Source of the DNA: Bradyrhizobium sediminis
Lineage (GTDB): Bacteria > Pseudomonadota > Alphaproteobacteria > Rhizobiales > Xanthobacteraceae
DNA length: 64,000 nucleotides
Assembly: GCF_018736085.1 (NCBI RefSeq)
Contig: NZ_CP076134.1
Span: 3,792,501-3,856,500, forward strand
Reading direction: 5' to 3'
Part shown: positions 1 to 64,000 of the stretch, one piece after another
Layout of the letters: each line of letters begins with the position of its first letter
Numbering within the stretch: the stretch's first letter is position 1
Program-made: the position numbers and the translations under genes
The notes under the pieces: model-generated
What the model was told of the DNA's origin: nothing
The model's database searches: none
What the model saw: the letters and a program-made list of their open reading frames with translations, nothing else

Positions 1-863
1 GAAACTGGAGAAATTTCATCGCGGCCCGCCAGAGCTGGCAGCGCCTCGAGAAGCTGCTGGCACTGCTGCCCGCCGCCACGGTTCAGCTGCCCTTGCCGGC
101 GCCAACCCGAACCCTTGTGGTGGAGAAACTGTCGGTCACGGCCCCCGAGTCGGAAAGGGTCCTGGTCGCCGATGTCAGTTTTTTTCTGAAGGCCGGCAGC
201 GCGCTCGCCATCGTCGGCGCCAGCGGATCGGGAAAATCGTCGCTGGTCCGCGCGCTTGTCGGAGCCTGGCGTCCGTCGCGCGGCGTCGTTCGGCTGGACG
301 GGGCGTCGCTGGAGCAATGGCCGCCCGATGCCCTGGGAGGTCATATCGGGTACCTGCCGCAGGACGTCGAACTGTTCGAGGGCTCCATCGCCGAAAATAT
401 TGCGAGATTTGCTCCGGACCCGCCGATGGAGTCGGTGCTTGCCGCCGCGAACGCGGCCGGCATCCATCAGCTCATCGTCAGTCTGCCGGAGGGATACAAT
501 TCCCAAATCGGCGAACAGGGCGCGCTGCTCTCAGCCGGCCAGAAGCAGCGCGTGGCGCTGGCGCGCGCGCTATACGGCAATCCCTTCCTGATCGTTCTCG
601 ATGAACCCAATTCAAATCTCGACGCCGAAGGCGAAGAGGCGCTGACACGCGCGATCCTCGCGGTTCGCGCGAGAGGAGGCATCGTCGTGATCGTCGCGCA
701 CCGCTCCAGCGCCCTGATCGCCGTGGACTTCGTGATGACGATGCTTCAAGGCAGGCAACAGGCGTTCGGCCCAAAAGATGAAGTGCTTGCAATGGCGGCG
801 CGCCGGGACCCGGGGCCGTCGGCGCCTTTGAAGGTCGTTCCTCAAACAGCAGCATCGACATGA
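1..863 (+). CDS. Type I secretion ABC transporter, ATPase/permease (3' part)
   Basis: This is the C-terminal part of a PrtD/HlyB-type inner-membrane exporter that powers one-step secretion of an unfolded protein. The reading frame is open from base 3, where residues like NWRNF..ARQSWQRLEKLL form the usual linker after the membrane domain, so the gene begins upstream of the window. The ATPase domain is complete: Walker A GASGSGKSS, signature LSAGQKQRVALARAL (SAGQ rather than the common SGGQ), Walker B FLIVLDEP followed by a D-loop, and the H-loop histidine in VAHRSS. The stop overlaps the start of the HlyD-type adaptor gene by 4 bases (ATGA), so the two are translationally coupled. The secreted substrate is not in the window. 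Family call is secure; substrate class is unknown. Confidence 0.93.
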   Translation, partial: NWRNFIAARQSWQRLEKLLALLPAATVQLPLPAPTRTLVVEKLSVTAPESERVLVADVSFFLKAGSALAIVGASGSGKSSLVRALVGAWRPSRGVVRLDGASLEQWPPDALGGHIGYLPQDVELFEGSIAENIARFAPDPPMESVLAAANAAGIHQLIVSLPEGYNSQIGEQGALLSAGQKQRVALARALYGNPFLIVLDEPNSNLDAEGEEALTRAILAVRARGGIVVIVAHRSSALIAVDFVMTMLQGRQQAFGPKDEVLAMAARRDPGPSAPLKVVPQTAAST

Positions 864-2170
864 TCGACAGCTCCTCCCGCGGCGAAGACCGCACCCTGCG
901 CAATCACCTGATCGGCGGAACTGTGATTGCGCTGGTTCTGACCATCGGAATCGGCGGCTGGGCCGCCACCACCGAACTGTCGGGGGCCATCACCGCTTCG
1001 GGATCGGTCGTCGTCGATTCCAACGTCAAGAAGGTTCAACACCTCACCGGCGGGATCGTCGGAGAACTGCTGGTTCGCGAAGGCGACCGTGTCCGTACCG
1101 GAGACATGCTGGTGCGACTGGACGAAACCGTGTTGCGGGCGGGCCTTGCGATCTACACCAAGGGACTCGATGAGATGCGGGCCCGCAAGGCCCGGCTCGT
1201 CAGCGAACGCGACGGCGCCGAACACATCGTCATTCCGCCCGAGTTGCTCGACACCCCCTTGTCGGCGGAATTTGCCTCGGCGCTGGACAGCGAACGCAAA
1301 TTGTTCGAGCTGCGGCGTACCGCGCGCCAGGGCCAGAAATCCCAGCTTCGCCAGCGCATCGCGCAGCTCGACGACGAGGTCCGCGGCTACGCCGCCCTGC
1401 AGCAGGCCAAGGCGGAAGAGATCGAATTGATCCAGCGCGAGCTGACGGGCGTGCGGATTCTCTGGCAGAAGAACCTCATTCAGATCAACCGGCTCACGCT
1501 TCTTGAGCGCGAGGCGGCGCGTCTCAAGGGCGAACTCGCGCAATCGATGGCCTCCAGCGCGCAAGTGCGCGGCAAGATATCCGAAATCGAACTGCAGATC
1601 ATTCAGATCGACCAGGAGTTGAGCAGCGAGGTAGCCAAGGAACTGCGCGAGATCGACGGCAAGATTGGCGAATTCATCGAGCGCAAGGTGACGGCGGAAG
1701 ACCAGCTGAGGCGGGTAGCCATCCGCGCCCCGCAAAACGGCGTCGTCCATCAACTCAACGTGCACACCGTCGGCGGCGTGGTGAGCCCGGCCGACCCGGT
1801 GATGTTGATCGTGCCGGAAGCTGATTTGCTGACCGTAGAAGCCAAGATTTCGCCGCAGGACATCGACCAGCTCTATCTGGGACAGCCTGCGAGCCTGAGA
1901 TTCTCCGCCTTCAATCAGCGCACCACGCCGGAAATCCAGGGCGCGATCAGCCGCATCTCGGCTGATGTCATGTCGGATCAGCGCACCGGCCAGAATTTCT
2001 ATACGGCGCGGGTTTCAATCACGCCCGAGGAGCTGGCGCGGCTGGGCAATGTGAAGCTGTTGCCCGGCATGCCTGCGGAGATCTTCGCCAGAACCTATGA
2101 TCGTAACGTACTGTCCTATTTCACCAAGCCGCTGTCCGACCAGATCGTGCGCGCATTCCGCGAACGCTGA
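860..2170 (+). CDS. HlyD/PrtE-type type I secretion periplasmic adaptor
   Basis: This 436-residue membrane fusion protein would bridge the ABC exporter and a TolC-type outer membrane channel. A short cytoplasmic N-terminus precedes one transmembrane helix (about residues 17-37). Then come the first half of the lipoyl/barrel-sandwich domain (GSVVVDSNVKKVQHLTGGIV), a long alpha-helical hairpin rich in Glu, Arg and Gln (about 110-290) and the returning barrel half (RAPQNGVVHQLNVHTVGGVV), followed by the beta-barrel domain. Length fits the PrtE/HlyD family. It overlaps the ABC gene by 4 bases. No outer membrane partner is adjacent; the TolC-family gene at 48255-49667 is a candidate partner, which is inference. 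Confidence 0.95.
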   Translation: MIDSSSRGEDRTLRNHLIGGTVIALVLTIGIGGWAATTELSGAITASGSVVVDSNVKKVQHLTGGIVGELLVREGDRVRTGDMLVRLDETVLRAGLAIYTKGLDEMRARKARLVSERDGAEHIVIPPELLDTPLSAEFASALDSERKLFELRRTARQGQKSQLRQRIAQLDDEVRGYAALQQAKAEEIELIQRELTGVRILWQKNLIQINRLTLLEREAARLKGELAQSMASSAQVRGKISEIELQIIQIDQELSSEVAKELREIDGKIGEFIERKVTAEDQLRRVAIRAPQNGVVHQLNVHTVGGVVSPADPVMLIVPEADLLTVEAKISPQDIDQLYLGQPASLRFSAFNQRTTPEIQGAISRISADVMSDQRTGQNFYTARVSITPEELARLGNVKLLPGMPAEIFARTYDRNVLSYFTKPLSDQIVRAFRER

Positions 2171-2231
2171 TCGCCGCCGTCGTGATGCCTGGTTCGCTTG
2201 GTCGCGAAACCCGAAATGCCAACCCCCTGCC

Positions 2232-2913
2232 CTAGTCGATCGGATGGCCGATCATCGCGGTGAGTTCGCGCACCAGGCGATCCGATACCTGCCCGGTCAC
2301 CGGGATCCTGCGCTCGCGCTCGAATTTCTGGATCGCGGCCTGGGTGTCGGAGCCGGCGATGCCGGTCGGTTTCAACTGGCCGTAGCCGTACTCTGTGAGC
2401 GTACGCTGCACCGCCGCCACGCGGCGCGCGGCCGGGGTCTGGTTGGCGATGGTCTCATGACGAGATGACGCCGGGATCGGCGCCGGCGGCCGCGCGACAT
2501 TGGAAGGCGCTGCCGGGGAAGCCGTGGTCGCCTTGACCAGATTGGTCATGGGATCGGCGCTCTTCGGCTCGGCTGCCCTGAGTTCGACTCTTGATTCCAT
2601 CCTGGGTTCAACCGGCGCTGCATCCGCAGACCGCGCCGCGGCTTCGACCGGGCGCGGACGCGGCAATGGGCTGGCGAGCGCCGGCATCGCGACCACCGTG
2701 CCGAACATCGGCGACGGATGACGTCCGGCCTGCAGGAACAGGGCGTTGGCGATGATGGCGCTGACCGCGGCAAATGCCAGCGCGCCCGCCACCATGTCTT
2801 TCGGACTGTGCAGCAGGATGCGCATCACGAGGCCGCGTTCGGCTTCCGCTTCCACCGCAACCGCGCTCGCACGGCGGCGGCGGCGCGGCATGTCGTCATC
2901 TCTCGTGGTGTTT

Positions 2914-2921
<8 letters not shown>
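2232..2921 (-). CDS. Peptidoglycan-binding (PG_binding_1) membrane-anchored protein
   Basis: The 229-residue protein has a basic N-terminus (RRRRR cluster), one transmembrane helix (about residues 47-68, MVAGALAFAAVSAIIANALF), a Pro/Ala-rich periplasmic linker and a C-terminal peptidoglycan-binding domain of the PG_binding_1 type. That domain is recognisable from VQRTLTEYGYG, the GSDTQAAIQKFE core and GQVSDRLVRELT. It probably tethers the inner membrane to the cell wall. The start used is GTG at 2921, which has AGGTG a few bases upstream and overlaps the end of the histidine kinase by 8 bases; ATG at 2891 is an alternative. The overlap suggests co-expression with the kinase. No enzymatic motif is visible. 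Confidence 0.85.
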
Positions 2922-4770
<1,849 letters not shown>

Positions 4771-5173
4771 GGCTCTCGCGCTTCGGCTTGTTCGTCGAAC
4801 AGACGCGCCGGAACGCCCCCTTATCGTTGCCCCACCGTGTCAGAGCGAAATTAAGCGAACGCTAAGGTTCGCGCGACGGCGCTTCCGGACCTTAATCTTC
4901 GCGGGGGTTTCACCGAGCTGAACCGCTCATTCGATGCGAATGGTGAACGTCCGGTTTCCAGCCCCGGCCGGGTATGGTTTCGAAATCGTGGATACGGCCG
5001 TTACGGCCAGCTTGTCGCCGAATACGGTCATCAATCGAAAATTTACACCGAATCCAATCAATCGGACTTTTCGCGAATTTTCGGCGATTTAACTTCAATG
5101 CAGATACTTGCGATTTATCGACGGCTGTTAGTCAGGCACCAAGGGAAACAAGAGAGATGACCGGGGGCGCGAG
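4771..5173. other. Intergenic region, no gene recognised
   Basis: About 400 bases lie between the divergently transcribed histidine kinase and DUF5330 genes. Short open frames exist but lack a good ribosome binding site or family resemblance. The segment around 5030-5110 is noticeably AT-richer than its surroundings, as expected for a promoter region, but no confident promoter boxes were identified. Confidence 0.5.
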
Positions 5174-5557
5174 ATGTTTTTTCTGCTCCGCATGGCATTC
5201 TGGCTCGGGCTGGTGCTCGTGCTGCTGCCCAGAGAGAAGACGCCGGAATCCGACAAGCTGCCGCAGATCGGCGCGTCGGAAGCCGTTTCGGCTGCGACCG
5301 CCGCGGTGTCGGACATGAGCCAGTTCTGCAAGCGCCAGCCGGCCGCGTGCGAAGTCGGCGGCCAGGCCGCGACCGTGATCGGCCAGCGTGCCCAGGACGG
5401 CGCGCGCAAGCTTTATCATATCATCACCGACAAGAAGGCGCCCGACCATACCGGCTCGATCGGCAGTGTCGAGAACGCCGGGATTTCGGTGGCCGCAGCC
5501 TCCCACGATACGTTGACGCCGGATGACCTGGCGGCGGATTGGCGCGGCGTGCCCTGA
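5174..5557 (+). CDS. DUF5330 family protein
   Basis: This 127-residue protein has an N-terminal hydrophobic helix (residues 2-19, FFLLRMAFWLGLVLVLLP) that is either an uncleaved signal or a membrane anchor. A short conserved region follows with a Cys pair in SQFCKRQPAACE that could form a periplasmic disulfide. The C-terminal third is polar and low in complexity. The organisation and residues match what I know of DUF5330, a small family confined largely to Rhizobiales with no assigned function. A GGGGGCG stretch ends a few bases before the ATG. It stands alone, 100 bases upstream of sufE on the same strand. Confidence 0.8.
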   Translation: MFFLLRMAFWLGLVLVLLPREKTPESDKLPQIGASEAVSAATAAVSDMSQFCKRQPAACEVGGQAATVIGQRAQDGARKLYHIITDKKAPDHTGSIGSVENAGISVAAASHDTLTPDDLAADWRGVP

Positions 5558-5658
5558 CTCCGCGAATCGGGCCGAAACCGCCGCCATTTTCGTCCGACAG
5601 CATCGCTTTCGGTCGCCTGCAATCCTATATATGGCTGTGGGATTGAGCGCGGGACACG

Positions 5659-6084
5659 ATGACGATCGACGAAATCAGGGATAATTTTTCGCTGCTGGAC
5701 GATTGGGACGACCGCTACCGGTACGTCATCGAACTCGGGCGCACGCTTGCGCCGATGCCGGAAGCCGAGCATTCCGCCGCCAACAAGGTACAGGGCTGCG
5801 CCAGCCAGGTCTGGCTCTCGAAGCAGATCGACCGCAGCGGCGGCGAACCGCTGCTGAAATATCTCGGCGACAGCGACGCACACATCGTGCGCGGACTGGT
5901 CGCGATCCTGCTGACGCTGTATTCCGGCCGCACGCCGCGGGAAGTTCTAGCAACCGATGCGCTCGCGGTATTCGACGAATTCGGCTTCCGCGAGCACCTG
6001 ACGCCGCAGCGTTCCAACGGCCTGCGCGCCATGGTCGAGCGCATCCGCTCGGACGCGCGCGAGACGCTTGCCGCCGCCTCCTGA
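5659..6084 (+). CDS. sufE: SufE family cysteine desulfurase sulfur acceptor
   Basis: SufE takes persulfide sulfur from the cysteine desulfurase SufS and passes it to the SufBCD scaffold during iron-sulfur cluster assembly. The 141-residue protein has the diagnostic catalytic loop NKVQGCASQVWL with Cys47 as sulfur acceptor. It also has the family N-terminus (IDEIRDNFSLLDDWDDRY) and the LVAILLTLYSGRTP helix. Length is typical for a stand-alone SufE. No other suf gene is in the window. A 154-bp palindromic repeat begins 6 bases after the stop. Confidence 0.95.
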   Translation: MTIDEIRDNFSLLDDWDDRYRYVIELGRTLAPMPEAEHSAANKVQGCASQVWLSKQIDRSGGEPLLKYLGDSDAHIVRGLVAILLTLYSGRTPREVLATDALAVFDEFGFREHLTPQRSNGLRAMVERIRSDARETLAAAS

Positions 6085-6090
6085 CTAGTC

Positions 6091-6244
6091 GTCATTGCGA
6101 GGAGCCAACGGGTCGGCGCGAAGCGCCGCCCGATGACAGGCTCCGCGACGAAGCAATCCATCTCGACGTGCAAAGAAAGAATGGATTGCTTCGCGGAGCC
6201 TGTCATCGGGCGCGCGTTCGCGCGACCTGTTGGCTCGCAATGAC
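6091..6244. repeat. 154-bp palindromic dispersed element
   Basis: The segment starts with GTCATTGCGAGGAGCC and ends with its inverted counterpart GGCTCGCAATGAC. Further in, the halves pair again through GATGACAGGCTCCGCGA / TCGCGGAGCCTGTCATC and GAAGCAATCCAT / ATGGATTGCTTC, so nearly the whole element can fold into one long stem with a short loop near 6165-6180. It fills the gap between the convergent sufE and mucR-like genes, so its transcripts could act as a bidirectional terminator. I recognise the GTCATTGCGAG ends as a repeat type common in Bradyrhizobium genomes; that is recall, not a search. Confidence 0.85.
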
Positions 6245-6250
6245 GATGGG

Positions 6251-6667
6251 CTACTTGCCGCGCCGCCGCCGCTGCTGGCCGAGCCCCATCTTCTTGGCGA
6301 GCGCCGAACGCGCCACCGCATAGTTCGGCGCCACCATCGGATAGTCGGCCGGCAGCCCCCATTTGTCGCGATATTGTTCCGGCGTCATGTTGTACCGGCT
6401 GCGCAGATGCCGCTTCAGCGACTTGAAGCGCTTGCCGTCCTCGAGACACACCAGATAGTCGGGCGTCATCGATTTCTTGACGGAAACCGCGGGCTTGGCG
6501 GGTTCCAGCGGCGCGTCGATCCGGCCGCTCGAAACCCGCTGCAACGCTGCGTGAATCTGGCCGATCAGGGCCGGGATTTCGGAGGCCGGCGTCGGGTTAT
6601 TGCTGAGATAGGCCGACACGATATCGGCGGTCAGGTCGATGAAACTTTTTCCGGCGCCGTCGCTCAT
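6251..6667 (-). CDS. MucR/Ros-family transcriptional regulator
   Basis: This 138-residue protein has the MucR/Ros layout: an N-terminal oligomerisation region (FIDLTADIVSAYLSNNP, ALIGQIHAAL) and a C-terminal DNA-binding domain. The latter reads DYLVCLEDGKRFKSLKRHLR, then SRYNMTPEQYRDKWGLP, then the basic tail MGLGQQRRRRGK. ATG at 6667 is chosen because GGAAGG lies just upstream and the family begins there; the frame stays open further upstream without resemblance. In classical Ros the zinc ligands are two Cys and two His. Here only one Cys remains, followed by Asp at the second position, and the last His is Arg (HLRSRYN), so zinc binding is doubtful. These proteins usually act as H-NS-like repressors of surface polysaccharide, motility and symbiosis genes. 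Confidence 0.92.
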   Translation of the reverse strand: MSDGAGKSFIDLTADIVSAYLSNNPTPASEIPALIGQIHAALQRVSSGRIDAPLEPAKPAVSVKKSMTPDYLVCLEDGKRFKSLKRHLRSRYNMTPEQYRDKWGLPADYPMVAPNYAVARSALAKKMGLGQQRRRRGK

Positions 6668-6842
6668 GGCTAAACCTTCCAGAGATCGCAATCGCGCAAG
6701 GATCTTTTCGGGATCGGACAGTATTCCGCAACGCCAATACGTTTCGGAATCTTGCACTACTGGCCGAATATGAGCGGATTGCAGCCGACGTGACAAGAAC
6801 GACGGCGCTTTATTTTTGGCTTCGTCGGAACGACGGGCGCGC

Positions 6843-7733
6843 TCATTGACGGTGGTCGAGATGCGAGCGCAGTTCATCGATCGAGGCGAACCGCATCATG
6901 CCTTCGGGCATCTGCGCCTCAATCGAGCCGTCGGAATACAACGAATAGGCCATTCCATCGACGACGCCCGACTTGAGGACCGTCACCGGCGGCTGGTCGT
7001 CGTTTCGCGCAGCCGGCGGGGAGCGGTCCGCGGCGGCGCCTGGTTCGGCAAAGGTCGATGGCGTCCGGCCACTGCGCCGCGGCGGCGCGGCGGCGGCCCT
7101 GGGGCGTTCCGGTTTTGGCCAGGCGTCGTCGAACGTCGCAGGCGGCGGCACGCTTGCTTCGGAAGCCGGCGGCGGGACCGGAGGTGCGGGGCGAAGATCA
7201 GGCGACGGAAGGTCGGGCGACAGCGGCTCGCTGGTACGGGCCTGGGCGCGCTCACGTTCCTTCCGGGACGTCGACGAAAACAGCAGGTTGCGCCGCTGCT
7301 TGGCCTCGGCTGGCGCCGGCACGGCGGGCGCGTCAGCGGACGCGAGATTGCGGGGCGCGGCCTCCTCCTGCCACGGCACCGGTGCCCCCCCTGGCGACGG
7401 CGCCGCGGGTTCTGCGATGCCGGCGCCTTCCGCCGCCGGCTGGTCGCGGCTGAACAGGAAGCCGCTTTCCGAAGCGCGCGATGACGCGCCCGGGGCCGCC
7501 TCCAGCGCGGCTCCCGCGTGCAATCCGGCCGGGCCCAGCCGCCGCGCGATCGTCTTCAGCTCCTTAACCGCGGTCCAGAAGCCGAGCAGAAGCATCCCGG
7601 TGCACGCCGCAATTGTACCGGCGAGGATCAGGGTGTTGCCGAAACCGAATTCGTTGATCGGGATACCGAACCCGATCGCCACCAGGCCAGCCAGCAGAAA
7701 GCCAATCCCGGCGACCAACAGCACGACCATCAT
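6843..7733 (-). CDS. Membrane protein with long proline-rich cytoplasmic tail
   Basis: This 296-residue protein of unknown function has two N-terminal transmembrane helices (about residues 1-20 and 30-52: VVLLVAGIGFLLAGLVAIGF and TLILAGTIAACTGMLLLGFW). A long Ala/Pro-rich disordered region follows (about 75-255), then a short conserved-looking C-terminus (DDQPPVTVLKSGVVDGMAYS, then LYSDGSIEAQMPEGMMRFAS, then IDELRSHLD). ATG at 7733 is preceded by GGGGGGTG at good spacing and is preferred over starts further upstream. The compact C-terminal motif looks like a small binding or anchoring domain on a flexible tether. Similar two-helix/tail proteins are common in Bradyrhizobium, but I cannot name a family. 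Confidence 0.75.
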   Translation of the reverse strand: MMVVLLVAGIGFLLAGLVAIGFGIPINEFGFGNTLILAGTIAACTGMLLLGFWTAVKELKTIARRLGPAGLHAGAALEAAPGASSRASESGFLFSRDQPAAEGAGIAEPAAPSPGGAPVPWQEEAAPRNLASADAPAVPAPAEAKQRRNLLFSSTSRKERERAQARTSEPLSPDLPSPDLRPAPPVPPPASEASVPPPATFDDAWPKPERPRAAAAPPRRSGRTPSTFAEPGAAADRSPPAARNDDQPPVTVLKSGVVDGMAYSLYSDGSIEAQMPEGMMRFASIDELRSHLDHRQ

Positions 7734-8062
7734 CGAATTCACCCCCCGGCCGCGCCCGAAATGCTCGCCAGCCGCCATCGCCACGATACCGTCATATTGT
7801 GTGCATCGCCAACCACCAATTAGGGATGTGGTTCCCGCGAAAAACCCGATCGGCCTCGGTAGGGGATGCGATCCGGTCCTCCAAACCCGTCCGCAAGACC
7901 AGGAGCCCATAGGACGCCGCGACGATTGCTGCGTTGCATCAGGGAAATTACGTCACAATTCCCAATTACTTGGAAAGGGAACTGCGCTATATGGAAGCGG
8001 GGGAACGAGGCCCAAAGCGCCAAAGAGCAGGGCCGCAAAGGGACACCGGGTTACCAATAGCC

Positions 8063-9712
8063 ATGTCATCCATCACGACTTCGGCCATCGATACGCCCTT
8101 GCGGCGCTCGGTGGAGCGGACATGCGACGACCTCGCCATCCTTGTGCTGGCGGTGATCGGGCTGATCGCTGGCCTGACGTTCCGCGACTATGGACTAGGC
8201 TGGGACGACTATACGCACGCCGAATATGCCGACCTGCTGCTGCGCATGTATGGGTCCGGTTTCAAGGACACCGCAGCCCTGTCGTTCGCCAACCTCTATA
8301 TGTATGGCGGCGGCTTCGACATGGCGGCCGCACTGCTGCACAAGATCATCCCGCTGGACCTGTTTGAAACCCGCCGCCTGCTCGGCGCCGTCGTCGGCCT
8401 GATCGGTCTTGCGGTGACGTGGCGGCTTGGCCGGCGTGTCGGCGGCCCGCTGGCCGGACTGGCAACGCTGCTGCTGCTGGCGCTGTGCCCGACCTTCTAC
8501 GGGCACATGTTCATGAATCCGAAGGATGCGCCATTCGCGGTTTCGATGATGATCCTGATGCTCGGCCTCGTCCGCCTGGCTCAGGAATACCCCTCGCCCT
8601 CGCCGCGCACCGTTCTGATCGTAGGGATCGGCGCGGGCCTGTCGATCGGGTCGCGGATTCTCGGCGGGCTGGCCCTGGTCTATGCCGCGGTCGGCTTTGT
8701 TCCGCTGTTGCTCGAGGAGATTCACAGGCAAGGCGCGCGTGAAGCCGCTCGCCGCTTTGCCCATGTCGTGTACATGCTGCTGCCCGGCCTGGTTTTCGGC
8801 TATCTCGTGATGGGGCTGATCTGGCCGTGGTCGATCATGGAGCCGGGCAATCCCTTCCAGGCCCTGACCTATTTCTCGAACTTCTTCGAGAAGCCGTGGA
8901 AGGAAATGTTCGGTGGCGCGCTGGTGTCGGTACCGGACATGCCATGGTCGTATCTGCCGACGCTGTTCGCCCTGCAGCTTCCCGAAATCCTGCTGGGTCT
9001 TGCCGCTGTCGGTGTCGTTGGTACGTTCATGTCGCTGTCGCGCGGCGGTGTGCCGGCCCGCCGCAAGACCATCCTGCTGATGCTCACGCTCGCGGCGACG
9101 CTGCCGCTGGTGGTGGCGATGGTGAAGCGCCCGGCGCTCTACAACGGCATTCGCCATTTCATATTCGTCATCCCGCCGATGGCCGTACTTGCAGGCGCAG
9201 CCTTCGCGTGGGGAATGAACTGGCTCAAGACGAACGGCCGCAGCTGGCAGCCCGTCGCCGTGGCCATATTCACGTTCGGCTTGCTGCTGCCGCTCGGCGA
9301 AATGATCCGGCTGCATCCCTACCAGTACACCCACTTCAACCATGTCGCGGGCACGGTTCGCGGCGCCACCGATCTGTTCATGCTGGATTACTGGGGTCTC
9401 GCGCTGAAGCAGGCCTCCGACGGCCTGCGCGAGGAAATCGTCGAACGGCAGGAAGCGCCGCCCAGGGGACGCAAATGGAAGGTCGCGGTATGCGGCCCGC
9501 AACGCCCCGCCCAGGTCGCGCTCGGCCCCGACTTCACGATCGGCTGGGACGCAAATGCCGCCGACTTCGCCATGACGCTCGGCGAGTTCTACTGCAAGGG
9601 ACTGACCGCGCCGGTCATGGTCGAGATCAAGCGCGACGACGTGGTGTTTGCCCGCGTCTACGACATCCGCGGCCGCAGCATTTCCAGCCTGCTGGCCATT
9701 CCGGCGCCATAA
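8063..9712 (+). CDS. GT39-like (GT-C fold) membrane glycosyltransferase
   Basis: This 549-residue integral membrane protein has about ten or more hydrophobic helices. An acidic motif lies in the first extracytoplasmic loop (FRDYGLGWDDYTHAEYADLL), as in dolichyl-/polyprenyl-phosphate-sugar-dependent GT-C transferases of the GT39/ArnT type. The C-terminal ~100 residues form a soluble domain. Enzymes of this kind move a sugar from a lipid-phosphate donor to lipid, glycan or protein on the periplasmic side; acceptor and sugar cannot be read here. ATG at 8063 is chosen because the first hydrophobic helix follows at normal distance. ATG at 7991 is possible, but its 24 extra residues are basic and look non-coding. 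The gene stands alone, followed by a small RNA-like cassette. Confidence 0.8.
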   Translation: MSSITTSAIDTPLRRSVERTCDDLAILVLAVIGLIAGLTFRDYGLGWDDYTHAEYADLLLRMYGSGFKDTAALSFANLYMYGGGFDMAAALLHKIIPLDLFETRRLLGAVVGLIGLAVTWRLGRRVGGPLAGLATLLLLALCPTFYGHMFMNPKDAPFAVSMMILMLGLVRLAQEYPSPSPRTVLIVGIGAGLSIGSRILGGLALVYAAVGFVPLLLEEIHRQGAREAARRFAHVVYMLLPGLVFGYLVMGLIWPWSIMEPGNPFQALTYFSNFFEKPWKEMFGGALVSVPDMPWSYLPTLFALQLPEILLGLAAVGVVGTFMSLSRGGVPARRKTILLMLTLAATLPLVVAMVKRPALYNGIRHFIFVIPPMAVLAGAAFAWGMNWLKTNGRSWQPVAVAIFTFGLLLPLGEMIRLHPYQYTHFNHVAGTVRGATDLFMLDYWGLALKQASDGLREEIVERQEAPPRGRKWKVAVCGPQRPAQVALGPDFTIGWDANAADFAMTLGEFYCKGLTAPVMVEIKRDDVVFARVYDIRGRSISSLLAIPAP

Positions 9713-9741
9713 GGCGGCAACCTCGACCGCAGCCACAAGAA

Positions 9742-9769
9742 TTGAAAATTCGAGATTTCAGTGTAGTAT
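9742..9769 (+). promoter_or_regulatory. Sigma70-type promoter of candidate sRNA copy A
   Basis: The -35 box TTGAAA (9742-9747) and -10 box TAGTAT (9764-9769) are separated by 16 bases. The same arrangement recurs at 14603-14631, with TTGAAA and TGGTAT 17 bases apart. Conservation of both boxes between copies while the spacer diverges supports a functional promoter. Transcription would start near 9776. Confidence 0.6.
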
Positions 9770-9775
9770 TGCCGC

Positions 9776-9832
9776 CAACAACCTCTGCACTACGAATCAA
9801 AACGCCGCCCAATCCCGGGCGGCGTTTTTTGT
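9776..9832 (+). ncRNA. Candidate small RNA, copy A
   Basis: A roughly 55-60 nt transcript would start near 9776, contain the unstructured segment ACCTCTGCACTACGAATC, and end in a strong intrinsic terminator. The unstructured part is almost identical in copy B at 14638-14692 (CTCTGCACTACGAATC is fully conserved), whereas DNA outside promoter, body and terminator is unrelated. No open reading frame fits. The layout of own promoter, single-stranded seed-like stretch and Rho-independent terminator is that of a trans-acting sRNA. Multi-copy sRNA families are known in Bradyrhizobium, but I cannot assign this to a named one. It could also be a mobile repeat that carries a terminator. Confidence 0.6.
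9803..9830 (+). terminator. Rho-independent terminator of sRNA copy A
   Basis: A perfect 8-bp stem CGCCGCCC / GGGCGGCG (9803-9810 and 9817-9824) has loop AATCCC and is followed by six T. The flanking AAAA and TTTT extend the stem. It would also stop read-through from the glycosyltransferase gene. Confidence 0.85.
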
Positions 9833-10010
9833 TGTCGTGCGGTGAAGGTCGCACAACTCGCAATTCAAGATTGGGCGACGCCGCCTGCGGCGGCAGTTGC
9901 CAGCAACATAATGCCTGGCGCCGAGGCCGCCATGCAGGAAAATTCGTCGGAAATTAACCCAAACCACCGACATTGCCGGCCGCGACAAAAAAGTGCCGAT
10001 TGGGGGCTGC

Positions 10011-11411
10011 ATGGCGATTCTTTCTTCACCTTTCCGTTCTTCCACGACGACGGTCCGTCGCGCAGCCGACGCCGCGTTGGCGGCGGCCCAACTGGCCGAA
10101 CTCGAGGCGCGCGACCAGGCCCTGGTTGCGTGTATCGACGCCATGATCGATGGCCGCCTCGACGTGGAGCGACCGGCGGCGAAGGATCCCTTGTCTGACG
10201 CCATCGTCCGGCTGCTGGAACGACTGGCCTCGAGCGCATCCCGCGACCTCGACCGCATCGTCGATCTCAGCATTCAAGGAAGCGAGACCGCGATCTCGAC
10301 CGCCCGCCTGCTCGCGACATCGCGCGAGGTCGACAAGCGCACCCAGTCGCTGGCTGCCGCGAGCGAGGAAATGGTGGCGTCGATCGGTCAGATCCGGACC
10401 ACCGCACAGGCCGCAACGGGCGACGCCGCTGAAATGCGCGCCAGCGCCGAGCGCGGCATGTCGACCGCCGGTTCCGCGTCGACGGCCATGGGCCGCGTCA
10501 GCACCACCGCAAATCTGGCGTCGGAGAAGATCATTGCCTTGAACGAGGCATCCGAGGCGATCGGAACCATCGTGGGTTCGATCGATGCGATCGCCAAACA
10601 GACCAACCTTCTGGCGCTGAATGCAACCATCGAGGCCGCACGGGCCGGCGAGGCAGGCAAAGGCTTTGCCGTCGTGGCGACGGAGGTAAAGAGCCTGTCG
10701 CAGCAGACCAGCCGCGCCACCGTCGATATCCGGACCCGCATCGACCAGCTGCGTGTCGACATCCACACCATTGTCGAGGCGATGTCCGACTGCACGAGAG
10801 CAGCGGAGGAAAGCCGCGATGTCGTGACATCGCTCGGTGACGCGATGGTCGGGGTCAGCAAGCAGGTATCCAGCGTCACGACCGGCATGGACGAAATCGC
10901 CAATATCCTCAATCAGCAGACCGATGCGTCACGCGAAATCGCTCAAGGCGTCTCCTCCATCGCCGCCATGACGCAGCAGAGCGTCGAGCAGGTGGCGGCC
11001 ATTTCCAGCCAGATCGACGTCGTCCACAGCCTGGTGGGAGAGGAGATTCAGAACGTTTCTAGATTTTCGTTCGACAACAAGATTCCCCGTCTCGCCAAGG
11101 CGGACCACGTGATCTGGAAAAAGCGTCTCGCGGACATGGCGGTCGGACGCGTCAAATTGAAACCGGATGAACTGGCGGATCACCATTCCTGCCGTCTCGG
11201 AAAATGGTACTACGGCGACGCCTCAGGCGCCTCGCGAAGCCATCGTGCGTTCGGCCTGCTCGAAAAACCTCACGCGCTGGTCCATCAGCACGGCAAGCAG
11301 GCGGCGAAATTGTTCGCCGCAGGCGATCTTCCGGGCGCGCTGAAGGAAATCCTGGATGTGGAAGCCGCGTCGAAAGACGTCTTGCGGCTTCTGGACGAAC
11401 TGGACAAATAG
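10011..11411 (+). CDS. Soluble methyl-accepting chemotaxis protein with C-terminal CZB domain
   Basis: This 466-residue chemoreceptor lacks a transmembrane segment and is therefore cytoplasmic. After an N-terminal helical region (about 1-110) comes the coiled-coil signalling domain, with the conserved hairpin tip [20 protein letters not shown] and following [17 protein letters not shown]. The C-terminal ~100 residues form a CZB (chemoreceptor zinc-binding) domain. Candidate ligands are His in [11 protein letters not shown], His and Cys in [13 protein letters not shown], and His in [15 protein letters not shown] proteins sense zinc or oxidants such as hypochlorous acid through the zinc-bound Cys. 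ATG at 10011 follows GGGGGC; an in-frame GTG at 9993 is less likely. No CheA or CheW is adjacent, so it is an orphan receptor. It lies between the two copies of the candidate sRNA cassette. Confidence 0.92.
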
Positions 11412-11459
11412 TACGATCCTCGATTTGAGAGAACTACCATCAAGGAAAGTGCGAGCGCG

Positions 11460-11894
11460 GTGGCCGCTCTACTCAAACCAATTCTGGAAGCTTGGCTTCA
11501 TCGAGACGAAACGAAAGCGGCGAAAGCGGCTGGCAGCCTCACGTTCTGGCGCAGCGGAATGCTTAAGCAATTGGAGGCAATTGCCAACGACACGGCCACG
11601 GCGAAGACAATGACCGAGTTGCGAAAGAATTTCGAAGAAACACAAAGCAGCGTGAACGAGACAATGATCCGGCTGAATGAACTCCGTAGCAAGCTTGCCG
11701 GGTCGAAGGTGGCGCGGCAAATCGACCTGATCCTAAATGACTTCCACTATGGGAAAAGCATGATCCGCTCAGAGATTGAAATGATCTTGGAATTCGGGCC
11801 AAACGAGTGCGATCGGGCACGACATGTCTGCAACAACATCAAAACGCTCAATTCGGAACTGGAGAGGCTTCATCGTATGGTCTACGAGAAATGA
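11460..11894 (+). CDS. Hypothetical helical protein
   Basis: I do not recognise this 144-residue protein. It has no signal peptide or membrane helix and is predicted by eye to be mostly helical, with heptad-like stretches (MTELRKNFEETQSSVNETMI, NNIKTLNSELERLHRMVYEK). The only start in frame is GTG at 11460 with AAGGAA about 12 bases upstream, which is weak. Codon use and base composition are distinctly more AT-rich than the chemoreceptor gene 48 bases upstream, suggesting acquired DNA. The next gene follows after 56 bases on the same strand, so the two may be an operon. Confidence 0.6.
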   Translation: MAALLKPILEAWLHRDETKAAKAAGSLTFWRSGMLKQLEAIANDTATAKTMTELRKNFEETQSSVNETMIRLNELRSKLAGSKVARQIDLILNDFHYGKSMIRSEIEMILEFGPNECDRARHVCNNIKTLNSELERLHRMVYEK

Positions 11895-11950
11895 TGCCGC
11901 TCAGAGGCAAATAGAGGCCATTATGGGCCGTTGGACCTTCGAGGTGGATC

Positions 11951-12673
11951 ATGCGCAGACCACGGGAAATGACGGAATCATTGCCGGGCGACGCCTGGGT
12001 AAGGCTTGCTCCGGGTGAGTTCTTCGAGTTTCACGTTGACCGGCCGCTCAACCCGAGCGTTGGAGAGCTTCAGCAATGGCTGCGCCAGATAAGAGGCGGT
12101 GTCCTCTCCACGTCCTTCGGCATTGAAAATGAGCTGACATTGCTCGCCCTGGCAAACATGTTCGGAACGAACGATCATGGAGCGGTGAATCGCGAATATT
12201 ATGAACAGGAGCAAGCTTGGCGCGCTGAGCAGGGGCTGGAAGCTAAGATTGATCGCGTTAAGCCAATCATCCGAAGCCGTCGGGACAAAGAGATCGCCGA
12301 TACCATCATTCATAAACTGGCGGAATACCGCGAGTTGAGGAACCTACTCGCACATTATCCGGGCTGGATCGAACCCGTGAACGACCACGAGACGAAACTT
12401 ACGGTGGGACTACGACTTTTCATTGCAGATCGGGTCCATCAGTGGGAAGTGGATACACCACAGGCAACCCATTGGGCTGAAATGCTGTCGTTCGTGCGCG
12501 TCTCGGTGGAGAACGTTCGACGTGAAATTGTTGGCGCGCCGCCATTGGCGCCGGACGGCTCACCGCCGCCAGCCGAGTCCGTTATCGGAAACGGAAATAC
12601 CAGCCAAGCCGTAACGTTTACGGGACGCAAGGAATTACGCGGAATTGCAGTGACGGCACTTAGGGCGGATTAG
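11951..12673 (+). CDS. Hypothetical protein with HEPN-like RX4H motif
   Basis: This 240-residue soluble protein matches no family I can name. A helical central region contains YRELRNLLAHYPGW, where Arg130 and His135 form an R-x4-H motif on a helix, the hallmark of HEPN nucleases. Upstream helices (IENELTLLALANMFG) resemble the first helices of HEPN-like folds. Many non-nuclease proteins share the RNxLAH pattern, so RNase activity is only a possibility. Start ATG 11951 has GAGGTGG close upstream; ATG 11969 is an alternative. The Gly/Asn/Pro-rich tail looks disordered. Composition is AT-richer than core genes here. It follows a small helical protein gene with 56 bases between them, an arrangement that could be a toxin and partner pair, which is speculation. 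Confidence 0.6.
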   Translation: MRRPREMTESLPGDAWVRLAPGEFFEFHVDRPLNPSVGELQQWLRQIRGGVLSTSFGIENELTLLALANMFGTNDHGAVNREYYEQEQAWRAEQGLEAKIDRVKPIIRSRRDKEIADTIIHKLAEYRELRNLLAHYPGWIEPVNDHETKLTVGLRLFIADRVHQWEVDTPQATHWAEMLSFVRVSVENVRREIVGAPPLAPDGSPPPAESVIGNGNTSQAVTFTGRKELRGIAVTALRAD

Positions 12674-12734
12674 AGCCAAAGGCGCAATCCGCCGCCCAGC
12701 TAACGCCAACGTTGCTTGTGCTATCCTGCGCCGC

Positions 12735-12850
12735 TTGTCGAACTATCTTCGCGCGTTTGTTCCGGGCGGGTGCTCGTTCTTCACGATCGACCTTTTGGAA
12801 CGGCGAAAAAGCCTGCTCGTCGATCGCATCGCTATCTTGCGTAAGGTGCT
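12735..12850 (+). pseudogene. Remnant of a REP-associated tyrosine transposase (RAYT)
   Basis: The frame beginning at 12735 reads NYLRAFVPGGCSFFTIDLLE followed by RRKSLLVDRIAILRKVL. This is the characteristic N-terminus of TnpA-REP (Y1_Tnp/IS200-like) transposases, which bind and mobilise REP palindromes. After about 39 residues the resemblance stops and the frame runs into unrelated sequence with a stop at 12942-12944. The HUH and catalytic Tyr motifs are absent. It sits in the 525-base gap 12674-13198, where I see no other gene. Confidence 0.6.
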
Positions 12851-13198
12851 TGCCATGTGCATTGGGGCTGTCGCTGGCGCGGCGGATCACGCCTTCGGCT
12901 CCAATCCGCCCTACGGGCTGGCCGGGATGCGACAGGTCAACTAGTGCACGGTCACCGTAATTCCTCTTCGGTGAAGTGCTCGCGTACCTGAGGGCGGTTA
13001 GCATGGGTCGCCCGGCTCCGGGGCGTTCCTCTTACTAAGCTATTCCCTGGGCTGCCACGGATGTGGCTAAAAGGACAGTAACCAAAATATCGCACTGAAA
13101 GATGTCACACTCCCCGGAAATCGCTTGCTTTTAAGGGGTTTGCGCTTGGGACGCTATTCCGACTTGCCGGAAGTCATGCCTTATTGGGGGGCGAAAGC

Positions 13199-13816
13199 AT
13201 GGCGAGTGAAGGGGACACGCTGGCTTTCAGGCAGGCGCTGATGAAGCTAGCTTTCGAAACAGATGACGAAAAGTCTAGATGGCCGTGGGTCGCCCTTGCT
13301 GTGGTGATCGCGTTCGTCGTTGCTGCTTGGATTTCCTTCCCTAACGAAATCATTTCGTTCCTGAAGGAAGGCAAGGAATTGCTTGCCAGTAAGGAAGGCA
13401 GCGGCAAGCCTGGGCAAGAGAGCAAGAACAGCATGTGTAACGGGTTTATCGTTGTGAACTGCTCCGCTGAGCCAAAAATTGTTCAAGGCAACCCGCCGGA
13501 AAAAACTGCGCAGGCTCCTCTGGAGGCGGAAAACAAGATTGCGCCGCCGTTGCAGTACGCGCCTGTGGTCGCTCAAAGCCAGCCAGGTCGATCATCTCCG
13601 CAACCTTCCAAGGTCAGGAAGCCCGAGGCGAAGAACGCACTGGCAGAGTCTGATGCCCCTTTGTATCGCTATATTGGCCCAAAAGATGATCTGACATTGC
13701 TCGGAATTGATCGCTTCAAGCCTTCGGTAAACTTATGCGCGTTGAAGAAACATGTGACTTGCTACATGCCGCCCGGCTTCGGCAGGGAGTCAATCGTGCG
13801 GGAGCAGGAGGACTAA
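13199..13816 (+). CDS. Hypothetical single-pass membrane protein
   Basis: This 205-residue protein has no recognised family. A cytoplasmic N-terminus of about 27 residues (TLAFRQALMKLAFETDDEKS) precedes a transmembrane helix (PWVALAVVIAFVVAAWISF). A periplasmic part follows with four Cys (MCNGFIVVNCSAE and LCALKKHVTCYMPPGFGRES), which may form two disulfides. A Pro/Gln-rich linker separates the Cys pairs. ATG 13199 is preferred because GGGGGGCGAAAGC precedes it. Base composition is AT-richer than the flanking core genes, in line with an accessory block spanning 11.4-14.6 kb. Predicted topology is N-in, C-out. Confidence 0.65.
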   Translation: MASEGDTLAFRQALMKLAFETDDEKSRWPWVALAVVIAFVVAAWISFPNEIISFLKEGKELLASKEGSGKPGQESKNSMCNGFIVVNCSAEPKIVQGNPPEKTAQAPLEAENKIAPPLQYAPVVAQSQPGRSSPQPSKVRKPEAKNALAESDAPLYRYIGPKDDLTLLGIDRFKPSVNLCALKKHVTCYMPPGFGRESIVREQED

Positions 13817-14115
13817 CTTCCCTTTTGATGTCGTCACTGTAGCACTCGTCTCTCAATCCTAGCACTTCGGTGACAGTGCACTTTATTTGCCTTTCCCCAG
13901 CGAGCTTCCACGCTGGAATTTCGGGAATTTCGGTGACCGTGCAGTCCAGTACACTCAATTTCGATTCGACCAGTCAATTGAACGCGCTGTCACCGTATTC
14001 CAATCGAAGGAAGCACAAAGCGCCGGTTCTTCTCGGTGCTGCATCAGGGGGCGATTAAATCGCCGGTGGATGCGGTGAGAGCAGCTGTTGTGGCAGAGCA
14101 ACGACGGGAGCTAGG
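13817..14115. other. Non-coding spacer in accessory block
   Basis: About 300 bases without a credible gene. Short repeats of CGGTGAC-like sequence occur (TTCGGTGACAGTGCA near 13865 and TTCGGTGACCGTGCA near 13928, about 64 bases apart), an imperfect direct repeat that could be a regulatory site or an insertion trace. Confidence 0.4.
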
Positions 14116-14577
14116 ATGACGATGCTAGTCAATGCATATTATTGGTCGCAAATCGCTCTAGCTATTATAGCGGCTGTGGCCGCAATTGCCGCTTACGTGC
14201 AGATTCAGACGTTCAAGCGATTTGAATTAATGAAGATGTTAGAAACGCCTCATGTAAAGGCGGCGCGCCAAGCCCTCTTTCTGGCAAGTCGAAAGCATCC
14301 AGGCGAGAAATGGTGGAACACGGACGATCCAGCATTCGATAAAGAGTTAGAGCAAGCGGCGGCGACCATAGCCGGCTCATTTGACATAGTCGGAATAGTT
14401 GCCAAAGGCGCCAATCGTCGATTCTTCCGAAGCCATTGGGGCCATAGCATTCGCTGGACCCATAAGGCTTTGGAAGGGTTTCTGATGGACCGCCGAACCC
14501 AGGCCGGGGGAAATCCAGGAGCCTTTTCAGGGTTTGAAGGACTGTATGCGGAAGCCACCCGTCTCCGCCCAAATTAG
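14116..14577 (+). CDS. Hypothetical membrane-anchored protein, DUF4760-like
   Basis: This 153-residue protein starts with a hydrophobic helix (YYWSQIALAIIAAVAAIAAY). A soluble helical domain follows, carrying MLETPHVKAARQALF, a GEKWWNTDDPAFDKELEQAA segment and IAGSFDIVGIVAKGANRRFF. The order of helix, short linker, then a domain with Asp/Trp-rich and FDIVG-like motifs resembles DUF4760-type proteins, whose function is unknown, but I am not certain. GGGAGCTAGG precedes ATG 14116. It closes the AT-richer accessory block and its stop lies 25 bases before the second candidate sRNA promoter. Confidence 0.6.
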   Translation: MTMLVNAYYWSQIALAIIAAVAAIAAYVQIQTFKRFELMKMLETPHVKAARQALFLASRKHPGEKWWNTDDPAFDKELEQAAATIAGSFDIVGIVAKGANRRFFRSHWGHSIRWTHKALEGFLMDRRTQAGGNPGAFSGFEGLYAEATRLRPN

Positions 14578-14602
14578 GACACTACCCCCCCAGCCACGAG
14601 AA

Positions 14603-14631
14603 TTGAAAGTTCTCGAATTCCGGTGTGGTAT
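14603..14631 (+). promoter_or_regulatory. Sigma70-type promoter of candidate sRNA copy B
   Basis: The -35 box TTGAAA (14603-14608) and -10 box TGGTAT (14626-14631) are 17 bases apart and match copy A box for box. Start of transcription is expected near 14638. Confidence 0.6.
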
Positions 14632-14637
14632 TTTTTC

Positions 14638-14692
14638 CAACAATCTCTGCACTACGAATCCAAACGCCGCCCAATTCCGGGCGGCGTTTCTT
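14638..14692 (+). ncRNA. Candidate small RNA, copy B
   Basis: This is the second copy of the short transcript described at 9776-9832. The body (CAACAATCTCTGCACTACGA continuing into ATCCAAACG) differs from copy A at only a few positions, and the conserved core CTCTGCACTACGAATC is unchanged. It ends in the same terminator stem. Two copies in the same orientation about 4.9 kb apart, each with its own promoter, suggest paralogous sRNA genes produced by duplication or by insertion of the accessory block. Confidence 0.6.
14665..14692 (+). terminator. Rho-independent terminator of sRNA copy B
   Basis: An 8-bp stem CGCCGCCC / GGGCGGCG (14665-14672 and 14679-14686) has loop AATTCC and is followed by TTTCTT. 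The stem is identical to that of copy A; only the loop differs. Confidence 0.85.
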
Positions 14693-14779
14693 GTTCGGCA
14701 GTTCGCCGCCTCCTGGCCGATTTGCGAAAATCGCCAACTGCTTCGCCGCGCGCGCATGCGAAATCTCACGACCGAGTGC

Positions 14780-15270
14780 GACAAATCAACCCGACGGGCA
14801 AGATTCCGCTTAACCCGTCGGGCAAATCATCACTATAGCTCCGCGCGTCTCACCCGATGAGAGGGGCGGATCGCGATCGTCACGAACGCGCGGTGGGATG
14901 CGGTGGACGCGGAAGTTGCGACTGACGAGCGCAACTCGAGCGGACGGTGAAGACGTGTGGTCCTGACGCCCCGACGCTGGTGTCAAGTTCGCGGGAAGCA
15001 AAACTTCCCGCGGATGACGGTGGCAAGAAAGCCCGGTCACCGGGGAGAGCTCGGAGTAAGCCGTAAAACCATTGCGCAGGGAAGGCCGGATTGCCTCCGC
15101 TGAACCTATATGCTCGTGTGCGTTTTTCCCAATAACAATTGCACACGGAACCGCGGGTGCAGCGCGCACCCGGTCTTCCCTGCGCCCTCTTCCTTCAGAG
15201 GGTGGCCATCGACGCAAAGCTCGGACGCATCGCGCCGCGACAATGCGGACGCACGCCCTGTCGCTGTTTG
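14780..15270. repeat. Dispersed non-coding repeat often misread as short genes
   Basis: This 0.5-kb stretch carries sequence whose minus-strand translation (AGKTGCALHPRFRVQLLLG, YRFSGGNPAFPAQWFYGLL, LDTSVGASGPHVFTVRS) is familiar from many small hypothetical proteins annotated in Bradyrhizobium and related genomes. The pieces lie in several frames with no ribosome binding sites, so I regard it as a multi-copy non-coding repeat. It begins with an inverted pair CCCGACGGG / CCCGTCGGG (about 14790 and 14813). No real gene is supported between 14694 and 15485. Recognition is from memory. Confidence 0.65.
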
Positions 15271-15292
15271 ACAATTGAATCGGAACTCACCC

Positions 15293-15440
15293 GCGTCGTC
15301 CCGGACAAGTGAGCGCAAGCGAACGCCGATCCGGGACCCATACGCCGCGGCTTCGCGGTGAAGCTCCGGTGTGAGACGGCATCTTCAACATCATTCGCCG
15401 GTGGCTATGGGTCCCTTGCTTTCGCAGGGACGACGCGGAA
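15293..15440. repeat. Inverted-repeat dispersed element
   Basis: The left end CGTCGTCCCGGACAAG...GGGACCCATACGCC pairs with the right end GGCTATGGGTCCCTTGC...GCAGGGACGACG, giving a palindromic element of about 145 bp with a central GCCGCGGCTTCGCGG stem. This is another Bradyrhizobium-type repeat. It lies directly downstream of the M20 peptidase gene and may serve as its terminator. Confidence 0.7.
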
Positions 15441-15485
15441 AGATCGCGGTGCCACAGCGAAGCTCACCCATCCTGCACGGCTGCT

Positions 15486-16889
15486 TTACCGCGGCGCGTC
15501 CGCCAACGCCGCGAGAATCCGCGCCCACGAACGGATGCCCTTGTGGAAGCTCTTGAGGTCGTATTTCTCGTTCGGCGAATGGATGTTGTCGTCGTCGAGG
15601 CCGAAGCCGACCAGCACCGTGTCGAGACCGAGCGTGCGCTTGAAATCCGCGACGATCGGGATCGACGCGCCCGAACCGATCAAGAGCGCTTCCTTGCCCC
15701 ACTCGTCGGTCAATGCGCGCTTGGCGGCGGCCAGCGGCTTCATGTTCCAGTCGAGCGCGATCGCCGGCGCATTGGAATGGTCGATGAATTCCGCCTTGCA
15801 GTCGCCCGGCAGCCGCGCGGCCACGTAATCGCGGAACGCCTGGCGTATCCTGTCGGGCTGTTGCCCCTCCACCAGCCGGAAGGAAACCTTGGCGGAGGCT
15901 TCCGCCGCAATCACCGTCTTCGAACCCTCCCCCGTGTAGCCGCCGATGATGCCGTTGATGTCGCAGGTCGGGCGCGACGAGACCTGTTCGATCAGCAGGC
16001 GATCCTTCTCGCCGGCGGGAATCGAAAGACCGATCGGCTTGAGGAAGGAATCCGGCGTCAGGTTCAGATTCTTCCATTGCGCCAGAATGTCCGGCGGCAG
16101 GTCCTTCACGCCGTCGTAGAAGCCGGGGATGGTGATGCGGCCATTGTCGTCATGCAGGCCGCCGAGAATGCGCGTGAGCACCCGGATCGGATTTTGCGCG
16201 CCGCCGCCGAAGATGCCGGAATGCAAATCGCGATTGGCGGCCTTGATCCGCACCTCGTCGTAGACGAGTCCGCGCAGCGACGTGGTGATCGCCGGCGTAT
16301 TCGGATCCCACATGCCGGTGTCGCACACCAGTGCGAAGTCGGCCTCGAGGTCCGCCTTGTTCTGCTCAAGAAACGGCACGAAATTCTTCGATCCGATTTC
16401 CTCTTCGCCCTCGATGACGATGGTGATGTCGACCGGCAGCGCACCCGTCACCGACTTCCAGGCCCGGCAGGCTTCGATGAAGGTCATCAACTGCCCCTTG
16501 TCGTCCTCCGCGCCGCGCGCGACGATGATCTTGCGCCCGTCGGCATGGTCGGTAACCACGGGCTCGAACGGCGGACGATGCCAGAGATTGAGCGGATCGA
16601 CCGGTTGTACGTCGTAGTGGCCGTAGAACAGCACATGCGGCCGTCCCTTGCCGCCATTGGCTTTGGCGACGATGGCGGGGTGACCGGCGGTCGGCCTGAC
16701 CTCGGTCGCAAAACCGAGCGTCGCGATATCCCTGGCGAGGTGATCGGCGGCCGCCTTGCAGTCTCCGGCATGGGCGGGATCGGCCGAGATCGACTTGATC
16801 CGCAGCAGGGCAAACAGCCGCTCGAGGCTGTTGTCGAAATCGGCATCGATGCGATCAAGGACCGGTTGAAGTTGCGCCGCGTTGGACAT
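15486..16889 (-). CDS. M20-family metallodipeptidase
   Basis: This 467-residue cytoplasmic zinc peptidase of the M20A/dipeptidase type probably cleaves dipeptides or acylated amino acids. Metal-site residues are visible in order: His91 and Asp93 in FYGHYDVQPVDP, bridging Asp near 129 in ARGAEDDKGQ, Glu163/164 in IEGEEEIGS, Asp in ALVCDTGMWDPN and the late His in DDDNIHSPNEKY. The dimerisation (lid) domain spans about residues 210-375, with the conserved RDLHSGIFGG. Length is usual for the family. The gene is monocistronic; two short palindromes separate it from the upstream GT87-like gene on the same strand. Confidence 0.94.
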   Translation of the reverse strand: MSNAAQLQPVLDRIDADFDNSLERLFALLRIKSISADPAHAGDCKAAADHLARDIATLGFATEVRPTAGHPAIVAKANGGKGRPHVLFYGHYDVQPVDPLNLWHRPPFEPVVTDHADGRKIIVARGAEDDKGQLMTFIEACRAWKSVTGALPVDITIVIEGEEEIGSKNFVPFLEQNKADLEADFALVCDTGMWDPNTPAITTSLRGLVYDEVRIKAANRDLHSGIFGGGAQNPIRVLTRILGGLHDDNGRITIPGFYDGVKDLPPDILAQWKNLNLTPDSFLKPIGLSIPAGEKDRLLIEQVSSRPTCDINGIIGGYTGEGSKTVIAAEASAKVSFRLVEGQQPDRIRQAFRDYVAARLPGDCKAEFIDHSNAPAIALDWNMKPLAAAKRALTDEWGKEALLIGSGASIPIVADFKRTLGLDTVLVGFGLDDDNIHSPNEKYDLKSFHKGIRSWARILAALADAPR

Positions 16890-16910
16890 TGCGATCTTTC
16901 CCTGGGTTAC

Positions 16911-16957
16911 GGCATGATCCCGAAAAGTGGAAACCGGTTTTCGGAAAGGATCATGCC
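16911..16957. repeat. 47-bp palindrome (GGCATGATCC type)
   Basis: The segment begins GGCATGATCCCGAAAAGTGG and ends CCGGTTTTCGGAAAGGATCATGCC with the centre at AAACCGGTTT. It is an almost perfect inverted repeat of a kind scattered through rhizobial intergenic regions. It lies in the upstream region of the M20 peptidase gene. Confidence 0.8.
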
Positions 16958-16977
16958 CGACTAAGAAGGTAAGCGAC

Positions 16978-17008
16978 GGGTCTGATTCAGCGAAGCTGGA
17001 TCAGACCC
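16978..17008. repeat. 31-bp palindrome (GGGTCTGATTCAGC type)
   Basis: GGGTCTGATTCAGC and GCTGGATCAGACCC pair around a GAA loop with one mismatch each side. It abuts the stop codon of the GT87-like gene and could act as its terminator stem. It is a common rhizobial palindrome as far as I recall. Confidence 0.75.
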
Positions 17009-18327
17009 TAGCGGGGTTGCAGTGGCGTGTCAGGTTGTAGCTTGCCGGCGTCCGGAGACAAGACGCCGGCTGCGGCATCCGGAGGCGGATGAAGGATATG
17101 CCAGACCAATCCGCCCGTTATCACGGCGGCGGCCGCGAGGTTGTTGCCCCAGGCCTGCAGGTCGTTCGGAAAGACCGGAAACGACAGGCACATCAGGCCT
17201 CCCGCGAACGCCAGGGCGGCCCACGTGCCCGCCCGCACGGCGGTGCGGGAATCATAGGCCGCCCGATGGATCAGGACGGTGATCGGAAAGAACAGCCACA
17301 TGAAATAATACTGCCGGGCCAGCGGCGAGGCTACCGTCATCAGGCAGAACAGGATGCCGAGTTCTTCCGCATTCGACCGCCGGGTCACGCGCGAGGCCGC
17401 CGGCATCACCGCGAGGTAGCCGACCCCGATCAGAAACGATATCGCGAGCACGATCCAGTTGGCGGTCTTGAAGCTGAGATCGGCCAGATTCATGGTGCGC
17501 GGCGGCTTGCTCGGATCATCCTGGTTATAGTTCACCGGCCGCGTCAGACGATGCGTCACCGCGATGATGGATTGGTTGACCCAAGACCAGTTTTGCTCGT
17601 CGCGCTGGCCGAACCCTTTCTCGGAGCTCGACCCGACCATTCCCCGGTACCACGTCTTCAACTCGGAGACGTTGTGCTGGTAGCCGCGGAACGGCGCCGG
17701 GAGCACGAATAGCAACACGCCCAGGAACACGACCATGCTCGCGGCGGTCGCCCATTGCCTGCGCCAGATCAGATAGGGAAACACCGCCACCGGGAAGACC
17801 TTGATGGCGGAGGCCAGTGCAAACATGCTGCCGGCCATCCAGGGGCGTTCATGCTGCAGCAGCCAGAACCCGAACAGCATCATGGCGAGCAGAACGAGGT
17901 TCGGTTGTCCGAGATCGAACATGTCGAACACGAAGGTAATGGTGACGAAGCCCGGCAGCGCGAACAGCCACGGACCGGGGATCCGGCCGGAGCCCGCCAT
18001 CGCGTGCGAGAATTGAGCCGTCATCCACCATGCCACCGCGTTGAAAAGCGACAGGCACAGATAGAGCGGTATCTTGCCGAAATAACTGGGGATCGCGAGC
18101 AGGACCGCCGACAGCGGCGGATAGATGAAATCGAAAGTGGTGTCGGGATTGCTGGGATAGAGGTCCTTGCCCCCCAGCACCTGCTGCCCGGCCCAGAACC
18201 ACAGCGGATAGTCCTTGGTCTTGCCGTTGCCCCAGATTTCCGGAACCAGAACGTCGGCCGTCAGCGCGATGACGCAGACCAGAAACAGAATATCGAGCGG
18301 CGCTCGCAACGACGGATATCTCAGCAC
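17008..18327 (-). CDS. GT87-like (DUF2029) membrane glycosyltransferase
   Basis: This 439-residue polytopic protein has about ten hydrophobic helices. The first periplasmic loop holds the acidic and aromatic region YPLWFWAGQQVLGGKDLYPS and TFDFIYPPLSAVLL, characteristic of DUF2029/GT87 enzymes, which use polyprenyl-phosphate mannose (or a related sugar) in cell-envelope glycan synthesis in actinobacteria. Homologues in alphaproteobacteria are uncharacterised. It ends in a short soluble tail rich in Pro and Ala. The next gene on this strand, the HerA-like ATPase, lies 48 bases upstream, so they may be co-transcribed. Confidence 0.85.
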   Translation of the reverse strand: MLRYPSLRAPLDILFLVCVIALTADVLVPEIWGNGKTKDYPLWFWAGQQVLGGKDLYPSNPDTTFDFIYPPLSAVLLAIPSYFGKIPLYLCLSLFNAVAWWMTAQFSHAMAGSGRIPGPWLFALPGFVTITFVFDMFDLGQPNLVLLAMMLFGFWLLQHERPWMAGSMFALASAIKVFPVAVFPYLIWRRQWATAASMVVFLGVLLFVLPAPFRGYQHNVSELKTWYRGMVGSSSEKGFGQRDEQNWSWVNQSIIAVTHRLTRPVNYNQDDPSKPPRTMNLADLSFKTANWIVLAISFLIGVGYLAVMPAASRVTRRSNAEELGILFCLMTVASPLARQYYFMWLFFPITVLIHRAAYDSRTAVRAGTWAALAFAGGLMCLSFPVFPNDLQAWGNNLAAAAVITGGLVWHILHPPPDAAAGVLSPDAGKLQPDTPLQPR

Positions 18328-18375
18328 ACTCGGCTTTCCGGAAAATCAGAGGGAGATCACGTCGCGCTTCGAATC

Positions 18376-19956
18376 TTACCGCCGCAGCAACCCGCCAAGC
18401 GCGCCGCGCACCAGCGCGCGGCCGACCGAACTGCCCATCGCCCCGCCAAGGGATTTTCCGACACTGGCCGCGACGTTACCGGCCACCTGATTGGTGACTG
18501 TCCGCGTGACGCTTCGCGCGATGACCTGACCGGTCGACAGTTTTCCCCGCTTGACGTTGGTGCCGAAGATCGTTCCGACGATGGCGCCGATCTGCGCCAG
18601 AACTCCTCCACCGCCTCCGCCGCCGGCCGGGCCGTCCGCAGGCGCCGCGGTTCCGGCCACGCGCTTCTGCAGCATCTCGGAGGCAGATTCGGAATCGACT
18701 GTCGTGTCGTATTTGCCTTTCACCGGGCTCTTGCTCATGATCGCCTTGCGTTCCTCCGGCGTGATCGGTCCGATCCGCCCCGCCGGCGGCCGGACCATGA
18801 CACGCTCGACCATCGCAGGCGTGCCATTGCCCTCCAGGAACGACACCAGCGCCTCGCCCTTGCCCAGTTCCGTGATGACCTTGGTGGTGTCGAGTTTCGG
18901 ATTGGGCCGGAATGTCTGCGCGGCCGCCGCCACCGCCTTCTGATCGCGCGGGGTAAAGGCCCGCAGCGCGTGCTGCACCCGGTTGCCAAGCTGGGCGAGC
19001 ACCTTGTCCGGCACATCGATCGGGTTTTGCGTGACGAAGTAAACCCCGACACCCTTCGAGCGGATCAGCCGCACCACCTGCTCGATCTTGTCCATCAAGG
19101 CTTTTGGCGCATCGTTGAACAAGAGGTGCGCCTCGTCGAAGAAGAACACCAGTTTGGGCTTCGGCGGGTCGCCGACCTCCGGCAGCTCCTCGAACAGCTC
19201 CGACAGCATCCACAACAGAAAGGTCGCGTACAGCCGGGGGCTCTCCATCAACCTGTCCGCCACCAGAATGTTGACCATGCCCCGGCCGTCGCTGTCGGTC
19301 TTCATGAAATCCTTCAGCGCCAGCGCCGGTTCGCCGAAGAACTTGGCACCGCCCTGATTTTCCAGCACCAGAAGCTGGCGCTGGATGGTTCCGACGGTCT
19401 GCTTGGAGACGTTTCCGTATTGCGTGGTCAGGTCGGCGGCATGTTCCGCGACGAACGACAGGATCGCCCGCAGATCCTTCATGTCCAGCAGCAGCAGTCC
19501 CTGCTCGTCGGCCACCCTGAAGGCGATGTTCAGCACGCCTTCCTGGACGTCGTTGAGATCCATCATGCGGGAGAGCAGCAGCGGCCCCATTTCCGAGACC
19601 GTGGCGCGCACCGGATGCCCCTGCTCGCCGAACACGTCCCAAAACACCGTCGAAAACTGGTCGGGCTGGAATGCCAGCCCCATCGCGGTCGCCCGTTTGA
19701 GGATGAAATCCTTCGCCTCGCCGACTTCCGCGATGCCCGAAAGGTCCCCCTTGATGTCGGCGGCAAACACCGGAACACCTGCACGCGCAAATCCCTCGGC
19801 CATCACCTGCAGCGAGACGGTTTTGCCGGTTCCGGTAGCGCCGGTGACGAGACCATGGCGGTTTGCAAGCCCGAGCGTCAGCCAGGCCGGCTGCTCACCC
19901 CTCCCGATGAAGATCTTCTCGCCTGTATCGGCCATCTTGTTCTCGGACGTAGCCAT
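18376..19956 (-). CDS. HerA-like/DUF853 P-loop ATPase (YjgR type)
   Basis: This 526-residue cytoplasmic ATPase belongs to the HerA/FtsK branch. Walker A is [12 protein letters not shown] near residue 40, followed by [12 protein letters not shown]. Walker B is [13 protein letters not shown] (about residue 270), and a Gln-containing sensor motif appears in [16 protein letters not shown] Gly-rich stretch ([12 protein letters not shown]) precedes a C-terminal tail with small-residue repeats that may associate with membrane. DUF853 proteins are widespread; the role is unknown, and a DNA-translocating activity is inferred only from the HerA fold. No NurA nuclease gene is adjacent. Confidence 0.9.
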
Positions 19957-20314
19957 TGCATCGCCTCTTCGCGCGCCTACCCAGGGGTCTCAGTCGCCAG
20001 ACGCCTTATCATACTGCATCTTGCAAGCCGATTGAAACCGGTCAACGCCGCCCAGGGGACCCGAAGCCCGGCTCGTCGACTTTGGATCGACCGGCCTCGT
20101 TCGATCGATCGACGAAAGTTGCAGTGAGGCTGCTTGACCCGCGACAAATCTCCGCAGATTCCACGCCTGCTCTTGCAATGCTGCAACACTCGCGGCGCGA
20201 TCGAGGACGAAAATTACTTTCGAATGCGGCGATCGCTTGTAATTCGTGCAGCAGAAGATCAAGATAAATTCACAAGCAAGGATCCGGCAAACAACGGGTC
20301 GAAGGCGGGGCAAT
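19957..20314. other. Divergent intergenic region, nothing specific seen
   Basis: About 360 bases between the HerA-like gene (minus) and the DUF2267-like gene (plus). It must hold promoters for both, but no box pair was convincing. GATCGACC/GATCGATCGA repeats near 20090-20115 form a weak inverted repeat. Confidence 0.4.
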
Positions 20315-20680
20315 ATGGACGAACTGATTGGGCAGCTGGCTGCAAAGGCCGGCATCGATGAAGCCGTAGCTGAAAAAACCATCGGCATCATCCTGGGTTT
20401 CCTCCGCAACGAGGGTCCTTCCGACAAAGTCCAGGCCTTGATCGACAAGATTCCCGGCGCGGAAGCCGTGATCGCAGCCACGAGCAACAGCGGCGGTCTT
20501 GCGAGGTTGATGGGCGGCGGTCTGATGGCGCTGGGAACCAAGCTGATGGGGCTTGGTTTGGGCATGGGCGAGATTCAGAGCATCGCGCGTGAACTTTTCA
20601 AGTTTGGCCGCGACAAAATCGGAGCGGATCAGATGGGCGAGATCATCGCAGGGACGCCGGGCCTCAGTCAGTTCGCTTAA
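20315..20680 (+). CDS. Small helical protein, DUF2267/DUF2780-like
   Basis: This 121-residue protein starts MDELIGQLAAKAGIDEAVAE, then KTIGIILGFLRNEGPSDKV, a Gly-rich hinge (GGLARLMGGGLMALGTKLMG) and a C-terminal GEIIAGTPGLSQF. The N-terminal helical pair and the terminal GEIIAGTPGL motif resemble small DUF2267/DUF2780-type proteins of unknown function. ATG 20315 follows AAGGCGGGG; an in-frame ATG at 20246 would add a basic, unconserved leader. The next gene, a DUF4332 protein, starts 22 bases downstream, so they are likely one operon. Confidence 0.65.
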   Translation: MDELIGQLAAKAGIDEAVAEKTIGIILGFLRNEGPSDKVQALIDKIPGAEAVIAATSNSGGLARLMGGGLMALGTKLMGLGLGMGEIQSIARELFKFGRDKIGADQMGEIIAGTPGLSQFA

Positions 20681-20702
20681 AGCACCTTTTTGATCGAGTA
20701 GC

Positions 20703-21110
20703 ATGACATACCCCATCTCCGAGATTGACGGCCTGCCAGCCTTCGCCGCTTCGAAACTCAAATCGCTTGGCATTCGCACCACCGACGGGTTCCTCGAGGC
20801 CGCCCGCACCGTAAAAGGGCGCAAGGCGCTCGCGGCCAAGACCGGCATCAGCGAGCAGCTGCTGCTCGAATGGGCCAATGTCTCCGACTACATGCGGATT
20901 CCCGGCATGGGCAAGGCCAAGGTCGGGCTGGTGCGCGCCGCCGGTGTCACTACGGTCCGCGAGCTCGCGCTCCGCAACCCGGCGCGCCTGGCGCAGAACA
21001 TGAAAGAAGTGAATACCAGGCGCAAACTCGTCCGGGTCTTGCCGTCGGAAAAGTCGGTCGAGCAGCTGATTGAGAAGGCTCGCAAGCTTCAGCCCAAGAT
21101 CACTTACTAA
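20703..21110 (+). CDS. DUF4332 family protein (helix-hairpin-helix)
   Basis: This 135-residue protein has two helix-hairpin-helix-like segments: IDGLPAFAASKLKSLGIRTT and MRIPGMGKAKVGLVRAAGVT with LRNPARLAQNM. The spacing resembles DUF4332 proteins, which have tandem HhH motifs related to those of DNA repair proteins, so nucleic-acid or ligand binding is plausible but not shown. Length and the C-terminal KARKLQPKITY are typical. It follows the small helical gene closely and precedes the folP operon by 83 bases on the same strand. Confidence 0.85.
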   Translation: MTYPISEIDGLPAFAASKLKSLGIRTTDGFLEAARTVKGRKALAAKTGISEQLLLEWANVSDYMRIPGMGKAKVGLVRAAGVTTVRELALRNPARLAQNMKEVNTRRKLVRVLPSEKSVEQLIEKARKLQPKITY

Positions 21111-21193
21111 TCATTTATCAAGCCGCTGCAGAGGCGGCCCGGACGGCGCCCCCGCATCTTGACTCCCATGCGCGGACCGCGCAAAGCGACCGC

Positions 21194-22051
21194 ATGATCG
21201 CGACCACGTCCAGAACCGCTCCGGCGGCCACCCCGGCAGATCATCCGGTGCTTCGGGCGCTGTTGTCCCGGCCGTATCCAGCCGTGATGGGCGTCCTGAA
21301 CGTGACGCCGGATTCATTTTCCGACGGCGGGCAGTTTATCGCGCCGGAGGCCGCGCTGGCGCAGGCTCGCCGCATGATCGCCGAGGGCGCCGACATCATC
21401 GATATCGGCGCGGAATCCACCCGGCCCTATGGCGCGAAAGCCATCTCCGCCGACGAAGAACTGAAGCGTCTGACGCCTGTTCTGACCGAGGTGGTTTCCC
21501 TCGGCGTTCCCGTTTCCATCGACAGCATGAAATCGGCCGTGGTCGCCTGGGCACTCGATGCAGGTGCATCGATCGCCAACGACATCTGGGGCCTGCAACG
21601 CGATCCCGAGATGGCGAGGCTGCTGGCGGCACGCCATTCGCCCGTCATCGTCATGCACAACCGCGATCGGGTCGATGCCGACATCGACATCATGAAGGAT
21701 ATTGCAGCCTTCTTCGCGCGCTCGCTGGAGATCGCCGACAAAGCCGGCATATCACGTGAAGATATCGTGCTCGACCCCGGCATCGGCTTTGGCAAGACCC
21801 CCGAACAGAGCATCACGGCGCTGGCCCGGCTCGACGAACTCCACGTCTTCGGCCTGCCGTTATTGGTCGGCGCCTCGCGCAAGCGCTTCATCAGCACGGT
21901 AGTGCCGTCGGAGCCGCATCAGCGCCTGGGCGGTTCGATCGCAGCGCATCTCATTGCAGCAAAGGCCGGGGCCAGGATCATCCGGGCGCACGATGTGTCG
22001 GAAACCGTACAGGCGCTGCGGGTGGCGGCAGCGATTTGGGATAGGCAATGA
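21194..22051 (+). CDS. folP: Dihydropteroate synthase
   Basis: FolP condenses p-aminobenzoate with 6-hydroxymethyl-7,8-dihydropterin pyrophosphate to give dihydropteroate in folate synthesis, and is the sulfonamide target. The 285-residue protein has the first signature VMGVLNVTPDSFSDGGQF, the second DIIDIGAESTRPYGA, the pterin-site Asp/Asn run (SIANDIWGLQ, VIVMHNRD), the LDPGIGFGKTPEQS loop and the C-terminal SRKRFIS and RAHDVSET. It is the first gene of folP-folB-folK, overlapping folB by 4 bases (ATGA). The ribosome binding site is weak. Confidence 0.97.
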   Translation: MIATTSRTAPAATPADHPVLRALLSRPYPAVMGVLNVTPDSFSDGGQFIAPEAALAQARRMIAEGADIIDIGAESTRPYGAKAISADEELKRLTPVLTEVVSLGVPVSIDSMKSAVVAWALDAGASIANDIWGLQRDPEMARLLAARHSPVIVMHNRDRVDADIDIMKDIAAFFARSLEIADKAGISREDIVLDPGIGFGKTPEQSITALARLDELHVFGLPLLVGASRKRFISTVVPSEPHQRLGGSIAAHLIAAKAGARIIRAHDVSETVQALRVAAAIWDRQ

Positions 22052-22428
22052 CCGATACGATCTTCATCACCGGCATCGTCATCCATGCCCGGCACGGGGT
22101 GATGGAACATGAGACCGAGGTTGGGCAGCGTTTCGTCATCGATCTCGAACTCTCGATCGATCTTGCGGAATCCTCGCGCACCGATCGCCTCGCCGACACC
22201 GTGTCCTATTCCAATGTGGTTGCGACCGCGACCGCGGCTTTCAAGAACGCCAATTACAAACTGCTGGAACGGGCGGCCGGCGCCGTGGCCGAAGCTGTCC
22301 TGGCGGCATTTCCGAGGGTGAGCGCGATCAAGGTCACCGTTCACAAGCCGCACGCCCCGATCGCCGCGATCTTCGAGGATGTCGGCGTGGTCCTGACGCG
22401 GACGCGGCAAGCGCCGTCGCATGGCTGA
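22048..22428 (+). CDS. folB: Dihydroneopterin aldolase
   Basis: FolB cleaves 7,8-dihydroneopterin to 6-hydroxymethyl-7,8-dihydropterin and glycolaldehyde, upstream of FolK. The 126-residue protein has the family features IVIHARHGVMEHETEVGQRF, DTVSYSNVVATAT, LLERAAGAVAEAVL with the substrate-binding Glu, and the conserved Lys strand IKVTVHKPHAPI. Length is typical. It overlaps folP by 4 bases and folK by 8 bases. Confidence 0.97.
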   Translation: MTDTIFITGIVIHARHGVMEHETEVGQRFVIDLELSIDLAESSRTDRLADTVSYSNVVATATAAFKNANYKLLERAAGAVAEAVLAAFPRVSAIKVTVHKPHAPIAAIFEDVGVVLTRTRQAPSHG

Positions 22429-22912
22429 CGCCCTGATCGCGCTCGGCGGCAATGTCGGCGACGTCCGCGCGACATTCCAAAAGGCGATCGCCAATATCTG
22501 CGGCATGACGCAAGCAGCATTGCTGGCGCGCTCCTCCGACTACGCCACCCCGCCCTGGGGCGATGAGCAGCAGGCGCGCTTCATCAACGCCTGCATCGAA
22601 ATCGAGACCAGCCTCGATCCCCATGCGCTGCTGTTCACGCTGCACAAGATCGAACAAAAATTCGGCCGCGATCGCGCCCGGGAGAAGCGCTGGGGTCCGC
22701 GCACCCTCGACCTCGATCTGATCGCCTATGACGACGTCTCGATCCAGAAACCGGAACTGACGCTGCCGCACCCCCGGCTGTTCGAACGGGCTTTCGTGCT
22801 GGTGCCGCTTGCGGAGATTGCGCCCGACCGTCTCATTGCGGGACGCAGCGTTGCTGCGGCGCTGGCACAGCTATCAACCGAGGGGATCGAGCGGTTGCCC
22901 GCCCTTGCCTGA
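22421..22912 (+). CDS. folK: 6-hydroxymethyl-7,8-dihydropterin pyrophosphokinase (HPPK)
   Basis: FolK transfers pyrophosphate from ATP to 6-hydroxymethyl-dihydropterin, giving the FolP substrate. The 163-residue protein shows IALGGNVGDVRATFQKAI at the N-terminus, SSDYATPPWGDEQQARFINA, and the HPPK signature KRWGPRTLDLDLIAYDD with the two metal-binding Asp residues. PHPRLFERAFVLVPLAEIAP follows. The gene overlaps folB by 8 bases and ends the folate operon; the mutA gene starts about 105 bases downstream. Confidence 0.97.
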   Translation: MADALIALGGNVGDVRATFQKAIANICGMTQAALLARSSDYATPPWGDEQQARFINACIEIETSLDPHALLFTLHKIEQKFGRDRAREKRWGPRTLDLDLIAYDDVSIQKPELTLPHPRLFERAFVLVPLAEIAPDRLIAGRSVAAALAQLSTEGIERLPALA

Positions 22913-23017
22913 CCGAAATCAGCTGCTTAAACCCCGAAAACAACCGTTTGGCTTGGCGGCCGCCACGTGGCAATTTCCGGCCAAACAACAGAACGGCTCC
23001 AGGGAGCGACCTGCCGG

Positions 23018-24889
23018 ATGACATCTGTAAATGACGACCTGCGGCTGGCGGCGGATTTCGCGCCGGCAACCTATGACGACTGGCGCAAGCTGGTCGACGG
23101 CGTGCTGAAAGGCGCGCCGTTCGAGAGACTGGTCGGCAAGACCTCGGATGGCCTGAAGATCGAGCCGATCTATCAGCGCACGCGCGCCGCCGCGCCGGTC
23201 GCAGGGCGGCCCGCGGCCGCGCCGTGGCAGATCATGCAGCGGATCGACCATCCCGATGCGGGAAGCGCCAACGCGCAGGCGCTGCACGACCTTGAGAACG
23301 GCGCCAACGGACTGACCCTGGTATTCGCTGGCGCCAACGGCGCCCATGGTTTCGGGCTCGATCCCTCGGCGGAAGCGGTCGAGAAAGTCCTGGACGGCGT
23401 GTTCATCGACGCCGGCATTTCGATCGAGCTGCAGATCGGTCCGCAGTCGCGGACGGCCGCGATCCATGTCGCGGAATATGTCAAGCGCAAGGGCCTCAAT
23501 CCCGCCGCCTGCGATATCCGTTTCGGGCTCGACCCGATCGGCGGCTGCGCGGTCTGGGGATCCAGCTCCTATGCCTGGCCCGAGATCGTTGCCGCGGTCA
23601 CCGGCGCGATCAAAGGCCTCGCGGCCATGGGATTCAAGGGCCCGTTCGCCGCAGCCGACGGGCGGGTGATCCATGACGCCGGTGGATCGGAAGTGCAGGA
23701 GCTGGCCTTCGTGCTGGCAGCCGGCGTCGCCTATCTGCGCGCCATCGAGAGCGCCGGGATTGGGCTCGAGGATACGCAAGCCATGGTCTATGCGCGGCTT
23801 GCCGCCGATGCCGATCAGTTCCTGACATTGGCAAAGTTCCGCGCGCTGCGTCTGCTGTGGGCGCGGATCGAACAAGCCTGCGGCCTCACGCCAAAACCGC
23901 TGTTCATTGCCGCCGACACCGCATGGCGGATGCTGACCCAGCGCGATGCTTACGTGAACATGCTGCGCGCGACGATGGCGACGTTCTCGGCTGGGCTCGG
24001 CGGCGCCAACGGTATCAATGTGCTGCCGCATACGCTGGCGCTGGGATTGCCCGACCCGTTCGCGCGCCGCGTGGCGCGCAACACCCAGCTGGTGCTGCTG
24101 GAGGAATCCAATCTCGCCAAGGTGTCCGATCCCGCCGCCGGTTCCGGCGGCATTGAAACCCTAACGCGCGAGCTTTGCGAAGCGGCCTGGTCATTGTTCC
24201 AGGAGATCGAGAAAGCCGGCGGCGTGTTCGCTGCCCTCGAACAAAACCTGATCCAGCGCAAGGTCGCGGCGACGCGGACGGCGCGCGAGGCCAACATTGC
24301 CAGGCGCAAGGAAGTGCTGACCGGCGCCACCGAATTTCCGAACCTGCATGAGGCGCAGGTCGCGGTGCTCGATGCCAGGCCCGTTGCGCTCGCGCCCTAT
24401 GGCGAAGAAAAATACAAGTTCGATCCGCTGCCGCCGATGCGGCTTGCCGAACCCTTCGAACGCCTGCGCGACCGCTCGGATCAGCTTCTGAAGAATTCCG
24501 GCGCGCGGCCGAAGGTGTTCCTGGCCAATCTCGGCACGCCCGCCGACTTCACCGCGCGCGCCACTTTTGCCAAGAGTTTCTTCGAGACCGGCGGCATCGA
24601 AGCGGTCGATACCGAAGGGTTCACCGATCCAGCGGCGCTGGCCAAGGCGTTCAAGACGTCAGGTGCGGCGCTGGTGTGCCTGTGCTCGTCGGACAAGGTC
24701 TATGCCGCACAGGCGGCCGCCGCCGCCAACGCCCTTCAACCCGCGGGCGCGAAGCATATCTATCTGGCGGGCCGGCCCGGCGACCAGGAAGCCGCCCTTC
24801 GTGGCGCGGGTGTTAGCGAATTCATTTTCGCCGGTGGCGACGCGCTGGCGGCGCTGCAGCAGGCCTGGCAACGAGTGGAGCGAGCATGA
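23018..24889 (+). CDS. mutA: Methylmalonyl-CoA mutase small (beta) subunit
   Basis: The 623-residue protein is the non-catalytic partner of the B12-dependent mutase that interconverts methylmalonyl-CoA and succinyl-CoA. It has the TIM-barrel half (DWRKLVDGVLKGAPFERLVG, then the CDIRFGLDPIGG and FSAGLGGANGINVLPHT strands, and LLEESNLAKVSDPAAGSGG). Its C-terminal cobalamin-like domain lacks the DxHxxG cobalt-ligand motif, as expected for the small subunit. ATG 23018 is preferred over an in-frame GTG at 22967. It overlaps the GFA-family gene by 4 bases, and the large subunit follows that gene. Propionate, odd-chain fatty acid and branched amino acid carbon would pass through this enzyme. Confidence 0.93.
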   Translation: MTSVNDDLRLAADFAPATYDDWRKLVDGVLKGAPFERLVGKTSDGLKIEPIYQRTRAAAPVAGRPAAAPWQIMQRIDHPDAGSANAQALHDLENGANGLTLVFAGANGAHGFGLDPSAEAVEKVLDGVFIDAGISIELQIGPQSRTAAIHVAEYVKRKGLNPAACDIRFGLDPIGGCAVWGSSSYAWPEIVAAVTGAIKGLAAMGFKGPFAAADGRVIHDAGGSEVQELAFVLAAGVAYLRAIESAGIGLEDTQAMVYARLAADADQFLTLAKFRALRLLWARIEQACGLTPKPLFIAADTAWRMLTQRDAYVNMLRATMATFSAGLGGANGINVLPHTLALGLPDPFARRVARNTQLVLLEESNLAKVSDPAAGSGGIETLTRELCEAAWSLFQEIEKAGGVFAALEQNLIQRKVAATRTAREANIARRKEVLTGATEFPNLHEAQVAVLDARPVALAPYGEEKYKFDPLPPMRLAEPFERLRDRSDQLLKNSGARPKVFLANLGTPADFTARATFAKSFFETGGIEAVDTEGFTDPAALAKAFKTSGAALVCLCSSDKVYAAQAAAAANALQPAGAKHIYLAGRPGDQEAALRGAGVSEFIFAGGDALAALQQAWQRVERA

Positions 24890-25350
24890 CTTCGGCCGCA
24901 AAAACCGTTCTGACCGGCGGCTGCCAATGCGGCGCAATCCGCTTTGCGCTGTCGGCGCCGCCGAAGAAGATCAGCATCTGCCATTGCCGGATGTGCCAGA
25001 AGGCTTCGGGCGCGCCGTTCGCCTCATTCGCCGACATCGATCACGCCGATTTCGCCTGGACCCGCGGCAAGCCCGCTGCATTCCGCTCCTCCTCTATCGC
25101 CGAGCGCGATTTCTGCCGCGATTGCGGCACGCCGCTGAGCTTTCGCCGCATCGACGGCCCCAGGATCGAGATCATGACCGGAACGTTCGATCGCCCGGAC
25201 ATGGTGATCCCGACCCAGCAGTTCGGAACCGAATCCCGGCTCGGCTGGGTGGTGGGTATCGCCAACCTGCCGAGCCAGACTACGCTGCAGAACTACGGTG
25301 CGGAGAAGCTGCATAGCATCGTCAGCTACCAGCATCCGGACCACGATTGA
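24886..25350 (+). CDS. GFA-family zinc protein
   Basis: This 154-residue protein of the GFA (glutathione-dependent formaldehyde-activating enzyme / CENP-V) fold has the full Cys set for two zinc sites: GGCQCGAIRF, ISICHCRMCQKASGAPF and FCRDCGTPLSF. The family includes putative S-hydroxymethylglutathione synthases, but most members have no proven activity. It is translationally coupled to mutA by a 4-base overlap and lies 42 bases before mutB. That position may mean a role linked to propionyl/methylmalonyl metabolism, or simply insertion. Confidence 0.92.
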   Translation: MTSAAKTVLTGGCQCGAIRFALSAPPKKISICHCRMCQKASGAPFASFADIDHADFAWTRGKPAAFRSSSIAERDFCRDCGTPLSFRRIDGPRIEIMTGTFDRPDMVIPTQQFGTESRLGWVVGIANLPSQTTLQNYGAEKLHSIVSYQHPDHD

Positions 25351-25392
25351 CAGTGGCGACCCCTGCGGTTGCCTGTGCTATAATGGAAGCCG

Positions 25393-27549
25393 ATGAGCCG
25401 CATACCGAACTTTGCGAATATCGCCTTTGAGAAAACCGCCCCCGCCCAGCCCGCCGGCGGCGCCGAGCCGTGGCTGACGCCCGAGGGCATCCTGGTCAAG
25501 CCGGGCTATGGCGAGGCCGACCTGGAAGGCATCGACTTCCTCGAGACCTGGCCCGGCATCGCGCCCTATCTGCGCGGTCCCTACCCCACGATGTATGTCA
25601 ACCAGCCATGGACCATCAGGCAATATGCCGGCTTCTCCACGGCGGAAGATTCCAACGCGTTCTATCGCCGCAACCTCGCCGCCGGGCAAAAGGGCCTCTC
25701 GGTCGCCTTCGATCTCGCCACCCACCGCGGCTACGACTCCGATCACCCGCGGGTGTCCGGCGATGTCGGCATGGCCGGCGTCGCGATCGATTCGATCTAC
25801 GACATGCGCACGCTGTTCTCAGGGATCCCGCTCGACCAGATGAGCGTGTCGATGACCATGAACGGCGCGGTGCTGCCGATCCTGGCGCTGTTCGTGGCGG
25901 CCGCCGAGGAACAGGGCGTGCCGCCAGAGAAACTCTCGGGAACCATTCAGAATGACATTCTGAAAGAGTTCATGGTGCGCAACACCTATATCTATCCGCC
26001 GGCGCCCTCGATGCGGATCATCTCCGACATCTTTGCCTACACCTCGCAGAAGATGCCGAAATACAACTCCATCTCCATCTCCGGCTATCACATGCAGGAA
26101 GCCGGCGCGACGCAGGACCTCGAACTCGCCTATACGCTGGCCGACGGCGTCGAATATCTCCGCGCCGGGCTTGCCGCCGGCCTCGACGTCGACCGCTTCG
26201 CACCAAGGCTGTCGTTCTTCTGGGCGATCGGCATGAACTTCTTCATGGAAGTGGCGAAGATGCGCGCAGCGAGGCTGCTGTGGGCCAAGCTGCTGACGCA
26301 GTTCAATCCGAAGGACCCGCGCTCGCTGTCGCTGCGCACGCATTGCCAGACTTCGGGCTGGTCGCTGACCGCGCAGGACGTCTACAACAACGTGATGCGC
26401 ACCACCATCGAGGCGATGGCGGCGACGCAAGGCCATACCCAGTCGCTGCATACCAACGCGCTCGACGAGGCGCTGGCGCTGCCGACCGATTTCTCCGCGC
26501 GGATCGCTCGCAACACGCAATTGTTCCTGCAGCAGGAAAGCGGCACCAACCGCATCATCGACCCCTGGGGCGGCTCCTATTATGTCGAACGGCTGACCCG
26601 CGATCTCGCGGCGAAGGCCTGGGGCCACATCCAGGAGGTCGAGGCGCTCGGCGGCATGGCGAAGGCGATCGAGGCCGGCGTTCCAAAGCTGCGGATCGAG
26701 GAAGCCTCCGCCAAGACGCAGGCGCGGATCGACGCCGGCAAGCAGGCGGTGATCGGCGTCAACAAGTACAAGCCGGTCGAAGAGGCGGCGATCGACGTGC
26801 TGAAGGTGGAGAACTCCACCGTGCGGCGCCTGCAGATCGACAAGCTGGCGCGGCTGCGATCCGAGCGCAACCAGAAAGAGGTCGACGAGGCGCTGGCGGC
26901 GCTGACCCGCAGCGCCGGTGAAGGCAACGGCAATCTGTTGGCGCTGGCCATCGATGCCGCGCGCGCAAAAGCCACCGTCGGCGAGATTTCCGATGCGATG
27001 GAGAAGGTGTTCGGGCGGCACCGCGCCGAAATCAAATCCATCACCGGCGTCTACAAGCGAGAGGCGTCCACCATGTCCAACCGGGTCGAAAAAGTGCAGG
27101 CGCTGATCGATGCGTTCGAGGATGCGGAAGGCCGCCGGCCGCGCATCCTGGTCGCCAAGATCGGCCAGGACGGCCACGACCGCGGCCAGAAGGTGATTGC
27201 ATCGGCGTTCGCCGACGTCGGCTTCGACGTCGATATCGGCCCCTTGTTCGCCACCGCCGAAGAGGCGGCGCGGCAGGCGGTCGAGAACGACGTGCACATT
27301 CTCGGCGTGTCGTCGCTGGCGGCCGCCCACCTCACCGCGGTACCGGAACTGAAGGCCGCGCTGAAGAAACAGGGCCGCGAGGACATCATGATCATCGTCG
27401 GCGGTGTGGTGCCGCCGCAGGATTACGATGCGCTGTACAAGGCCGGCGCGGAGGCGATCTTCCCGCCCGGCACCGTGATCGCGGATGCCGCCGAAGAGCT
27501 GATCCACAAGCTCAACGCACGGCTCGGGCATAGCGAGGCGGCGGAGTAA
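25393..27549 (+). CDS. mutB: Methylmalonyl-CoA mutase large (alpha) subunit
   Basis: This is the catalytic adenosylcobalamin-dependent subunit, 718 residues. The N-terminal TIM barrel binds CoA substrate ([75 protein letters not shown]). The C-terminal B12 domain holds the cobalt-ligand motif in [19 protein letters not shown] (Asp and His near residue 593), followed by [16 protein letters not shown] and [12 protein letters not shown]. It is on the same strand as mutA but separated from it by the GFA gene. The G-protein chaperone gene meaB is 4 kb downstream, after a DUF3298 gene and a Tct transporter. Confidence 0.97.
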
Positions 27550-27587
27550 CTTCCGCCGTCGAGCCATATTTCTTCAGAGGATTTCCC

Positions 27588-28382
27588 TTGCGCGCTGCTG
27601 CATTCACGCTTGCCCGCAGGATATGCCTCGCGGTCGCATGCCTGGCTTCGCTCGCTGCAGCTCACGCCGCCGAACCCAAACCCGACGCCTCGATCAAGAC
27701 CAAAGCGGTCGAGGCCAGCGTCCTGCTCGACGACCAGATCAAGGCCGATCCCGCGCTGGCGGCGGATTGTCTGGCCGAGGGCAGGAAGTGGATCGAGAAG
27801 AACGCCGCAGAGGCTGCCGCCTCGCGCAAGCAGGAGCCGCAACTGTTTCGTGACGGCGGCTGGACTTTTGAGCGCAAATATTCCGTGCGCTCCGTAGTCG
27901 GCGGGCACTATGTCAGCATCGTCAGGTTCGACTACATGGATACCCGCGGCGCGCATCCCAATTCGGACGTCAACACCATCCTGTGGGACTCCACCGCGCA
28001 GAAGCGCATCAGCATCCGGCCGTTCTTCACCGAGACCGCCGATAACGGCCCGACCATGAAGGCGATGCTCAAGGACGTGATCGCTTCTTTGAACGCTGAA
28101 AAGAGGAAGCGCGACGCCGCCGATACCGCCACCGCCGAATGGTACAAGGACCTTGCGCCGAAACTGCTCAAGATCGGCGCGGTGACGCTGGCGCCGTCGA
28201 CCGTATCCGGCAAGAGTTCCGGCCTGACCTTTCATTATCCGCCCTATGCGGTCGGCCCCTATGCCGAAGGCGAATATGTCGCCTTCGTACCGTGGGAAGC
28301 CCTGAAGCCCTATTTGTCGGCGGAGGGCACCGCGATTTTCGGCGGTGCGCGGCCCAAGGGCGACGATGACGGCCAGCGCTGA
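27588..28382 (+). CDS. Secreted DUF3298 (RsiV-like) protein
   Basis: This 264-residue exported protein has a TTG start preceded by GAGGA and a signal peptide (ARRICLAVACLASLAAAHA, likely cleaved after residue 27). The mature part has the PdaC/DUF4163-like N-terminal region and a C-terminal DUF3298-type domain, with GHYVSIVRFDYMDTRGAHPN, NTILWDSTAQKRISIRPFF and a YPPYAVGPYAEGEYVAFVPW segment. In RsiV this fold binds lysozyme; here the ligand is unknown. It begins 38 bases after mutB and may be co-transcribed. Confidence 0.85.
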   Translation: MRAAAFTLARRICLAVACLASLAAAHAAEPKPDASIKTKAVEASVLLDDQIKADPALAADCLAEGRKWIEKNAAEAAASRKQEPQLFRDGGWTFERKYSVRSVVGGHYVSIVRFDYMDTRGAHPNSDVNTILWDSTAQKRISIRPFFTETADNGPTMKAMLKDVIASLNAEKRKRDAADTATAEWYKDLAPKLLKIGAVTLAPSTVSGKSSGLTFHYPPYAVGPYAEGEYVAFVPWEALKPYLSAEGTAIFGGARPKGDDDGQR

Positions 28383-28483
28383 CAGGCATTCCCGGCGGAC
28401 GTCTTGCGACCGCAGCGCAAAGCTGCCTAGAATGCGCGCATCATAAGAGCGCCGGGATTCACCGGCGCCGCGGGGAGAAACAC

Positions 28484-29476
28484 ATGCCCAAAATCACGCG
28501 CCGCGCCTTTGCCGCTTCAGCCGCCGCTGCCGCGGCAACAGCAGCCTTCGGTTTCAAGCCAGCTCTGGCGCAAGCCTATCCGGCTCGCCCGGTGACCGTG
28601 ATCGTGCCATGGGGCGCGGGCGGCGGCACCGACGCGACCGCGCGTATCGTAGCGGCGCTGTTGGAAAAAGACCTCGGACAGCCGTTCAACGTGGTCAACC
28701 GCACCGGCGGCTCCGGCGTGGTCGGCCATTCGGCGATCGCCACCGCACAGCCCGACGGTTACACCATCGGCATGCTGACGGTGGAAATCTCGATGATGCA
28801 CTGGCAGGGACTCACCGAATTGGTGCCGAAGAGCTACACGCCGCTGGCGCTGATGAACGAAGACCCGCCCGGCATCCAGGTCGGCTCGACATCGCCCTAC
28901 AAGACCGTCAAGGAGCTCGCCGACGCCATCAAGGCAGCACCTGTCGGCAAGTTCAAAGCCTCTGGCACCGGCCAGGGCGGCATCTGGCATCTCGCACTGG
29001 TCGGCTGGATGCAGGCCATGGGGCTTCCGGCCAATCAGGTTGCCTGGGTGCCGTCGAACGGCGCTGCGCCCGCGATGCAGGATCTCGCGGCGGGCGGTCT
29101 CGACCTGACCACCTGCTCGGTGCCGGAAGCGCGCGCGATCATCGAGGCCGGCAAGGCGCGCAGCCTTGCCATCATGGCGCCGGCGCGCAACCCCGCATTC
29201 CCCAATGTGCCGACGCTGAAGGAGGCGATGGGCATCGACTATTCGACCGGCGCGTGGCGCGGCATTGCGGGTCCGAAGGGCCTGCCCGCAGATGTCGCGG
29301 CCAAGCTCACGGCGTCGCTGAAGAAGGTCTACGACTCCAAGGAGTTCAAGGACTTCATGAGCAATCGCGGCTTCGGAACGGTGTGGGGTGACGCGGCCCA
29401 ATTCGCAGCCTTCATGGACAAGGGCGACGCCCAGATGGGCCTGGCGATGAAGGCCGCCGGTCTCTCCAAGGCCTGA
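28484..29476 (+). CDS. tctC: TctC/Bug-family periplasmic solute-binding protein
   Basis: This is the substrate receptor of a tripartite tricarboxylate transporter. The 330-residue protein has a signal with a twin-arginine-like start (ITRRAFAASAAAAAATAAF). The Bug fold begins with YPARPVTVIVPWGAGGGTDA, then VVNRTGGSGVVGHSAIATAQ and PDGYTIGML, and ends with the usual helices. The ligand, probably a carboxylate, cannot be deduced; Bug proteins bind citrate, dicarboxylates, aromatic acids and others. It heads the tctC-tctB-tctA operon placed between mutB and meaB, which makes a propionate-pathway-related acid an attractive but unproven substrate. Confidence 0.95.
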   Translation: MPKITRRAFAASAAAAAATAAFGFKPALAQAYPARPVTVIVPWGAGGGTDATARIVAALLEKDLGQPFNVVNRTGGSGVVGHSAIATAQPDGYTIGMLTVEISMMHWQGLTELVPKSYTPLALMNEDPPGIQVGSTSPYKTVKELADAIKAAPVGKFKASGTGQGGIWHLALVGWMQAMGLPANQVAWVPSNGAAPAMQDLAAGGLDLTTCSVPEARAIIEAGKARSLAIMAPARNPAFPNVPTLKEAMGIDYSTGAWRGIAGPKGLPADVAAKLTASLKKVYDSKEFKDFMSNRGFGTVWGDAAQFAAFMDKGDAQMGLAMKAAGLSKA

Positions 29477-29521
29477 TCCGTCCCGCCGGCTCACTTCCTC
29501 GGAAATCCGTGGGGATCGTTC

Positions 29522-30007
29522 ATGCGTCTTCCCGATCGCGTCACGGGATTGTTCCTCGTTGGCCTCGGCGCAGCCGCCGCCTATGGCGGCTGGCTGCTGC
29601 CGCCGGTGCCCGGCCAGCCGGTCGGCCCCAACGTGTTCCCGCTGGTGATCGGGAGCGGGCTTGCACTCTGCGGGCTCGCGATCGCGTTCGGCATCGGCCA
29701 CAGCTTCGAAGAGGAAGAGGAGATCATTCCGATCGAGGGTGGCGAGGCCAAGGCGCCACCCGGCAAGCTCTACGGACTGCGCACCCTGCTGCCGCCGGCG
29801 CTGCTGCTGTTCTACGTCGCGGCGGCCGACCGGCTCGGCTTCATCATCACGGCCGCGCTGATCGTCTATGGCACGGCAACCGCGCTCGGCGCCCGGTGGA
29901 AGCTTTCGCTGCCGCTCGCCGTGCTGGCGCCGATCGGCATCCATCTGATTTTCAGCAAGCTCTTGCGTGTGCCGCTCCCGATCGGGCTGCTGCCGATGCC
30001 GTGGTGA
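29522..30007 (+). CDS. tctB: TctB-type small membrane subunit (DUF1468)
   Basis: This 161-residue protein has four predicted transmembrane helices (RVTGLFLVGLGAAAAYGGWL, NVFPLVIGSGLALCGLAIAF, LLPPALLLFYVAAADRLGFI, LPLAVLAPIGIHLIFSKLL). The VGPNVFPLVIG motif is typical of TctB. An acidic cytoplasmic loop (EEEEEIIPIEGGEA) lies between helices 2 and 3. It is the small subunit of the tripartite tricarboxylate transporter and directly precedes tctA by 3 bases. Confidence 0.95.
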   Translation: MRLPDRVTGLFLVGLGAAAAYGGWLLPPVPGQPVGPNVFPLVIGSGLALCGLAIAFGIGHSFEEEEEIIPIEGGEAKAPPGKLYGLRTLLPPALLLFYVAAADRLGFIITAALIVYGTATALGARWKLSLPLAVLAPIGIHLIFSKLLRVPLPIGLLPMPW

Positions 30008-30010
30008 TCC

Positions 30011-31525
30011 ATGCTCAACACCCTGATTGAAGCGTTCGGCCTGATTACGACCTGGGAAGTCATCATCGCGATGATGGCGGCGTCGGTCTACGGGCTCGTG
30101 ATCGGATCGCTGCCCGGCCTGTCCGCCACCATGGCGACCGCCCTGCTGGTCCCGGTCACCTTCTATCTCTCGCCGATCGCCGCGATCGCCACCATCGTGG
30201 CGGCGTCCTCGATGGCGATCTTTTCCGGCGACATTCCCGGCGCGCTGCTGCGCATCCCCGGCACGCCCGCCTCCGCAGCCTATGCCGACGAAGCCTACGC
30301 CATGACCCGCAAGGGCGAGGCCGAACTCGCGCTCGGCGCCGGCGTATGGTTCTCCGCCGTCGGCGGCATCGCGGGCACGCTCTCGCTGATGATCCTCGCG
30401 CCGCCGCTCGCCGAAATCGCGCTGTCGTTCTCGACCTTCGAATATTTCTGGCTGGCGCTGCTCGGCCTGATGTGCGCGACGCTGGTGGCGCGCTCCTCCC
30501 CCGTGAAGGCCATCGCCGGCATGTTCATCGGCCTCCTGGTTTCCTGCGTCGGCATCGAAAACCCGGGCGGCGTGCCGCGATTCACGTTTGGCTTCACCGA
30601 CCTGTTCGGCGGCATCGAGCCGATCCCGGCGCTGGTCGGCGTCTTTGCCGTGGCGCAAGTGATGCGTGCGATGCTCACACCGGAGCCGCCGCCGATCCCC
30701 CGACGCAAGTTCGGAAGCATCATGGCGGGCCAGTGGAGGCTCACCAAGAAGTATCAGTGGCAGATGACGCGGGGGAACATCATCGGCATCATCATCGGGG
30801 TGCTGCCGGGCGCGGGCGCCGACATGGCGGCTTGGGTGAGCTACGCGATGTCCAAGCGCTTCTCGAAGGAGCCGGAGAAGTTCGGCACCGGCCATGTCGA
30901 GGGCCTGGTCGAGGCCGGCGCCAGCAACAATGCCAGCATCGCCTCGGGCTGGGTGCCGTCGCTGTTGTTCGGCATTCCCGGCGACACCATCGCGGCGATC
31001 GCGATCGGCGTGCTCTACATGAAGGGGCTCAATCCAGGCCCGACGCTGTTCACCGAGAAAGCGTCGAGCATGTACGCGATCTACCTGATGTTCATCATCG
31101 CCAACATCATGATGATCCCGCTCGGCATCGTCATGATCCGGCTGGCGAGCTACGTGCTGCGCGCGCCGCGCTGCAGCGTGATGCCGGTCATCATGCTGTG
31201 CTGCGCGGTCGGCTCGTTCGCCATCGGCAACAACATGTTCGGGGTGGTGACGGTCGCGACCTTCGGGGTGATCGGCTACGTCATGGAGGCGAACGGCTAT
31301 CCGGTGGCCGCGATGGTGCTCGGGATCGTGATGGGCACCATGGTGGAGCAGGCCTTCGTCACCTCGCTGATCAAATCCGACGGCAGCATCCTGCCGTTCT
31401 TCGAGCGGCCGATCTCCGCGATCCTCGCCTCGATGGCGATCGGCGCGATGATCTGGCCGGTGCTGGTCTGGCTGTGGCGGCGGTTGAAACGCGAATCACC
31501 CGCCCCCGCCACGCCAGCCCGCTGA
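30011..31525 (+). CDS. tctA: TctA-type large membrane subunit
   Basis: This 504-residue, roughly 12-helix membrane subunit performs sodium- or proton-coupled uptake with TctC and TctB. The two repeated glycine/proline motifs of the family are present: VIGSLPGLSATMATALLVPV near residue 30 and GVLPGAGADMAAWVSYAMSK near residue 260. GDIPGALLRIPGTPASAAYA and FGIPGDTIAAIAIGVLYMKG are also characteristic. The meaB start follows 22 bases after the stop, so the transporter and meaB probably share a transcript. Confidence 0.96.
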   Translation: MLNTLIEAFGLITTWEVIIAMMAASVYGLVIGSLPGLSATMATALLVPVTFYLSPIAAIATIVAASSMAIFSGDIPGALLRIPGTPASAAYADEAYAMTRKGEAELALGAGVWFSAVGGIAGTLSLMILAPPLAEIALSFSTFEYFWLALLGLMCATLVARSSPVKAIAGMFIGLLVSCVGIENPGGVPRFTFGFTDLFGGIEPIPALVGVFAVAQVMRAMLTPEPPPIPRRKFGSIMAGQWRLTKKYQWQMTRGNIIGIIIGVLPGAGADMAAWVSYAMSKRFSKEPEKFGTGHVEGLVEAGASNNASIASGWVPSLLFGIPGDTIAAIAIGVLYMKGLNPGPTLFTEKASSMYAIYLMFIIANIMMIPLGIVMIRLASYVLRAPRCSVMPVIMLCCAVGSFAIGNNMFGVVTVATFGVIGYVMEANGYPVAAMVLGIVMGTMVEQAFVTSLIKSDGSILPFFERPISAILASMAIGAMIWPVLVWLWRRLKRESPAPATPAR

Positions 31526-31547
31526 GCGAGCCCCCGCGCCCTCTCGC

Positions 31548-32570
31548 ATGTCACGCCCGGCCGTTGTAAACGAAGGCATGACCCTGCCGAAACGTGCCTC
31601 CCTCGACATCAAAGCATTGGCGAAAGACCTGCGCTCGGGACACCGCGCGGCGCTGGCGCGCGCGATCACGCTGGTCGAAAGCCGGCGCGGCGATCATCAG
31701 GCAGCGGCCCGTGATCTGGTGCAGGCGCTGCTGCCCGACACCGGCAAGGCTATCCGGGTCGGCATCACCGGCTCGCCCGGGGTCGGCAAATCCACCACCA
31801 TCGACGCGCTCGGCATGTTCCTGATCGAACGCGGCCACAAGGTCGCGGTGCTCGCGGTCGACCCCTCCTCCGCGCGCACCGGCGGCTCGATCCTCGGCGA
31901 CAAGACCCGGATGGCGCGGCTGTCGGCCTCCGATCGCGCCTATATCCGGCCCTCACCTGCCGCCGGCACGCTTGGCGGCGTCGCGGCCAAGACCCGCGAA
32001 GCGATGCTGTTGTGCGAGGCCGCGGGCTTCGACGTGGTGCTGGTGGAAACCGTCGGGATCGGCCAGTCCGAGACCGTGGTCTGCGACATGACCGACTTCT
32101 TCCTGGCGCTGATGCTGCCGGGCGCCGGCGACGAGCTGCAGGGCATCAAGAAGGGTCTGGTCGAGCTCGCCGACATGATTGCCATCAACAAGGCCGACGG
32201 CGACAACATCAAGCGCGCCAATCTTGCCGCGGCAGAGTATCGAGGCGCGCTGCATATCCTCACCCCGCGCTCGGAACACTGGCAGCCGCCAGTCGAGACC
32301 TATTCGGCGCTGACCGGGGCGGGCATCGACACCCTGTGGCGGAAGATCCTCGAGCACCGCACCGCGATGAACGCCTCGGGCGAATTCGCCGAACGACGGC
32401 GGGAGCAGCAGGTGAAGTGGATGTGGTCGATGCTGGAACAGCGGATGATGGCACGGCTGCGCGCCGATCCGGCGATCCGCAGCAAGGTGAGGAAGATCGA
32501 AGCCGAGGTGGCCGACGGCCGCATCGCGCCGGCGCTGGCGGCGGAGCAGATCGCGGACATGCTGGCGTGA
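31548..32570 (+). CDS. meaB: Methylmalonyl-CoA mutase-associated GTPase MeaB
   Basis: MeaB is the G3E-family GTPase that gates cofactor loading and protects or reactivates the B12-dependent mutase. The 340-residue protein has Walker A RVGITGSPGVGKSTTID, the ArgK/MeaB motifs VLAVDPSSARTGGSILGDKT and VETVGIGQSETVVCDMTDFF, and the GTP-specificity motif INKADGDN. A helical dimerisation tail follows. ATG 31548 is given; ATG 31578 is an alternative because the family starts near ASLDIKALAKDL. It is followed by pcp after one base. Confidence 0.95.
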   Translation: MSRPAVVNEGMTLPKRASLDIKALAKDLRSGHRAALARAITLVESRRGDHQAAARDLVQALLPDTGKAIRVGITGSPGVGKSTTIDALGMFLIERGHKVAVLAVDPSSARTGGSILGDKTRMARLSASDRAYIRPSPAAGTLGGVAAKTREAMLLCEAAGFDVVLVETVGIGQSETVVCDMTDFFLALMLPGAGDELQGIKKGLVELADMIAINKADGDNIKRANLAAAEYRGALHILTPRSEHWQPPVETYSALTGAGIDTLWRKILEHRTAMNASGEFAERRREQQVKWMWSMLEQRMMARLRADPAIRSKVRKIEAEVADGRIAPALAAEQIADMLA

Positions 32571-32571
32571 C

Positions 32572-33231
32572 ATGAGCGACAAACTCCGCATTCTCATCAC
32601 CGGCTTCGGCCCGTTTCCCGGCGCACCGTACAATCCGACTCAGCCGCTGGTGGCGCGGCTGCTGCGCCTGCGCCGGCCGGCGCTGGGCGATGTCGAACTG
32701 TCCGGCCACATCTTCCCCGTCACCTACAAGGCGGTCGACCGCGAGCTGCCGGAATTGCTGGCGGCGAAGAGGCCGCAGGCGCTGCTGAGTTTCGGCCTCG
32801 CCTCCCGCACGCCTTACGTCCGGGTCGAGACCCGCGCCCGCAACGCGGTCACCACGCTGTGGCCCGACGCCGATCATACCAGGGTGCGCAAGGGATCGAT
32901 CGCCGGCGGCGCCGATGCCATGATGTTTGGTCCGCACACCGCAAGACTGTTGTGCACGGCGCTCGGCACCGGCGTCGATGCGCGCGCTTCGCGCGATGCC
33001 GGCAGCTACCTCTGCAACTATCTGAGCTGGCGCGCGATCGAGGCGACCTGCAGCGACAACGGTCTCCGCCTCGCCGCCTTCGTGCATGTGCCGCCGCTGG
33101 CGCGCGATGGCACGCAGCAACGCAAGGGCCCGGCGCGGCGCGTCACCCTGGAGGAACTGGTCGACGCCGGCGAAGCCATGCTGCTGGAGATGGTGAGGCT
33201 GGCGCGAAGGGCCGCGCGGGAGAACGCATGA
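32572..33231 (+). CDS. pcp: Pyroglutamyl-peptidase I (peptidase C15)
   Basis: Pcp removes N-terminal pyroglutamate from peptides in the cytoplasm. The 219-residue protein starts ILITGFGPFPGAPYNPTQ. It contains the Glu of the triad in TPYVRVETRARN, the nucleophile Cys in RDAGSYLCNYLSWRAIE and the His in AAFVHVPPLA. It deviates from textbook Pcp around the Glu motif, but all three catalytic residues are in place. It directly follows meaB, with one base between the genes, and is probably translated from the same transcript. Confidence 0.92.
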   Translation: MSDKLRILITGFGPFPGAPYNPTQPLVARLLRLRRPALGDVELSGHIFPVTYKAVDRELPELLAAKRPQALLSFGLASRTPYVRVETRARNAVTTLWPDADHTRVRKGSIAGGADAMMFGPHTARLLCTALGTGVDARASRDAGSYLCNYLSWRAIEATCSDNGLRLAAFVHVPPLARDGTQQRKGPARRVTLEELVDAGEAMLLEMVRLARRAARENA

Positions 33232-33383
33232 TCCCCTCGTTCCGCTCCCAGCGTGAGGTTAAGATTAACCCTACCCCCAACAATCGCCTTCTTCCGACCT
33301 CGCCTTCACCACGCTCCGCCGTATTTTTGCGTTACTCCAAACCTCGCGGACGCATGGCAATTACGTCTGCCGGAGACGCGATC

Positions 33384-34754
33384 ATGGACGTCAATCGCCG
33401 CCATCTCATCGGAACAGCCGCCGCCGGTGCGGCGGGGGCGCTGGCAATGTCGTCTGACGCTGCGCGGGCGGCGCCGCCGACGTCGGCGCTTGGGCGCGAC
33501 GTCACCCAATATGGCGTCCGGCCTGGCAATCCCGACGACCAGACCAAGGCTCTGCAGCGCGCGATCGACGAGGCGGCACGGGCGCAGGTCCCGCTGGCGC
33601 TGCCGCCGGGCGTCTATCGCACCGGAATGCTCCGCCTGCAAAGCGGAACGCAGCTCGTCGGTGTACGCGGCGCGACCAAACTGGTGTTCACCGGCGGCGC
33701 GTCGATGCTGCAGGGCGAAGGCGCCGGCAACATCGGCCTCACCAACATCACGCTCGATGGCGGCGGCATTCCGCTGCCGAAAAGGCGGGGGCTGGTGCAT
33801 TGCCTTGGCGGCCGCGACATCCGCATCGTCGATTGCGAGATATCAGCCAGCGGCGGCAACGGCATCTGGTTCGAACAGGTCTCCGGCGATATCAGCGGCA
33901 ACATCATCACGAGGTCGGCGACCACGGCGATCGTGTCGTTCGACGCGCTGGGCCTGCTGGTTTCTCGCAACACCATCCTAGGCACCAACGACAACGGCAT
34001 CGAAATCCTGCGCACCGCCATCGGCGACGACGGTACGCTGGTGGCCGACAACCGCATCGAGGACATCAAGGCCGGCCCCGGCGGCTCCGGGCAATACGGC
34101 AACGCCATCAACGCGTTTCGTGCCGGCAACGTCATCGTACGCGGCAACCGCATCCGCAATTGCGATTATTCGGCCGTGCGCGGCAATTCGGCGTCCAACA
34201 TCCAGATCATGGGCAATAGCGTCGCTGACGTCCGCGAGGTGGCGCTGTATTCCGAATTCGCCTTCGAGGGCGCCGTGATCGCCAACAACACCGTGGACGG
34301 CGCGGCTTTAGGTGTTTCGGTGTGCAATTTCAACGAGGGCGGCCGCATCGCGGTAGTCCAGGGCAATATCATTCGCAACCTGCTGCCGAAGCGCCCGATC
34401 GGCACTGCACCGGACGACGATGCCGGCATCGGCATCTATGTCGAGGCCGATACTTCGGTCACCGGCAACGTGATCGAGAACGCACCCTCGTTCGGGATCA
34501 TCGCCGGCTGGGGCAAATATCTGCGCGACGTCGTGATATCGGGCAATGTGATCCGCAAAGCCTTCGCCGGCGTCGGCGTATCGGTGGCGCCGGGCGCCGG
34601 CACCGCGCTGGTCAACAGCAACATGATCTCGGAAACGCCGCGCGGCGCCGTGGTCGGGCTCGATCACGCCCGGCCGATCACGCCGGATCTGTCCGCCGAG
34701 GGCGCGCAACGCTTTGCCCAGGTGGTGGTGGGAACGAACGCGGTGCGGAGGTAG
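33384..34754 (+). CDS. Tat-exported right-handed beta-helix protein (TIGR03808-like)
   Basis: This 456-residue protein has a twin-arginine signal (DVNRRHLIGTAAAGAAGALA) and a parallel beta-helix body. The body opens with the pectate-lyase-like DQTKALQRAIDEAARAQVPL and GVYRTGMLRLQSGTQLVG. Many PbH1-type turns follow with Asn ladders (GNIITRSATTAIVSF, NDNGIEILRTAIGDD, GNAINAFRAGNVIVRGNR). It fits TIGR03808, a TAT-translocated repetitive family of unknown role limited to a few Rhizobiales. Polysaccharide binding or cleavage is suggested by the fold only. ATG 33384 has GGAG 8 bases upstream. A TIGR03809-like gene lies 3.3 kb away. Confidence 0.88.
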   Translation: MDVNRRHLIGTAAAGAAGALAMSSDAARAAPPTSALGRDVTQYGVRPGNPDDQTKALQRAIDEAARAQVPLALPPGVYRTGMLRLQSGTQLVGVRGATKLVFTGGASMLQGEGAGNIGLTNITLDGGGIPLPKRRGLVHCLGGRDIRIVDCEISASGGNGIWFEQVSGDISGNIITRSATTAIVSFDALGLLVSRNTILGTNDNGIEILRTAIGDDGTLVADNRIEDIKAGPGGSGQYGNAINAFRAGNVIVRGNRIRNCDYSAVRGNSASNIQIMGNSVADVREVALYSEFAFEGAVIANNTVDGAALGVSVCNFNEGGRIAVVQGNIIRNLLPKRPIGTAPDDDAGIGIYVEADTSVTGNVIENAPSFGIIAGWGKYLRDVVISGNVIRKAFAGVGVSVAPGAGTALVNSNMISETPRGAVVGLDHARPITPDLSAEGAQRFAQVVVGTNAVRR

Positions 34755-34787
34755 AGCCTTCGTCGCCCCCCCAAAGCGCGTGACACC

Positions 34788-36326
34788 TCAAGACACGACG
34801 GTCCTCCGGCGCCGGACCATCAGGACGAAAACGACCGCGAGCGCCGACGTCACCGTGTACATCGTGAACGCATTGAGATAGCCGATCATCGCCGACTGGC
34901 GGGCGATCTCCTTCGCGACCCTGGCGAGGCCCGGCACGGTGTCGAAGTTCCATGCCCCCGTCAGGCCCGGCGTGGTGAGCGCCCGGTTATAGGGCGTGAT
35001 CATCTCGGTCATGCGGCTGTAATTGGCGCCGGTCGTGCGCACGATCTCGGCGATCGACAGCGAGATGAAGAAGCTCGAGCCAATGTTGCGCAGCAGGTGG
35101 AAGATCGAGGACGCTTCGGCGTAGTCCTTCGCCTCCAGGGTGTCGAACGCCACCACCGTAATCGGCACCCAGACGACGCCGACGGCCAAGCCCTGAATGG
35201 CGCTGTTGATGACCAGGATCTCCATCGTCACATTGAGATCGAACGTCAGCATCCACAGGCCGGCCACGGTTTGCAGACCGAAGCCAAAGGCCATGCTGAT
35301 GCGCGGATCGATCCGGCTCATGAAGCCCGCGGCAAGGAAGCCCACCAGCATTCCCATGCCGCGGGATCCGATCACCTGCCCGACCAGCGCATCGGAAAAT
35401 CCGACATGCTGCTGCAGCAGCGGCGGCAACAACACCATCGGCGTGAAGTTCAACATGCCGTAGATCGTCACCAGCGCGAGTCCGATCGAATAGTTGCGGT
35501 CGGTCAGCAGCTTCAGGTTCAGGAACGGCGCGCGGGCGCCGAGGCTGTGCACGATGAATACGTAGAATGCGATAGCCGCGACCAGGCACTCGATCACGAT
35601 TTCCGTCGAATTGAACCAGTCCAGCCGCACGCCGCGCGCGAGCACGAGCTGCACGGCGGCAAGCGCGGTAGCAAGCGCGAGGAAGCCGGTCCAGTCGAAG
35701 CGAACCTTCACCAGCCGCGTGGTGGACGGCAGGGTCAAGCTCATGCCGATCGTGGCGCAGATGCCGATCGGCACCAGCATGTAGAACGACCAGCGCCAGC
35801 TATGGATCTCGGCGAGATAGCCGCCGAAAATCGGACCGAAAACCGGCGCGACCGCGACCGCCATCCCGAAGATCGACATCACCATCGTATGCTGGTGGCG
35901 CGGGAAGGTGTCGAACAGGATCGACTGCGACAGCGGCACCACCGGCGCGCCCGCGCCGCCCTGAAGGATCCGCCACAACACCAGCATTTCGAGCGATTGC
36001 GCCATCCCGCACAGCATCGTTGCGACCGTGAAACAGGCAATCGAGTACACCACGACGCGCTTGGTGCCGAAGCGGGACACCAGCCAGCCGGTCATCGGCG
36101 TCACCACCGCGGTCGCGAGAATGTTGAACGTCATCGCCCAGGCGATCTCGTCCTGGGTGGCCGACATCGCGCCCTGCATCTGCGGCAGGATGGTCGATGT
36201 CGTCAGCAGCGCCGTGCCGTAGAGCGAGGACCCCAACACCACGGTAGCCAGCGTCAGATAACGCTGCGCCGCGGACATGGTCCTGGCCGGTCCCTCGGTA
36301 TCGATGCTTGCGGAGCTCGAGGTCAT
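34788..36326 (-). CDS. DHA2-family MFS efflux permease (EmrB-like)
   Basis: This 512-residue permease has 14 predicted transmembrane helices. It shows family motifs ALLTTSTILPQMQGAMSATQ in helix 1, TPMTGWLVSRFGTKRVVVYS (motif A) after helix 2, and WRILQGGAGAPVVPLSQSIL in the motif B/C region, then GPIFGGYLAEIHSWRWSFYM. It would form an EmrAB-TolC-like drug or fatty-acid efflux pump with the HlyD-type protein at 36924-38003, whose gene is divergent. The intergenic region has two MarR-type operator repeats, so the regulator next door probably controls both transcripts. Confidence 0.94.
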   Translation of the reverse strand: MTSSSASIDTEGPARTMSAAQRYLTLATVVLGSSLYGTALLTTSTILPQMQGAMSATQDEIAWAMTFNILATAVVTPMTGWLVSRFGTKRVVVYSIACFTVATMLCGMAQSLEMLVLWRILQGGAGAPVVPLSQSILFDTFPRHQHTMVMSIFGMAVAVAPVFGPIFGGYLAEIHSWRWSFYMLVPIGICATIGMSLTLPSTTRLVKVRFDWTGFLALATALAAVQLVLARGVRLDWFNSTEIVIECLVAAIAFYVFIVHSLGARAPFLNLKLLTDRNYSIGLALVTIYGMLNFTPMVLLPPLLQQHVGFSDALVGQVIGSRGMGMLVGFLAAGFMSRIDPRISMAFGFGLQTVAGLWMLTFDLNVTMEILVINSAIQGLAVGVVWVPITVVAFDTLEAKDYAEASSIFHLLRNIGSSFFISLSIAEIVRTTGANYSRMTEMITPYNRALTTPGLTGAWNFDTVPGLARVAKEIARQSAMIGYLNAFTMYTVTSALAVVFVLMVRRRRTVVS

Positions 36327-36350
36327 GTCCCTGCGATCGAAAGATAATAA

Positions 36351-36386
36351 CCTAGCTTACCAATTAAATAGCCTAGCTTACTAATT
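36351..36386. promoter_or_regulatory. Double operator for the MarR-family regulator
   Basis: Two 15-base direct repeats, CCTAGCTTACCAATT (36351-36365) and CCTAGCTTACTAATT (36372-36386), differ at one base. Their 21-base period places both sites on the same face of the helix. They occupy the 82-base gap between the divergent EmrB-like and MarR genes, 22 bases before the marR start. The core contains the partial dyad AGCT, as in MarR sites. Confidence 0.8.
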
Positions 36387-36408
36387 CGCCGGCGGCTACA
36401 ATTGCCGC

Positions 36409-36927
36409 ATGCCGAACACCGACGAATACATTGGTGTCGTGATCTCGGACGTCGCCCGCCTTTTGCGGACGGAGTTCGATCGCCGCGTGCGCCGGCTCGG
36501 GATCACCCGTGGGCAATGGCTGGTGCTGACCCGGCTGCACCGCCATCCGGGTGCATCGCTTTCGGAGCTTGCCGAGATGATGGAGGTGGAGAAGGCGACG
36601 GCGGGCCGCATGATCGACCGGCTGGTGGCCAATGGCTGGGTTGCGCGCCGGATCCAGCGTGACGACCGGCGCGTCAAGCGGGTCTTCCTCACGCCGGAAG
36701 CCGAGCGGGTGCACAAGCGGATCTGGCGCGTCGCCGAGGCAACGGTCGAGGACGCCCTCGTCAGTCTTTCCATGCGGGAGAGCAAGCAACTGATGACGTT
36801 GCTGCAGCGCGTCAAGAAGACCCTGGTTACTGCGGTGGATGACGCCCAGCCAGGGAGCGCTAGGGTTGCCGGCCGAAAACCCGTGCTGCGTGCCGGGCGC
36901 GGTCACAATGGGAAGGCCGCGCCATGA
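36409..36927 (+). CDS. MarR-family transcriptional regulator
   Basis: This 172-residue winged-helix repressor has recognition region PGASLSELAEMMEVEKATAG and RMIDRLVANGWVARRIQRDD, with the wing DRRVKRVFLTPEAERV, as in MarR/EmrR. Such proteins usually release DNA on binding phenolic or lipophilic compounds. Its gene is divergent from an EmrB-like pump and overlaps the EmrA-like gene by 4 bases (ATGA), so it likely autoregulates and controls the pump through the double operator at 36351-36386. The C-terminal ~30 residues (SARVAGRKPVLRAGRGHN) are basic and may be disordered. Confidence 0.95.
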   Translation: MPNTDEYIGVVISDVARLLRTEFDRRVRRLGITRGQWLVLTRLHRHPGASLSELAEMMEVEKATAGRMIDRLVANGWVARRIQRDDRRVKRVFLTPEAERVHKRIWRVAEATVEDALVSLSMRESKQLMTLLQRVKKTLVTAVDDAQPGSARVAGRKPVLRAGRGHNGKAAP

Positions 36928-38003
36928 TGAAGCGCCTGCGACCCTGGGCACTGGTGGGCGTGCCGGTACTCGTCCTTCTCGGCGCCCTGATTGTCTGGCT
37001 GCAGGGTGGCCGATACGCTTCGACCGAGAACGCCTACGTCAAGGCGGACATCACCCAGGTCGCCAGCGAAGTGCCCGGCCGGATTGTCGACGTGCGCGTT
37101 CGGGACCATGCGGTCGTCGCAGCAGGTGACGTGCTGTTGCGTCTCGATCCCGCGGCCTACCAGCTTGCCCTGGCGAAGGCCGAAGCCGAGATCGATTCCG
37201 CGCGCGCCGCCGTCGAGCAACTCAAGGTGAGCCTGCGCGAGATTCGGGCCGAGGCCACCGAGGCCGAGAACAAATTGTTGTATCTTCAAACCCAGGCCAA
37301 ACGTCATCGCGATCTGTCCGGCCGCGGCGTCACTTCGACGGCCAGGGTCGAGCAGGCCAACAGCGAGGAACAGGAGGGGCAGGACCGCCTCGCGGTGCTG
37401 CAGCAGCGCATCGCACGTGTGGAAGCCGCACTCGGCGGAAAGCCGGACAGGCCGACCGACCAATATGCGGCGGTCCGCGAAAAGCAGGCGCTGCGCGATC
37501 GCGCGGCCCTGGATCTCGCCTATACGGAGATCAAGGCTCCGCGCGCCGGCGTGGTCGTCAATTTCAGGCTTCAGCTCGGCGAGCAGGTCAAGGCGCAGAC
37601 GCCGCTATTCGCGCTCGTCACCGACCGCCGGCCCTGGCTCGAAGCCAACTTCAAGGAAACAGACCTGACCCACGTGGCCGTCGGACAGAAGGCAAAGGTC
37701 ATCCTCGACATGCACCCCGACATCACCTGGGATGCCGAAGTGGAAAGCATCAGTCCGGCGACCGGCGCCGAGTTCGCGATCCTGCCGGCGCAGAATGCCT
37801 CGGGCAACTGGGTGAAGGTAGTGCAGCGCCTGCCGGTGCGGCTGCGGCTGATAGAGCGGCCGGGCGAGCCGCCGTTGCGCGCCGGCATGACCGCCTATGT
37901 CAGCATCGATACCGGGCGCACACGCAAGCTCTCCAGCATATTTGGCAGCGGCGCTGCGGTTGCAGCGCGCCCCGATCTGCAGGAGACGACCAAGACGGAA
38001 TAG
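36924..38003 (+). CDS. HlyD-family membrane fusion protein (EmrA-like)
   Basis: This 359-residue protein has one N-terminal transmembrane helix (LVGVPVLVLLGALIVWL), a lipoyl half motif (TENAYVKADITQVASEVPGR), a long alpha-hairpin with coiled-coil character (about 85-180), and the returning half (DLAYTEIKAPRAGVVVNFRL). The beta-barrel contains LEANFKETDLTHVAVGQKAK, diagnostic for EmrA-type adaptors. It should bridge the EmrB-like permease and an outer membrane channel. Coupling to marR by overlap, while emrB is divergent, is a less common split of the emrRAB set. Confidence 0.94.
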   Translation: MMKRLRPWALVGVPVLVLLGALIVWLQGGRYASTENAYVKADITQVASEVPGRIVDVRVRDHAVVAAGDVLLRLDPAAYQLALAKAEAEIDSARAAVEQLKVSLREIRAEATEAENKLLYLQTQAKRHRDLSGRGVTSTARVEQANSEEQEGQDRLAVLQQRIARVEAALGGKPDRPTDQYAAVREKQALRDRAALDLAYTEIKAPRAGVVVNFRLQLGEQVKAQTPLFALVTDRRPWLEANFKETDLTHVAVGQKAKVILDMHPDITWDAEVESISPATGAEFAILPAQNASGNWVKVVQRLPVRLRLIERPGEPPLRAGMTAYVSIDTGRTRKLSSIFGSGAAVAARPDLQETTKTE

Positions 38004-38024
38004 TGGGCTTACCCGTACGGCGCC

Positions 38025-38501
38025 CTACAGCGCGTTGCGGAGCAGCGGATAGCGCTGCTCGATCGCGGCACTATCCAGCGTCGGCTCCGGAGCACTCTGC
38101 ATCGCTGCCACCAATGGCGCGTCTTCAGCACAAACCAGATCGCTTTCCACGAGAGTCGGAACAGCGGACAGCAGCGGCTCGTCCAGGATTTTCAGCGGCT
38201 GCGGCGAAGCGGCCTGATCACGCACCATCTCGCGGCGCGGCGGCGGCGCCTTGCTGCGGCCGAGCCATGACATGTCGATGGCGGAATTGTCGAATGACGC
38301 CTCGCGCGTCGACAGGCTGCGCCAGGTTTCGACCGCTGTCTTGGCCTCCTGGATATTTTCGAGGAATGCGAGTTCGCTGTGATAGCGGCGCCAACGGCCG
38401 GTCTCGAACAGCTCGGTCAGGTATTCCAGCCGCCGTTCGGCGAGATTGCACCAGCGCGCGACGACGTCGCGGCCATCTGCCACGTCCATTCGATGTGTCA
38501 T
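38025..38501 (-). CDS. TIGR03809-like small conserved protein
   Basis: This 158-residue protein, probably cytoplasmic, has a conserved helical N-terminal part (VVARWCNLAERRLEYLTELF, ETGRWRRYHSELAFLENIQE, AKTAVETWRSL) and a poorly conserved Pro-rich tail. The N-terminal half matches my recollection of TIGR03809, a Bradyrhizobiaceae-restricted family of unknown function. It is convergent with the EmrA-like gene (21 bases apart). The Arg/Glu-rich ERRLEYLTELFETGRWRRY suggests a protein-binding helix. Nothing indicates enzymatic activity. Confidence 0.7.
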   Translation of the reverse strand: MTHRMDVADGRDVVARWCNLAERRLEYLTELFETGRWRRYHSELAFLENIQEAKTAVETWRSLSTREASFDNSAIDMSWLGRSKAPPPRREMVRDQAASPQPLKILDEPLLSAVPTLVESDLVCAEDAPLVAAMQSAPEPTLDSAAIEQRYPLLRNAL

Positions 38502-38794
38502 GAGCCAGCCCGCAAGGAGAAAAACGGACGCGGACGCAACGAAACGAATCAGTCAAACGTGACAGAGATATTTTGTGGAAAACCTTAACGAAGTCTAGCG
38601 AGAGACGTTATTCAACCGCAGGCAGCGGCAGAAAACCGTACTGATGCGGGGTTTTCCGCTCTTTCCACGGTCAAGACACATCGGGGCATAGCCAGGCTGC
38701 GGGTTTCCGGTGCCCTGGGGAGCGCCCGCCTCTATCCTCCGATTTCACCGGGCTGAAAGTTTTCCGGATAGTGCCCGCAAAAAACGGCGCCAGA

Positions 38795-38903
38795 AACGAA
38801 AGACCCGTCCGGGGGGACAACCGGACGGGTCAAGCCATATGGGCGCTTGGGGTGGATGGGCGCTCGCGCCGAATACAGCCTCGATGGGGAGGGATAACCG
38901 CTC
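38795..38903 (-). ncRNA. Candidate small RNA on the minus strand
   Basis: In the 527-base gap between the TIGR03809-like and subtilase genes, the minus strand has a perfect rhizobial-type -10 box CTATAT (38915 to 38910) with a start expected near 38903. The predicted transcript opens with a GGGAG/CTCCC hairpin and ends about 110 nt later in an 11-bp stem GACCCGTCCGG / CCGGACGGGTC (38831-38821 and 38812-38802) followed by TTTCGTTTC. No good -35 box is seen at 17 bases (TTGAAC lies 21 bases away). The end stem could instead be just the terminator of the subtilase gene upstream on this strand. Confidence 0.4.
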
Positions 38904-39028
38904 CCACATATATAGGTCGCAGCAGGGTCGCCGGACGTTCAAACCGTCGCGCGATTTTTTTAACTTTCTTGCCTGGTTCTGGGACGGAAAATCTATTGTG
39001 CGGCAGGGCGATTGGGCTCGCCGGCGGC

Positions 39029-40705
39029 CTATTTATCCGACGCCATGGCGGCTGCCGGCTGGTCCAGCGCCCGCGTCGCGGGAATTTCCTGCCGGTCCGG
39101 AACTTTCTCGGTCGCAGGCGGGGGCGAAGCCGATGCGACCGGAACCGCCGGGGCGCTGGCAGCCGAGACCGCGGCAAAGGCATCGGCTTCGCCGGCGCCG
39201 AATTGATCGTCGCGGCCGGGACTGCCCAGATCCCGTGCAGTCTTGATCAGGATGGCGCGCACTTCGCCGGGCTTCAACGCAGGATTGCGCTCCAGCATCA
39301 GGGCCACGAGGCCGCTGACATAGGCAGCGGAAAACGAGGTGCCGGAACTCATCTGGTATTTTTCGTCCGGCGCCGGCAGGAAGATATCGACGCCGGGCGC
39401 GGCGACCGCGATGTGGCTGCCGCGGTTCGATGCGGCGAATAGCTTGTCATGGGCGTCGGTGGCGCTGACCGCAATCACATTGCTGTTGGCTGCCGGAAAC
39501 AGCGGCGGCGATTTCGGCCCGGCGTTGCCGGAGGCCGCGACCATCACGATGTCCCTCGCAGCCGTGGCGTTGATACCGCGCTCGATCAACGGATCCTTCG
39601 GACCGGCGAAGCTCATATTGATGATCTGCGCCCCGTGCAGGGCGGCGTAGTTGAGCGCCTTCAGGATCACGAAGGTCGTGCTTTCGGCGCCGTTCTGCGC
39701 CACGCCGAAGGCGCGGATGCCCAATATCCTCGCTTGCGGAGCGCTTCCCATCAACCGCGCATGCGACACGATCGCGCCGGCGATACCGGTGCCGTGGACA
39801 TGCGGGCCTTCCTTGCTGCCGAGCGCGTCGAAATTGTCCGCAACGGCGTTCAGGAGTTCCGGGTGTCTTTCGTCGATTCCGGAATCGATCACGGCGATGG
39901 TGACATTGGCGCCGCTGGCCAGCGCATGGGCCTGCGGCAATCGAAGTTTTGCCAGCGCATATTGCGCCGGATCGCCCTCAGTCAATACCGTCTTGCGGTC
40001 CTGCAGCAGAAAGCGGAAATTCAGCTGCACCGAGCGAACGCCGGCGGCGCCCGCGAAAGCGCGGCGTACCGTCTCCACCGGGCGGCGGTCGGTGATGCGG
40101 AACAGGCCGATGATCGCGCCTATCAGCGGAAAATTCTGCGATTCGACGTGCACCAGGCCATACCGCCGCGCCAGCGCATCGGCCTGCACGTCGGACAGCG
40201 AGCCGTCGATCTCGGCCACGAATTCGCCCGGGATCGTGCTCGGGTTGAGCGCTGCCAGCGGTGTATTGCGGCTCGCGCCGCCGTTCTTGCCGTTCTTGGT
40301 GGATTTGCCGGCGCCGCCGCCATCTGCCGACGAGACCGGCTTGCCCTGACATTCGCCGCTGCTGGCGCGATAGGCGTAGCTGCAGGCCGACGAAAGATTC
40401 GGCGAATAGCGCGCATTGGGAAGCGTCGATGTCACCCCGATGCGCGGCGTCGCCCTCATCGTGACGTCGGGTCGCCCTCTGTCAACTCCCGTCACCGTCC
40501 TGCCCGCGACGTTAGGATCGATCCGTGGCGTCACCGTCGGATTGATGGTCGGTATCCTCGGCTGAATGTTGAGGTTGGGCGTGCGCATGACGCTTTGCGC
40601 CTGGACCGCCGGGATATCAGGGTACGCACACGACAAGGCGATCGCGCTCACTGCCAGCGCCGCCCGCCACGCCTTCATCAGCCAATTCGCATGATCGTGG
40701 AGCAT
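39029..40705 (-). CDS. Secreted subtilisin-like serine protease (S8)
   Basis: This 558-residue exported protease has a signal sequence about residues 10-37 (AWRAALAVSAIALSCAYPDI). A Pro/Asn-rich linker with two Cys and a propeptide-like region follow (about 160-235, FVAEIDGSLSDVQADALARR). The catalytic domain contains Asp274 in VIDSGIDERHPEL, His304 in HVHGTGIAGAI, the oxyanion Asn in ASGNAGP and Ser457 in GTSFSAAYVSG. The C-terminal ~60 residues are Ala/Pro-rich. The triad is intact, so the enzyme should be active. Its gene starts 38 bases after an anti-sigma gene on the same strand, which in turn overlaps an ECF sigma gene; a three-gene regulatory operon is likely. Confidence 0.92.
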   Translation of the reverse strand: MLHDHANWLMKAWRAALAVSAIALSCAYPDIPAVQAQSVMRTPNLNIQPRIPTINPTVTPRIDPNVAGRTVTGVDRGRPDVTMRATPRIGVTSTLPNARYSPNLSSACSYAYRASSGECQGKPVSSADGGGAGKSTKNGKNGGASRNTPLAALNPSTIPGEFVAEIDGSLSDVQADALARRYGLVHVESQNFPLIGAIIGLFRITDRRPVETVRRAFAGAAGVRSVQLNFRFLLQDRKTVLTEGDPAQYALAKLRLPQAHALASGANVTIAVIDSGIDERHPELLNAVADNFDALGSKEGPHVHGTGIAGAIVSHARLMGSAPQARILGIRAFGVAQNGAESTTFVILKALNYAALHGAQIINMSFAGPKDPLIERGINATAARDIVMVAASGNAGPKSPPLFPAANSNVIAVSATDAHDKLFAASNRGSHIAVAAPGVDIFLPAPDEKYQMSSGTSFSAAYVSGLVALMLERNPALKPGEVRAILIKTARDLGSPGRDDQFGAGEADAFAAVSAASAPAVPVASASPPPATEKVPDRQEIPATRALDQPAAAMASDK

Positions 40706-40743
40706 GAGGCCTCGGGTTTACGCAGTATCGCGGATACTGCCGC

Positions 40744-41451
40744 CTATGGCGCAGCCACCGCGAGACTGACAATCTTCTCGCGCTGCAACCGGCTCAACAG
40801 CGCAGCAGCCTCATCCTTGCCCATCGCACTGTTGCCGAATTGCAGCCGGAACAGGCCGCCCTTGGCGCCGTCGACGATCGAGGCCTGATAGCTGTCGAGC
40901 AGCGCGGTGATGTCGGCGATACGCGCGTCGGGCACAAACCGCACCAGCGCACGCGGCGGCGGCGCCGGCGCCGCCAGATCGCGGGTGACAGGCGTGTTGG
41001 TGCTCAACGACGCCGTCTGGAACGAGGAGGTCTGGTTCTTCACCAGCACGGCGCCGATCACGCCGGCCTGCAGCAGCAGCGCCAGCGCGCCCAGGCTTGT
41101 CGACCAGGCCAGTGTCCGCGGCGACAGGCTCGCGAAGAATTCCGCGATCCGCGCCGAAATATTGAGCGACACCGAGGGGGTGCGCGCCGGCTCGCCGTCG
41201 ATCGCGGCGAACAGCTTCTGCATGGCACGCGCGGACGGCGCGCCGAGGCTCTCGTTGAGGGAAATGGTTTCAGCGTATTCTTCCCGGATCGCGGCATATT
41301 GCCGGGCGAGCGCGGGGTCGCGCGCGAGCGCTTCGTCGACGCGGCGGGAATCGCGCACGTTCAGGGTGCCGGCCGCATGCCATGGCAACAGCATCTCGAT
41401 CTCGCTGGGCTCTTGATCCAGCATTTGCCTGCTCAATGCCATCATGGCCAA
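40744..41451 (-). CDS. Membrane anti-sigma factor with propeptide-like periplasmic domain
   Basis: This 235-residue single-pass protein has a cytoplasmic N-terminal helical domain (about 10-90), containing LLPWHAAGTLNVRDSRRVDE, that would clamp the sigma factor. One transmembrane helix follows (about 113-137), then a periplasmic tail. No HxxxCxxC zinc motif is present. Periplasmic residues about 168-206 (ALVRFVPDARIADITALLD, YQASIVDGAKGGLFRLQF) resemble the I9/fervidolysin-type propeptides of subtilases. The gene overlaps the ECF sigma gene by 10 bases and is followed by a subtilase gene. The resemblance suggests the domain might bind that protease; this is inference. Confidence 0.85.
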   Translation of the reverse strand: MAMMALSRQMLDQEPSEIEMLLPWHAAGTLNVRDSRRVDEALARDPALARQYAAIREEYAETISLNESLGAPSARAMQKLFAAIDGEPARTPSVSLNISARIAEFFASLSPRTLAWSTSLGALALLLQAGVIGAVLVKNQTSSFQTASLSTNTPVTRDLAAPAPPPRALVRFVPDARIADITALLDSYQASIVDGAKGGLFRLQFGNSAMGKDEAAALLSRLQREKIVSLAVAAP

Positions 41452-42218
41452 CCCCGTTCTATGCCGGCTGCCTTCAGCAAATCGGCCAGTTTCTTGCGCG
41501 CATAAAACAAGCGCGTCTTCACGGTGTTCTCGGGTATCCCGACGATTTCAGCGACCTCTTCCACGGATTTCTCGTGGTAGTAGACGAGATCGACGATCTC
41601 CCGATGCTCCGACGAAAGTGCGGTGAGGCACTTGCGCAACGCTTCACTGGTATCCTTCTTCTGCACCGCCACTTCGGGATCGTCGGACGTATCCTCGATC
41701 GCGTTGGCGGCCTCGTCATCCAGTTCACCGTCCTTCCTGCGCCGCAGCGCAGACAGGGCCTTGAATCGCGTAATTGCCAGCAGCCAGGTGGAAACGGCGG
41801 ATCGACCTTCGAACTTGCCGGCCTGACGCCACACATCGAGGAACACCTCGCTGATGAGGTCCTCCGCAACCTGTTCATCCCGAACGAGCCGGAGCCCGAA
41901 ACGGAACACCCTGACATGGTGCCTTCCGTACAGCACCTGCATGGCGAGCCGGTCGCCTTGAGCGATCCGAGCGATCAGGACATCGTCCGAAGCCGCCTGT
42001 GTCGCACTCAATGGCCGTCTCGCAAGGTTGGTCGGATTGGGTTGGCGGGTGGTTCGATGGGAAAGGCAAGATTCTTCAAATTGTCGCAAGTCCGCGGCTT
42101 CAACTGTGACATACCCCACAGAAGACCACAGCCGCGCAACGATCGCACGCAGCGAGGCGAACGAAACCAGGCAAATGGTATCATAATACCGAAAATCTCT
42201 CTTCGTCCGGGCGACCAT
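41442..42218 (-). CDS. ECF-type RNA polymerase sigma factor
   Basis: Region 2 is SDDVLIARIAQGDRLAMQVL, then RHHVRVFRFGLRLVRDEQVA, EDLISEVFLDVWRQA and STWLLAITRFKALSALRRR. Region 4 ends SVEEVAEIVGIPENTVKTRL and FYARKKLADLLKAAGI, a typical helix-turn-helix. The frame is open for 258 codons, but the first ~70 residues are unlike the family. The true start may be GTG at 42119, so the 5' boundary is uncertain. It overlaps the downstream anti-sigma gene by 10 bases, the usual arrangement for an ECF pair. No promoter motif is clear upstream. Confidence 0.9.
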   Translation of the reverse strand: MVARTKRDFRYYDTICLVSFASLRAIVARLWSSVGYVTVEAADLRQFEESCLSHRTTRQPNPTNLARRPLSATQAASDDVLIARIAQGDRLAMQVLYGRHHVRVFRFGLRLVRDEQVAEDLISEVFLDVWRQAGKFEGRSAVSTWLLAITRFKALSALRRRKDGELDDEAANAIEDTSDDPEVAVQKKDTSEALRKCLTALSSEHREIVDLVYYHEKSVEEVAEIVGIPENTVKTRLFYARKKLADLLKAAGIERGWP

Positions 42219-42453
42219 CCACTGGTGACCTTAGCAAGGCTTTGCCGGCAAAGCAGCATCAGCGCACCGCGCCTGCGCCAGCCGGTTCCCAGTCGATTCG
42301 AGCGACTGGCATAACCTACCCGGATCCAGCCAATTTCCATTGCAAAACAAGGACAATAGCTGCCCATCGGGACTCCGGGTTCCGTCCCGAAAGATACCAA
42401 ACCTAAAGGCTTGCTCCCTAAGATTTCGCCTACTCCATTTCATGCGGCGGGAC

Positions 42454-43602
42454 ATGAGCAGCGCAGCTTCATCGCTTCAAGGCCAGAGGACTGACGGGAC
42501 GCCTGCGCTCGCCGGCAGGCTGACACCGGACGCGCTGAGACGCCGTGCCGGCCAGCGCCGTCAGATGTTCGTGGCGCAGGCCGTGAGTTATTCGCTCGGC
42601 GGGCTCGTCCTGCTGATCTATTCCTACGCGGGTACGGTCCCGATCATCATTCCATCCAGCTATTTCCTGTCCGGCCTGACCCTGACGGGTGTTTTTGCCG
42701 TGCTGTCGGAAGCCCACTTCAACGACAGGTTTGAGGATCACTATCTCACGATCTCCCAGATCGCCTGCAACGTCGCGCTGCAGCTCGGTTTCCTGATGGT
42801 AGCCCCCGAGATCGGATATGCGTTTCTGAGCGTACTTTTCCTCATCTTCGGATTTGGCGCGCTGCGGATGACCTCGTGGCAGGCAGCCATTGCCTGGACC
42901 CTTACGGCGCTGGGCGTGGCTCCGATTTTTCTGTTTACCGACGTTCCGATCGGAATGCCGGTCTCAACTCCCATGGAACGCCTGGCCGCGATGCTCGCCT
43001 TCGTCCTCACGATCGGACAGTGTGCGTTTGTGGGCCTCTACGGCAGCTCGATGCGAATGATGCTCTACAAGCGCGGTGTCGAGCTCAAGGCAGCCAACAA
43101 GCGCATCGAGGAACTCGCCGAGCTCGACGAGCTGACCGGCTCGTTCAACCGCCGTTGCATCATGCGGGTGCTGGATGACGAGGTCGCCCGCGCCCATCGC
43201 AGCAAGGCGCCCTGCTCGGTCGCCCTGATTGATCTCGACTGGTTCAAGCGCATCAACGATGCCTATGGCCACCCCACCGGCGACGAAGTGCTCAGGACAT
43301 TCGCCATCACCGTGTTCGCGAACCTCCGCGCCATTGACAAGTTCGGCCGTTATGGCGGCGAGGAATTCCTGCTGGTGCTTCCCGATACGCCCGATGACAG
43401 TGCCGCTCGCATCCTCGACCGGCTGCGCGCGATCATCGCCGATCTCGACTGGAGCGCGTTCTCGCCCGGCATGCGGGTGACGATCTCCGCCGGCGTCGCG
43501 ACGCTGAAGCCGAATGAGACGCCCGACGCCATTCTCGCGCGCGCCGACAGCGCGCTTTACGCAGCCAAGGCACAGGGACGCAATCGCATCGCCAGCGCCT
43601 GA
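42454..43602 (+). CDS. Membrane diguanylate cyclase (GGDEF)
   Basis: This 382-residue protein has about six N-terminal transmembrane helices (from YSLGGLVLLIYSYAG to AMLAFVLTIGQCAFVGLYG), a short coiled linker and a complete GGDEF domain. The active-site loop is GRYGGEEFLLVLP, the Mg/GTP strand is SVALIDLDWFKRINDAYGHP, and the allosteric I-site RxxD is present (RAID, five residues before GGEEF). It should therefore make cyclic di-GMP and be product-inhibited. The membrane part resembles MASE-like sensors but I cannot name it. ATG 42454 is chosen; ATG 42442 is close. Between two ECF sigma systems, it precedes a DUF2336 gene by 66 bases. Confidence 0.93.
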   Translation: MSSAASSLQGQRTDGTPALAGRLTPDALRRRAGQRRQMFVAQAVSYSLGGLVLLIYSYAGTVPIIIPSSYFLSGLTLTGVFAVLSEAHFNDRFEDHYLTISQIACNVALQLGFLMVAPEIGYAFLSVLFLIFGFGALRMTSWQAAIAWTLTALGVAPIFLFTDVPIGMPVSTPMERLAAMLAFVLTIGQCAFVGLYGSSMRMMLYKRGVELKAANKRIEELAELDELTGSFNRRCIMRVLDDEVARAHRSKAPCSVALIDLDWFKRINDAYGHPTGDEVLRTFAITVFANLRAIDKFGRYGGEEFLLVLPDTPDDSAARILDRLRAIIADLDWSAFSPGMRVTISAGVATLKPNETPDAILARADSALYAAKAQGRNRIASA

Positions 43603-43668
43603 TCTCAAATACCCTCCCGGGGACGGAGAAACCGTCGCCATATTACATATACGCTCCAGGATAGAGTC

Positions 43669-44778
43669 ATGGGTTCGAAGTCCGCCGCCAATACCGAAAG
43701 TCTGCTCGACGAACTGCAGACCACGCTCGCACATGGGACCGTCGCGCGCCGGGTCGAGACGCTGCGAAAGGTAACCGATCTCTTCATCAACGGCGCGGTG
43801 GATTATTCGGACGAACAGATCGGACTGTTCGACGACGTCTTCCAGTGCCTGATGGAGCACATCGAGACCTCCGCCAGGGCGCTGCTGGCCAATCGCCTCG
43901 CGCCGATCGACACCGCCCCGACCGGCACCATTCGCGCGCTGGCGTTCGACGACATCATCGAAGTCGCGGCTCCGGTACTGTCGAGATCGGAGCGCCTCGA
44001 CGACGAAACGCTGATCGAGACCGCGCGCAACAAGAGCCAGGCGCACTTGCTGGCGATTTCGATACGACGGGTGCTGAGCGGCGCGGTAACCGACGTGCTG
44101 GTACTGCGCGGCAATGACGAGGTGATCCACAGCACCGTCAACAATCCCGGCGCTGAATTCTCCGAGCGGGGCTTCACCCGGCTGGTGCATCGCGCCGAGG
44201 GCGACGACAGCCTCGCGACCTGCCTCGGCATGCGCCCGACGATTCCGCGGCATCTCTACCTGAAGCTGATCGCCAAGGCGTCAGCGACGGTGCGCGAGCG
44301 CCTCGAAGCCGCCCACCCGCGGCAGGCGGGGGAAGTGCCGACCGCGGTGCGGGAAGCGACGCGGCGCGCACGTTCGGCGCCCGTGGCGATCACCAAGCAA
44401 ACCGAGATCACTCACGCACTGATCAAGTCGCTCTACGCGGACGGCCGGCTCGACGAGTTCCAGGTGGCAACGTTTGCCGAGGCCGGCAAATTCGACGAAA
44501 CCAACGCGGCACTCGCGGCACTCGCCAACGTGCCGGTTGCGATCGCGGAAGACATGATGCTGGAAACCCGCGCCGAGGGCGTGATGATCCTCGCCAAGGT
44601 CGGGGGGTTGTCGTGGTCGACGGTGAAGGCGATCATCAACATGCGCGGCGACCTCTCGGGGACGGAACCAGCCGACCTTCAGACCTGCAAGGCCACCTAT
44701 GAGCGGTTGCGGCCTTCGACCGCGCAGCAGGTGCTGCGCTTCCACCGCATGCAGCAAAATGCGTCGCCGGCGGCATAG
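43669..44778 (+). CDS. DUF2336 family protein
   Basis: This 369-residue, all-helical cytoplasmic protein belongs to DUF2336. It starts with LLDELQTTLAHGTVARRVET and LRKVTDLFINGAVDYSDEQI, then shows ANRLAPIDTAPTGTIRALAF and APVLSRSERLDDETLIETAR, the repeats expected of this alphaproteobacterial family, and later SVEDMMLE-like and KVGGLSWSTVKAIINMR elements. No enzymatic motif is visible. Function is unknown; the family often sits near signalling or motility genes, and here it follows a diguanylate cyclase gene by 66 bases on the same strand, suggesting a shared transcript. Confidence 0.9.
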   Translation: MGSKSAANTESLLDELQTTLAHGTVARRVETLRKVTDLFINGAVDYSDEQIGLFDDVFQCLMEHIETSARALLANRLAPIDTAPTGTIRALAFDDIIEVAAPVLSRSERLDDETLIETARNKSQAHLLAISIRRVLSGAVTDVLVLRGNDEVIHSTVNNPGAEFSERGFTRLVHRAEGDDSLATCLGMRPTIPRHLYLKLIAKASATVRERLEAAHPRQAGEVPTAVREATRRARSAPVAITKQTEITHALIKSLYADGRLDEFQVATFAEAGKFDETNAALAALANVPVAIAEDMMLETRAEGVMILAKVGGLSWSTVKAIINMRGDLSGTEPADLQTCKATYERLRPSTAQQVLRFHRMQQNASPAA

Positions 44779-44812
44779 ACATTCGGCGTCGTCCCGGCGG
44801 ACGCCGGGGCTG

Positions 44813-45457
44813 CTAGAACCGCAGCACCCGCGATCCCGCCAGCGCGCCGATCGCGGTGACCATGGCGGTGGCGATCGTGTACCAAGTCGCCACGAACAGC
44901 GGTGAATCGTCGATGCAGTGCGCGGCGTAGAGCGTCGCCGCCAGACCCGCCGACAACAGGCCTGCGATCGCGCCGGCGACCGCGGGCCGTGCCGGCGCGC
45001 CGTGACGCAAGCCGATCAGCGCCGCCGCCAGCAACGGCAGCGACAGCAGCGGAATGGCCGTCAGACAGACCATCGAATTGCGGCCGACCAGCCGCGTCAT
45101 GACAGGCAGCCGCTGCGGCATCATCATCTCGCTTGCGATCCCGGCGACGAGAAGCCCGGCCGGAATCAGCAGCAGCCATCCCCAGCCCTGCAGCGAGGCT
45201 TCCGGCCGCGACAGATGCAGGCTGATGGCGATGGCCGAGATCGCCAGCGCCAGCGTCACCGCAAACTTCAGGTCGAAGAACGGATTGCGCATCGCGGTCA
45301 TGACATCCGGCCTGACGCCGAGCTCGGCGACGAACATCGCCACCGAAACCGGCGCCGCCGACAGCAGCGCCAAGGCCAGCACCCACCCGACCGGACGCGC
45401 GCGGTGCGCGTTGTCGGCGGCGAGGATACGAATGAGCTGTTCGGTCTCCATTCTCAT
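44813..45457 (-). CDS. NrsF-type anti-sigma factor (DUF1109)
   Basis: This 214-residue protein has a short cytoplasmic N-terminus (METEQLIRILAADNAHRARP) and six transmembrane helices (PVGWVLALALLSAAPVSVAM through YTIATAMVTAIGALAGS). This is the layout of NrsF/DUF1109 proteins, which sequester a cognate SigF-like ECF factor in the membrane; two conserved periplasmic-side Cys are used by Caulobacter NrsF. Here only one or two Cys are visible (VCLTAIPLL, AAHCIDD). Start 45457 overlaps the sigma stop by 4 bases (ATGA). The pair is a textbook ECF16-type unit. Confidence 0.9.
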   Translation of the reverse strand: MRMETEQLIRILAADNAHRARPVGWVLALALLSAAPVSVAMFVAELGVRPDVMTAMRNPFFDLKFAVTLALAISAIAISLHLSRPEASLQGWGWLLLIPAGLLVAGIASEMMMPQRLPVMTRLVGRNSMVCLTAIPLLSLPLLAAALIGLRHGAPARPAVAGAIAGLLSAGLAATLYAAHCIDDSPLFVATWYTIATAMVTAIGALAGSRVLRF

Positions 45458-45999
45458 TGTCCCCGTAGTTTGGCGGTGAGGCTGGCAAGCCCGCGATGCA
45501 GCGCCACACGCACCGCGCCCTCGCTCATCGCGAATTTCTTCGCCGTGTCCTTGATCGAGGCGCTTTCGACCGCAATCGACTGCAGCACGTCGCGCTGACG
45601 CGCCGGCAGCGACTGGAGCTGGGCCGCGACCTCGCTCGCCGGAGCGGTCTCCGCAGCCGGCTCGCCGGGAAGCAACTCGGCGAAATCGTCGATGTTGACG
45701 AAAACCCGCCGGCCGCGGCGGCGCAGCGCATCGATCAGCTTGTTGCGGGCGATCGCAAACAGCCATGGCGCGAACGGGGCGTCGGCGTCCCAAGTATGCC
45801 GCTTCAAATGCACCGCCAACAGAATGTCCTGCACGATGTCCTCGGATTGATCGACCGGTTGACCTGCCCGCGACAGACCGCGACGCGCCGCGGCCCGGAG
45901 CACCGGCGTGACGGCCTTCAGCAGGCGATGATACGCCGCACTATCGCCTGCAATGGCCGACCGCATCAGGCCGGTCCATTCGTCCTCACGTTCGCGCAC
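45454..45999 (-). CDS. ECF sigma factor of the SigF/ECF16 type
   Basis: This 181-residue sigma factor has region 2 WTGLMRSAIAGDSAAYHRLL, then DQSEDIVQDILLAVHLKRHT and APFAPWLFAIARNKLIDALR. Region 4 contains LQSLPARQRDVLQSIAVESA and IKDTAKKFAMSEGAVRVALH. GTG 45999 is chosen as start because AGGAG lies 5 bases upstream. The frame stays open further upstream but without family resemblance. Its gene overlaps an NrsF-type anti-sigma gene by 4 bases. In Caulobacter such a pair responds to oxidative and heavy-metal stress; the same role here is inferred from the pairing and the promoter motif at 46019-46043. Confidence 0.9.
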   Translation of the reverse strand: MREREDEWTGLMRSAIAGDSAAYHRLLKAVTPVLRAAARRGLSRAGQPVDQSEDIVQDILLAVHLKRHTWDADAPFAPWLFAIARNKLIDALRRRGRRVFVNIDDFAELLPGEPAAETAPASEVAAQLQSLPARQRDVLQSIAVESASIKDTAKKFAMSEGAVRVALHRGLASLTAKLRGQ

Positions 46000-46018
46000 G
46001 CGCGCTCCTGCATTGCAA

Positions 46019-46043
46019 TTCGGTCGAACTTTCAATTTGTTAC
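46019..46043 (-). promoter_or_regulatory. Putative SigF-type autoregulated promoter
   Basis: On the minus strand GTAAC (46043-46039) and CGAA (46022-46019) are separated by 16 bases. This matches my recollection of the motif used by Caulobacter SigF (GTAACC, 16 bases, CGAA). It lies 20 bases upstream of the GTG start of the ECF sigma gene, leaving a very short leader that contains the AGGAG ribosome binding site. Only half of the -35 box beyond GTAAC agrees. Confidence 0.6.
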
Positions 46044-46359
46044 GCCGGAAAGCCGAAATCACGAAATCGTGATCAAGGCTTCGGCGGCGGCCGGAGTCCG
46101 CCCCCCGCATTCCGGGAATCGCGACCACGAATTCCGCACCTCGCAGGCTCATAACACCGATCGTTTCCGCTCGCACCCGCCGCACCGATGGCATGACGTT
46201 TCGCATATCCATGCCGGCGTGCTGCGCACCCGGCACAGCCTCCCCGTTGCCCTGCTTTCGCCCGGTCCAGCCCGAAGATTCCCTTTTTTTGCCCCGCTGC
46301 GGACACGCCTCAGGGTCTCATTTCGCTCGTTGGGGGCGGGCATATGGGGAGATTGCCAG

Positions 46360-46992
46360 ATGATCATCAAAGCCAGCGGGCGCTCGGCGTTGATCCTCGT
46401 TACTGGGCTGTTCGTGTGTTTCGCGGGGCCGTCGCAGGCGGCGCCGGACGCTGACAAGGCGACCGCGAGTTCAAGATCCGAAAGCGCCAAGGCGGCGACT
46501 GCTGCGAACAGCAAGCAGGCCAAACGCAGCGCGCGCTCCTGGAAGAAATACGCGCAGCGGAAATCCAGCAGGGCCGCACTGAAATCCTCGGCGGGCAAGA
46601 AGGCGACCGACGACGCCGACAACAGCGTCGATAGCTCGGCCAAGATCCCGCCTTCGGTTGCCAACGCCAACGCCCAACTGGCATCCACCGAAGCGCCGGC
46701 CGACAGCGCCAGGGCGATGTCCGCAAAGGCCACCACGATCCTGCAGGCTGCCGCGGACAAGCCGGCCGACAGCCAGGTGGTCTCCGCCGATCAGCTCAAC
46801 GACCTCGACCGCGCATTGCAGGAGAGCAGGCCGCCCGCACCAACCCTGGCGCTGGCCTCGGCCGAGCCGCCCACCCTGGCCAGCAGCAAGGAAGACTCCA
46901 CCTGGGACCGGACCTCACTGATCGGGAAAATCTTCATCGGCTTCGGCGCGCTGCTGACGATGGCCTCCGCCGCGCGCATGTTCATGGCGTGA
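46360..46992 (+). CDS. Secreted Lys/Ala/Ser-rich protein with C-terminal membrane helix
   Basis: This 210-residue protein has a signal peptide (SALILVTGLFVCFAGPSQAA, cleavage near 28) and a strongly basic, low-complexity region about 30-85 (SKQAKRSARSWKKYAQRKSS, RAALKSSAGKKATDD). An Ala/Pro-rich linker and a C-terminal hydrophobic helix follow (IGKIFIGFGALLTMASAARM). The basic part may bind peptidoglycan, polysaccharide or DNA. I do not recognise a family. The preceding 360 bases (46000-46359) contain the ECF sigma promoter and no other gene. Confidence 0.7.
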   Translation: MIIKASGRSALILVTGLFVCFAGPSQAAPDADKATASSRSESAKAATAANSKQAKRSARSWKKYAQRKSSRAALKSSAGKKATDDADNSVDSSAKIPPSVANANAQLASTEAPADSARAMSAKATTILQAAADKPADSQVVSADQLNDLDRALQESRPPAPTLALASAEPPTLASSKEDSTWDRTSLIGKIFIGFGALLTMASAARMFMA

Positions 46993-47097
46993 CGCGGCGC
47001 CTTGGCGCTGCGTCGCGTCCGGGACACGGACATCACCCCACTTGAAGCGCCCCCCGCCAGCGGGCACATTGCCCGCGAAATCAGGCACGGGGTAACC

Positions 47098-47877
47098 ATG
47101 AGCACGTTCGAACACATCATCGTCGAAAGCAAAGGCGCGGTCGGCATCATCACGCTGAACCGTCCGAAGATGCTCAATGCGCTGTCTTTCGACGTGTTCA
47201 GGGAGATCGCCGCCGCGGTCGACGATCTCGAGGCCGACGACGGAATCGGATGCATCGTGCTGACCGGCAGCGAAAAGGCCTTCGCGGCGGGCGCCGATAT
47301 CAAGGAAATGCAGCCGAAGACCTTCATCGACATGTTTTCCAGCGATTTCGCCGCCGTCGGCGGCGACCGCGTCGCCAATTGCCGCAAGCCGACGATTGCC
47401 GCCGTCAGCGGCTATGCGCTGGGCGGCGGCTGCGAACTGGCCATGATGTGCGACATCATCATCGCCGCGGACACCGCCAAATTCGGTCAGCCGGAGATCA
47501 CGCTCGGCACCATTCCCGGCATCGGCGGAACGCAGCGGCTGACGCGCGCGGTCGGCAAATCCAAGGCGATGGACCTCTGCCTCACCGGCCGGATGATGGA
47601 TGCCGCCGAGGCGGAACGCTCGGGCCTGGTCAGCCGCGTCGTGCCCGCAGACAAATTGATGGCGGAAGCGCTGGCGGCGGCGGAAAAGATCGCCGCGATG
47701 TCGCGTCCGGCGGCGGCCATGGCCAAGGAAGCCATCAACCGCGCCTTCGAGACGCCGCTGTCGGAAGGCATGAACGTCGAGCGCAATCTGTTTCACGCGA
47801 CCTTCGCGCTGGAGGACCGCTCCGAAGGCATGGCGGCGTTCATCGAGAAGCGCAAGCCGGTGAACAAGAACAGGTAA
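47098..47877 (+). CDS. Enoyl-CoA hydratase
   Basis: This 259-residue crotonase-fold enzyme hydrates trans-2-enoyl-CoA in fatty acid oxidation. The oxyanion-hole segments are [12 protein letters not shown] and [17 protein letters not shown], with the first catalytic Glu in the GGGCE turn. The second lies in [20 protein letters not shown] (PE). The C-terminal [19 protein letters not shown] is typical. The sequence is close to mitochondrial-type short-chain enoyl-CoA hydratase. ATG 47098 is used. The gene is alone, with no thiolase or dehydrogenase gene adjacent. Confidence 0.95.
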
Positions 47878-47975
47878 CCGCGCAGTTTCCCGCTTGTCGT
47901 CCCCGCGAACCGGGCCGTGCAAGAACCACCCTTTGGTGCTGGATTTTGCGAGGCAGAGATTGATTCGGGGGCGAG

Positions 47976-48140
47976 ATGGCACACGCGGAAGGCCAGTCGC
48001 GATATCAGGCGACGCTGTATCCGGAGACATTGGACGAGGTGATCGCCCGGCATCTGCTCACGGTTTGCATACCAGTCCTCCAGCCGCTTCCGGTGCGGGC
48101 ATCCGGGCTCGAACCGCAACACCTCTCCGGAATGAGTTGA
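47976..48140 (+). pseudogene. N-terminal fragment of an IS1182-like transposase
   Basis: ATG 47976 preceded by GGGGGCGAG opens a frame reading MAHAEGQSRYQATLYPETLD followed by EVIA, which resembles the start of IS1182/IS5-type DDE transposases (pattern GxxRxQxxLxPExLDD). After about 24 residues the similarity ends and the frame stops at 48140 with unrelated residues. No DDE motifs or inverted repeats are visible. The rest of the 377-base gap between the hydratase gene and tolC (47878-48254) holds no gene; a GTCGTCCCCGCG repeat scrap is at its left end. Confidence 0.5.
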
Positions 48141-48254
48141 AAGTCCACCGTTTTCCCGCGCGGCAGTTTGCCTGTGGCGTCCGCGCGCTCTAAACAGGTA
48201 AGGGTGTCGAAGGCGTCGGCGGGGGCGGACGGCCGGGGGTTGTAGCGGGATCAC

Positions 48255-49667
48255 ATGGTTGGGCGTGCCGCTAGAGTTGGCCACGTGGGAAGGCGCGTGC
48301 TTCGATCGGGCATTTGTCTTGGCGTGGCGCTGTGTTTTGCCGCTACCGCGGCTCGGGGCGAAGCCCTCCCGGAGGCCCTGGCCAAGGCCTATCAGTCCAA
48401 TCCGCAGCTCAATGCCGAACGGGCGCGGCAGCGGGCTACCGACGAGAACGTGCCGCAGGCGCTGGCGGGTTACCGGCCGCAAATCGTCGCCAGCCTCAGC
48501 GGCGGCCTGCAGGCGGTGCGCAACCTGCTGCCGGACAATACGGTTCAATCGGCGACCCTGAAACCCTGGACCATCGGGGTGACGGTGACCCAGACGCTGT
48601 TCAACGGATTCAAGACCGCCAACAGCGTCCGGGTGGCGGAACTGCAGGTGCAGTCCGGCCGCGAAGCGCTGCGCAATGTCGGCCAGGGCGTGCTGCTCGA
48701 CGCCGTCACCGCCTACACCAACGTGCTGGCCAATCAGTCGCTGGTCGCAGCGCAGCGCTCCAACGTCGCCTTCCTGCGGGAAACCCTCAGCATCACCCAG
48801 AAACGCCTCAACGCCGGCGACGTGACGCCGACCGACACCGCGCAGGCCGAAGCACGGCTCAACCGGGGCCTTGCGGATCTCAACGCCGCCGAGGTCAGCC
48901 TCGCCATCAGCCAGGCGACCTACACCCAGGTGATCGGAAATCCGCCGGCGGAATTGCGCCCCGCCGAAACCGTGGACCGCTATCTGCCGCGCAGCCGCGA
49001 CGACGCCACCGGCCTCGCCTTCAAGGGCCATCCCGCCGTGCTTGCCGCCGGTTTCGACGTCGATGTCGCCTCGACCACCATCCGCGTCGCCGAGAGCAGC
49101 CTGCTGCCCACCATCACCCTGCAGGGCAGTGCCAGCCGCAGCAGCCAGGCAGACCCGACGCTGGGCACATTCGGGACCGATCAAGCCTCCATCCTCGGCC
49201 AGATGAACGCGCCGATCTACGATGGCGGCGCGGGGGCATCGCAGACCCGACAGGCCAAGGAACTGGCAGCGCAAAGCCGGCTGGTGCTCGATCAGGTCCG
49301 CAATCAGGCGCGCACCGCGGCGGTCGGCGCGTGGGTCGCCAATGAAGGCGCCAAGATCGCGGTGACGGCATCGGAGTCCGAAGTGCGCGCCGCGACCGTC
49401 GCACTGCAGGGGGTGCAGAAGGAAGCGCAAGGCGGCCAGCGCACCACCGTCGACGTGCTGAACTCGCAGCAGGATCTGATCTCGGCGAAGGCCCGGCTGA
49501 TCGGCGCGCAGCGCGATCGCGTGATCGCCTCCTACACGCTGCTCAGCGCGATCGGCAGGCTCGACGTCAAGACGCTTGGGCTCAATACGCCGGACTACCT
49601 GCCTGAAGTGCACTATCATCAGGTGCGCGACGCCTGGCACGGCCTGCGCACGCCGTCAGGGCAGTAA
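48255..49667 (+). CDS. TolC-family outer membrane efflux/secretion protein
   Basis: This 470-residue protein has a signal peptide (RSGICLGVALCFAATAARGE, cleavage about residue 35) and two OEP repeats. The first includes EALAKAYQSNPQLNAERARQ, the beta-barrel strand ATLKPWTIGVTVTQTLFNGF and the long coiled helices RVAELQVQSGREALRNVGQG. The second begins near FKGHPAVLAAGFDVDVASTT and contains MNAPIYDGGAGASQTRQAKE. It fits the TolC type used with type I secretion and EmrAB-like pumps, and could serve the HlyD-type proteins at 860-2170 and 36924-38003. The gene is monocistronic. Confidence 0.95.
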   Translation: MVGRAARVGHVGRRVLRSGICLGVALCFAATAARGEALPEALAKAYQSNPQLNAERARQRATDENVPQALAGYRPQIVASLSGGLQAVRNLLPDNTVQSATLKPWTIGVTVTQTLFNGFKTANSVRVAELQVQSGREALRNVGQGVLLDAVTAYTNVLANQSLVAAQRSNVAFLRETLSITQKRLNAGDVTPTDTAQAEARLNRGLADLNAAEVSLAISQATYTQVIGNPPAELRPAETVDRYLPRSRDDATGLAFKGHPAVLAAGFDVDVASTTIRVAESSLLPTITLQGSASRSSQADPTLGTFGTDQASILGQMNAPIYDGGAGASQTRQAKELAAQSRLVLDQVRNQARTAAVGAWVANEGAKIAVTASESEVRAATVALQGVQKEAQGGQRTTVDVLNSQQDLISAKARLIGAQRDRVIASYTLLSAIGRLDVKTLGLNTPDYLPEVHYHQVRDAWHGLRTPSGQ

Positions 49668-49675
49668 GGCTGGTC

Positions 49676-49969
49676 CCTCAGCCGGCCGAAACGGCCAATC
49701 TGGCTGCGCACCGCGCGCATCGAATTGCCGAGGCCGCAGCGGAGCGCGAATTTCATCAGCGTTGCCGGCGTTGCCGGGCCAGCGAGACCGGCGATCAGCA
49801 GGATACGGCTGACGTCAGCCTCGCTGCGCAACCGCGTCAGAAAGTCGCCGAGCATTTCGCGCGCGGCGATATGCGGGACCGGATTGTAACCGGTGCGGCG
49901 CAGCGCGGTAAAGGCAGCAACCACCGCTTGCTCTTCCGGCGCTGCGAGCCCATTCTTGCCAGGGATCCA
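49676..49969 (-). pseudogene. Methylenetetrahydrofolate reductase remnant with internal deletion
   Basis: On the minus strand one frame reads WIPGKNGLAAPEEQAVVAAF, then TALRRTGYNPVPHIAAREML and GDFLTRLRSEADVSRILLIA, characteristic of the N-terminal half of MetF-type reductases. It continues directly into GLAGPATPATLMKFALRCGL and GNSMRAVRSQIGRFGRLR, which in intact proteins lies about 100 residues further on. The intervening flavin-site segment is missing, and both ends are lost. No start codon or complete domain remains. It occupies most of the 365-base gap 49668-50032 between tolC and the adenylate cyclase gene; the rest is featureless. Confidence 0.6.
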
Positions 49970-50032
49970 GGACCCGATCGATAAGGTCCGGGATCAGATC
50001 GCGCCATCGCGGCTCCCGCGAGGTATTGATCC

Positions 50033-53000
50033 ATGAACTGCTCCGGTTGCGGTTTCGAGGTTCAGAGCGGCTTTGCTTTCTGTCCGAAATGCGGGGTGAA
50101 GCAACCGAATGCGTGCCCCGGCTGCGGCCATGCGTGCGCACCGGATTTTACGTATTGCCCGAAATGCGGCGCCCAGATCGACGACGCCGTTAAAGCCGGC
50201 AACCGACGGAAGCCGTCGTCTCCGACGATTCCGACGACGGTCCCGATTGGGGCCCAGCCACCAGCGCCGATGCCGGACCCGATTGCCGCGACCGAGCGAG
50301 GACACCGCAGGGCAGACACCGAAGCCAACCGCCGGACCATTACCGTGCTGTTTGCGGACCTCAGTGGCTTTACCACCATGAGCGAGCAACTCGACCCGGA
50401 AGTCATGCAGACTCTTCAAAACGAATTGTTCGAGGAATTGACGGCAGCGGTGCAAAGTTTTGGCGGCTTCGTGGACAAATTCATCGGCGATGCGCTGCTC
50501 GCGCTGTTTGGTGCGCCGGCCGCGCACGAAGACGACCCTGAGCGGGCGGTTCGCGCGGCCCTCGACATGATCAAGCGGACGGCGCAGCTCGGAGAACGTT
50601 CGCAGATATACGCCGGTTCGCCGCTCATGCTCCATATCGGCATCAACACCGGGCACGTGGTTGCGGGTGGGCTCGGTGCGGGGGTCGCCAAGTCCTATTC
50701 AGTGACCGGCGATACGGTGAATACCGCCCAACGATTGCAGTCGATGGCACCTCCGGGCGAGGTGCTGGTGGGGCCACTGACCCACCGCCTTACCCGCCAT
50801 GCATTTTCGTATGAATCACTTGGCGACGTTACGCTCCGCGGCAAGATGGGCAGCGTGCTGGTCCATCGTCTGAAGGGGCCGCTCGACACGCCGCGTGCGG
50901 CACGAGGACTCGAAATACTGGGCCTGAGCGCGCCGCTGATCGGGCGCGACGCCGAGATTGCCCGCATGATCGGGAGCCTCGATCTGGCGTGTGGCGGAAC
51001 TGCTCAACTGATGCGCCTGGTTGGCGAAGCCGGCATCGGAAAATCTCGCCTGGTGGATGAATTCGTTACCCGCACCCGTGATGAGGACCGCTTCGCAGGC
51101 GTGGCAATCCGGCGGGCGGTCTGCTCGCCGCTGGGTGAGCAATCCTACGGTACTCTTGCCGCGGTGCTGTGCAGTGCTTATGGCATCGCGCACAAGGCTT
51201 CGGCGGTAGAGGCGCAGGCCAAGCTGACCGAAGCGCTGTCGGAGCTTGGCCTGGCGGCCGAAGAGATCGAGCGCCTGATGCCCCTCTACTTCCACGTTCT
51301 CGGTCTCGGCGACCCCGACGAGGCCCTGCAACATGTCGAGCCGGAACAACTCCGGCGACAGATTTTTTTCGCAATCCGCACAGTGTTCGAACGGCGTCTG
51401 GCCCTGTCGCCCCTCCTGATCATTGTGGAAGACCTGCACTGGGCCGATGCCGCGTCGCTCGAGGCGCTGCGGTTCCTGATGGATCGGCTGGAGCGCCGAC
51501 GGCTGATGCTATTGTTCACGCACCGGCCAATGCTTGAAATGGATCAACTCGATTCAAGTCGAATTAGCCACACAATACTCCGGCTGGCGCCCCTCGGCGC
51601 CGCTGACGGGCAAAGGCTGCTCGCGGCGTTGTTCGGTCTCGGTTGCAACGAATTATCCGGCAATCTATCCAATCGAATCCTTGAACGCGCGAGCGGGAAT
51701 CCGCTGTTCATCGAAGAAATCATACGCGGTCTCATCGAAGCCGGCGTTTTGGAACGCGACGGCTCGCACTGGCAGATCAAGTCCGATGAGGCGGCCGCCG
51801 ACATTCCGGCGAGCATTCAGGCGTTGTTGCTCGCGCGCGTGGATCGGCTACCACACGTGGTGCGCAGGTTGGCGCAGGAGGCAGCAGTCATCGGGCCGCG
51901 CTTCGATGCTTCCCTTCTCGGCGCCACGGCGACCGACCCGGCGAAAGTAGAGGCAGGGCTTGAACTGCTGTGCGACGCCGAGATTATCGAGGAGATCTCG
52001 GGCGCGAATTCGATTTCGCTGCAATCCTACCGTTTCACGCAAACCATGCTTCAGGATGTAATCTACCAAAACCTGCTTCTGCAGCGGCGCATCGAGATGC
52101 ATGGCCGGATCGGTGCCGCTCTGGAGCGGTTGTATGGAGATGATCCCGAGCGGCTCGAAGACCTCATACTGCTGGGACATCATTTCAGCCTCAGCGCGAG
52201 CAAGCCGAAGGGCGCACGCTACCTGAGCGCGGCCGGCGATCGAGCACGCGCGACTTACGCCAACGACGACGCCATCCGTCTCTATCAGCAGGCGCTCGCC
52301 GTCTTGTTGACCGCCGGCGATCAAGGACCGGAACGGCTCGTGCTGTACGAGCGAATAGCCGATCTGTGCCGGGCGGCCGGCCGTCGGAACACGGCCGACG
52401 AACATTACCAGACGGTGTTGGAGGCCCACCGCGCTTCCGGGAACCGCGCCGCCGCAGCGCGAATACTTCGCAAGCTTGGCCAGTTGCTGTGGGACGCCGG
52501 CAAACGAAACAAGGCGGAGGCGCATTACGCCGAGGCGGCTGCGCTGCTTGAAGGGACCGATGCGCCGATCGAGTGGGCGCACCTCTTGCAGGAGCGCGGC
52601 CATCTCGCGTTTCGCATGGGCGATCACGCGGCGGCTGCGAGATGGGCAGACGAGGCGCTTGGCTACGCTCAATCCGTGCCGCCGGATCTGGATGAGCAGA
52701 CTAGACTCGAGGCGGCGCGCGCCACTGCAGAGGCTCTCAATACCAAAGGGGTTGCGCTGGCGCGGCTGGGACGGAGCCGGGAGGCCGTATGCGAGGTGGA
52801 GCGAAGCGTCGCGGCTGCCGAAGCCGCCGGCCTTCTCAGCGCAGCCTGCCGCGGTTACACCAATCTTGGCGTGCTCTACACCATGGTCGATCCGGCGCGA
52901 GCCATCGAGGTGTGCCGGCGCGGCCTCGATGTGGCGCGTCGGATCGGCGATCTCGGCTTTCAGGCGCGGCTTCTTGCCAATCTCGCCGTCGCCTGCTGCA

Positions 53001-53356
53001 CTTTCACGGACAGGTGCGCCGAGGAAGGCGTGCCGGCTGCCGAAAAGGCGATCGAACTCGACCGCGCGCTGGATCAGCGCGAGCATCTCGCCGTGCCGTT
53101 GATCGTGTTGGGGCAAATCTATCAATGCCATTGCCAGCCGGAACTGGCCGCCCGCTGCTACCATGAGGCAATCGAGGTGGCGCAGGAAACAGGCGAGCCG
53201 CAACAGCTCTTTCCATGCTATGATGGGCTGGCGACGCTGAACCTCGATCGAGGCGATATGCCGGAGGCCGAGCGGTATTTCGCCCTGGCACACGACGTCT
53301 GCGCCCGGCACGGGCTTGATCCCCAGGGGCTGATCGTATTGCCGTTTCTTGATTAG
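50033..53356 (+). CDS. Zinc-ribbon / adenylate cyclase / AAA ATPase / TPR signalling protein
   Basis: This 1107-residue cytoplasmic protein has two N-terminal zinc ribbons (CSGCGFEVQSGFAFCPKCG and CPGCGHACAPDFTYCPKCG, about 3-45). A class III nucleotide cyclase domain follows (about 105-270) with metal Asp residues in VLFADLSGFT and FIGDALLALFG, the adenine-selecting Lys in DKFIGD, and the catalytic Asn/Arg in GDTVNTAQRL, so it should be an active adenylate cyclase. Next is an NTPase module (about 300-620; Walker A GEAGIGKSR, Walker B LLIIVEDLHWAD), then a tetratricopeptide region to the end. This domain order is common in rhizobial and mycobacterial cyclases. The signal sensed is unknown. 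A peroxiredoxin-like gene follows 18 bases downstream. Confidence 0.93.
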   Translation: MNCSGCGFEVQSGFAFCPKCGVKQPNACPGCGHACAPDFTYCPKCGAQIDDAVKAGNRRKPSSPTIPTTVPIGAQPPAPMPDPIAATERGHRRADTEANRRTITVLFADLSGFTTMSEQLDPEVMQTLQNELFEELTAAVQSFGGFVDKFIGDALLALFGAPAAHEDDPERAVRAALDMIKRTAQLGERSQIYAGSPLMLHIGINTGHVVAGGLGAGVAKSYSVTGDTVNTAQRLQSMAPPGEVLVGPLTHRLTRHAFSYESLGDVTLRGKMGSVLVHRLKGPLDTPRAARGLEILGLSAPLIGRDAEIARMIGSLDLACGGTAQLMRLVGEAGIGKSRLVDEFVTRTRDEDRFAGVAIRRAVCSPLGEQSYGTLAAVLCSAYGIAHKASAVEAQAKLTEALSELGLAAEEIERLMPLYFHVLGLGDPDEALQHVEPEQLRRQIFFAIRTVFERRLALSPLLIIVEDLHWADAASLEALRFLMDRLERRRLMLLFTHRPMLEMDQLDSSRISHTILRLAPLGAADGQRLLAALFGLGCNELSGNLSNRILERASGNPLFIEEIIRGLIEAGVLERDGSHWQIKSDEAAADIPASIQALLLARVDRLPHVVRRLAQEAAVIGPRFDASLLGATATDPAKVEAGLELLCDAEIIEEISGANSISLQSYRFTQTMLQDVIYQNLLLQRRIEMHGRIGAALERLYGDDPERLEDLILLGHHFSLSASKPKGARYLSAAGDRARATYANDDAIRLYQQALAVLLTAGDQGPERLVLYERIADLCRAAGRRNTADEHYQTVLEAHRASGNRAAAARILRKLGQLLWDAGKRNKAEAHYAEAAALLEGTDAPIEWAHLLQERGHLAFRMGDHAAAARWADEALGYAQSVPPDLDEQTRLEAARATAEALNTKGVALARLGRSREAVCEVERSVAAAEAAGLLSAACRGYTNLGVLYTMVDPARAIEVCRRGLDVARRIGDLGFQARLLANLAVACCTFTDRCAEEGVPAAEKAIELDRALDQREHLAVPLIVLGQIYQCHCQPELAARCYHEAIEVAQETGEPQQLFPCYDGLATLNLDRGDMPEAERYFALAHDVCARHGLDPQGLIVLPFLD

Positions 53357-53374
53357 CAAGCAAAGGAGGTCACC

Positions 53375-54055
53375 ATGACCGAACTTCATGTCGATGGGCC
53401 ACTCCAGCCGGGCGACCGCGCACCGAACATCGTGCTGGACGCGATCACACGCCAGGGCAAGATCGCACTGGATGACTTTCGCGGCCACAGCCCGATATTG
53501 GTCGGCTTGTTTCGAGGCCTGCATTGCCCATTCTGCCGGCGCCATATCGCGGCCCAGGCGCAACTTGACGTCGCCCTGCGCGAGAAAGGCATCGAAAGTC
53601 TCACGGTGGTCAATACGCCGATCGAGCGTGCGCGGCTCTATTTCCGTTACCATCCGTTGCCCAACCTGCTCGCCGCGTCCGATCCCGAGCGCATCTCGCA
53701 CCGCGCGTTCGGCTTGCCCAATCTCGAGTTCACCGAGAGCGAAACCGAATGGCCGCGCAAGATGGGCATGAACGCGGTGATGAGCATGCGGATGGCATTG
53801 CCGGGCGAACTGCCGGAGCCGATGGATCCGATAGCGGCGGCTGATGTCCTCAACGCAAAAGACGGCTACGAAATGACGGAAGCCGATCAGCGCATGGCCG
53901 CAACGGGCACAGGCCAGCTGTTCGGTCAGTTCCTGCTCGACCGGGAGGGGATCGTGCGCTGGAGCTTTACCGAAGTTCCCGAAGGCGGCCGTCGCATGTT
54001 CGGAGCGCCGACGTCGCAGGAACTGATGTCGGCCGCCTCCCAGGTTGCGGGCTAG
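53375..54055 (+). CDS. Peroxiredoxin-like thioredoxin-fold (AhpC/TSA) protein
   Basis: This 226-residue thioredoxin-fold protein has LQPGDRAPNIVLDAITRQGK and a CxxC active site at Cys51/Cys54 in FRGLHCPFCRRHIA. The usual AhpC peroxidatic motif is PxxxTxxC, so CPFC points to a disulfide reductase or atypical redoxin rather than a classic peroxidase. The C-terminal half has a long insert (about 130-190). An ideal ribosome binding site, AAGGAGG, lies 7 bases before the ATG. It directly follows the large adenylate cyclase gene, so both are probably one operon and may link redox state to cAMP output (inference). Confidence 0.85.
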   Translation: MTELHVDGPLQPGDRAPNIVLDAITRQGKIALDDFRGHSPILVGLFRGLHCPFCRRHIAAQAQLDVALREKGIESLTVVNTPIERARLYFRYHPLPNLLAASDPERISHRAFGLPNLEFTESETEWPRKMGMNAVMSMRMALPGELPEPMDPIAAADVLNAKDGYEMTEADQRMAATGTGQLFGQFLLDREGIVRWSFTEVPEGGRRMFGAPTSQELMSAASQVAG

Positions 54056-54453
54056 GCGCCGTAGCGTCTTTTCGGTGCGCGATCCTGCTGCAAGCAGCAC
54101 CAGGCCTATCGCGCGATAAGCATGTTTGCTCGCAGTGGTTCCTGTCGTGCGTTTCGTCTGAAACGTTCAGCATGATGTTCTCCCCTCGGCTGACATTTCC
54201 CGAGCTGGGTTGTAACCACGTCCAGAGTGCGACTCGCGGAGCCGGACGGTTCGCAGCCAAAGCTGACATCGCATCGTGAGGTCCAGACTTCGGCTCTTGA
54301 CTCAAAGCGGACTTCCATCGCGATCCCGATCAAACGCAGGTTGTTTCAAGGCGGGTGACGCGAACCGCCTGAGCCGGATTCCCGTGCATCTCAATTGATT
54401 GACTTGCCATGATGCGAAACTAAGGTGGCGCCGCACCGAAGGGATTGAATCGC
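54056..54453. other. Intergenic region, no gene recognised
   Basis: About 400 bases between the redoxin and amidase genes. Several short minus-strand frames (for example EVRFESRAEVWTSRCDVSFG near 54250) look like scraps of a degraded gene or repeat, but none has a supported start or family. Confidence 0.4.
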
Positions 54454-55926
54454 ATGACTTTGCCGATGAGCTGGAACGATTGGGCGCAGCACGACGGAGT
54501 GGCGCTGGCCGCGCGCGTCAGGAAGGGCGAGCTGACGGCAAAGGAATTGGCAAGTCAGGCGGCCGCGGGCATCGCCAAGGTCGATCCGGCGCTGTCGGGA
54601 GTGGTCGAGGTCTTCGAGGACGCGATCGCCGATCCCGGCAAGGACACCAATCTCGCGGGGCCCTTTGCCGGCCTGCCTTTCCTGATGAAGGATCTGGGCC
54701 CGACGATGAAGGGGCGTTTGCAGGAAATGGGCTCGCTGCTGATGCGCGGCAATCGCGCCACCGCCGATACTTTCCTGACGGCGAAGATGCGCCAGGCGGG
54801 ACTCAACCTGATCGGACGGACGACCACACCGGAGTTCGGAGTTTGCAGTTCGGCAGACAATCCCGCCGTCTACGTTACGCGCAACCCGTGGAACACGGAC
54901 TACACGACATGCGGATCATCCGCCGGCAGCGCCGCCATGGTCGCGGCGGGCGTCGTACCGATCGCGCATGCCACTGACGGCGGAGGCTCGATCCGCATTC
55001 CGGCCGGGGTCAACGGAAACATCGGTCTCAAGGTTTCACGGGGAGTGTTCTCGCTCGCACCGCATCTTTCGGATTTGACGGGGCTGGTATCGATCCAGGG
55101 CTGCCAGTCGCGTTCGGTACGCGATACCGCTGTTTTCGTGGACGCATGCCGGGGTCCCGCATCAGGCGAATTCATGCCGTTCTGGACCTCACCGGAGCCC
55201 TACCAGGATATGATCAAGCGTGATCCGGGACCGCTCAAGATCGCGCTCTCGCACCAGTGGGGCGACTATCGGGCGACACCGCAGATCGCATCGGAGCTCG
55301 AAAGAGTCGGGCGATTCCTCGAAGGCCTCGGCCATCGCGTGGATTATGCGTTGCCCGCTATCGACTATCGCGCCGCCTTCGACGCCCAGACCACCTGCTA
55401 CATCAGCAATTTTGCGGTCGTGATCGGCAACATGCTCGCGGCACGCGGGCTGGACCGGCCGCCGGCGGATCTCGTCGAGCCCGTCAACATACGGATCTGG
55501 GAAGCTGGCCGGCACACGTCGTTTGCCGAGCGGGCGCGCATGCAAGCGGTCTTCAACACCACCTCCCGCGGCTTCGGGACGTTTTTCGAGGAATGGGATA
55601 TCATCCTGACGCCGATCACCGCGCTGCCGACGCCGAAAGTCGGCACCGTCGAATACCTGACGATATCGGACAATCCATCGGTGCTGGATTGGTTCGGCAA
55701 TCTATGGCGCAACTTCGCCTTCACGCCGCTCGCCAATCTGTGCGGGATTCCCGCGATCTCGCTGCCGCTGGCGGAACATGAGAATGGGTTGCCGCTCGGC
55801 ATACAAGCTCAGGCCAGGCAGGCCAACGATGGGCTGCTGCTGCAGCTGGCGGCGCAGATCGAGCGGGCGGTCGGCGGCCAGTGGAATTCCGGACGGAAGC
55901 CCAGGGTGCACGTGGCGAATGGCTGA
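54454..55926 (+). CDS. Amidase-signature hydrolase
   Basis: This 490-residue enzyme of the amidase signature family hydrolyses C-N bonds in amides. The Lys/Ser/Ser triad is visible: Lys79 in FLMKDLGP, cis-Ser155 in TTCGSSAGSAAM and nucleophile Ser179 in DGGGSIRIPAG, with the usual 24-residue spacing between the two Ser. The substrate cannot be predicted; GatA is excluded by the absence of neighbouring gat genes and differing C-terminus. ATG 54454 is preferred over an in-frame TTG at 54445. It is followed 94 bases later by a thioesterase gene on the same strand. Confidence 0.94.
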   Translation: MTLPMSWNDWAQHDGVALAARVRKGELTAKELASQAAAGIAKVDPALSGVVEVFEDAIADPGKDTNLAGPFAGLPFLMKDLGPTMKGRLQEMGSLLMRGNRATADTFLTAKMRQAGLNLIGRTTTPEFGVCSSADNPAVYVTRNPWNTDYTTCGSSAGSAAMVAAGVVPIAHATDGGGSIRIPAGVNGNIGLKVSRGVFSLAPHLSDLTGLVSIQGCQSRSVRDTAVFVDACRGPASGEFMPFWTSPEPYQDMIKRDPGPLKIALSHQWGDYRATPQIASELERVGRFLEGLGHRVDYALPAIDYRAAFDAQTTCYISNFAVVIGNMLAARGLDRPPADLVEPVNIRIWEAGRHTSFAERARMQAVFNTTSRGFGTFFEEWDIILTPITALPTPKVGTVEYLTISDNPSVLDWFGNLWRNFAFTPLANLCGIPAISLPLAEHENGLPLGIQAQARQANDGLLLQLAAQIERAVGGQWNSGRKPRVHVANG

Positions 55927-56020
55927 ATGGCAGGCGCACCCAATCCCGCTCCAGAGAAACGTTCCCGGAGCGAGGCGCGCCATCTCTTGCTCACTTCGCA
56001 ATATGCTCTAGAACGCCGGC

Positions 56021-56935
56021 ATGTCCAAAACACCGATACTCAATACGCCGCTGCCGTTTGACGAACTGGCCGAAGCCATCCAGGGCCGCCGCTCCGTCTA
56101 TGGTTACATCAGCGGACTTCGGCTCGACCGCGCCGCCCCTGGCGAAGCCTGGTCGAGCCTGCCGTACCGCCCCGTCTTCGTCGGCGACACCGGGACCGGC
56201 GTTCTTCACGGCGGCGTCGTCACCGCCATGCTCGACGAGAGCTGCGGCATGGCCGTCCAGCTCGCGCTCGATGGGACGCGCGCGATCGCCACGCTCGACC
56301 TGCGCATCGACTATCAGAAGCCCGCAACGCCCGGCCTCGACATCAAGGCGCATTCGTTTTGCTCCCGCGTAACCCGCTCGATCGCCTTCGTGCGCTCGAC
56401 GGCCTACCAGGAATCCGAGGACGATCCCGTCGCCACTGCAACAGCCTGCTTCATGATCGGCGCGAACCGGACCAACATGCTTCGGGACCGTGCGATGGAG
56501 GATCGCGCGCTGCCGACGCTCGAAGCGCCGGAGGATCCGACCGGCCCATTCGCCCAAAGCCCCTTTGCGCGTTGTCTCGGCATCCGCATCGGCGAGGATG
56601 GCACGCTGGTCATGCCCTTCTCGCCGAGGATCATCGGCAATCCGATCCTGCCCGCCATCCACGGCGGCATGACCGGCGCCTTCCTCGAAACGGCCGCGAT
56701 CGTGGGCGTGACGCGCGAACTCGGAGTGTCGCCGCCGAAGCCGATCGGCCTCACGATCAATTATTTGCGTTCCGGCCGTGCGCTGGACAGCCACGCCAAT
56801 GTGTCGATCGTCAAGCAGGGTCGGCGCGTCGTCGCTTTCGAGGCGCAGGCCTGGCAGGACGACCGGGCCAAGCCCATCGCCTCGGCGTTCGGTCATTTCA
56901 TGCTGAGGCAGGCGCCGGGCGTGGATGAGGAATAG
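56021..56935 (+). CDS. Double-hotdog PaaI-type thioesterase
   Basis: This 304-residue protein has two tandem hotdog domains. The first has GDTGTGVLHGGVVTAMLDES and RAIATLDLRIDYQKPATPGL. The second has GNPILPAIHGGMTGAFLETA and KPIGLTINYLRSGRALDSHA. Both keep the HGG motif and the downstream acidic residue typical of PaaI-like acyl-CoA thioesterases. Substrate is unknown; acyl-CoA or aryl-CoA thioester hydrolysis is the known family activity. The start lies about 9 bases after a run CTAGAACGCCGGC with weak ribosome binding sequence. Confidence 0.92.
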   Translation: MSKTPILNTPLPFDELAEAIQGRRSVYGYISGLRLDRAAPGEAWSSLPYRPVFVGDTGTGVLHGGVVTAMLDESCGMAVQLALDGTRAIATLDLRIDYQKPATPGLDIKAHSFCSRVTRSIAFVRSTAYQESEDDPVATATACFMIGANRTNMLRDRAMEDRALPTLEAPEDPTGPFAQSPFARCLGIRIGEDGTLVMPFSPRIIGNPILPAIHGGMTGAFLETAAIVGVTRELGVSPPKPIGLTINYLRSGRALDSHANVSIVKQGRRVVAFEAQAWQDDRAKPIASAFGHFMLRQAPGVDEE

Positions 56936-57330
56936 GCCTGTCCAGGCGATTGCGCGCCGTCTCGACAGGCTTCGGCATCCCGGCACATCGATAGGACAGC
57001 AACGCTGGCTTGATCGATATCATCGCGCATGACAGCATTCGCGCCATCGGGGATCGTTGGTCCGACACACTGGCAACGCACCGCGCCTCATTTCAGTGAG
57101 ACCGTGCGTCCCATGGCGTGGTTAGGCACGGTTACGTTCGACGCAGCTCGACGCAGCACACCTCCACGCAAACACCACGCAACGGCAAGCCGTCAGGGTC
57201 ATCTCTCTGGCGGCTTGCGTGTGGGTATCGCCTTGTTTCGCAGCGAAGGATGGCCGCATCGACACCACGCAACCCAAGGCATCACTCGATAACTGGCATG
57301 TGAAAGCAGGAAACCAAAGGGGACCTTGCC
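56936..57330. other. Intergenic region with a 12-bp hairpin
   Basis: About 395 bases without a credible gene. A strong hairpin GCAAGCCGTCAG / CTGGCGGCTTGC (57185-57196 and 57207-57218, one G-T pair) lies 113 bases before the next start codon. It has no T run, so it is more likely a leader structure or repeat remnant than a terminator. GACGCAGCTCGACGCAGC near 57140 is a short tandem repeat. Confidence 0.5.
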
Positions 57331-57642
57331 ATGGCGAATATCGAAGAAACTCCGCGCAAGTGCATTTTGAAGGCAGGCTCAACGACGCTTACGCTCGACA
57401 AGGAGTCCGGCAAGGCAACGCTGCAGCAGAAGATGCTGCTGTGGAACAAGAAGCCTGTCGAGTTCGCTCTCTCCGATATCGACGACATCGCGGTGAAGTC
57501 GGACGTGGACGGCCTTTCCGGCGCGGCAATCCATCACAGCGTCTTGCACAGGCGCACCGGCGAGATCACCGTCCTGACGACCGAGGAAGCCAAGGACGCC
57601 GCCGAAACGGTGAAAAAGCTGCGTGGATTTGCTGGACTGTAG
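57331..57642 (+). CDS. Small hypothetical protein
   Basis: This 103-residue soluble protein begins MANIEETPRKCILKAGSTTL and continues with TLDKESGKATLQQKMLLWNK, FALSDIDDIAVKSDVDGLSG and LHRRTGEITVLTTEEAKDAA. The alternation of short beta strands ending in a helix resembles a bacterial pleckstrin-like (bPH) fold by eye. That call is weak and no function can be given. GGGG stands about 8 bases before the ATG. The downstream repeat begins 44 bases after the stop. Confidence 0.65.
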   Translation: MANIEETPRKCILKAGSTTLTLDKESGKATLQQKMLLWNKKPVEFALSDIDDIAVKSDVDGLSGAAIHHSVLHRRTGEITVLTTEEAKDAAETVKKLRGFAGL

Positions 57643-57685
57643 GGTTCAGGAGCAAAACGGTTCACCGTCATTGCGAACACCTCTA

Positions 57686-57769
57686 ATGTCGTCATCCGCG
57701 AAAGCGGATGATCCAGTACTCCGGGACTTCACGGTTCAATCTCAAGTGCCGCGGCGGGTATGACAATGA
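57686..57769. repeat. Degenerate palindromic element
   Basis: The left end GTCATCCGCGAAAGCGGATG and right end GCGGCGGGTATGAC form an imperfect inverted repeat; GATCCAGTACTCCGGGACTT follows the left arm. This is a decayed copy of a Bradyrhizobium repeat with the GATCCAGTA motif that I recall from many intergenic regions. It lies between the hypothetical gene and the end of dnaE2. Confidence 0.6.
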
Positions 57770-57791
57770 GGGGTGTGGCGGGCAAATTCGC

Positions 57792-60700
57792 TCAATGAAA
57801 ATCCCGCGAGGGCGGCAGGATCCGCACATCGCGCGGATGGCGGATTTTCTGGGCTGGACTGTCGGGATGCTCGCGAGGGTCGTCGTTGAGCGGTTCGATC
57901 AATGCTGGGCCCGCCGGCACCGGATGTTTTCGGCTGAGCGCGTCGTTGGCGAGACCGACCAGATCATGCGAGCGGTCGCAGAGCCGTTGCGCGACCAGAT
58001 GCGTCACCTGTTCCGGGCTGCTCTGGATATAGCCCTCGACCAGGATGAGCCGCGCACCCATCACTTCTTTTCGGAACTGTTCCATCACCTTCGGCCATAC
58101 CACGATATTGGCGATGCCGGTTTCGTCCTCCAGCGTCATGAACACCACGCCCTTGGCGCTGCCCGGACGCTGCCGCACCAGCACCACGCCGGCGCAGCGT
58201 ACGCGCTTTTTGTCGTTGGCATGGCAGACGCGTTCGCAGGCGAGGACGCCCTCCTTCGCAAACATCGGCCGCAGGAATTCCATCGGATGGCCCTTCAGCG
58301 ACAGCCGGATGGTCTGATAGTCGGCCACCACCTGCTCCGGCAGCGGCATCTCGGGCAGCGGATGCGCCTTCTCGTCGGGCTGCTCGCGCGCCACGGCGAT
58401 TTCGAACAGCGGCAGCGGCACGTCGTCGGGCAGCCGCCGCACCGCCCACAATGCGGCGCGGCGATCGAGCCCGATCGAGCGAAACGCATCGGCATCCGCC
58501 AGCAGGATCAGCGCGCGCTTGGGCAAGCCAGTGTCGCGGGCGAAATCCTCCAGCGAAGTGAAGGGGCGGCGGGCCCGCGCGGCGACGATGCGCTCGGCCC
58601 AGTCCTCCATCTTCTCGCCCTTGTCATTCCGGGGCGTCGCGCTAGCGACGAACTCTGATGTGCTATCGCACATCTGAGAATCCCGAGATTCCGGGTTCGT
58701 CGCTGACGCGACGCCCCGGAATGACGGAACGCTTCTCTTCAACCTCGCCTCATCCGGATCGTCCCAGTGAAAGCCGTCGATCTGGCGGAAGCCGAGCCGC
58801 ACGGCGTGATATTTTCCGCTTCCCTCCTCAAGCATGTTCTGCGCGTGGCTGAACGACACGTCGACCTCGCGCACCTCGACGCCGTTGTTGCGCGCATCGC
58901 CGACGATTTGCGCAGGGGCGTAAAAACCCATCGGCTGCGAATTCAACAGCCCGCAGCAGAATGCATCGGGATGGAAATGCTTCAGCCATGACGAGACATA
59001 GACCAGCTGGGCGAAACTTGCGGCATGGCTTTCCGGAAAACCGTAGCTGCCGAATCCCTTGATCTGGTCGAAACAGTTTTTCGCGAACGTGGGATCGTAG
59101 CCGCGCGCGATCATGTTGTTGACCATCTTGGATTCGAACTTGCCGATGGTGCCGACGTTGCGGAACGTCGCCATGGCGCGGCGCAGGCCGTTGGCTTCCT
59201 CCGAGGTGAACTTCGCCGCCTCGATGGCGATCCGCATCGCCTGTTCCTGGAACAGCGGCACGCCGAGGGTCTTGTGCAGAACCTTGTACAGTTCATCCGG
59301 GGAGCCGTACTCGAGCGAAGGCGACGGATAGTTTTCCTTTTCAACGCCGTTGCGCCGACGCAGATAGGGATGCACCATGTCGCCCTGGATCGGCCCGGGC
59401 CGCACGATGGCGACCTCGATGACGAGGTCGTAAAATATCCGCGGCTTGAGGCGCGGCAGCATGTTCATCTGCGCGCGGCTTTCGACCTGGAAGACGCCGA
59501 GCGACTCGCCCCGGCACAGCATGTCGTAGACCTCGGGCACATCCTGCGGGACCGTCGCCAGTTCGTAGCGCTCGCCCTTGTGATCTGAAATCAGGTCGAA
59601 GCATTTGCGGATGCAGGTCAGCATGCCCAGCGCCAGCACGTCGACCTTCATCATGTTCAAGGCGTCGACGTCGTCCTTGTCCCATTCGATGAAGGTGCGG
59701 TCGTCCATCGCGGCGTTGCCGATCGGCACATAGCTGTCGAGACGGTCCTGGGTCAGCACATAGCCGCCGACATGCTGCGACAGATGCCGCGGAAATTCGA
59801 TCAGTTCGGCGGCAAGCTCGACGGCGAGGTCGACCATGGGATTTTGCGGGTCGAGGCCCGCCTGCCTGACCTGCATTTCGTTGAGGCCCTTGCCCCAGCT
59901 GCCCCACACCGTATCGGCCAGTGCGGCGGTGACATCTTCCGTCAGCCCCAGCGCCTTGCCGACGTCGCGGATCGCGCTGCGCGGGCGATAATGAATCACA
60001 GTGGCGATGATCGCGGCGCGATGCCGGCCATATCGGCGGTAGACATACTGCATCACCTCCTCGCGCCGCGAATGCTCGAAATCGACGTCGATGTCGGGCG
60101 GCTCCAGCCGTTCCTTGGAAATGAACCGCTCGAACAGCAGATCGACCTTGGTCGGGTCAACCGAGGTCACGCCGAGCACGTAACAGACGGCCGAGTTCGC
60201 CGCCGATCCCCGGCCCTGGCAGAGGATATTCTGGCTGCGCGCATAACGGACGATGTCGTGCACGGTGAGAAAATAATGCGCGTATTTCAGCTTCCGGATC
60301 AGCCGCAGTTCCTTGTGCAGGACCTTCCTGGTCTTGGGCGAAATCCGGACCGGAAATCTCTGGTGCGCGCCGGCCCAGGTCAGGTCTTCCAGATGGCGCT
60401 GCGCGGTCTTGCCCGGCGGCACCGGTTCGTCGGGATATTGGTATTTGAGCTGATCGAGCGAAAACGTAATGCGATCCGCGAACCGCTTGGTTTCCGCGAT
60501 CGCCTCCGGCGCATCGCGAAACAGCCGCGCCATTTCGTGTCCCGGCTTGAGGTAGCGTTCGGCATTGGCTTCGAGACGCCGGCCGATGGCGTCGATGGTG
60601 GTCTTTTCGCGAATGCAGGTAAGAACATCCTGCAGCGGGCGGCGCGCGGGATGGTGATACAGCACCTCGTTGGTCGCCAGCAGCGGCACCCGGGCGGTGG

Positions 60701-61262
60701 CGGCGATCCGCTGCAGCCGTCCGAAACGGCGCCTGTCATCACCGCGATACAACAGGCTCGCCGCCAGCCACACGCCATCGGCGCGGCTGCGCTGCAACAG
60801 GTCCAGCAGCTGAAACGCTGCGGCCGCCTCGAAGCGATGCGGCAGCGCCAGAACCAGAAGCTGCCCTTCGCTGAATTCGAGGAGATCATCCAGCTTCAGG
60901 CGACATTCGCCCTTATCGGTCTTGTCGGCATCGTCGCCGCGCTTGCCGCGGGTAAGCAGCTGGCATAGCCGGCCGTAAGCCGCACGGTCACGCGGATAGA
61001 CCAGGATGTCCGGCGTGCCGTCGATAAAGACGAGGCGCGAACCGACCAGAAGCTTCGGCCGGCATCTGACCTCGGGGTTTTCCAGCTCCTTGTAGGCCCG
61101 CACCACGCCGGCCAACGTGTTGTGATCGGCAATGCCGATGGCGGGAAGCCGCAATTCGCTCGCCTGCTGCACATATTCCTGCGGATGCGACCCGCCACGC
61201 AGGAACGAGAAATTCGTGGCGATGCCGATCTCGGCATAGGCCATGCCATCCATGCGGCTCAT
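57792..61262 (-). CDS. dnaE2: Error-prone DNA polymerase DnaE2
   Basis: DnaE2 is the translesion C-family polymerase of the SOS mutasome; with ImuA and ImuB it copies damaged DNA. The 1156-residue protein has an N-terminal PHP domain (YAEIGIATNFSFLRGGSHPQ), palm motif PDIDVDFEHSRREEVMQYVY with the catalytic Asp pair, tandem HhH and an OB-fold region near the C-terminus (GVVFMTLEDETGIANIVVWP). ATG 61262 overlaps imuB by 4 bases (ATGA). Residues about 846-880 are encoded by a palindromic repeat inserted in frame, between HWDDPDEARLKR and EDWAERIVAARARRP, in what appears to be a variable loop. Confidence 0.96.
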   Translation of the reverse strand: MSRMDGMAYAEIGIATNFSFLRGGSHPQEYVQQASELRLPAIGIADHNTLAGVVRAYKELENPEVRCRPKLLVGSRLVFIDGTPDILVYPRDRAAYGRLCQLLTRGKRGDDADKTDKGECRLKLDDLLEFSEGQLLVLALPHRFEAAAAFQLLDLLQRSRADGVWLAASLLYRGDDRRRFGRLQRIAATARVPLLATNEVLYHHPARRPLQDVLTCIREKTTIDAIGRRLEANAERYLKPGHEMARLFRDAPEAIAETKRFADRITFSLDQLKYQYPDEPVPPGKTAQRHLEDLTWAGAHQRFPVRISPKTRKVLHKELRLIRKLKYAHYFLTVHDIVRYARSQNILCQGRGSAANSAVCYVLGVTSVDPTKVDLLFERFISKERLEPPDIDVDFEHSRREEVMQYVYRRYGRHRAAIIATVIHYRPRSAIRDVGKALGLTEDVTAALADTVWGSWGKGLNEMQVRQAGLDPQNPMVDLAVELAAELIEFPRHLSQHVGGYVLTQDRLDSYVPIGNAAMDDRTFIEWDKDDVDALNMMKVDVLALGMLTCIRKCFDLISDHKGERYELATVPQDVPEVYDMLCRGESLGVFQVESRAQMNMLPRLKPRIFYDLVIEVAIVRPGPIQGDMVHPYLRRRNGVEKENYPSPSLEYGSPDELYKVLHKTLGVPLFQEQAMRIAIEAAKFTSEEANGLRRAMATFRNVGTIGKFESKMVNNMIARGYDPTFAKNCFDQIKGFGSYGFPESHAASFAQLVYVSSWLKHFHPDAFCCGLLNSQPMGFYAPAQIVGDARNNGVEVREVDVSFSHAQNMLEEGSGKYHAVRLGFRQIDGFHWDDPDEARLKRSVPSFRGVASATNPESRDSQMCDSTSEFVASATPRNDKGEKMEDWAERIVAARARRPFTSLEDFARDTGLPKRALILLADADAFRSIGLDRRAALWAVRRLPDDVPLPLFEIAVAREQPDEKAHPLPEMPLPEQVVADYQTIRLSLKGHPMEFLRPMFAKEGVLACERVCHANDKKRVRCAGVVLVRQRPGSAKGVVFMTLEDETGIANIVVWPKVMEQFRKEVMGARLILVEGYIQSSPEQVTHLVAQRLCDRSHDLVGLANDALSRKHPVPAGPALIEPLNDDPREHPDSPAQKIRHPRDVRILPPSRDFH
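58623..58725. repeat. 103-bp palindromic element inside dnaE2
   Basis: Two 31-base arms, GTCATTCCGGGGCGTCGCG... (58623-58653) and ...CGCGACGCCCCGGAATGAC (58695-58725), are inverted copies differing at two bases. The 41-base centre holds a second dyad GATGTGC/GCACATC. The element is part of the dnaE2 reading frame, which stays open through it. Similar GTCATT-ended palindromes occur at 6091-6244, so it appears to be an insertion of a dispersed element tolerated by the protein. Confidence 0.85.
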
Positions 61263-62911
61263 GCGAACAGTCCATGCACGAACCAGTTCGGCTGAGCGAT
61301 TTCGCCCTCGCGCTGCGCGATCTCGCGATTGTACAAACCGTCGCGGTACAGCCAGAACCGCAGGCCGGCTTCGTCCTCGACGCGGAAATAATCGCGCGTC
61401 AGCATCTCGGCCGGGGAACGCCACCATTCCATGGCGACGCGCTCCGGACCTTCGACGCGCATCACCGTATGGGTGGCCCGCCGCCACTGAAACCACGCCG
61501 GCGGCCCATCCGGCACTTCCGCGATCACCTTGATCGCTTCCGGCCGCGCGAACAGCCGCAGCGGCCTCAAGGGAGGTTCGCTCTCCGCCCGTACCGGCCA
61601 GTCCGCCTGCTGGGCCGCAGCAAGATGATGCTGCGCCTGCGCCGCCAGTACCGCGCGTTCGGGAATATGGGTGTCCTGCGGCAAGTACACGACCACGCGC
61701 CGTCCGCCGATCCGCGCGGCGATGCGGTCGATCAGGGCCGCTAGTTCGTCATTGTCGTGCACCTTGGCGTCGAGATCGCGCTGCTGCTGCACGACGATCT
61801 CGACGCGGCTGGCCGACAGGCGAATGAGATCGAAGCCGAAACCGGGATCGAGCGGATCGTTCAGGGCATCGAGCCGCTCGCGAAACAGCCGGTCGATCAC
61901 CTCGGCCTTGGTCACGGGCTGACCGGTGTCGACCGCGATCGCGCGAACGATCCCGTCGGTGCGGAAGAAATGGGCTTGCAGCTGCCGCGCGCCCTTGCCC
62001 TGCCGGTCCATCGCCGCGACCAGCATCCCGGCCAGACGCGACAGCGTTGCCGAGATCACGGCTTCGGTGGCGACCGGTTCAGAGAACCTTTTCTCCACGA
62101 TGTAATCCGGCAGCGGTTTGCGCGGACTGATCGGCGCATCGCCCTGCCCCAGCGCGCCTTCCAGCAGGGTGGTGAAATCAGCGCCGAACCTTGCCGTGAT
62201 CTCGTGACGCGCGCGCGCGGCCACATCGCCGATGGTTTTCAGCCCGGCGCGGCGCAGGCCGCGGGTGATGGCGTCAGCGGCGCCGAGCGCGGACACCGGC
62301 AGCGGCCCGACCGCAGCGGCTTCCTCGCCCTCGGCGATGATTTTTCCCGAAACATGGCGCGTCATCGTCCGCGCGCAGATCGAGGTACTGGCGATGCCTG
62401 CGCTGACGGCAAAGCCGTGCCGCGTCAGCGCGCCGCAGACGATATCCATCAGCGCGGCCTCGCCGCCGAACAGATGGGCGCAACCGGTGATGTCGAGAAA
62501 CAGGCCATGCGGGGGGTCGAGCGCCACCAGCGGCGTGAAGCGGTCGCACCAACAGGCGATGTCGTCCAGCGCCCTGGCGTCGGCCGCCTCATCGGCATCG
62601 AACACTGTTATTTGCGGGCAGATGGCGCGGGCATTGGCGAGCGGCAGGCCGATCGAAAGCCCGAGGCGCGCGGCGGCGTCATCGAGCGCGAAAATGTGCA
62701 GCGCGTTGTTTTGCCTGGCGACGACGATGCTGGGACCGTTTTGCGTTGACGCGTTTTCTTCACGCGAACCGGCACCCACTTCGCTTGAAAACGCTTTGGT
62801 ACTAACCAGCAAGTCGCCGACGCGCGCGAGCTGGCGCTTGATGCGATCGATGGGCAGGCGCGGCAGCCACAGGCTGAGGATACGCCGCCGGTTTCTCGAA
62901 AAGGCACTCAT
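61259..62911 (-). CDS. imuB: Y-family polymerase-like mutasome protein ImuB
   Basis: ImuB links ImuA, DnaE2 and the beta clamp in the SOS mutasome and is itself catalytically dead. The 550-residue protein starts ILSLWLPRLPIDRIKR, where true Y polymerases have a catalytic Asp; FLDITGCAHLFGGEAALMDI and VSAGIASTSICARTMTRHV follow, with the acidic pair absent. The C-terminal domain ends PAWFQWRRATHTVMRVEGPE, then RVAMEWWRSPAEMLTRDYFR and VEDEAGLRFWLYRDGLY, typical of ImuB. ATG 62911 is chosen; it overlaps imuA by 110 bases and the stop overlaps dnaE2 by 4 bases. Confidence 0.94.
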   Translation of the reverse strand: MSAFSRNRRRILSLWLPRLPIDRIKRQLARVGDLLVSTKAFSSEVGAGSREENASTQNGPSIVVARQNNALHIFALDDAAARLGLSIGLPLANARAICPQITVFDADEAADARALDDIACWCDRFTPLVALDPPHGLFLDITGCAHLFGGEAALMDIVCGALTRHGFAVSAGIASTSICARTMTRHVSGKIIAEGEEAAAVGPLPVSALGAADAITRGLRRAGLKTIGDVAARARHEITARFGADFTTLLEGALGQGDAPISPRKPLPDYIVEKRFSEPVATEAVISATLSRLAGMLVAAMDRQGKGARQLQAHFFRTDGIVRAIAVDTGQPVTKAEVIDRLFRERLDALNDPLDPGFGFDLIRLSASRVEIVVQQQRDLDAKVHDNDELAALIDRIAARIGGRRVVVYLPQDTHIPERAVLAAQAQHHLAAAQQADWPVRAESEPPLRPLRLFARPEAIKVIAEVPDGPPAWFQWRRATHTVMRVEGPERVAMEWWRSPAEMLTRDYFRVEDEAGLRFWLYRDGLYNREIAQREGEIAQPNWFVHGLFA

Positions 62912-63608
62912 CACATTTCCATTCCATGATCCACCGCCCGACAGGGCCATGACGGTTGCGGACGAGTTGCGCGTCGAACACTGGCGCGCCCCACGCGCTC
63001 CCAAGCGCCGCAGGCATTAAAGCTGGAGCAGGCGGCGAATGCGCCGCGCGCACGATCCATCGTGTCTCCGCCGTCGAGGGCTGAGGTTCCGCCGCCACCC
63101 GCAGCACTAATCCGGTGACTCCGGAAGCCTGCGCCGCCAGCGTCAGCTTGCGGCTGGCGACGAGATCGAGCTGTCGTGTTTCGCCCCAGACTTCCAGCAC
63201 CACGGCGCCAAGCGCATCGCAGGCCAGCGCGTCGGCGGCGGTGCGCAATGCGGCGTTGATGTCGGCGGCGCGCACCGTCACCACGAGGCGCGGATCGAGG
63301 CCGAGTTCGGCCAGCCCGCTCATCGACAGCGCGCCGGATTCCAGCTCGACGAAATCCTGCCGTACCCAGACCAGAGGCCGCCGCGTCGCCGCCCGCCCCG
63401 CCAGGCCTGCGATGAAGCCCGTCGCCGCGGCGCTCTGCCGTCCCTCGGCGAACACCTCGTGCACCGCGGCCAGCGCGAGGCCGCCCTGCAGCGTCGCATC
63501 CGCATCCGCATGCCCGAGCGCGACGCGCGCAGGCGCGTCGGCATGGGCCTCGATACGCTCGATGCTGCCGCGCAAACTCGCAAGCGTGTTCGTGCGTGCG
63601 CCGCTCAT
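62802..63608 (-). CDS. imuA: Mutasome protein ImuA (RecA/SulA-like)
   Basis: ImuA is the first protein of the imuA-imuB-dnaE2 operon; it has a RecA-like fold and contacts ImuB and RecA. The 268-residue protein shows VHEVFAEGRQSAAATGFIAG, RRPLVWVRQDFVELESGALS, VTVRAADINAALRTAADALA and VVLEVWGETRQLDLVASRKL, and ends near GRWIMEWKCDECLF with a low-complexity tail. The tail frame runs 110 bases into imuB, so translation of the two genes is coupled by a long overlap. An SOS box lies 65-79 bases upstream of the start. Confidence 0.92.
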   Translation of the reverse strand: MSGARTNTLASLRGSIERIEAHADAPARVALGHADADATLQGGLALAAVHEVFAEGRQSAAATGFIAGLAGRAATRRPLVWVRQDFVELESGALSMSGLAELGLDPRLVVTVRAADINAALRTAADALACDALGAVVLEVWGETRQLDLVASRKLTLAAQASGVTGLVLRVAAEPQPSTAETRWIVRAAHSPPAPALMPAALGSAWGAPVFDAQLVRNRHGPVGRWIMEWKCDECLFEKPAAYPQPVAAAPAHRSHQAPARARRRLAG

Positions 63609-63672
63609 GCGCCGCTCCCTCTGGGATGGTGGCCGCCGCCGGTTCAGGAGAGAACCAGCGACCGGCCCATTT

Positions 63673-63687
63673 GTTCATGATATGTTC
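63673..63687 (-). promoter_or_regulatory. LexA (SOS) box of the imuA-imuB-dnaE2 operon
   Basis: GTTC (63673-63676), seven bases ATGATAT, then GTTC (63684-63687) is an exact match to the alphaproteobacterial LexA site GTTC-N7-GTTC. On the minus strand it reads GAAC-N7-GAAC and lies 65 bases upstream of the imuA start, in an AT-rich promoter-like segment. Control by LexA and induction by DNA damage are therefore expected. Confidence 0.9.
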
Positions 63688-63843
63688 TAATATAAAGCTA
63701 ATAGGCCCTGCGGAGTCAATCGAGATCCGCATTCACGATTTTCGTGAACAATTCCAATTGGATGTAAAGGAGCCTTCGACGCCCTGCCCGCATTGGCTCC
63801 CGGCTCGGCGCAGTGATAGCCTCAACGGGAAGCGGAAAACGCC

Positions 63844-64000
63844 CATGACCCCAGCGTCTCACCCCTCCGGCGTCAGCCTCGAAGCCTTGCGCGAGGAGGC
63901 CGCCGGCTGCCGCGCCTGTCCGCTCTGGAAAGATGCGACGCAGACCGTGTTCGGCGAAGGCCCGCCGCACGCATCACTGATGCTGGTCGGCGAGCAGCCC
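63844..64000 (+). CDS. Uracil-DNA glycosylase, family 4/UdgX type (5' part)
   Basis: The first 52 codons of a gene cut by the window end. They contain LEALREEAAGCRACPLWKD, with the Cys pair (CxxC) that binds the 4Fe-4S cluster, and QTVFGEGPPHASLMLVGEQP, the start of the glycosylase fold. The GEGPxxA(S/R)LMLVGEQP run is typical of family 4 and UdgX enzymes. Whether the KRRIH loop of UdgX is present cannot be seen. The gene is divergent from imuA, so two DNA-repair functions flank the SOS box region. Confidence 0.85.

Follow-up and report, generated by a model that had tools for sequence, protein, structure and literature searches.

The two related cassettes at 9742-9832 and 14603-14692 of the Bradyrhizobium sediminis window (the whole 64,000-nucleotide stretch analysed) are, judged by sequence homology, transcription start and gene neighbourhood, both members of the BjsR3 small RNA family, and on the same comparisons the first of them, copy A, is orthologous to the BjsR3 gene in both position and sequence. 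BjsR3 is an sRNA of Bradyrhizobium diazoefficiens/japonicum USDA 110, described by dRNA-seq and northern blot (PLoS One 2016, PMC5082802). The first-pass annotation had read the cassettes as sRNA genes that it could not match to a named family; the family does have a name, and the orphan pair gains with it an experimentally supported relative. The working BjsR3 gene is most likely copy A, and copy B an additional one that is weaker or is diverging. The explanation we favour, and consider rather probable, is that copy A is the orthologue, that copy B is an extra copy within an insertion, and that the RNA would act in trans through pairing of its 5' arm.

The repeat is present where the first-pass annotation placed it and lies far above chance. 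Window positions 9727-9833 (copy A) and 14588-14695 (copy B) are 84.3% identical over 108 bp (115 bits), compared to 41.9 bits for the second-best direct repeat of the window and 40.1 bits for the best repeat in 20 Markov-1 random windows. The similarity had been thought confined to the cassettes, but it continues upstream past the -35 box to 9727/14588, in a stretch resembling the end of an aldolase gene. A core, CTCTGCACTACGAATC, is located at 9783-9798 (A) and 14645-14660 (B), its only exact sites in the 5.55-Mb genome and, at up to three mismatches, its only sites in the window. The core alone is weak evidence, as 13 of 100 shuffles of the window also yield two or more sites at this tolerance, at which the genome holds 24 sites (9 with a reversed control); the other near-matches were rejected as copies since BLAST and the covariance model give real scores only to A and B, with one opposite-strand match of real score falling at copy A. 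Single-mismatch core sites in relatives (L033, L035, L036) were likewise rejected, having no BLAST match to the cassette. The parts of the cassettes and their surroundings are these:

9722..9744, + strand: probably what is left of an aldolase gene's final codons and stop, from alignment with aldolase 3' ends of relatives
9742..9747, + strand: copy A -35 box, TTGAAA (family TTGAA, mean major-base frequency 0.96 in 41 aligned copies)
9764..9769, + strand: copy A -10 box, TAGTAT, after a spacer of 16 (family pattern TGTA..T)
9777..9830, + strand: copy A predicted sRNA, about 54 nt, its start taken from the aligned USDA 110 BjsR3 start
9782..9790, + strand: copy A seed, CCTCTGCAC, predicted single-stranded (family columns 59-67)
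9800..9827, + strand: copy A terminator stem-loop, AAACGCCGCCC-AATCCC-GGGCGGCGTTT, then a T tract
9993..11411, + strand: methyl-accepting chemotaxis protein gene between the copies (Pfam PF00015, PF13682)
11420..14738, no strand: inserted segment of 3.3 kb with copy B, from GC content and comparison with relatives
14603..14608, + strand: copy B -35 box, TTGAAA
14626..14631, + strand: copy B -10 box, TGGTAT, after a spacer of 17 (G in place of A, column conservation 0.88)
14639..14692, + strand: copy B predicted sRNA, about 54 nt; its seed, at 14644-14652, is altered to TCTCTGCAC
14662..14689, + strand: copy B terminator stem-loop, its T tract interrupted (TTTCTTG)

The promoter boxes and spacers given earlier are thus read in both copies, whereas the terminator stem, put at 8 bp, is 11 bp long (12 counted in A).

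Assignment to BjsR3 begins with a BLAST match (E 1.6e-10) between window 9730-9850 and the genome G080, on the right strand and covering the mapped BjsR3 start. We take G080 to be USDA 110, since its nifH end at 1,929,451 fits the 5' end of BjsR8, 1,929,431, over the nifH 3'-UTR (PMC5082802). The published BjsR3 start, 3,384,003 on the minus strand (Table 1, PMC5082802), is position 3004 of our locus L067 and, counted by hand along the alignment, lies at the initial A of AACTACC, facing 9777 in copy A and 14639 in copy B; the starts guessed previously, 9776 and 14638, were a single base away. Over positions 1-92 our model R1 gives 105.5 bits to copy A, 93.5 to copy B and 96.2 to L067, all three being among its 41 sequences. 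The order mannosyltransferase, aldolase, sRNA, M20 peptidase in G080 recurs in the window without the aldolase. Copy A therefore matches BjsR3 in its place in G080, the presumed USDA 110 genome, in strand, in a start aligned to the base, in an RpoD-type promoter, in a terminator stem and in a site that in the USDA 110 locus lies behind a conserved aldolase gene; the B. sediminis genome differs in carrying a second copy and in having lost the aldolase gene. In PMC5082802, extra copies are mentioned for BjsR5, 6, 7 and 10, and BjsR3 is not among them. No + strand match to Rfam 15 was obtained at either cassette up to E 1, and the window contains no tRNA or tmRNA. The Brucella sRNA 0602 family (BSR0602, RF02609) was rejected, its match of 22.4 bits (gathering score 191) being on the opposite strand and including the CGCCGCCC hairpin; the opposite-strand matches to BSR0602 and Methylosinus-1 stay below 12% and 14% of their gathering scores.

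The covariance-model search of Bradyrhizobium suggested alongside the first-pass annotation was run, and at E<=1e-6 263 of the 265 genomes of the genus (own included) have the cassette, among them all 251 of good quality, with strong matches in nine further genera (family draw). Outside the genus, the text of PMC5082802 reports terminator homologues of BjsR3 in Rhizobiales and Rhodobacterales, whereas whole cassettes were found here in genomes labelled Afipia, Nitrobacter and Tardiphaga. An RNA described from one strain is consequently near-universal in its genus and present in neighbouring genera.

Conservation was profiled in 41 of 46 extracted copies (alignment A1), leaving out L063, L064, L070, L071 and the second L079 match, which have other contexts or a lost promoter and which the covariance model still finds. 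Mean major-base frequency is 0.96 for TTGAA, 0.70 for the spacer, 0.77 for the -10 region, 0.98 for CTCTGCAC, 0.98 and 0.998 for the stem arms, 0.94 for the loop and 0.43 downstream. A larger alignment has 100 sources, without L229-L233 and most A1 loci. Conservation of CTCTRCAC and of most stem letters is partly built into it, as 75 of the 100 (L154-L228) came from a pattern scan that fixed those letters; no constraint was put on the promoter, the T tract or column 59, which is the first seed C. Seed columns 59-67 are conserved at 0.97-1.00, save column 64 (mostly G or A). The 'fully conserved core' of the first-pass annotation therefore holds as 16 nt common to A and B, but what is conserved among 99 distinct relatives is CCTCTRCAC. 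The stem is paired in 99.7% of 1,089 cells. One stem pair varies between C-G (78), U-G (13) and U-A (6), and four change on both sides, one at the position left free by the pattern and three from the divergent L151 alone. The hairpin letters are conserved beyond the need for pairing, which seed pairing does not account for. Mean unpaired probability of the seed is at least 0.52 in all 96 scorable of 99 sequences (median 0.89) and 0.95 for CUCUGCAC in copy A, with part of the seed predicted paired in some copies. Three Afipia loci (L154, L157, L221) place the seed in a hairpin loop; the Afipia locus L225 does not, which rules this out as a general feature.

Copy A agrees with the family at every column conserved at 0.78 or more. 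A consensus scan of 9600-14800 lists its terminator and, as one of two promoter-like sites, its promoter, in no excess over shuffles (mean 1.8), and reports neither the promoter nor the terminator of copy B. Since the promoter scan is no better than shuffles and B is unlisted, the case for promoter and terminator rests on conservation, not on consensus matches. Copy B departs from the family at three strongly conserved columns, in the -10 box (0.88), the seed (0.99) and the T tract (0.95), the seed change being C to U at the first seed base, the sole such case of 98. Of the earlier proposal of a paired set of sRNA genes, the two related copies, each with its own promoter and terminator, therefore stand and the symmetry does not; likewise functional parts are kept in copy A and not fully in copy B. 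From these letters copy B is probably expressed more weakly than copy A, and with its first seed base changed, pairing would be altered or weakened. Might both copies nevertheless be functional, forming a dosage pair or serving as two regulators whose target ranges differ through that C to U change? Copy B retains the -35 box, the stem and the seed beyond its first base, and scores 93.5 bits over a whole model that includes it, yet it is off at just those three columns, and no other genome with two intact-seed copies was found among the 265; we regard this as unlikely, if worth serious attention. Two matches at E<=1e-6 occur in seven of the 265 genomes, own included (stricter filters, 16 candidates scored per genome), and in the six others the second match is without an intact CCTCTRCAC and without the usual promoter letters. 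With two natural copies that differ at one seed base, this genome offers a test, already at hand, of the role of the seed. A bolder view, to which we give low credence, is that BjsR3 serves the Bradyrhizobium-Nitrobacter-Afipia group as a core regulator, near-universal in the genus and independent of the gene beside it, in which the 9-nt seed and the hairpin letters are both functional and the changing seed of copy B could give a second target range.

In most inspected loci a class II aldolase gene has the cassette at its 3' end; 9 of 14 loci in one set and 12 of 20 in another show an aldolase gene ending just upstream, with its stop codon at the promoter itself in 19 of 21 such loci (the alignment of aldolase ends skipped the place-repeating loci L034, L037, L044, L046, L049, L054 and L066 and the own-genome loci). 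This arrangement is what would be seen were the element merely the terminator and 3' end of the aldolase mRNA and devoid of a function of its own. Such a reading is very improbable, and mostly refuted already, by the primary start and northern signal reported for BjsR3 in USDA 110 (PMC5082802), by a seed more conserved than the adjacent DNA, and by cassettes that stay where the aldolase is lost (own genome, where no close aldolase orthologue was found, and by position also G202) or that stand behind other genes (L063, L070, L071, L148). That the sRNA has outlasted the aldolase gene beside it speaks for selection acting on the RNA in its own right.

The chemotaxis gene between the copies also stands behind the only sRNA copy of G194, and behind the sRNA in G202 two fragments of it are left. 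The segment beyond it has a GC content of 53-60% per 500-bp window, compared to 60-69% in seven flanking windows outside 11001-11500, and, copy B apart, has no match in 20-kb stretches of G202, G006 and G194. These features would also suit direct repeats that mark an insertion or recombination around a 4.8-kb segment, with any sRNA function incidental. However, in relatives without the insertion this chromosomal place holds single copies, a Pfam scan of five proteins between the copies, four of which were examined further, gave no integrase or transposase family, and a mobile origin of the cassette was rejected, there being no match in viral contigs and none in plasmids. As an account of the cassette this is highly unlikely; it can explain the origin of copy B.

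In the favoured assembly of events, a sigma-70-type RNA polymerase would start with seven bases between the -10 box and the start, and transcription would end at the terminator. The product would be about 54 nt long, its 5' arm open and its 3' hairpin followed by a U end. The accessible conserved seed and U-ending 3' terminator are traits of Hfq-dependent trans-acting antisense sRNAs, the T tract being interrupted in copy B. We infer that the RNA most likely acts in trans with Hfq, that its 5'-CCUCURCAC-3' arm would pair with purine-rich GUGYAGAGG sites on mRNAs near ribosome-binding sites, and that such pairing would lower translation. Perfect pairing near ATG starts was searched with GTGYAGAGG in five genomes and GTGYAGAGGKNGTT in 41, and no conserved sense-strand target site was seen. 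GTGYAGAGG followed by ATG gave 38 places (18 for the reversed control), the excess coming mainly from G484 and G449, and two of the 38 are simply the cassettes. A single site is common to all five genomes (6 rows), antisense to a coding gene, as read in G000 and G449, which we take to be thiC-like; the remaining places were compared by eye only. The longer pattern GTGYAGAGGKNGTT gave 22 places, many of them cassettes, and so was no commoner than its reversed control (24), the sole recurrent non-cassette site being found in six genomes antisense to a transporter-like gene, presumably of the RND pump type.

The failure of these searches is consistent with an RNA that titrates a partner, its open 5' arm or near-invariant GC hairpin binding a protein or another sRNA and not mRNAs directly. 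The hairpin letters, loop included, are indeed nearly invariant over the 41 copies, and at up to two mismatches the terminator stem occurs in its own genome in copies A and B alone; having no third place there, the hairpin is not a copied terminator. We nevertheless think titration distinctly unlikely, as the 5' seed is equally conserved and mostly open, as base pairing predicts.

The window's two sRNA cassettes, both read on the forward strand, are as follows.

9742-9832, + strand: copy A
14603-14692, + strand: copy B

This pair is by far the top direct repeat of the window, and the cassettes are real: 9727-9833 and 14588-14695 agree at 84.3% over 108 bp (115 bits), the second-ranking direct repeat scores 41.9 bits and 20 Markov-1 random windows peak at 40.1. 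The 16-nt core has two sites in the window and two exact sites in the 5.55-Mb genome. The first-pass annotation was thus right to describe two copies, each carrying TTGAAA, a 16- or 17-base spacer and a -10 box, but the terminator stem it gave as 8 bp is 11 bp in each cassette, followed by T. A plain consensus scan was uninformative, with two promoter-like sites against 1.8 in shuffles; copy A is one of these and its terminator is also listed, while promoter and terminator of copy B are both absent from the list.

The cassettes are genes of a known, experimentally detected sRNA family. A BLAST-type search with window positions 9730-9850 matched 261 of 265 genus genomes, some matches covering mainly the terminator, and in genome G080, which we take to be strain USDA 110, the match occupies 3,383,949-3,384,030 of the minus strand. 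This strain assignment is supported by the nifH end in G080 (1,929,451), where PMC5082802 places the 5' end of BjsR8 (1,929,431, over the nifH 3'-UTR). The same paper reports BjsR3 in B. japonicum USDA 110 as a minus-strand transcript from an RpoD promoter, starting at 3,384,003, selected among dRNA-seq start sites and seen on northern blots. In our alignment this start falls on the first A of AACTACCTCTGCAC, which aligns with 9777 in copy A and 14639 in copy B; the starts guessed from sequence, 9776 and 14638, were correctly located to within one base. The match over the published start supplies the name that the first-pass annotation could not find. In the literature searched no paper besides PMC5082802 uses the name BjsR3, and Rfam 15 holds no family matching either cassette on the sRNA strand. 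The family itself is already known; what is new is the second copy, the loss of a neighbouring gene and the genus-wide spread.

This spread was established with a covariance model of 92 positions built from 41 aligned copies, a search suggested in the first-pass annotation. At E up to 1e-6 it matched 263/265 genus genomes, the window's own included, and all 251 of good quality. In a draw of 296 genomes from 47 genera of the family, nine genera beyond the window's own gave strong matches, at E up to 5e-9 and mostly spanning the whole model (g30, g41, g44, g49 (Afipia), g50, g52, g64, g67 and g70), and many other genera gave only weak matches or none. A pattern scan of named genomes found at least 80 loci, with Bradyrhizobium, Afipia, Nitrobacter and Tardiphaga among the matches listed, together with assemblies labelled only Xanthobacteraceae, Hyphomicrobiales, Rhizobiales or higher.

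Conservation along the cassette (mean frequency of the commonest base over 41 copies)
Aldolase end upstream: 0.81
TTGAA: 0.96
Promoter spacer: 0.70
-10 region: 0.77
-10 region to start: 0.60
CTCTGCAC: 0.98
9 bases after CTCTGCAC: 0.73
Stem arms: 0.98 and 0.998
Hairpin loop: 0.94
Downstream of terminator: 0.43

Promoter, seed (CCTCTRCAC) and terminator are conserved and, as had been claimed, both promoter elements are better kept than their spacer. Stem pairing holds in 99.7% of 1,089 cells across 103 matches, 99 of them distinct, one pair varying between C-G, U-G and U-A. Termination by itself does not explain the near-invariance of the stem, nor is it that of a repeated element, since no third stem site was found in this genome. 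The seed is predicted to be mostly open (median 0.89 and minimum 0.52 for its mean unpaired probability, scored for 96 of 99 sequences), part of it being paired in the predicted best structure of the six least open sequences. For the Afipia loci L154, L157 and L221 the predicted fold places the seed not in an open arm but in the loop of a hairpin, GUCAG-CCUCUACA-CUGAC. We infer that CCUCURCAC would pair, assisted by Hfq, with GUGYAGAGG-like sites close to the start codons of target mRNAs and so would repress them. Two target searches restricted to perfect pairing found no conserved sense-strand site, and a longer target pattern occurred no more often than its control; the main rival explanation is that BjsR3-type RNA titrates a protein or RNA.

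Copy A, like the USDA 110 gene, shows no departure at columns conserved at 0.78 or more, whereas copy B departs from the family at three conserved columns: A to G in the -10 box (column 0.88), C to T at the first seed base (0.99, the sole other letter there among 98 sequences) and T to C in the T tract (0.95). Copy A is expected to be the working gene and copy B to be weaker or diverging. Seven of the 265 genus genomes, this one included, have two matches; the additional match in each of the six others has kept its terminator but neither an intact CCTCTRCAC nor the usual promoter letters, so that a promoter and a near-intact seed in both copies were found only here. In loci L326-L331 (genomes G163, G164, G165, G275, G278 and G185) a second BjsR3-type terminator, without intact seed, follows the sRNA at a distance of ~330-950 bp, with the family stem letters except at outer bases in L326 and L331.

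The gene order in relatives is mannosyltransferase, aldolase (class II, PF00596, NF005451), sRNA, M20 peptidase. The aldolase gene ends just upstream of the cassette in 9/14 loci of the first set examined and in 12/20 from other genera and contexts, its stop codon lying at the promoter itself in 19 of 21 loci with an upstream aldolase, and 77 and 102 bases ahead of the match in L146 and L150. Elsewhere (L063, L070, L071, L148) the cassette follows other genes, such as an epimerase-like gene. At the window locus the aldolase gene is absent, its nearest relative in the genome being 50% identical and located elsewhere, and the cassette persists without it; what look like the last aldolase codons alone remain upstream of copy A and, shorter, of copy B. 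Genome G202, 93-96% identical to the window over long shared stretches, has one sRNA copy directly behind the mannosyltransferase gene, and copy A is therefore the positional orthologue. Behind that sRNA only two fragments of the chemoreceptor gene are left, 95 and 55 bp long (L090, 11550-11699), probably after a deletion in this near relative.

Two further features lie nearby.

About 11420-14738: AT-richer insertion with copy B, between chemoreceptor and M20 peptidase genes
16905-16965, + strand: hairpin between M20 peptidase and GT87 genes

The insertion (53-60% GC per 500-bp window, poorer than its surroundings) has, copy B apart, no match in the compared stretches of G202, G006 and G194. 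Its four ORFs (144, 240, 210 and 153 aa) match no NCBIfam family and no Pfam family above cut-off; for the 144-aa ORF, PADLOC gives weak matches to LmuB (E 1.8e-4), perhaps reflecting a coiled coil. The hairpin weakly resembles the Brucella sRNA BASRCI408 (31.8 bits against a gathering score of 398) and is perhaps a repeated palindrome.
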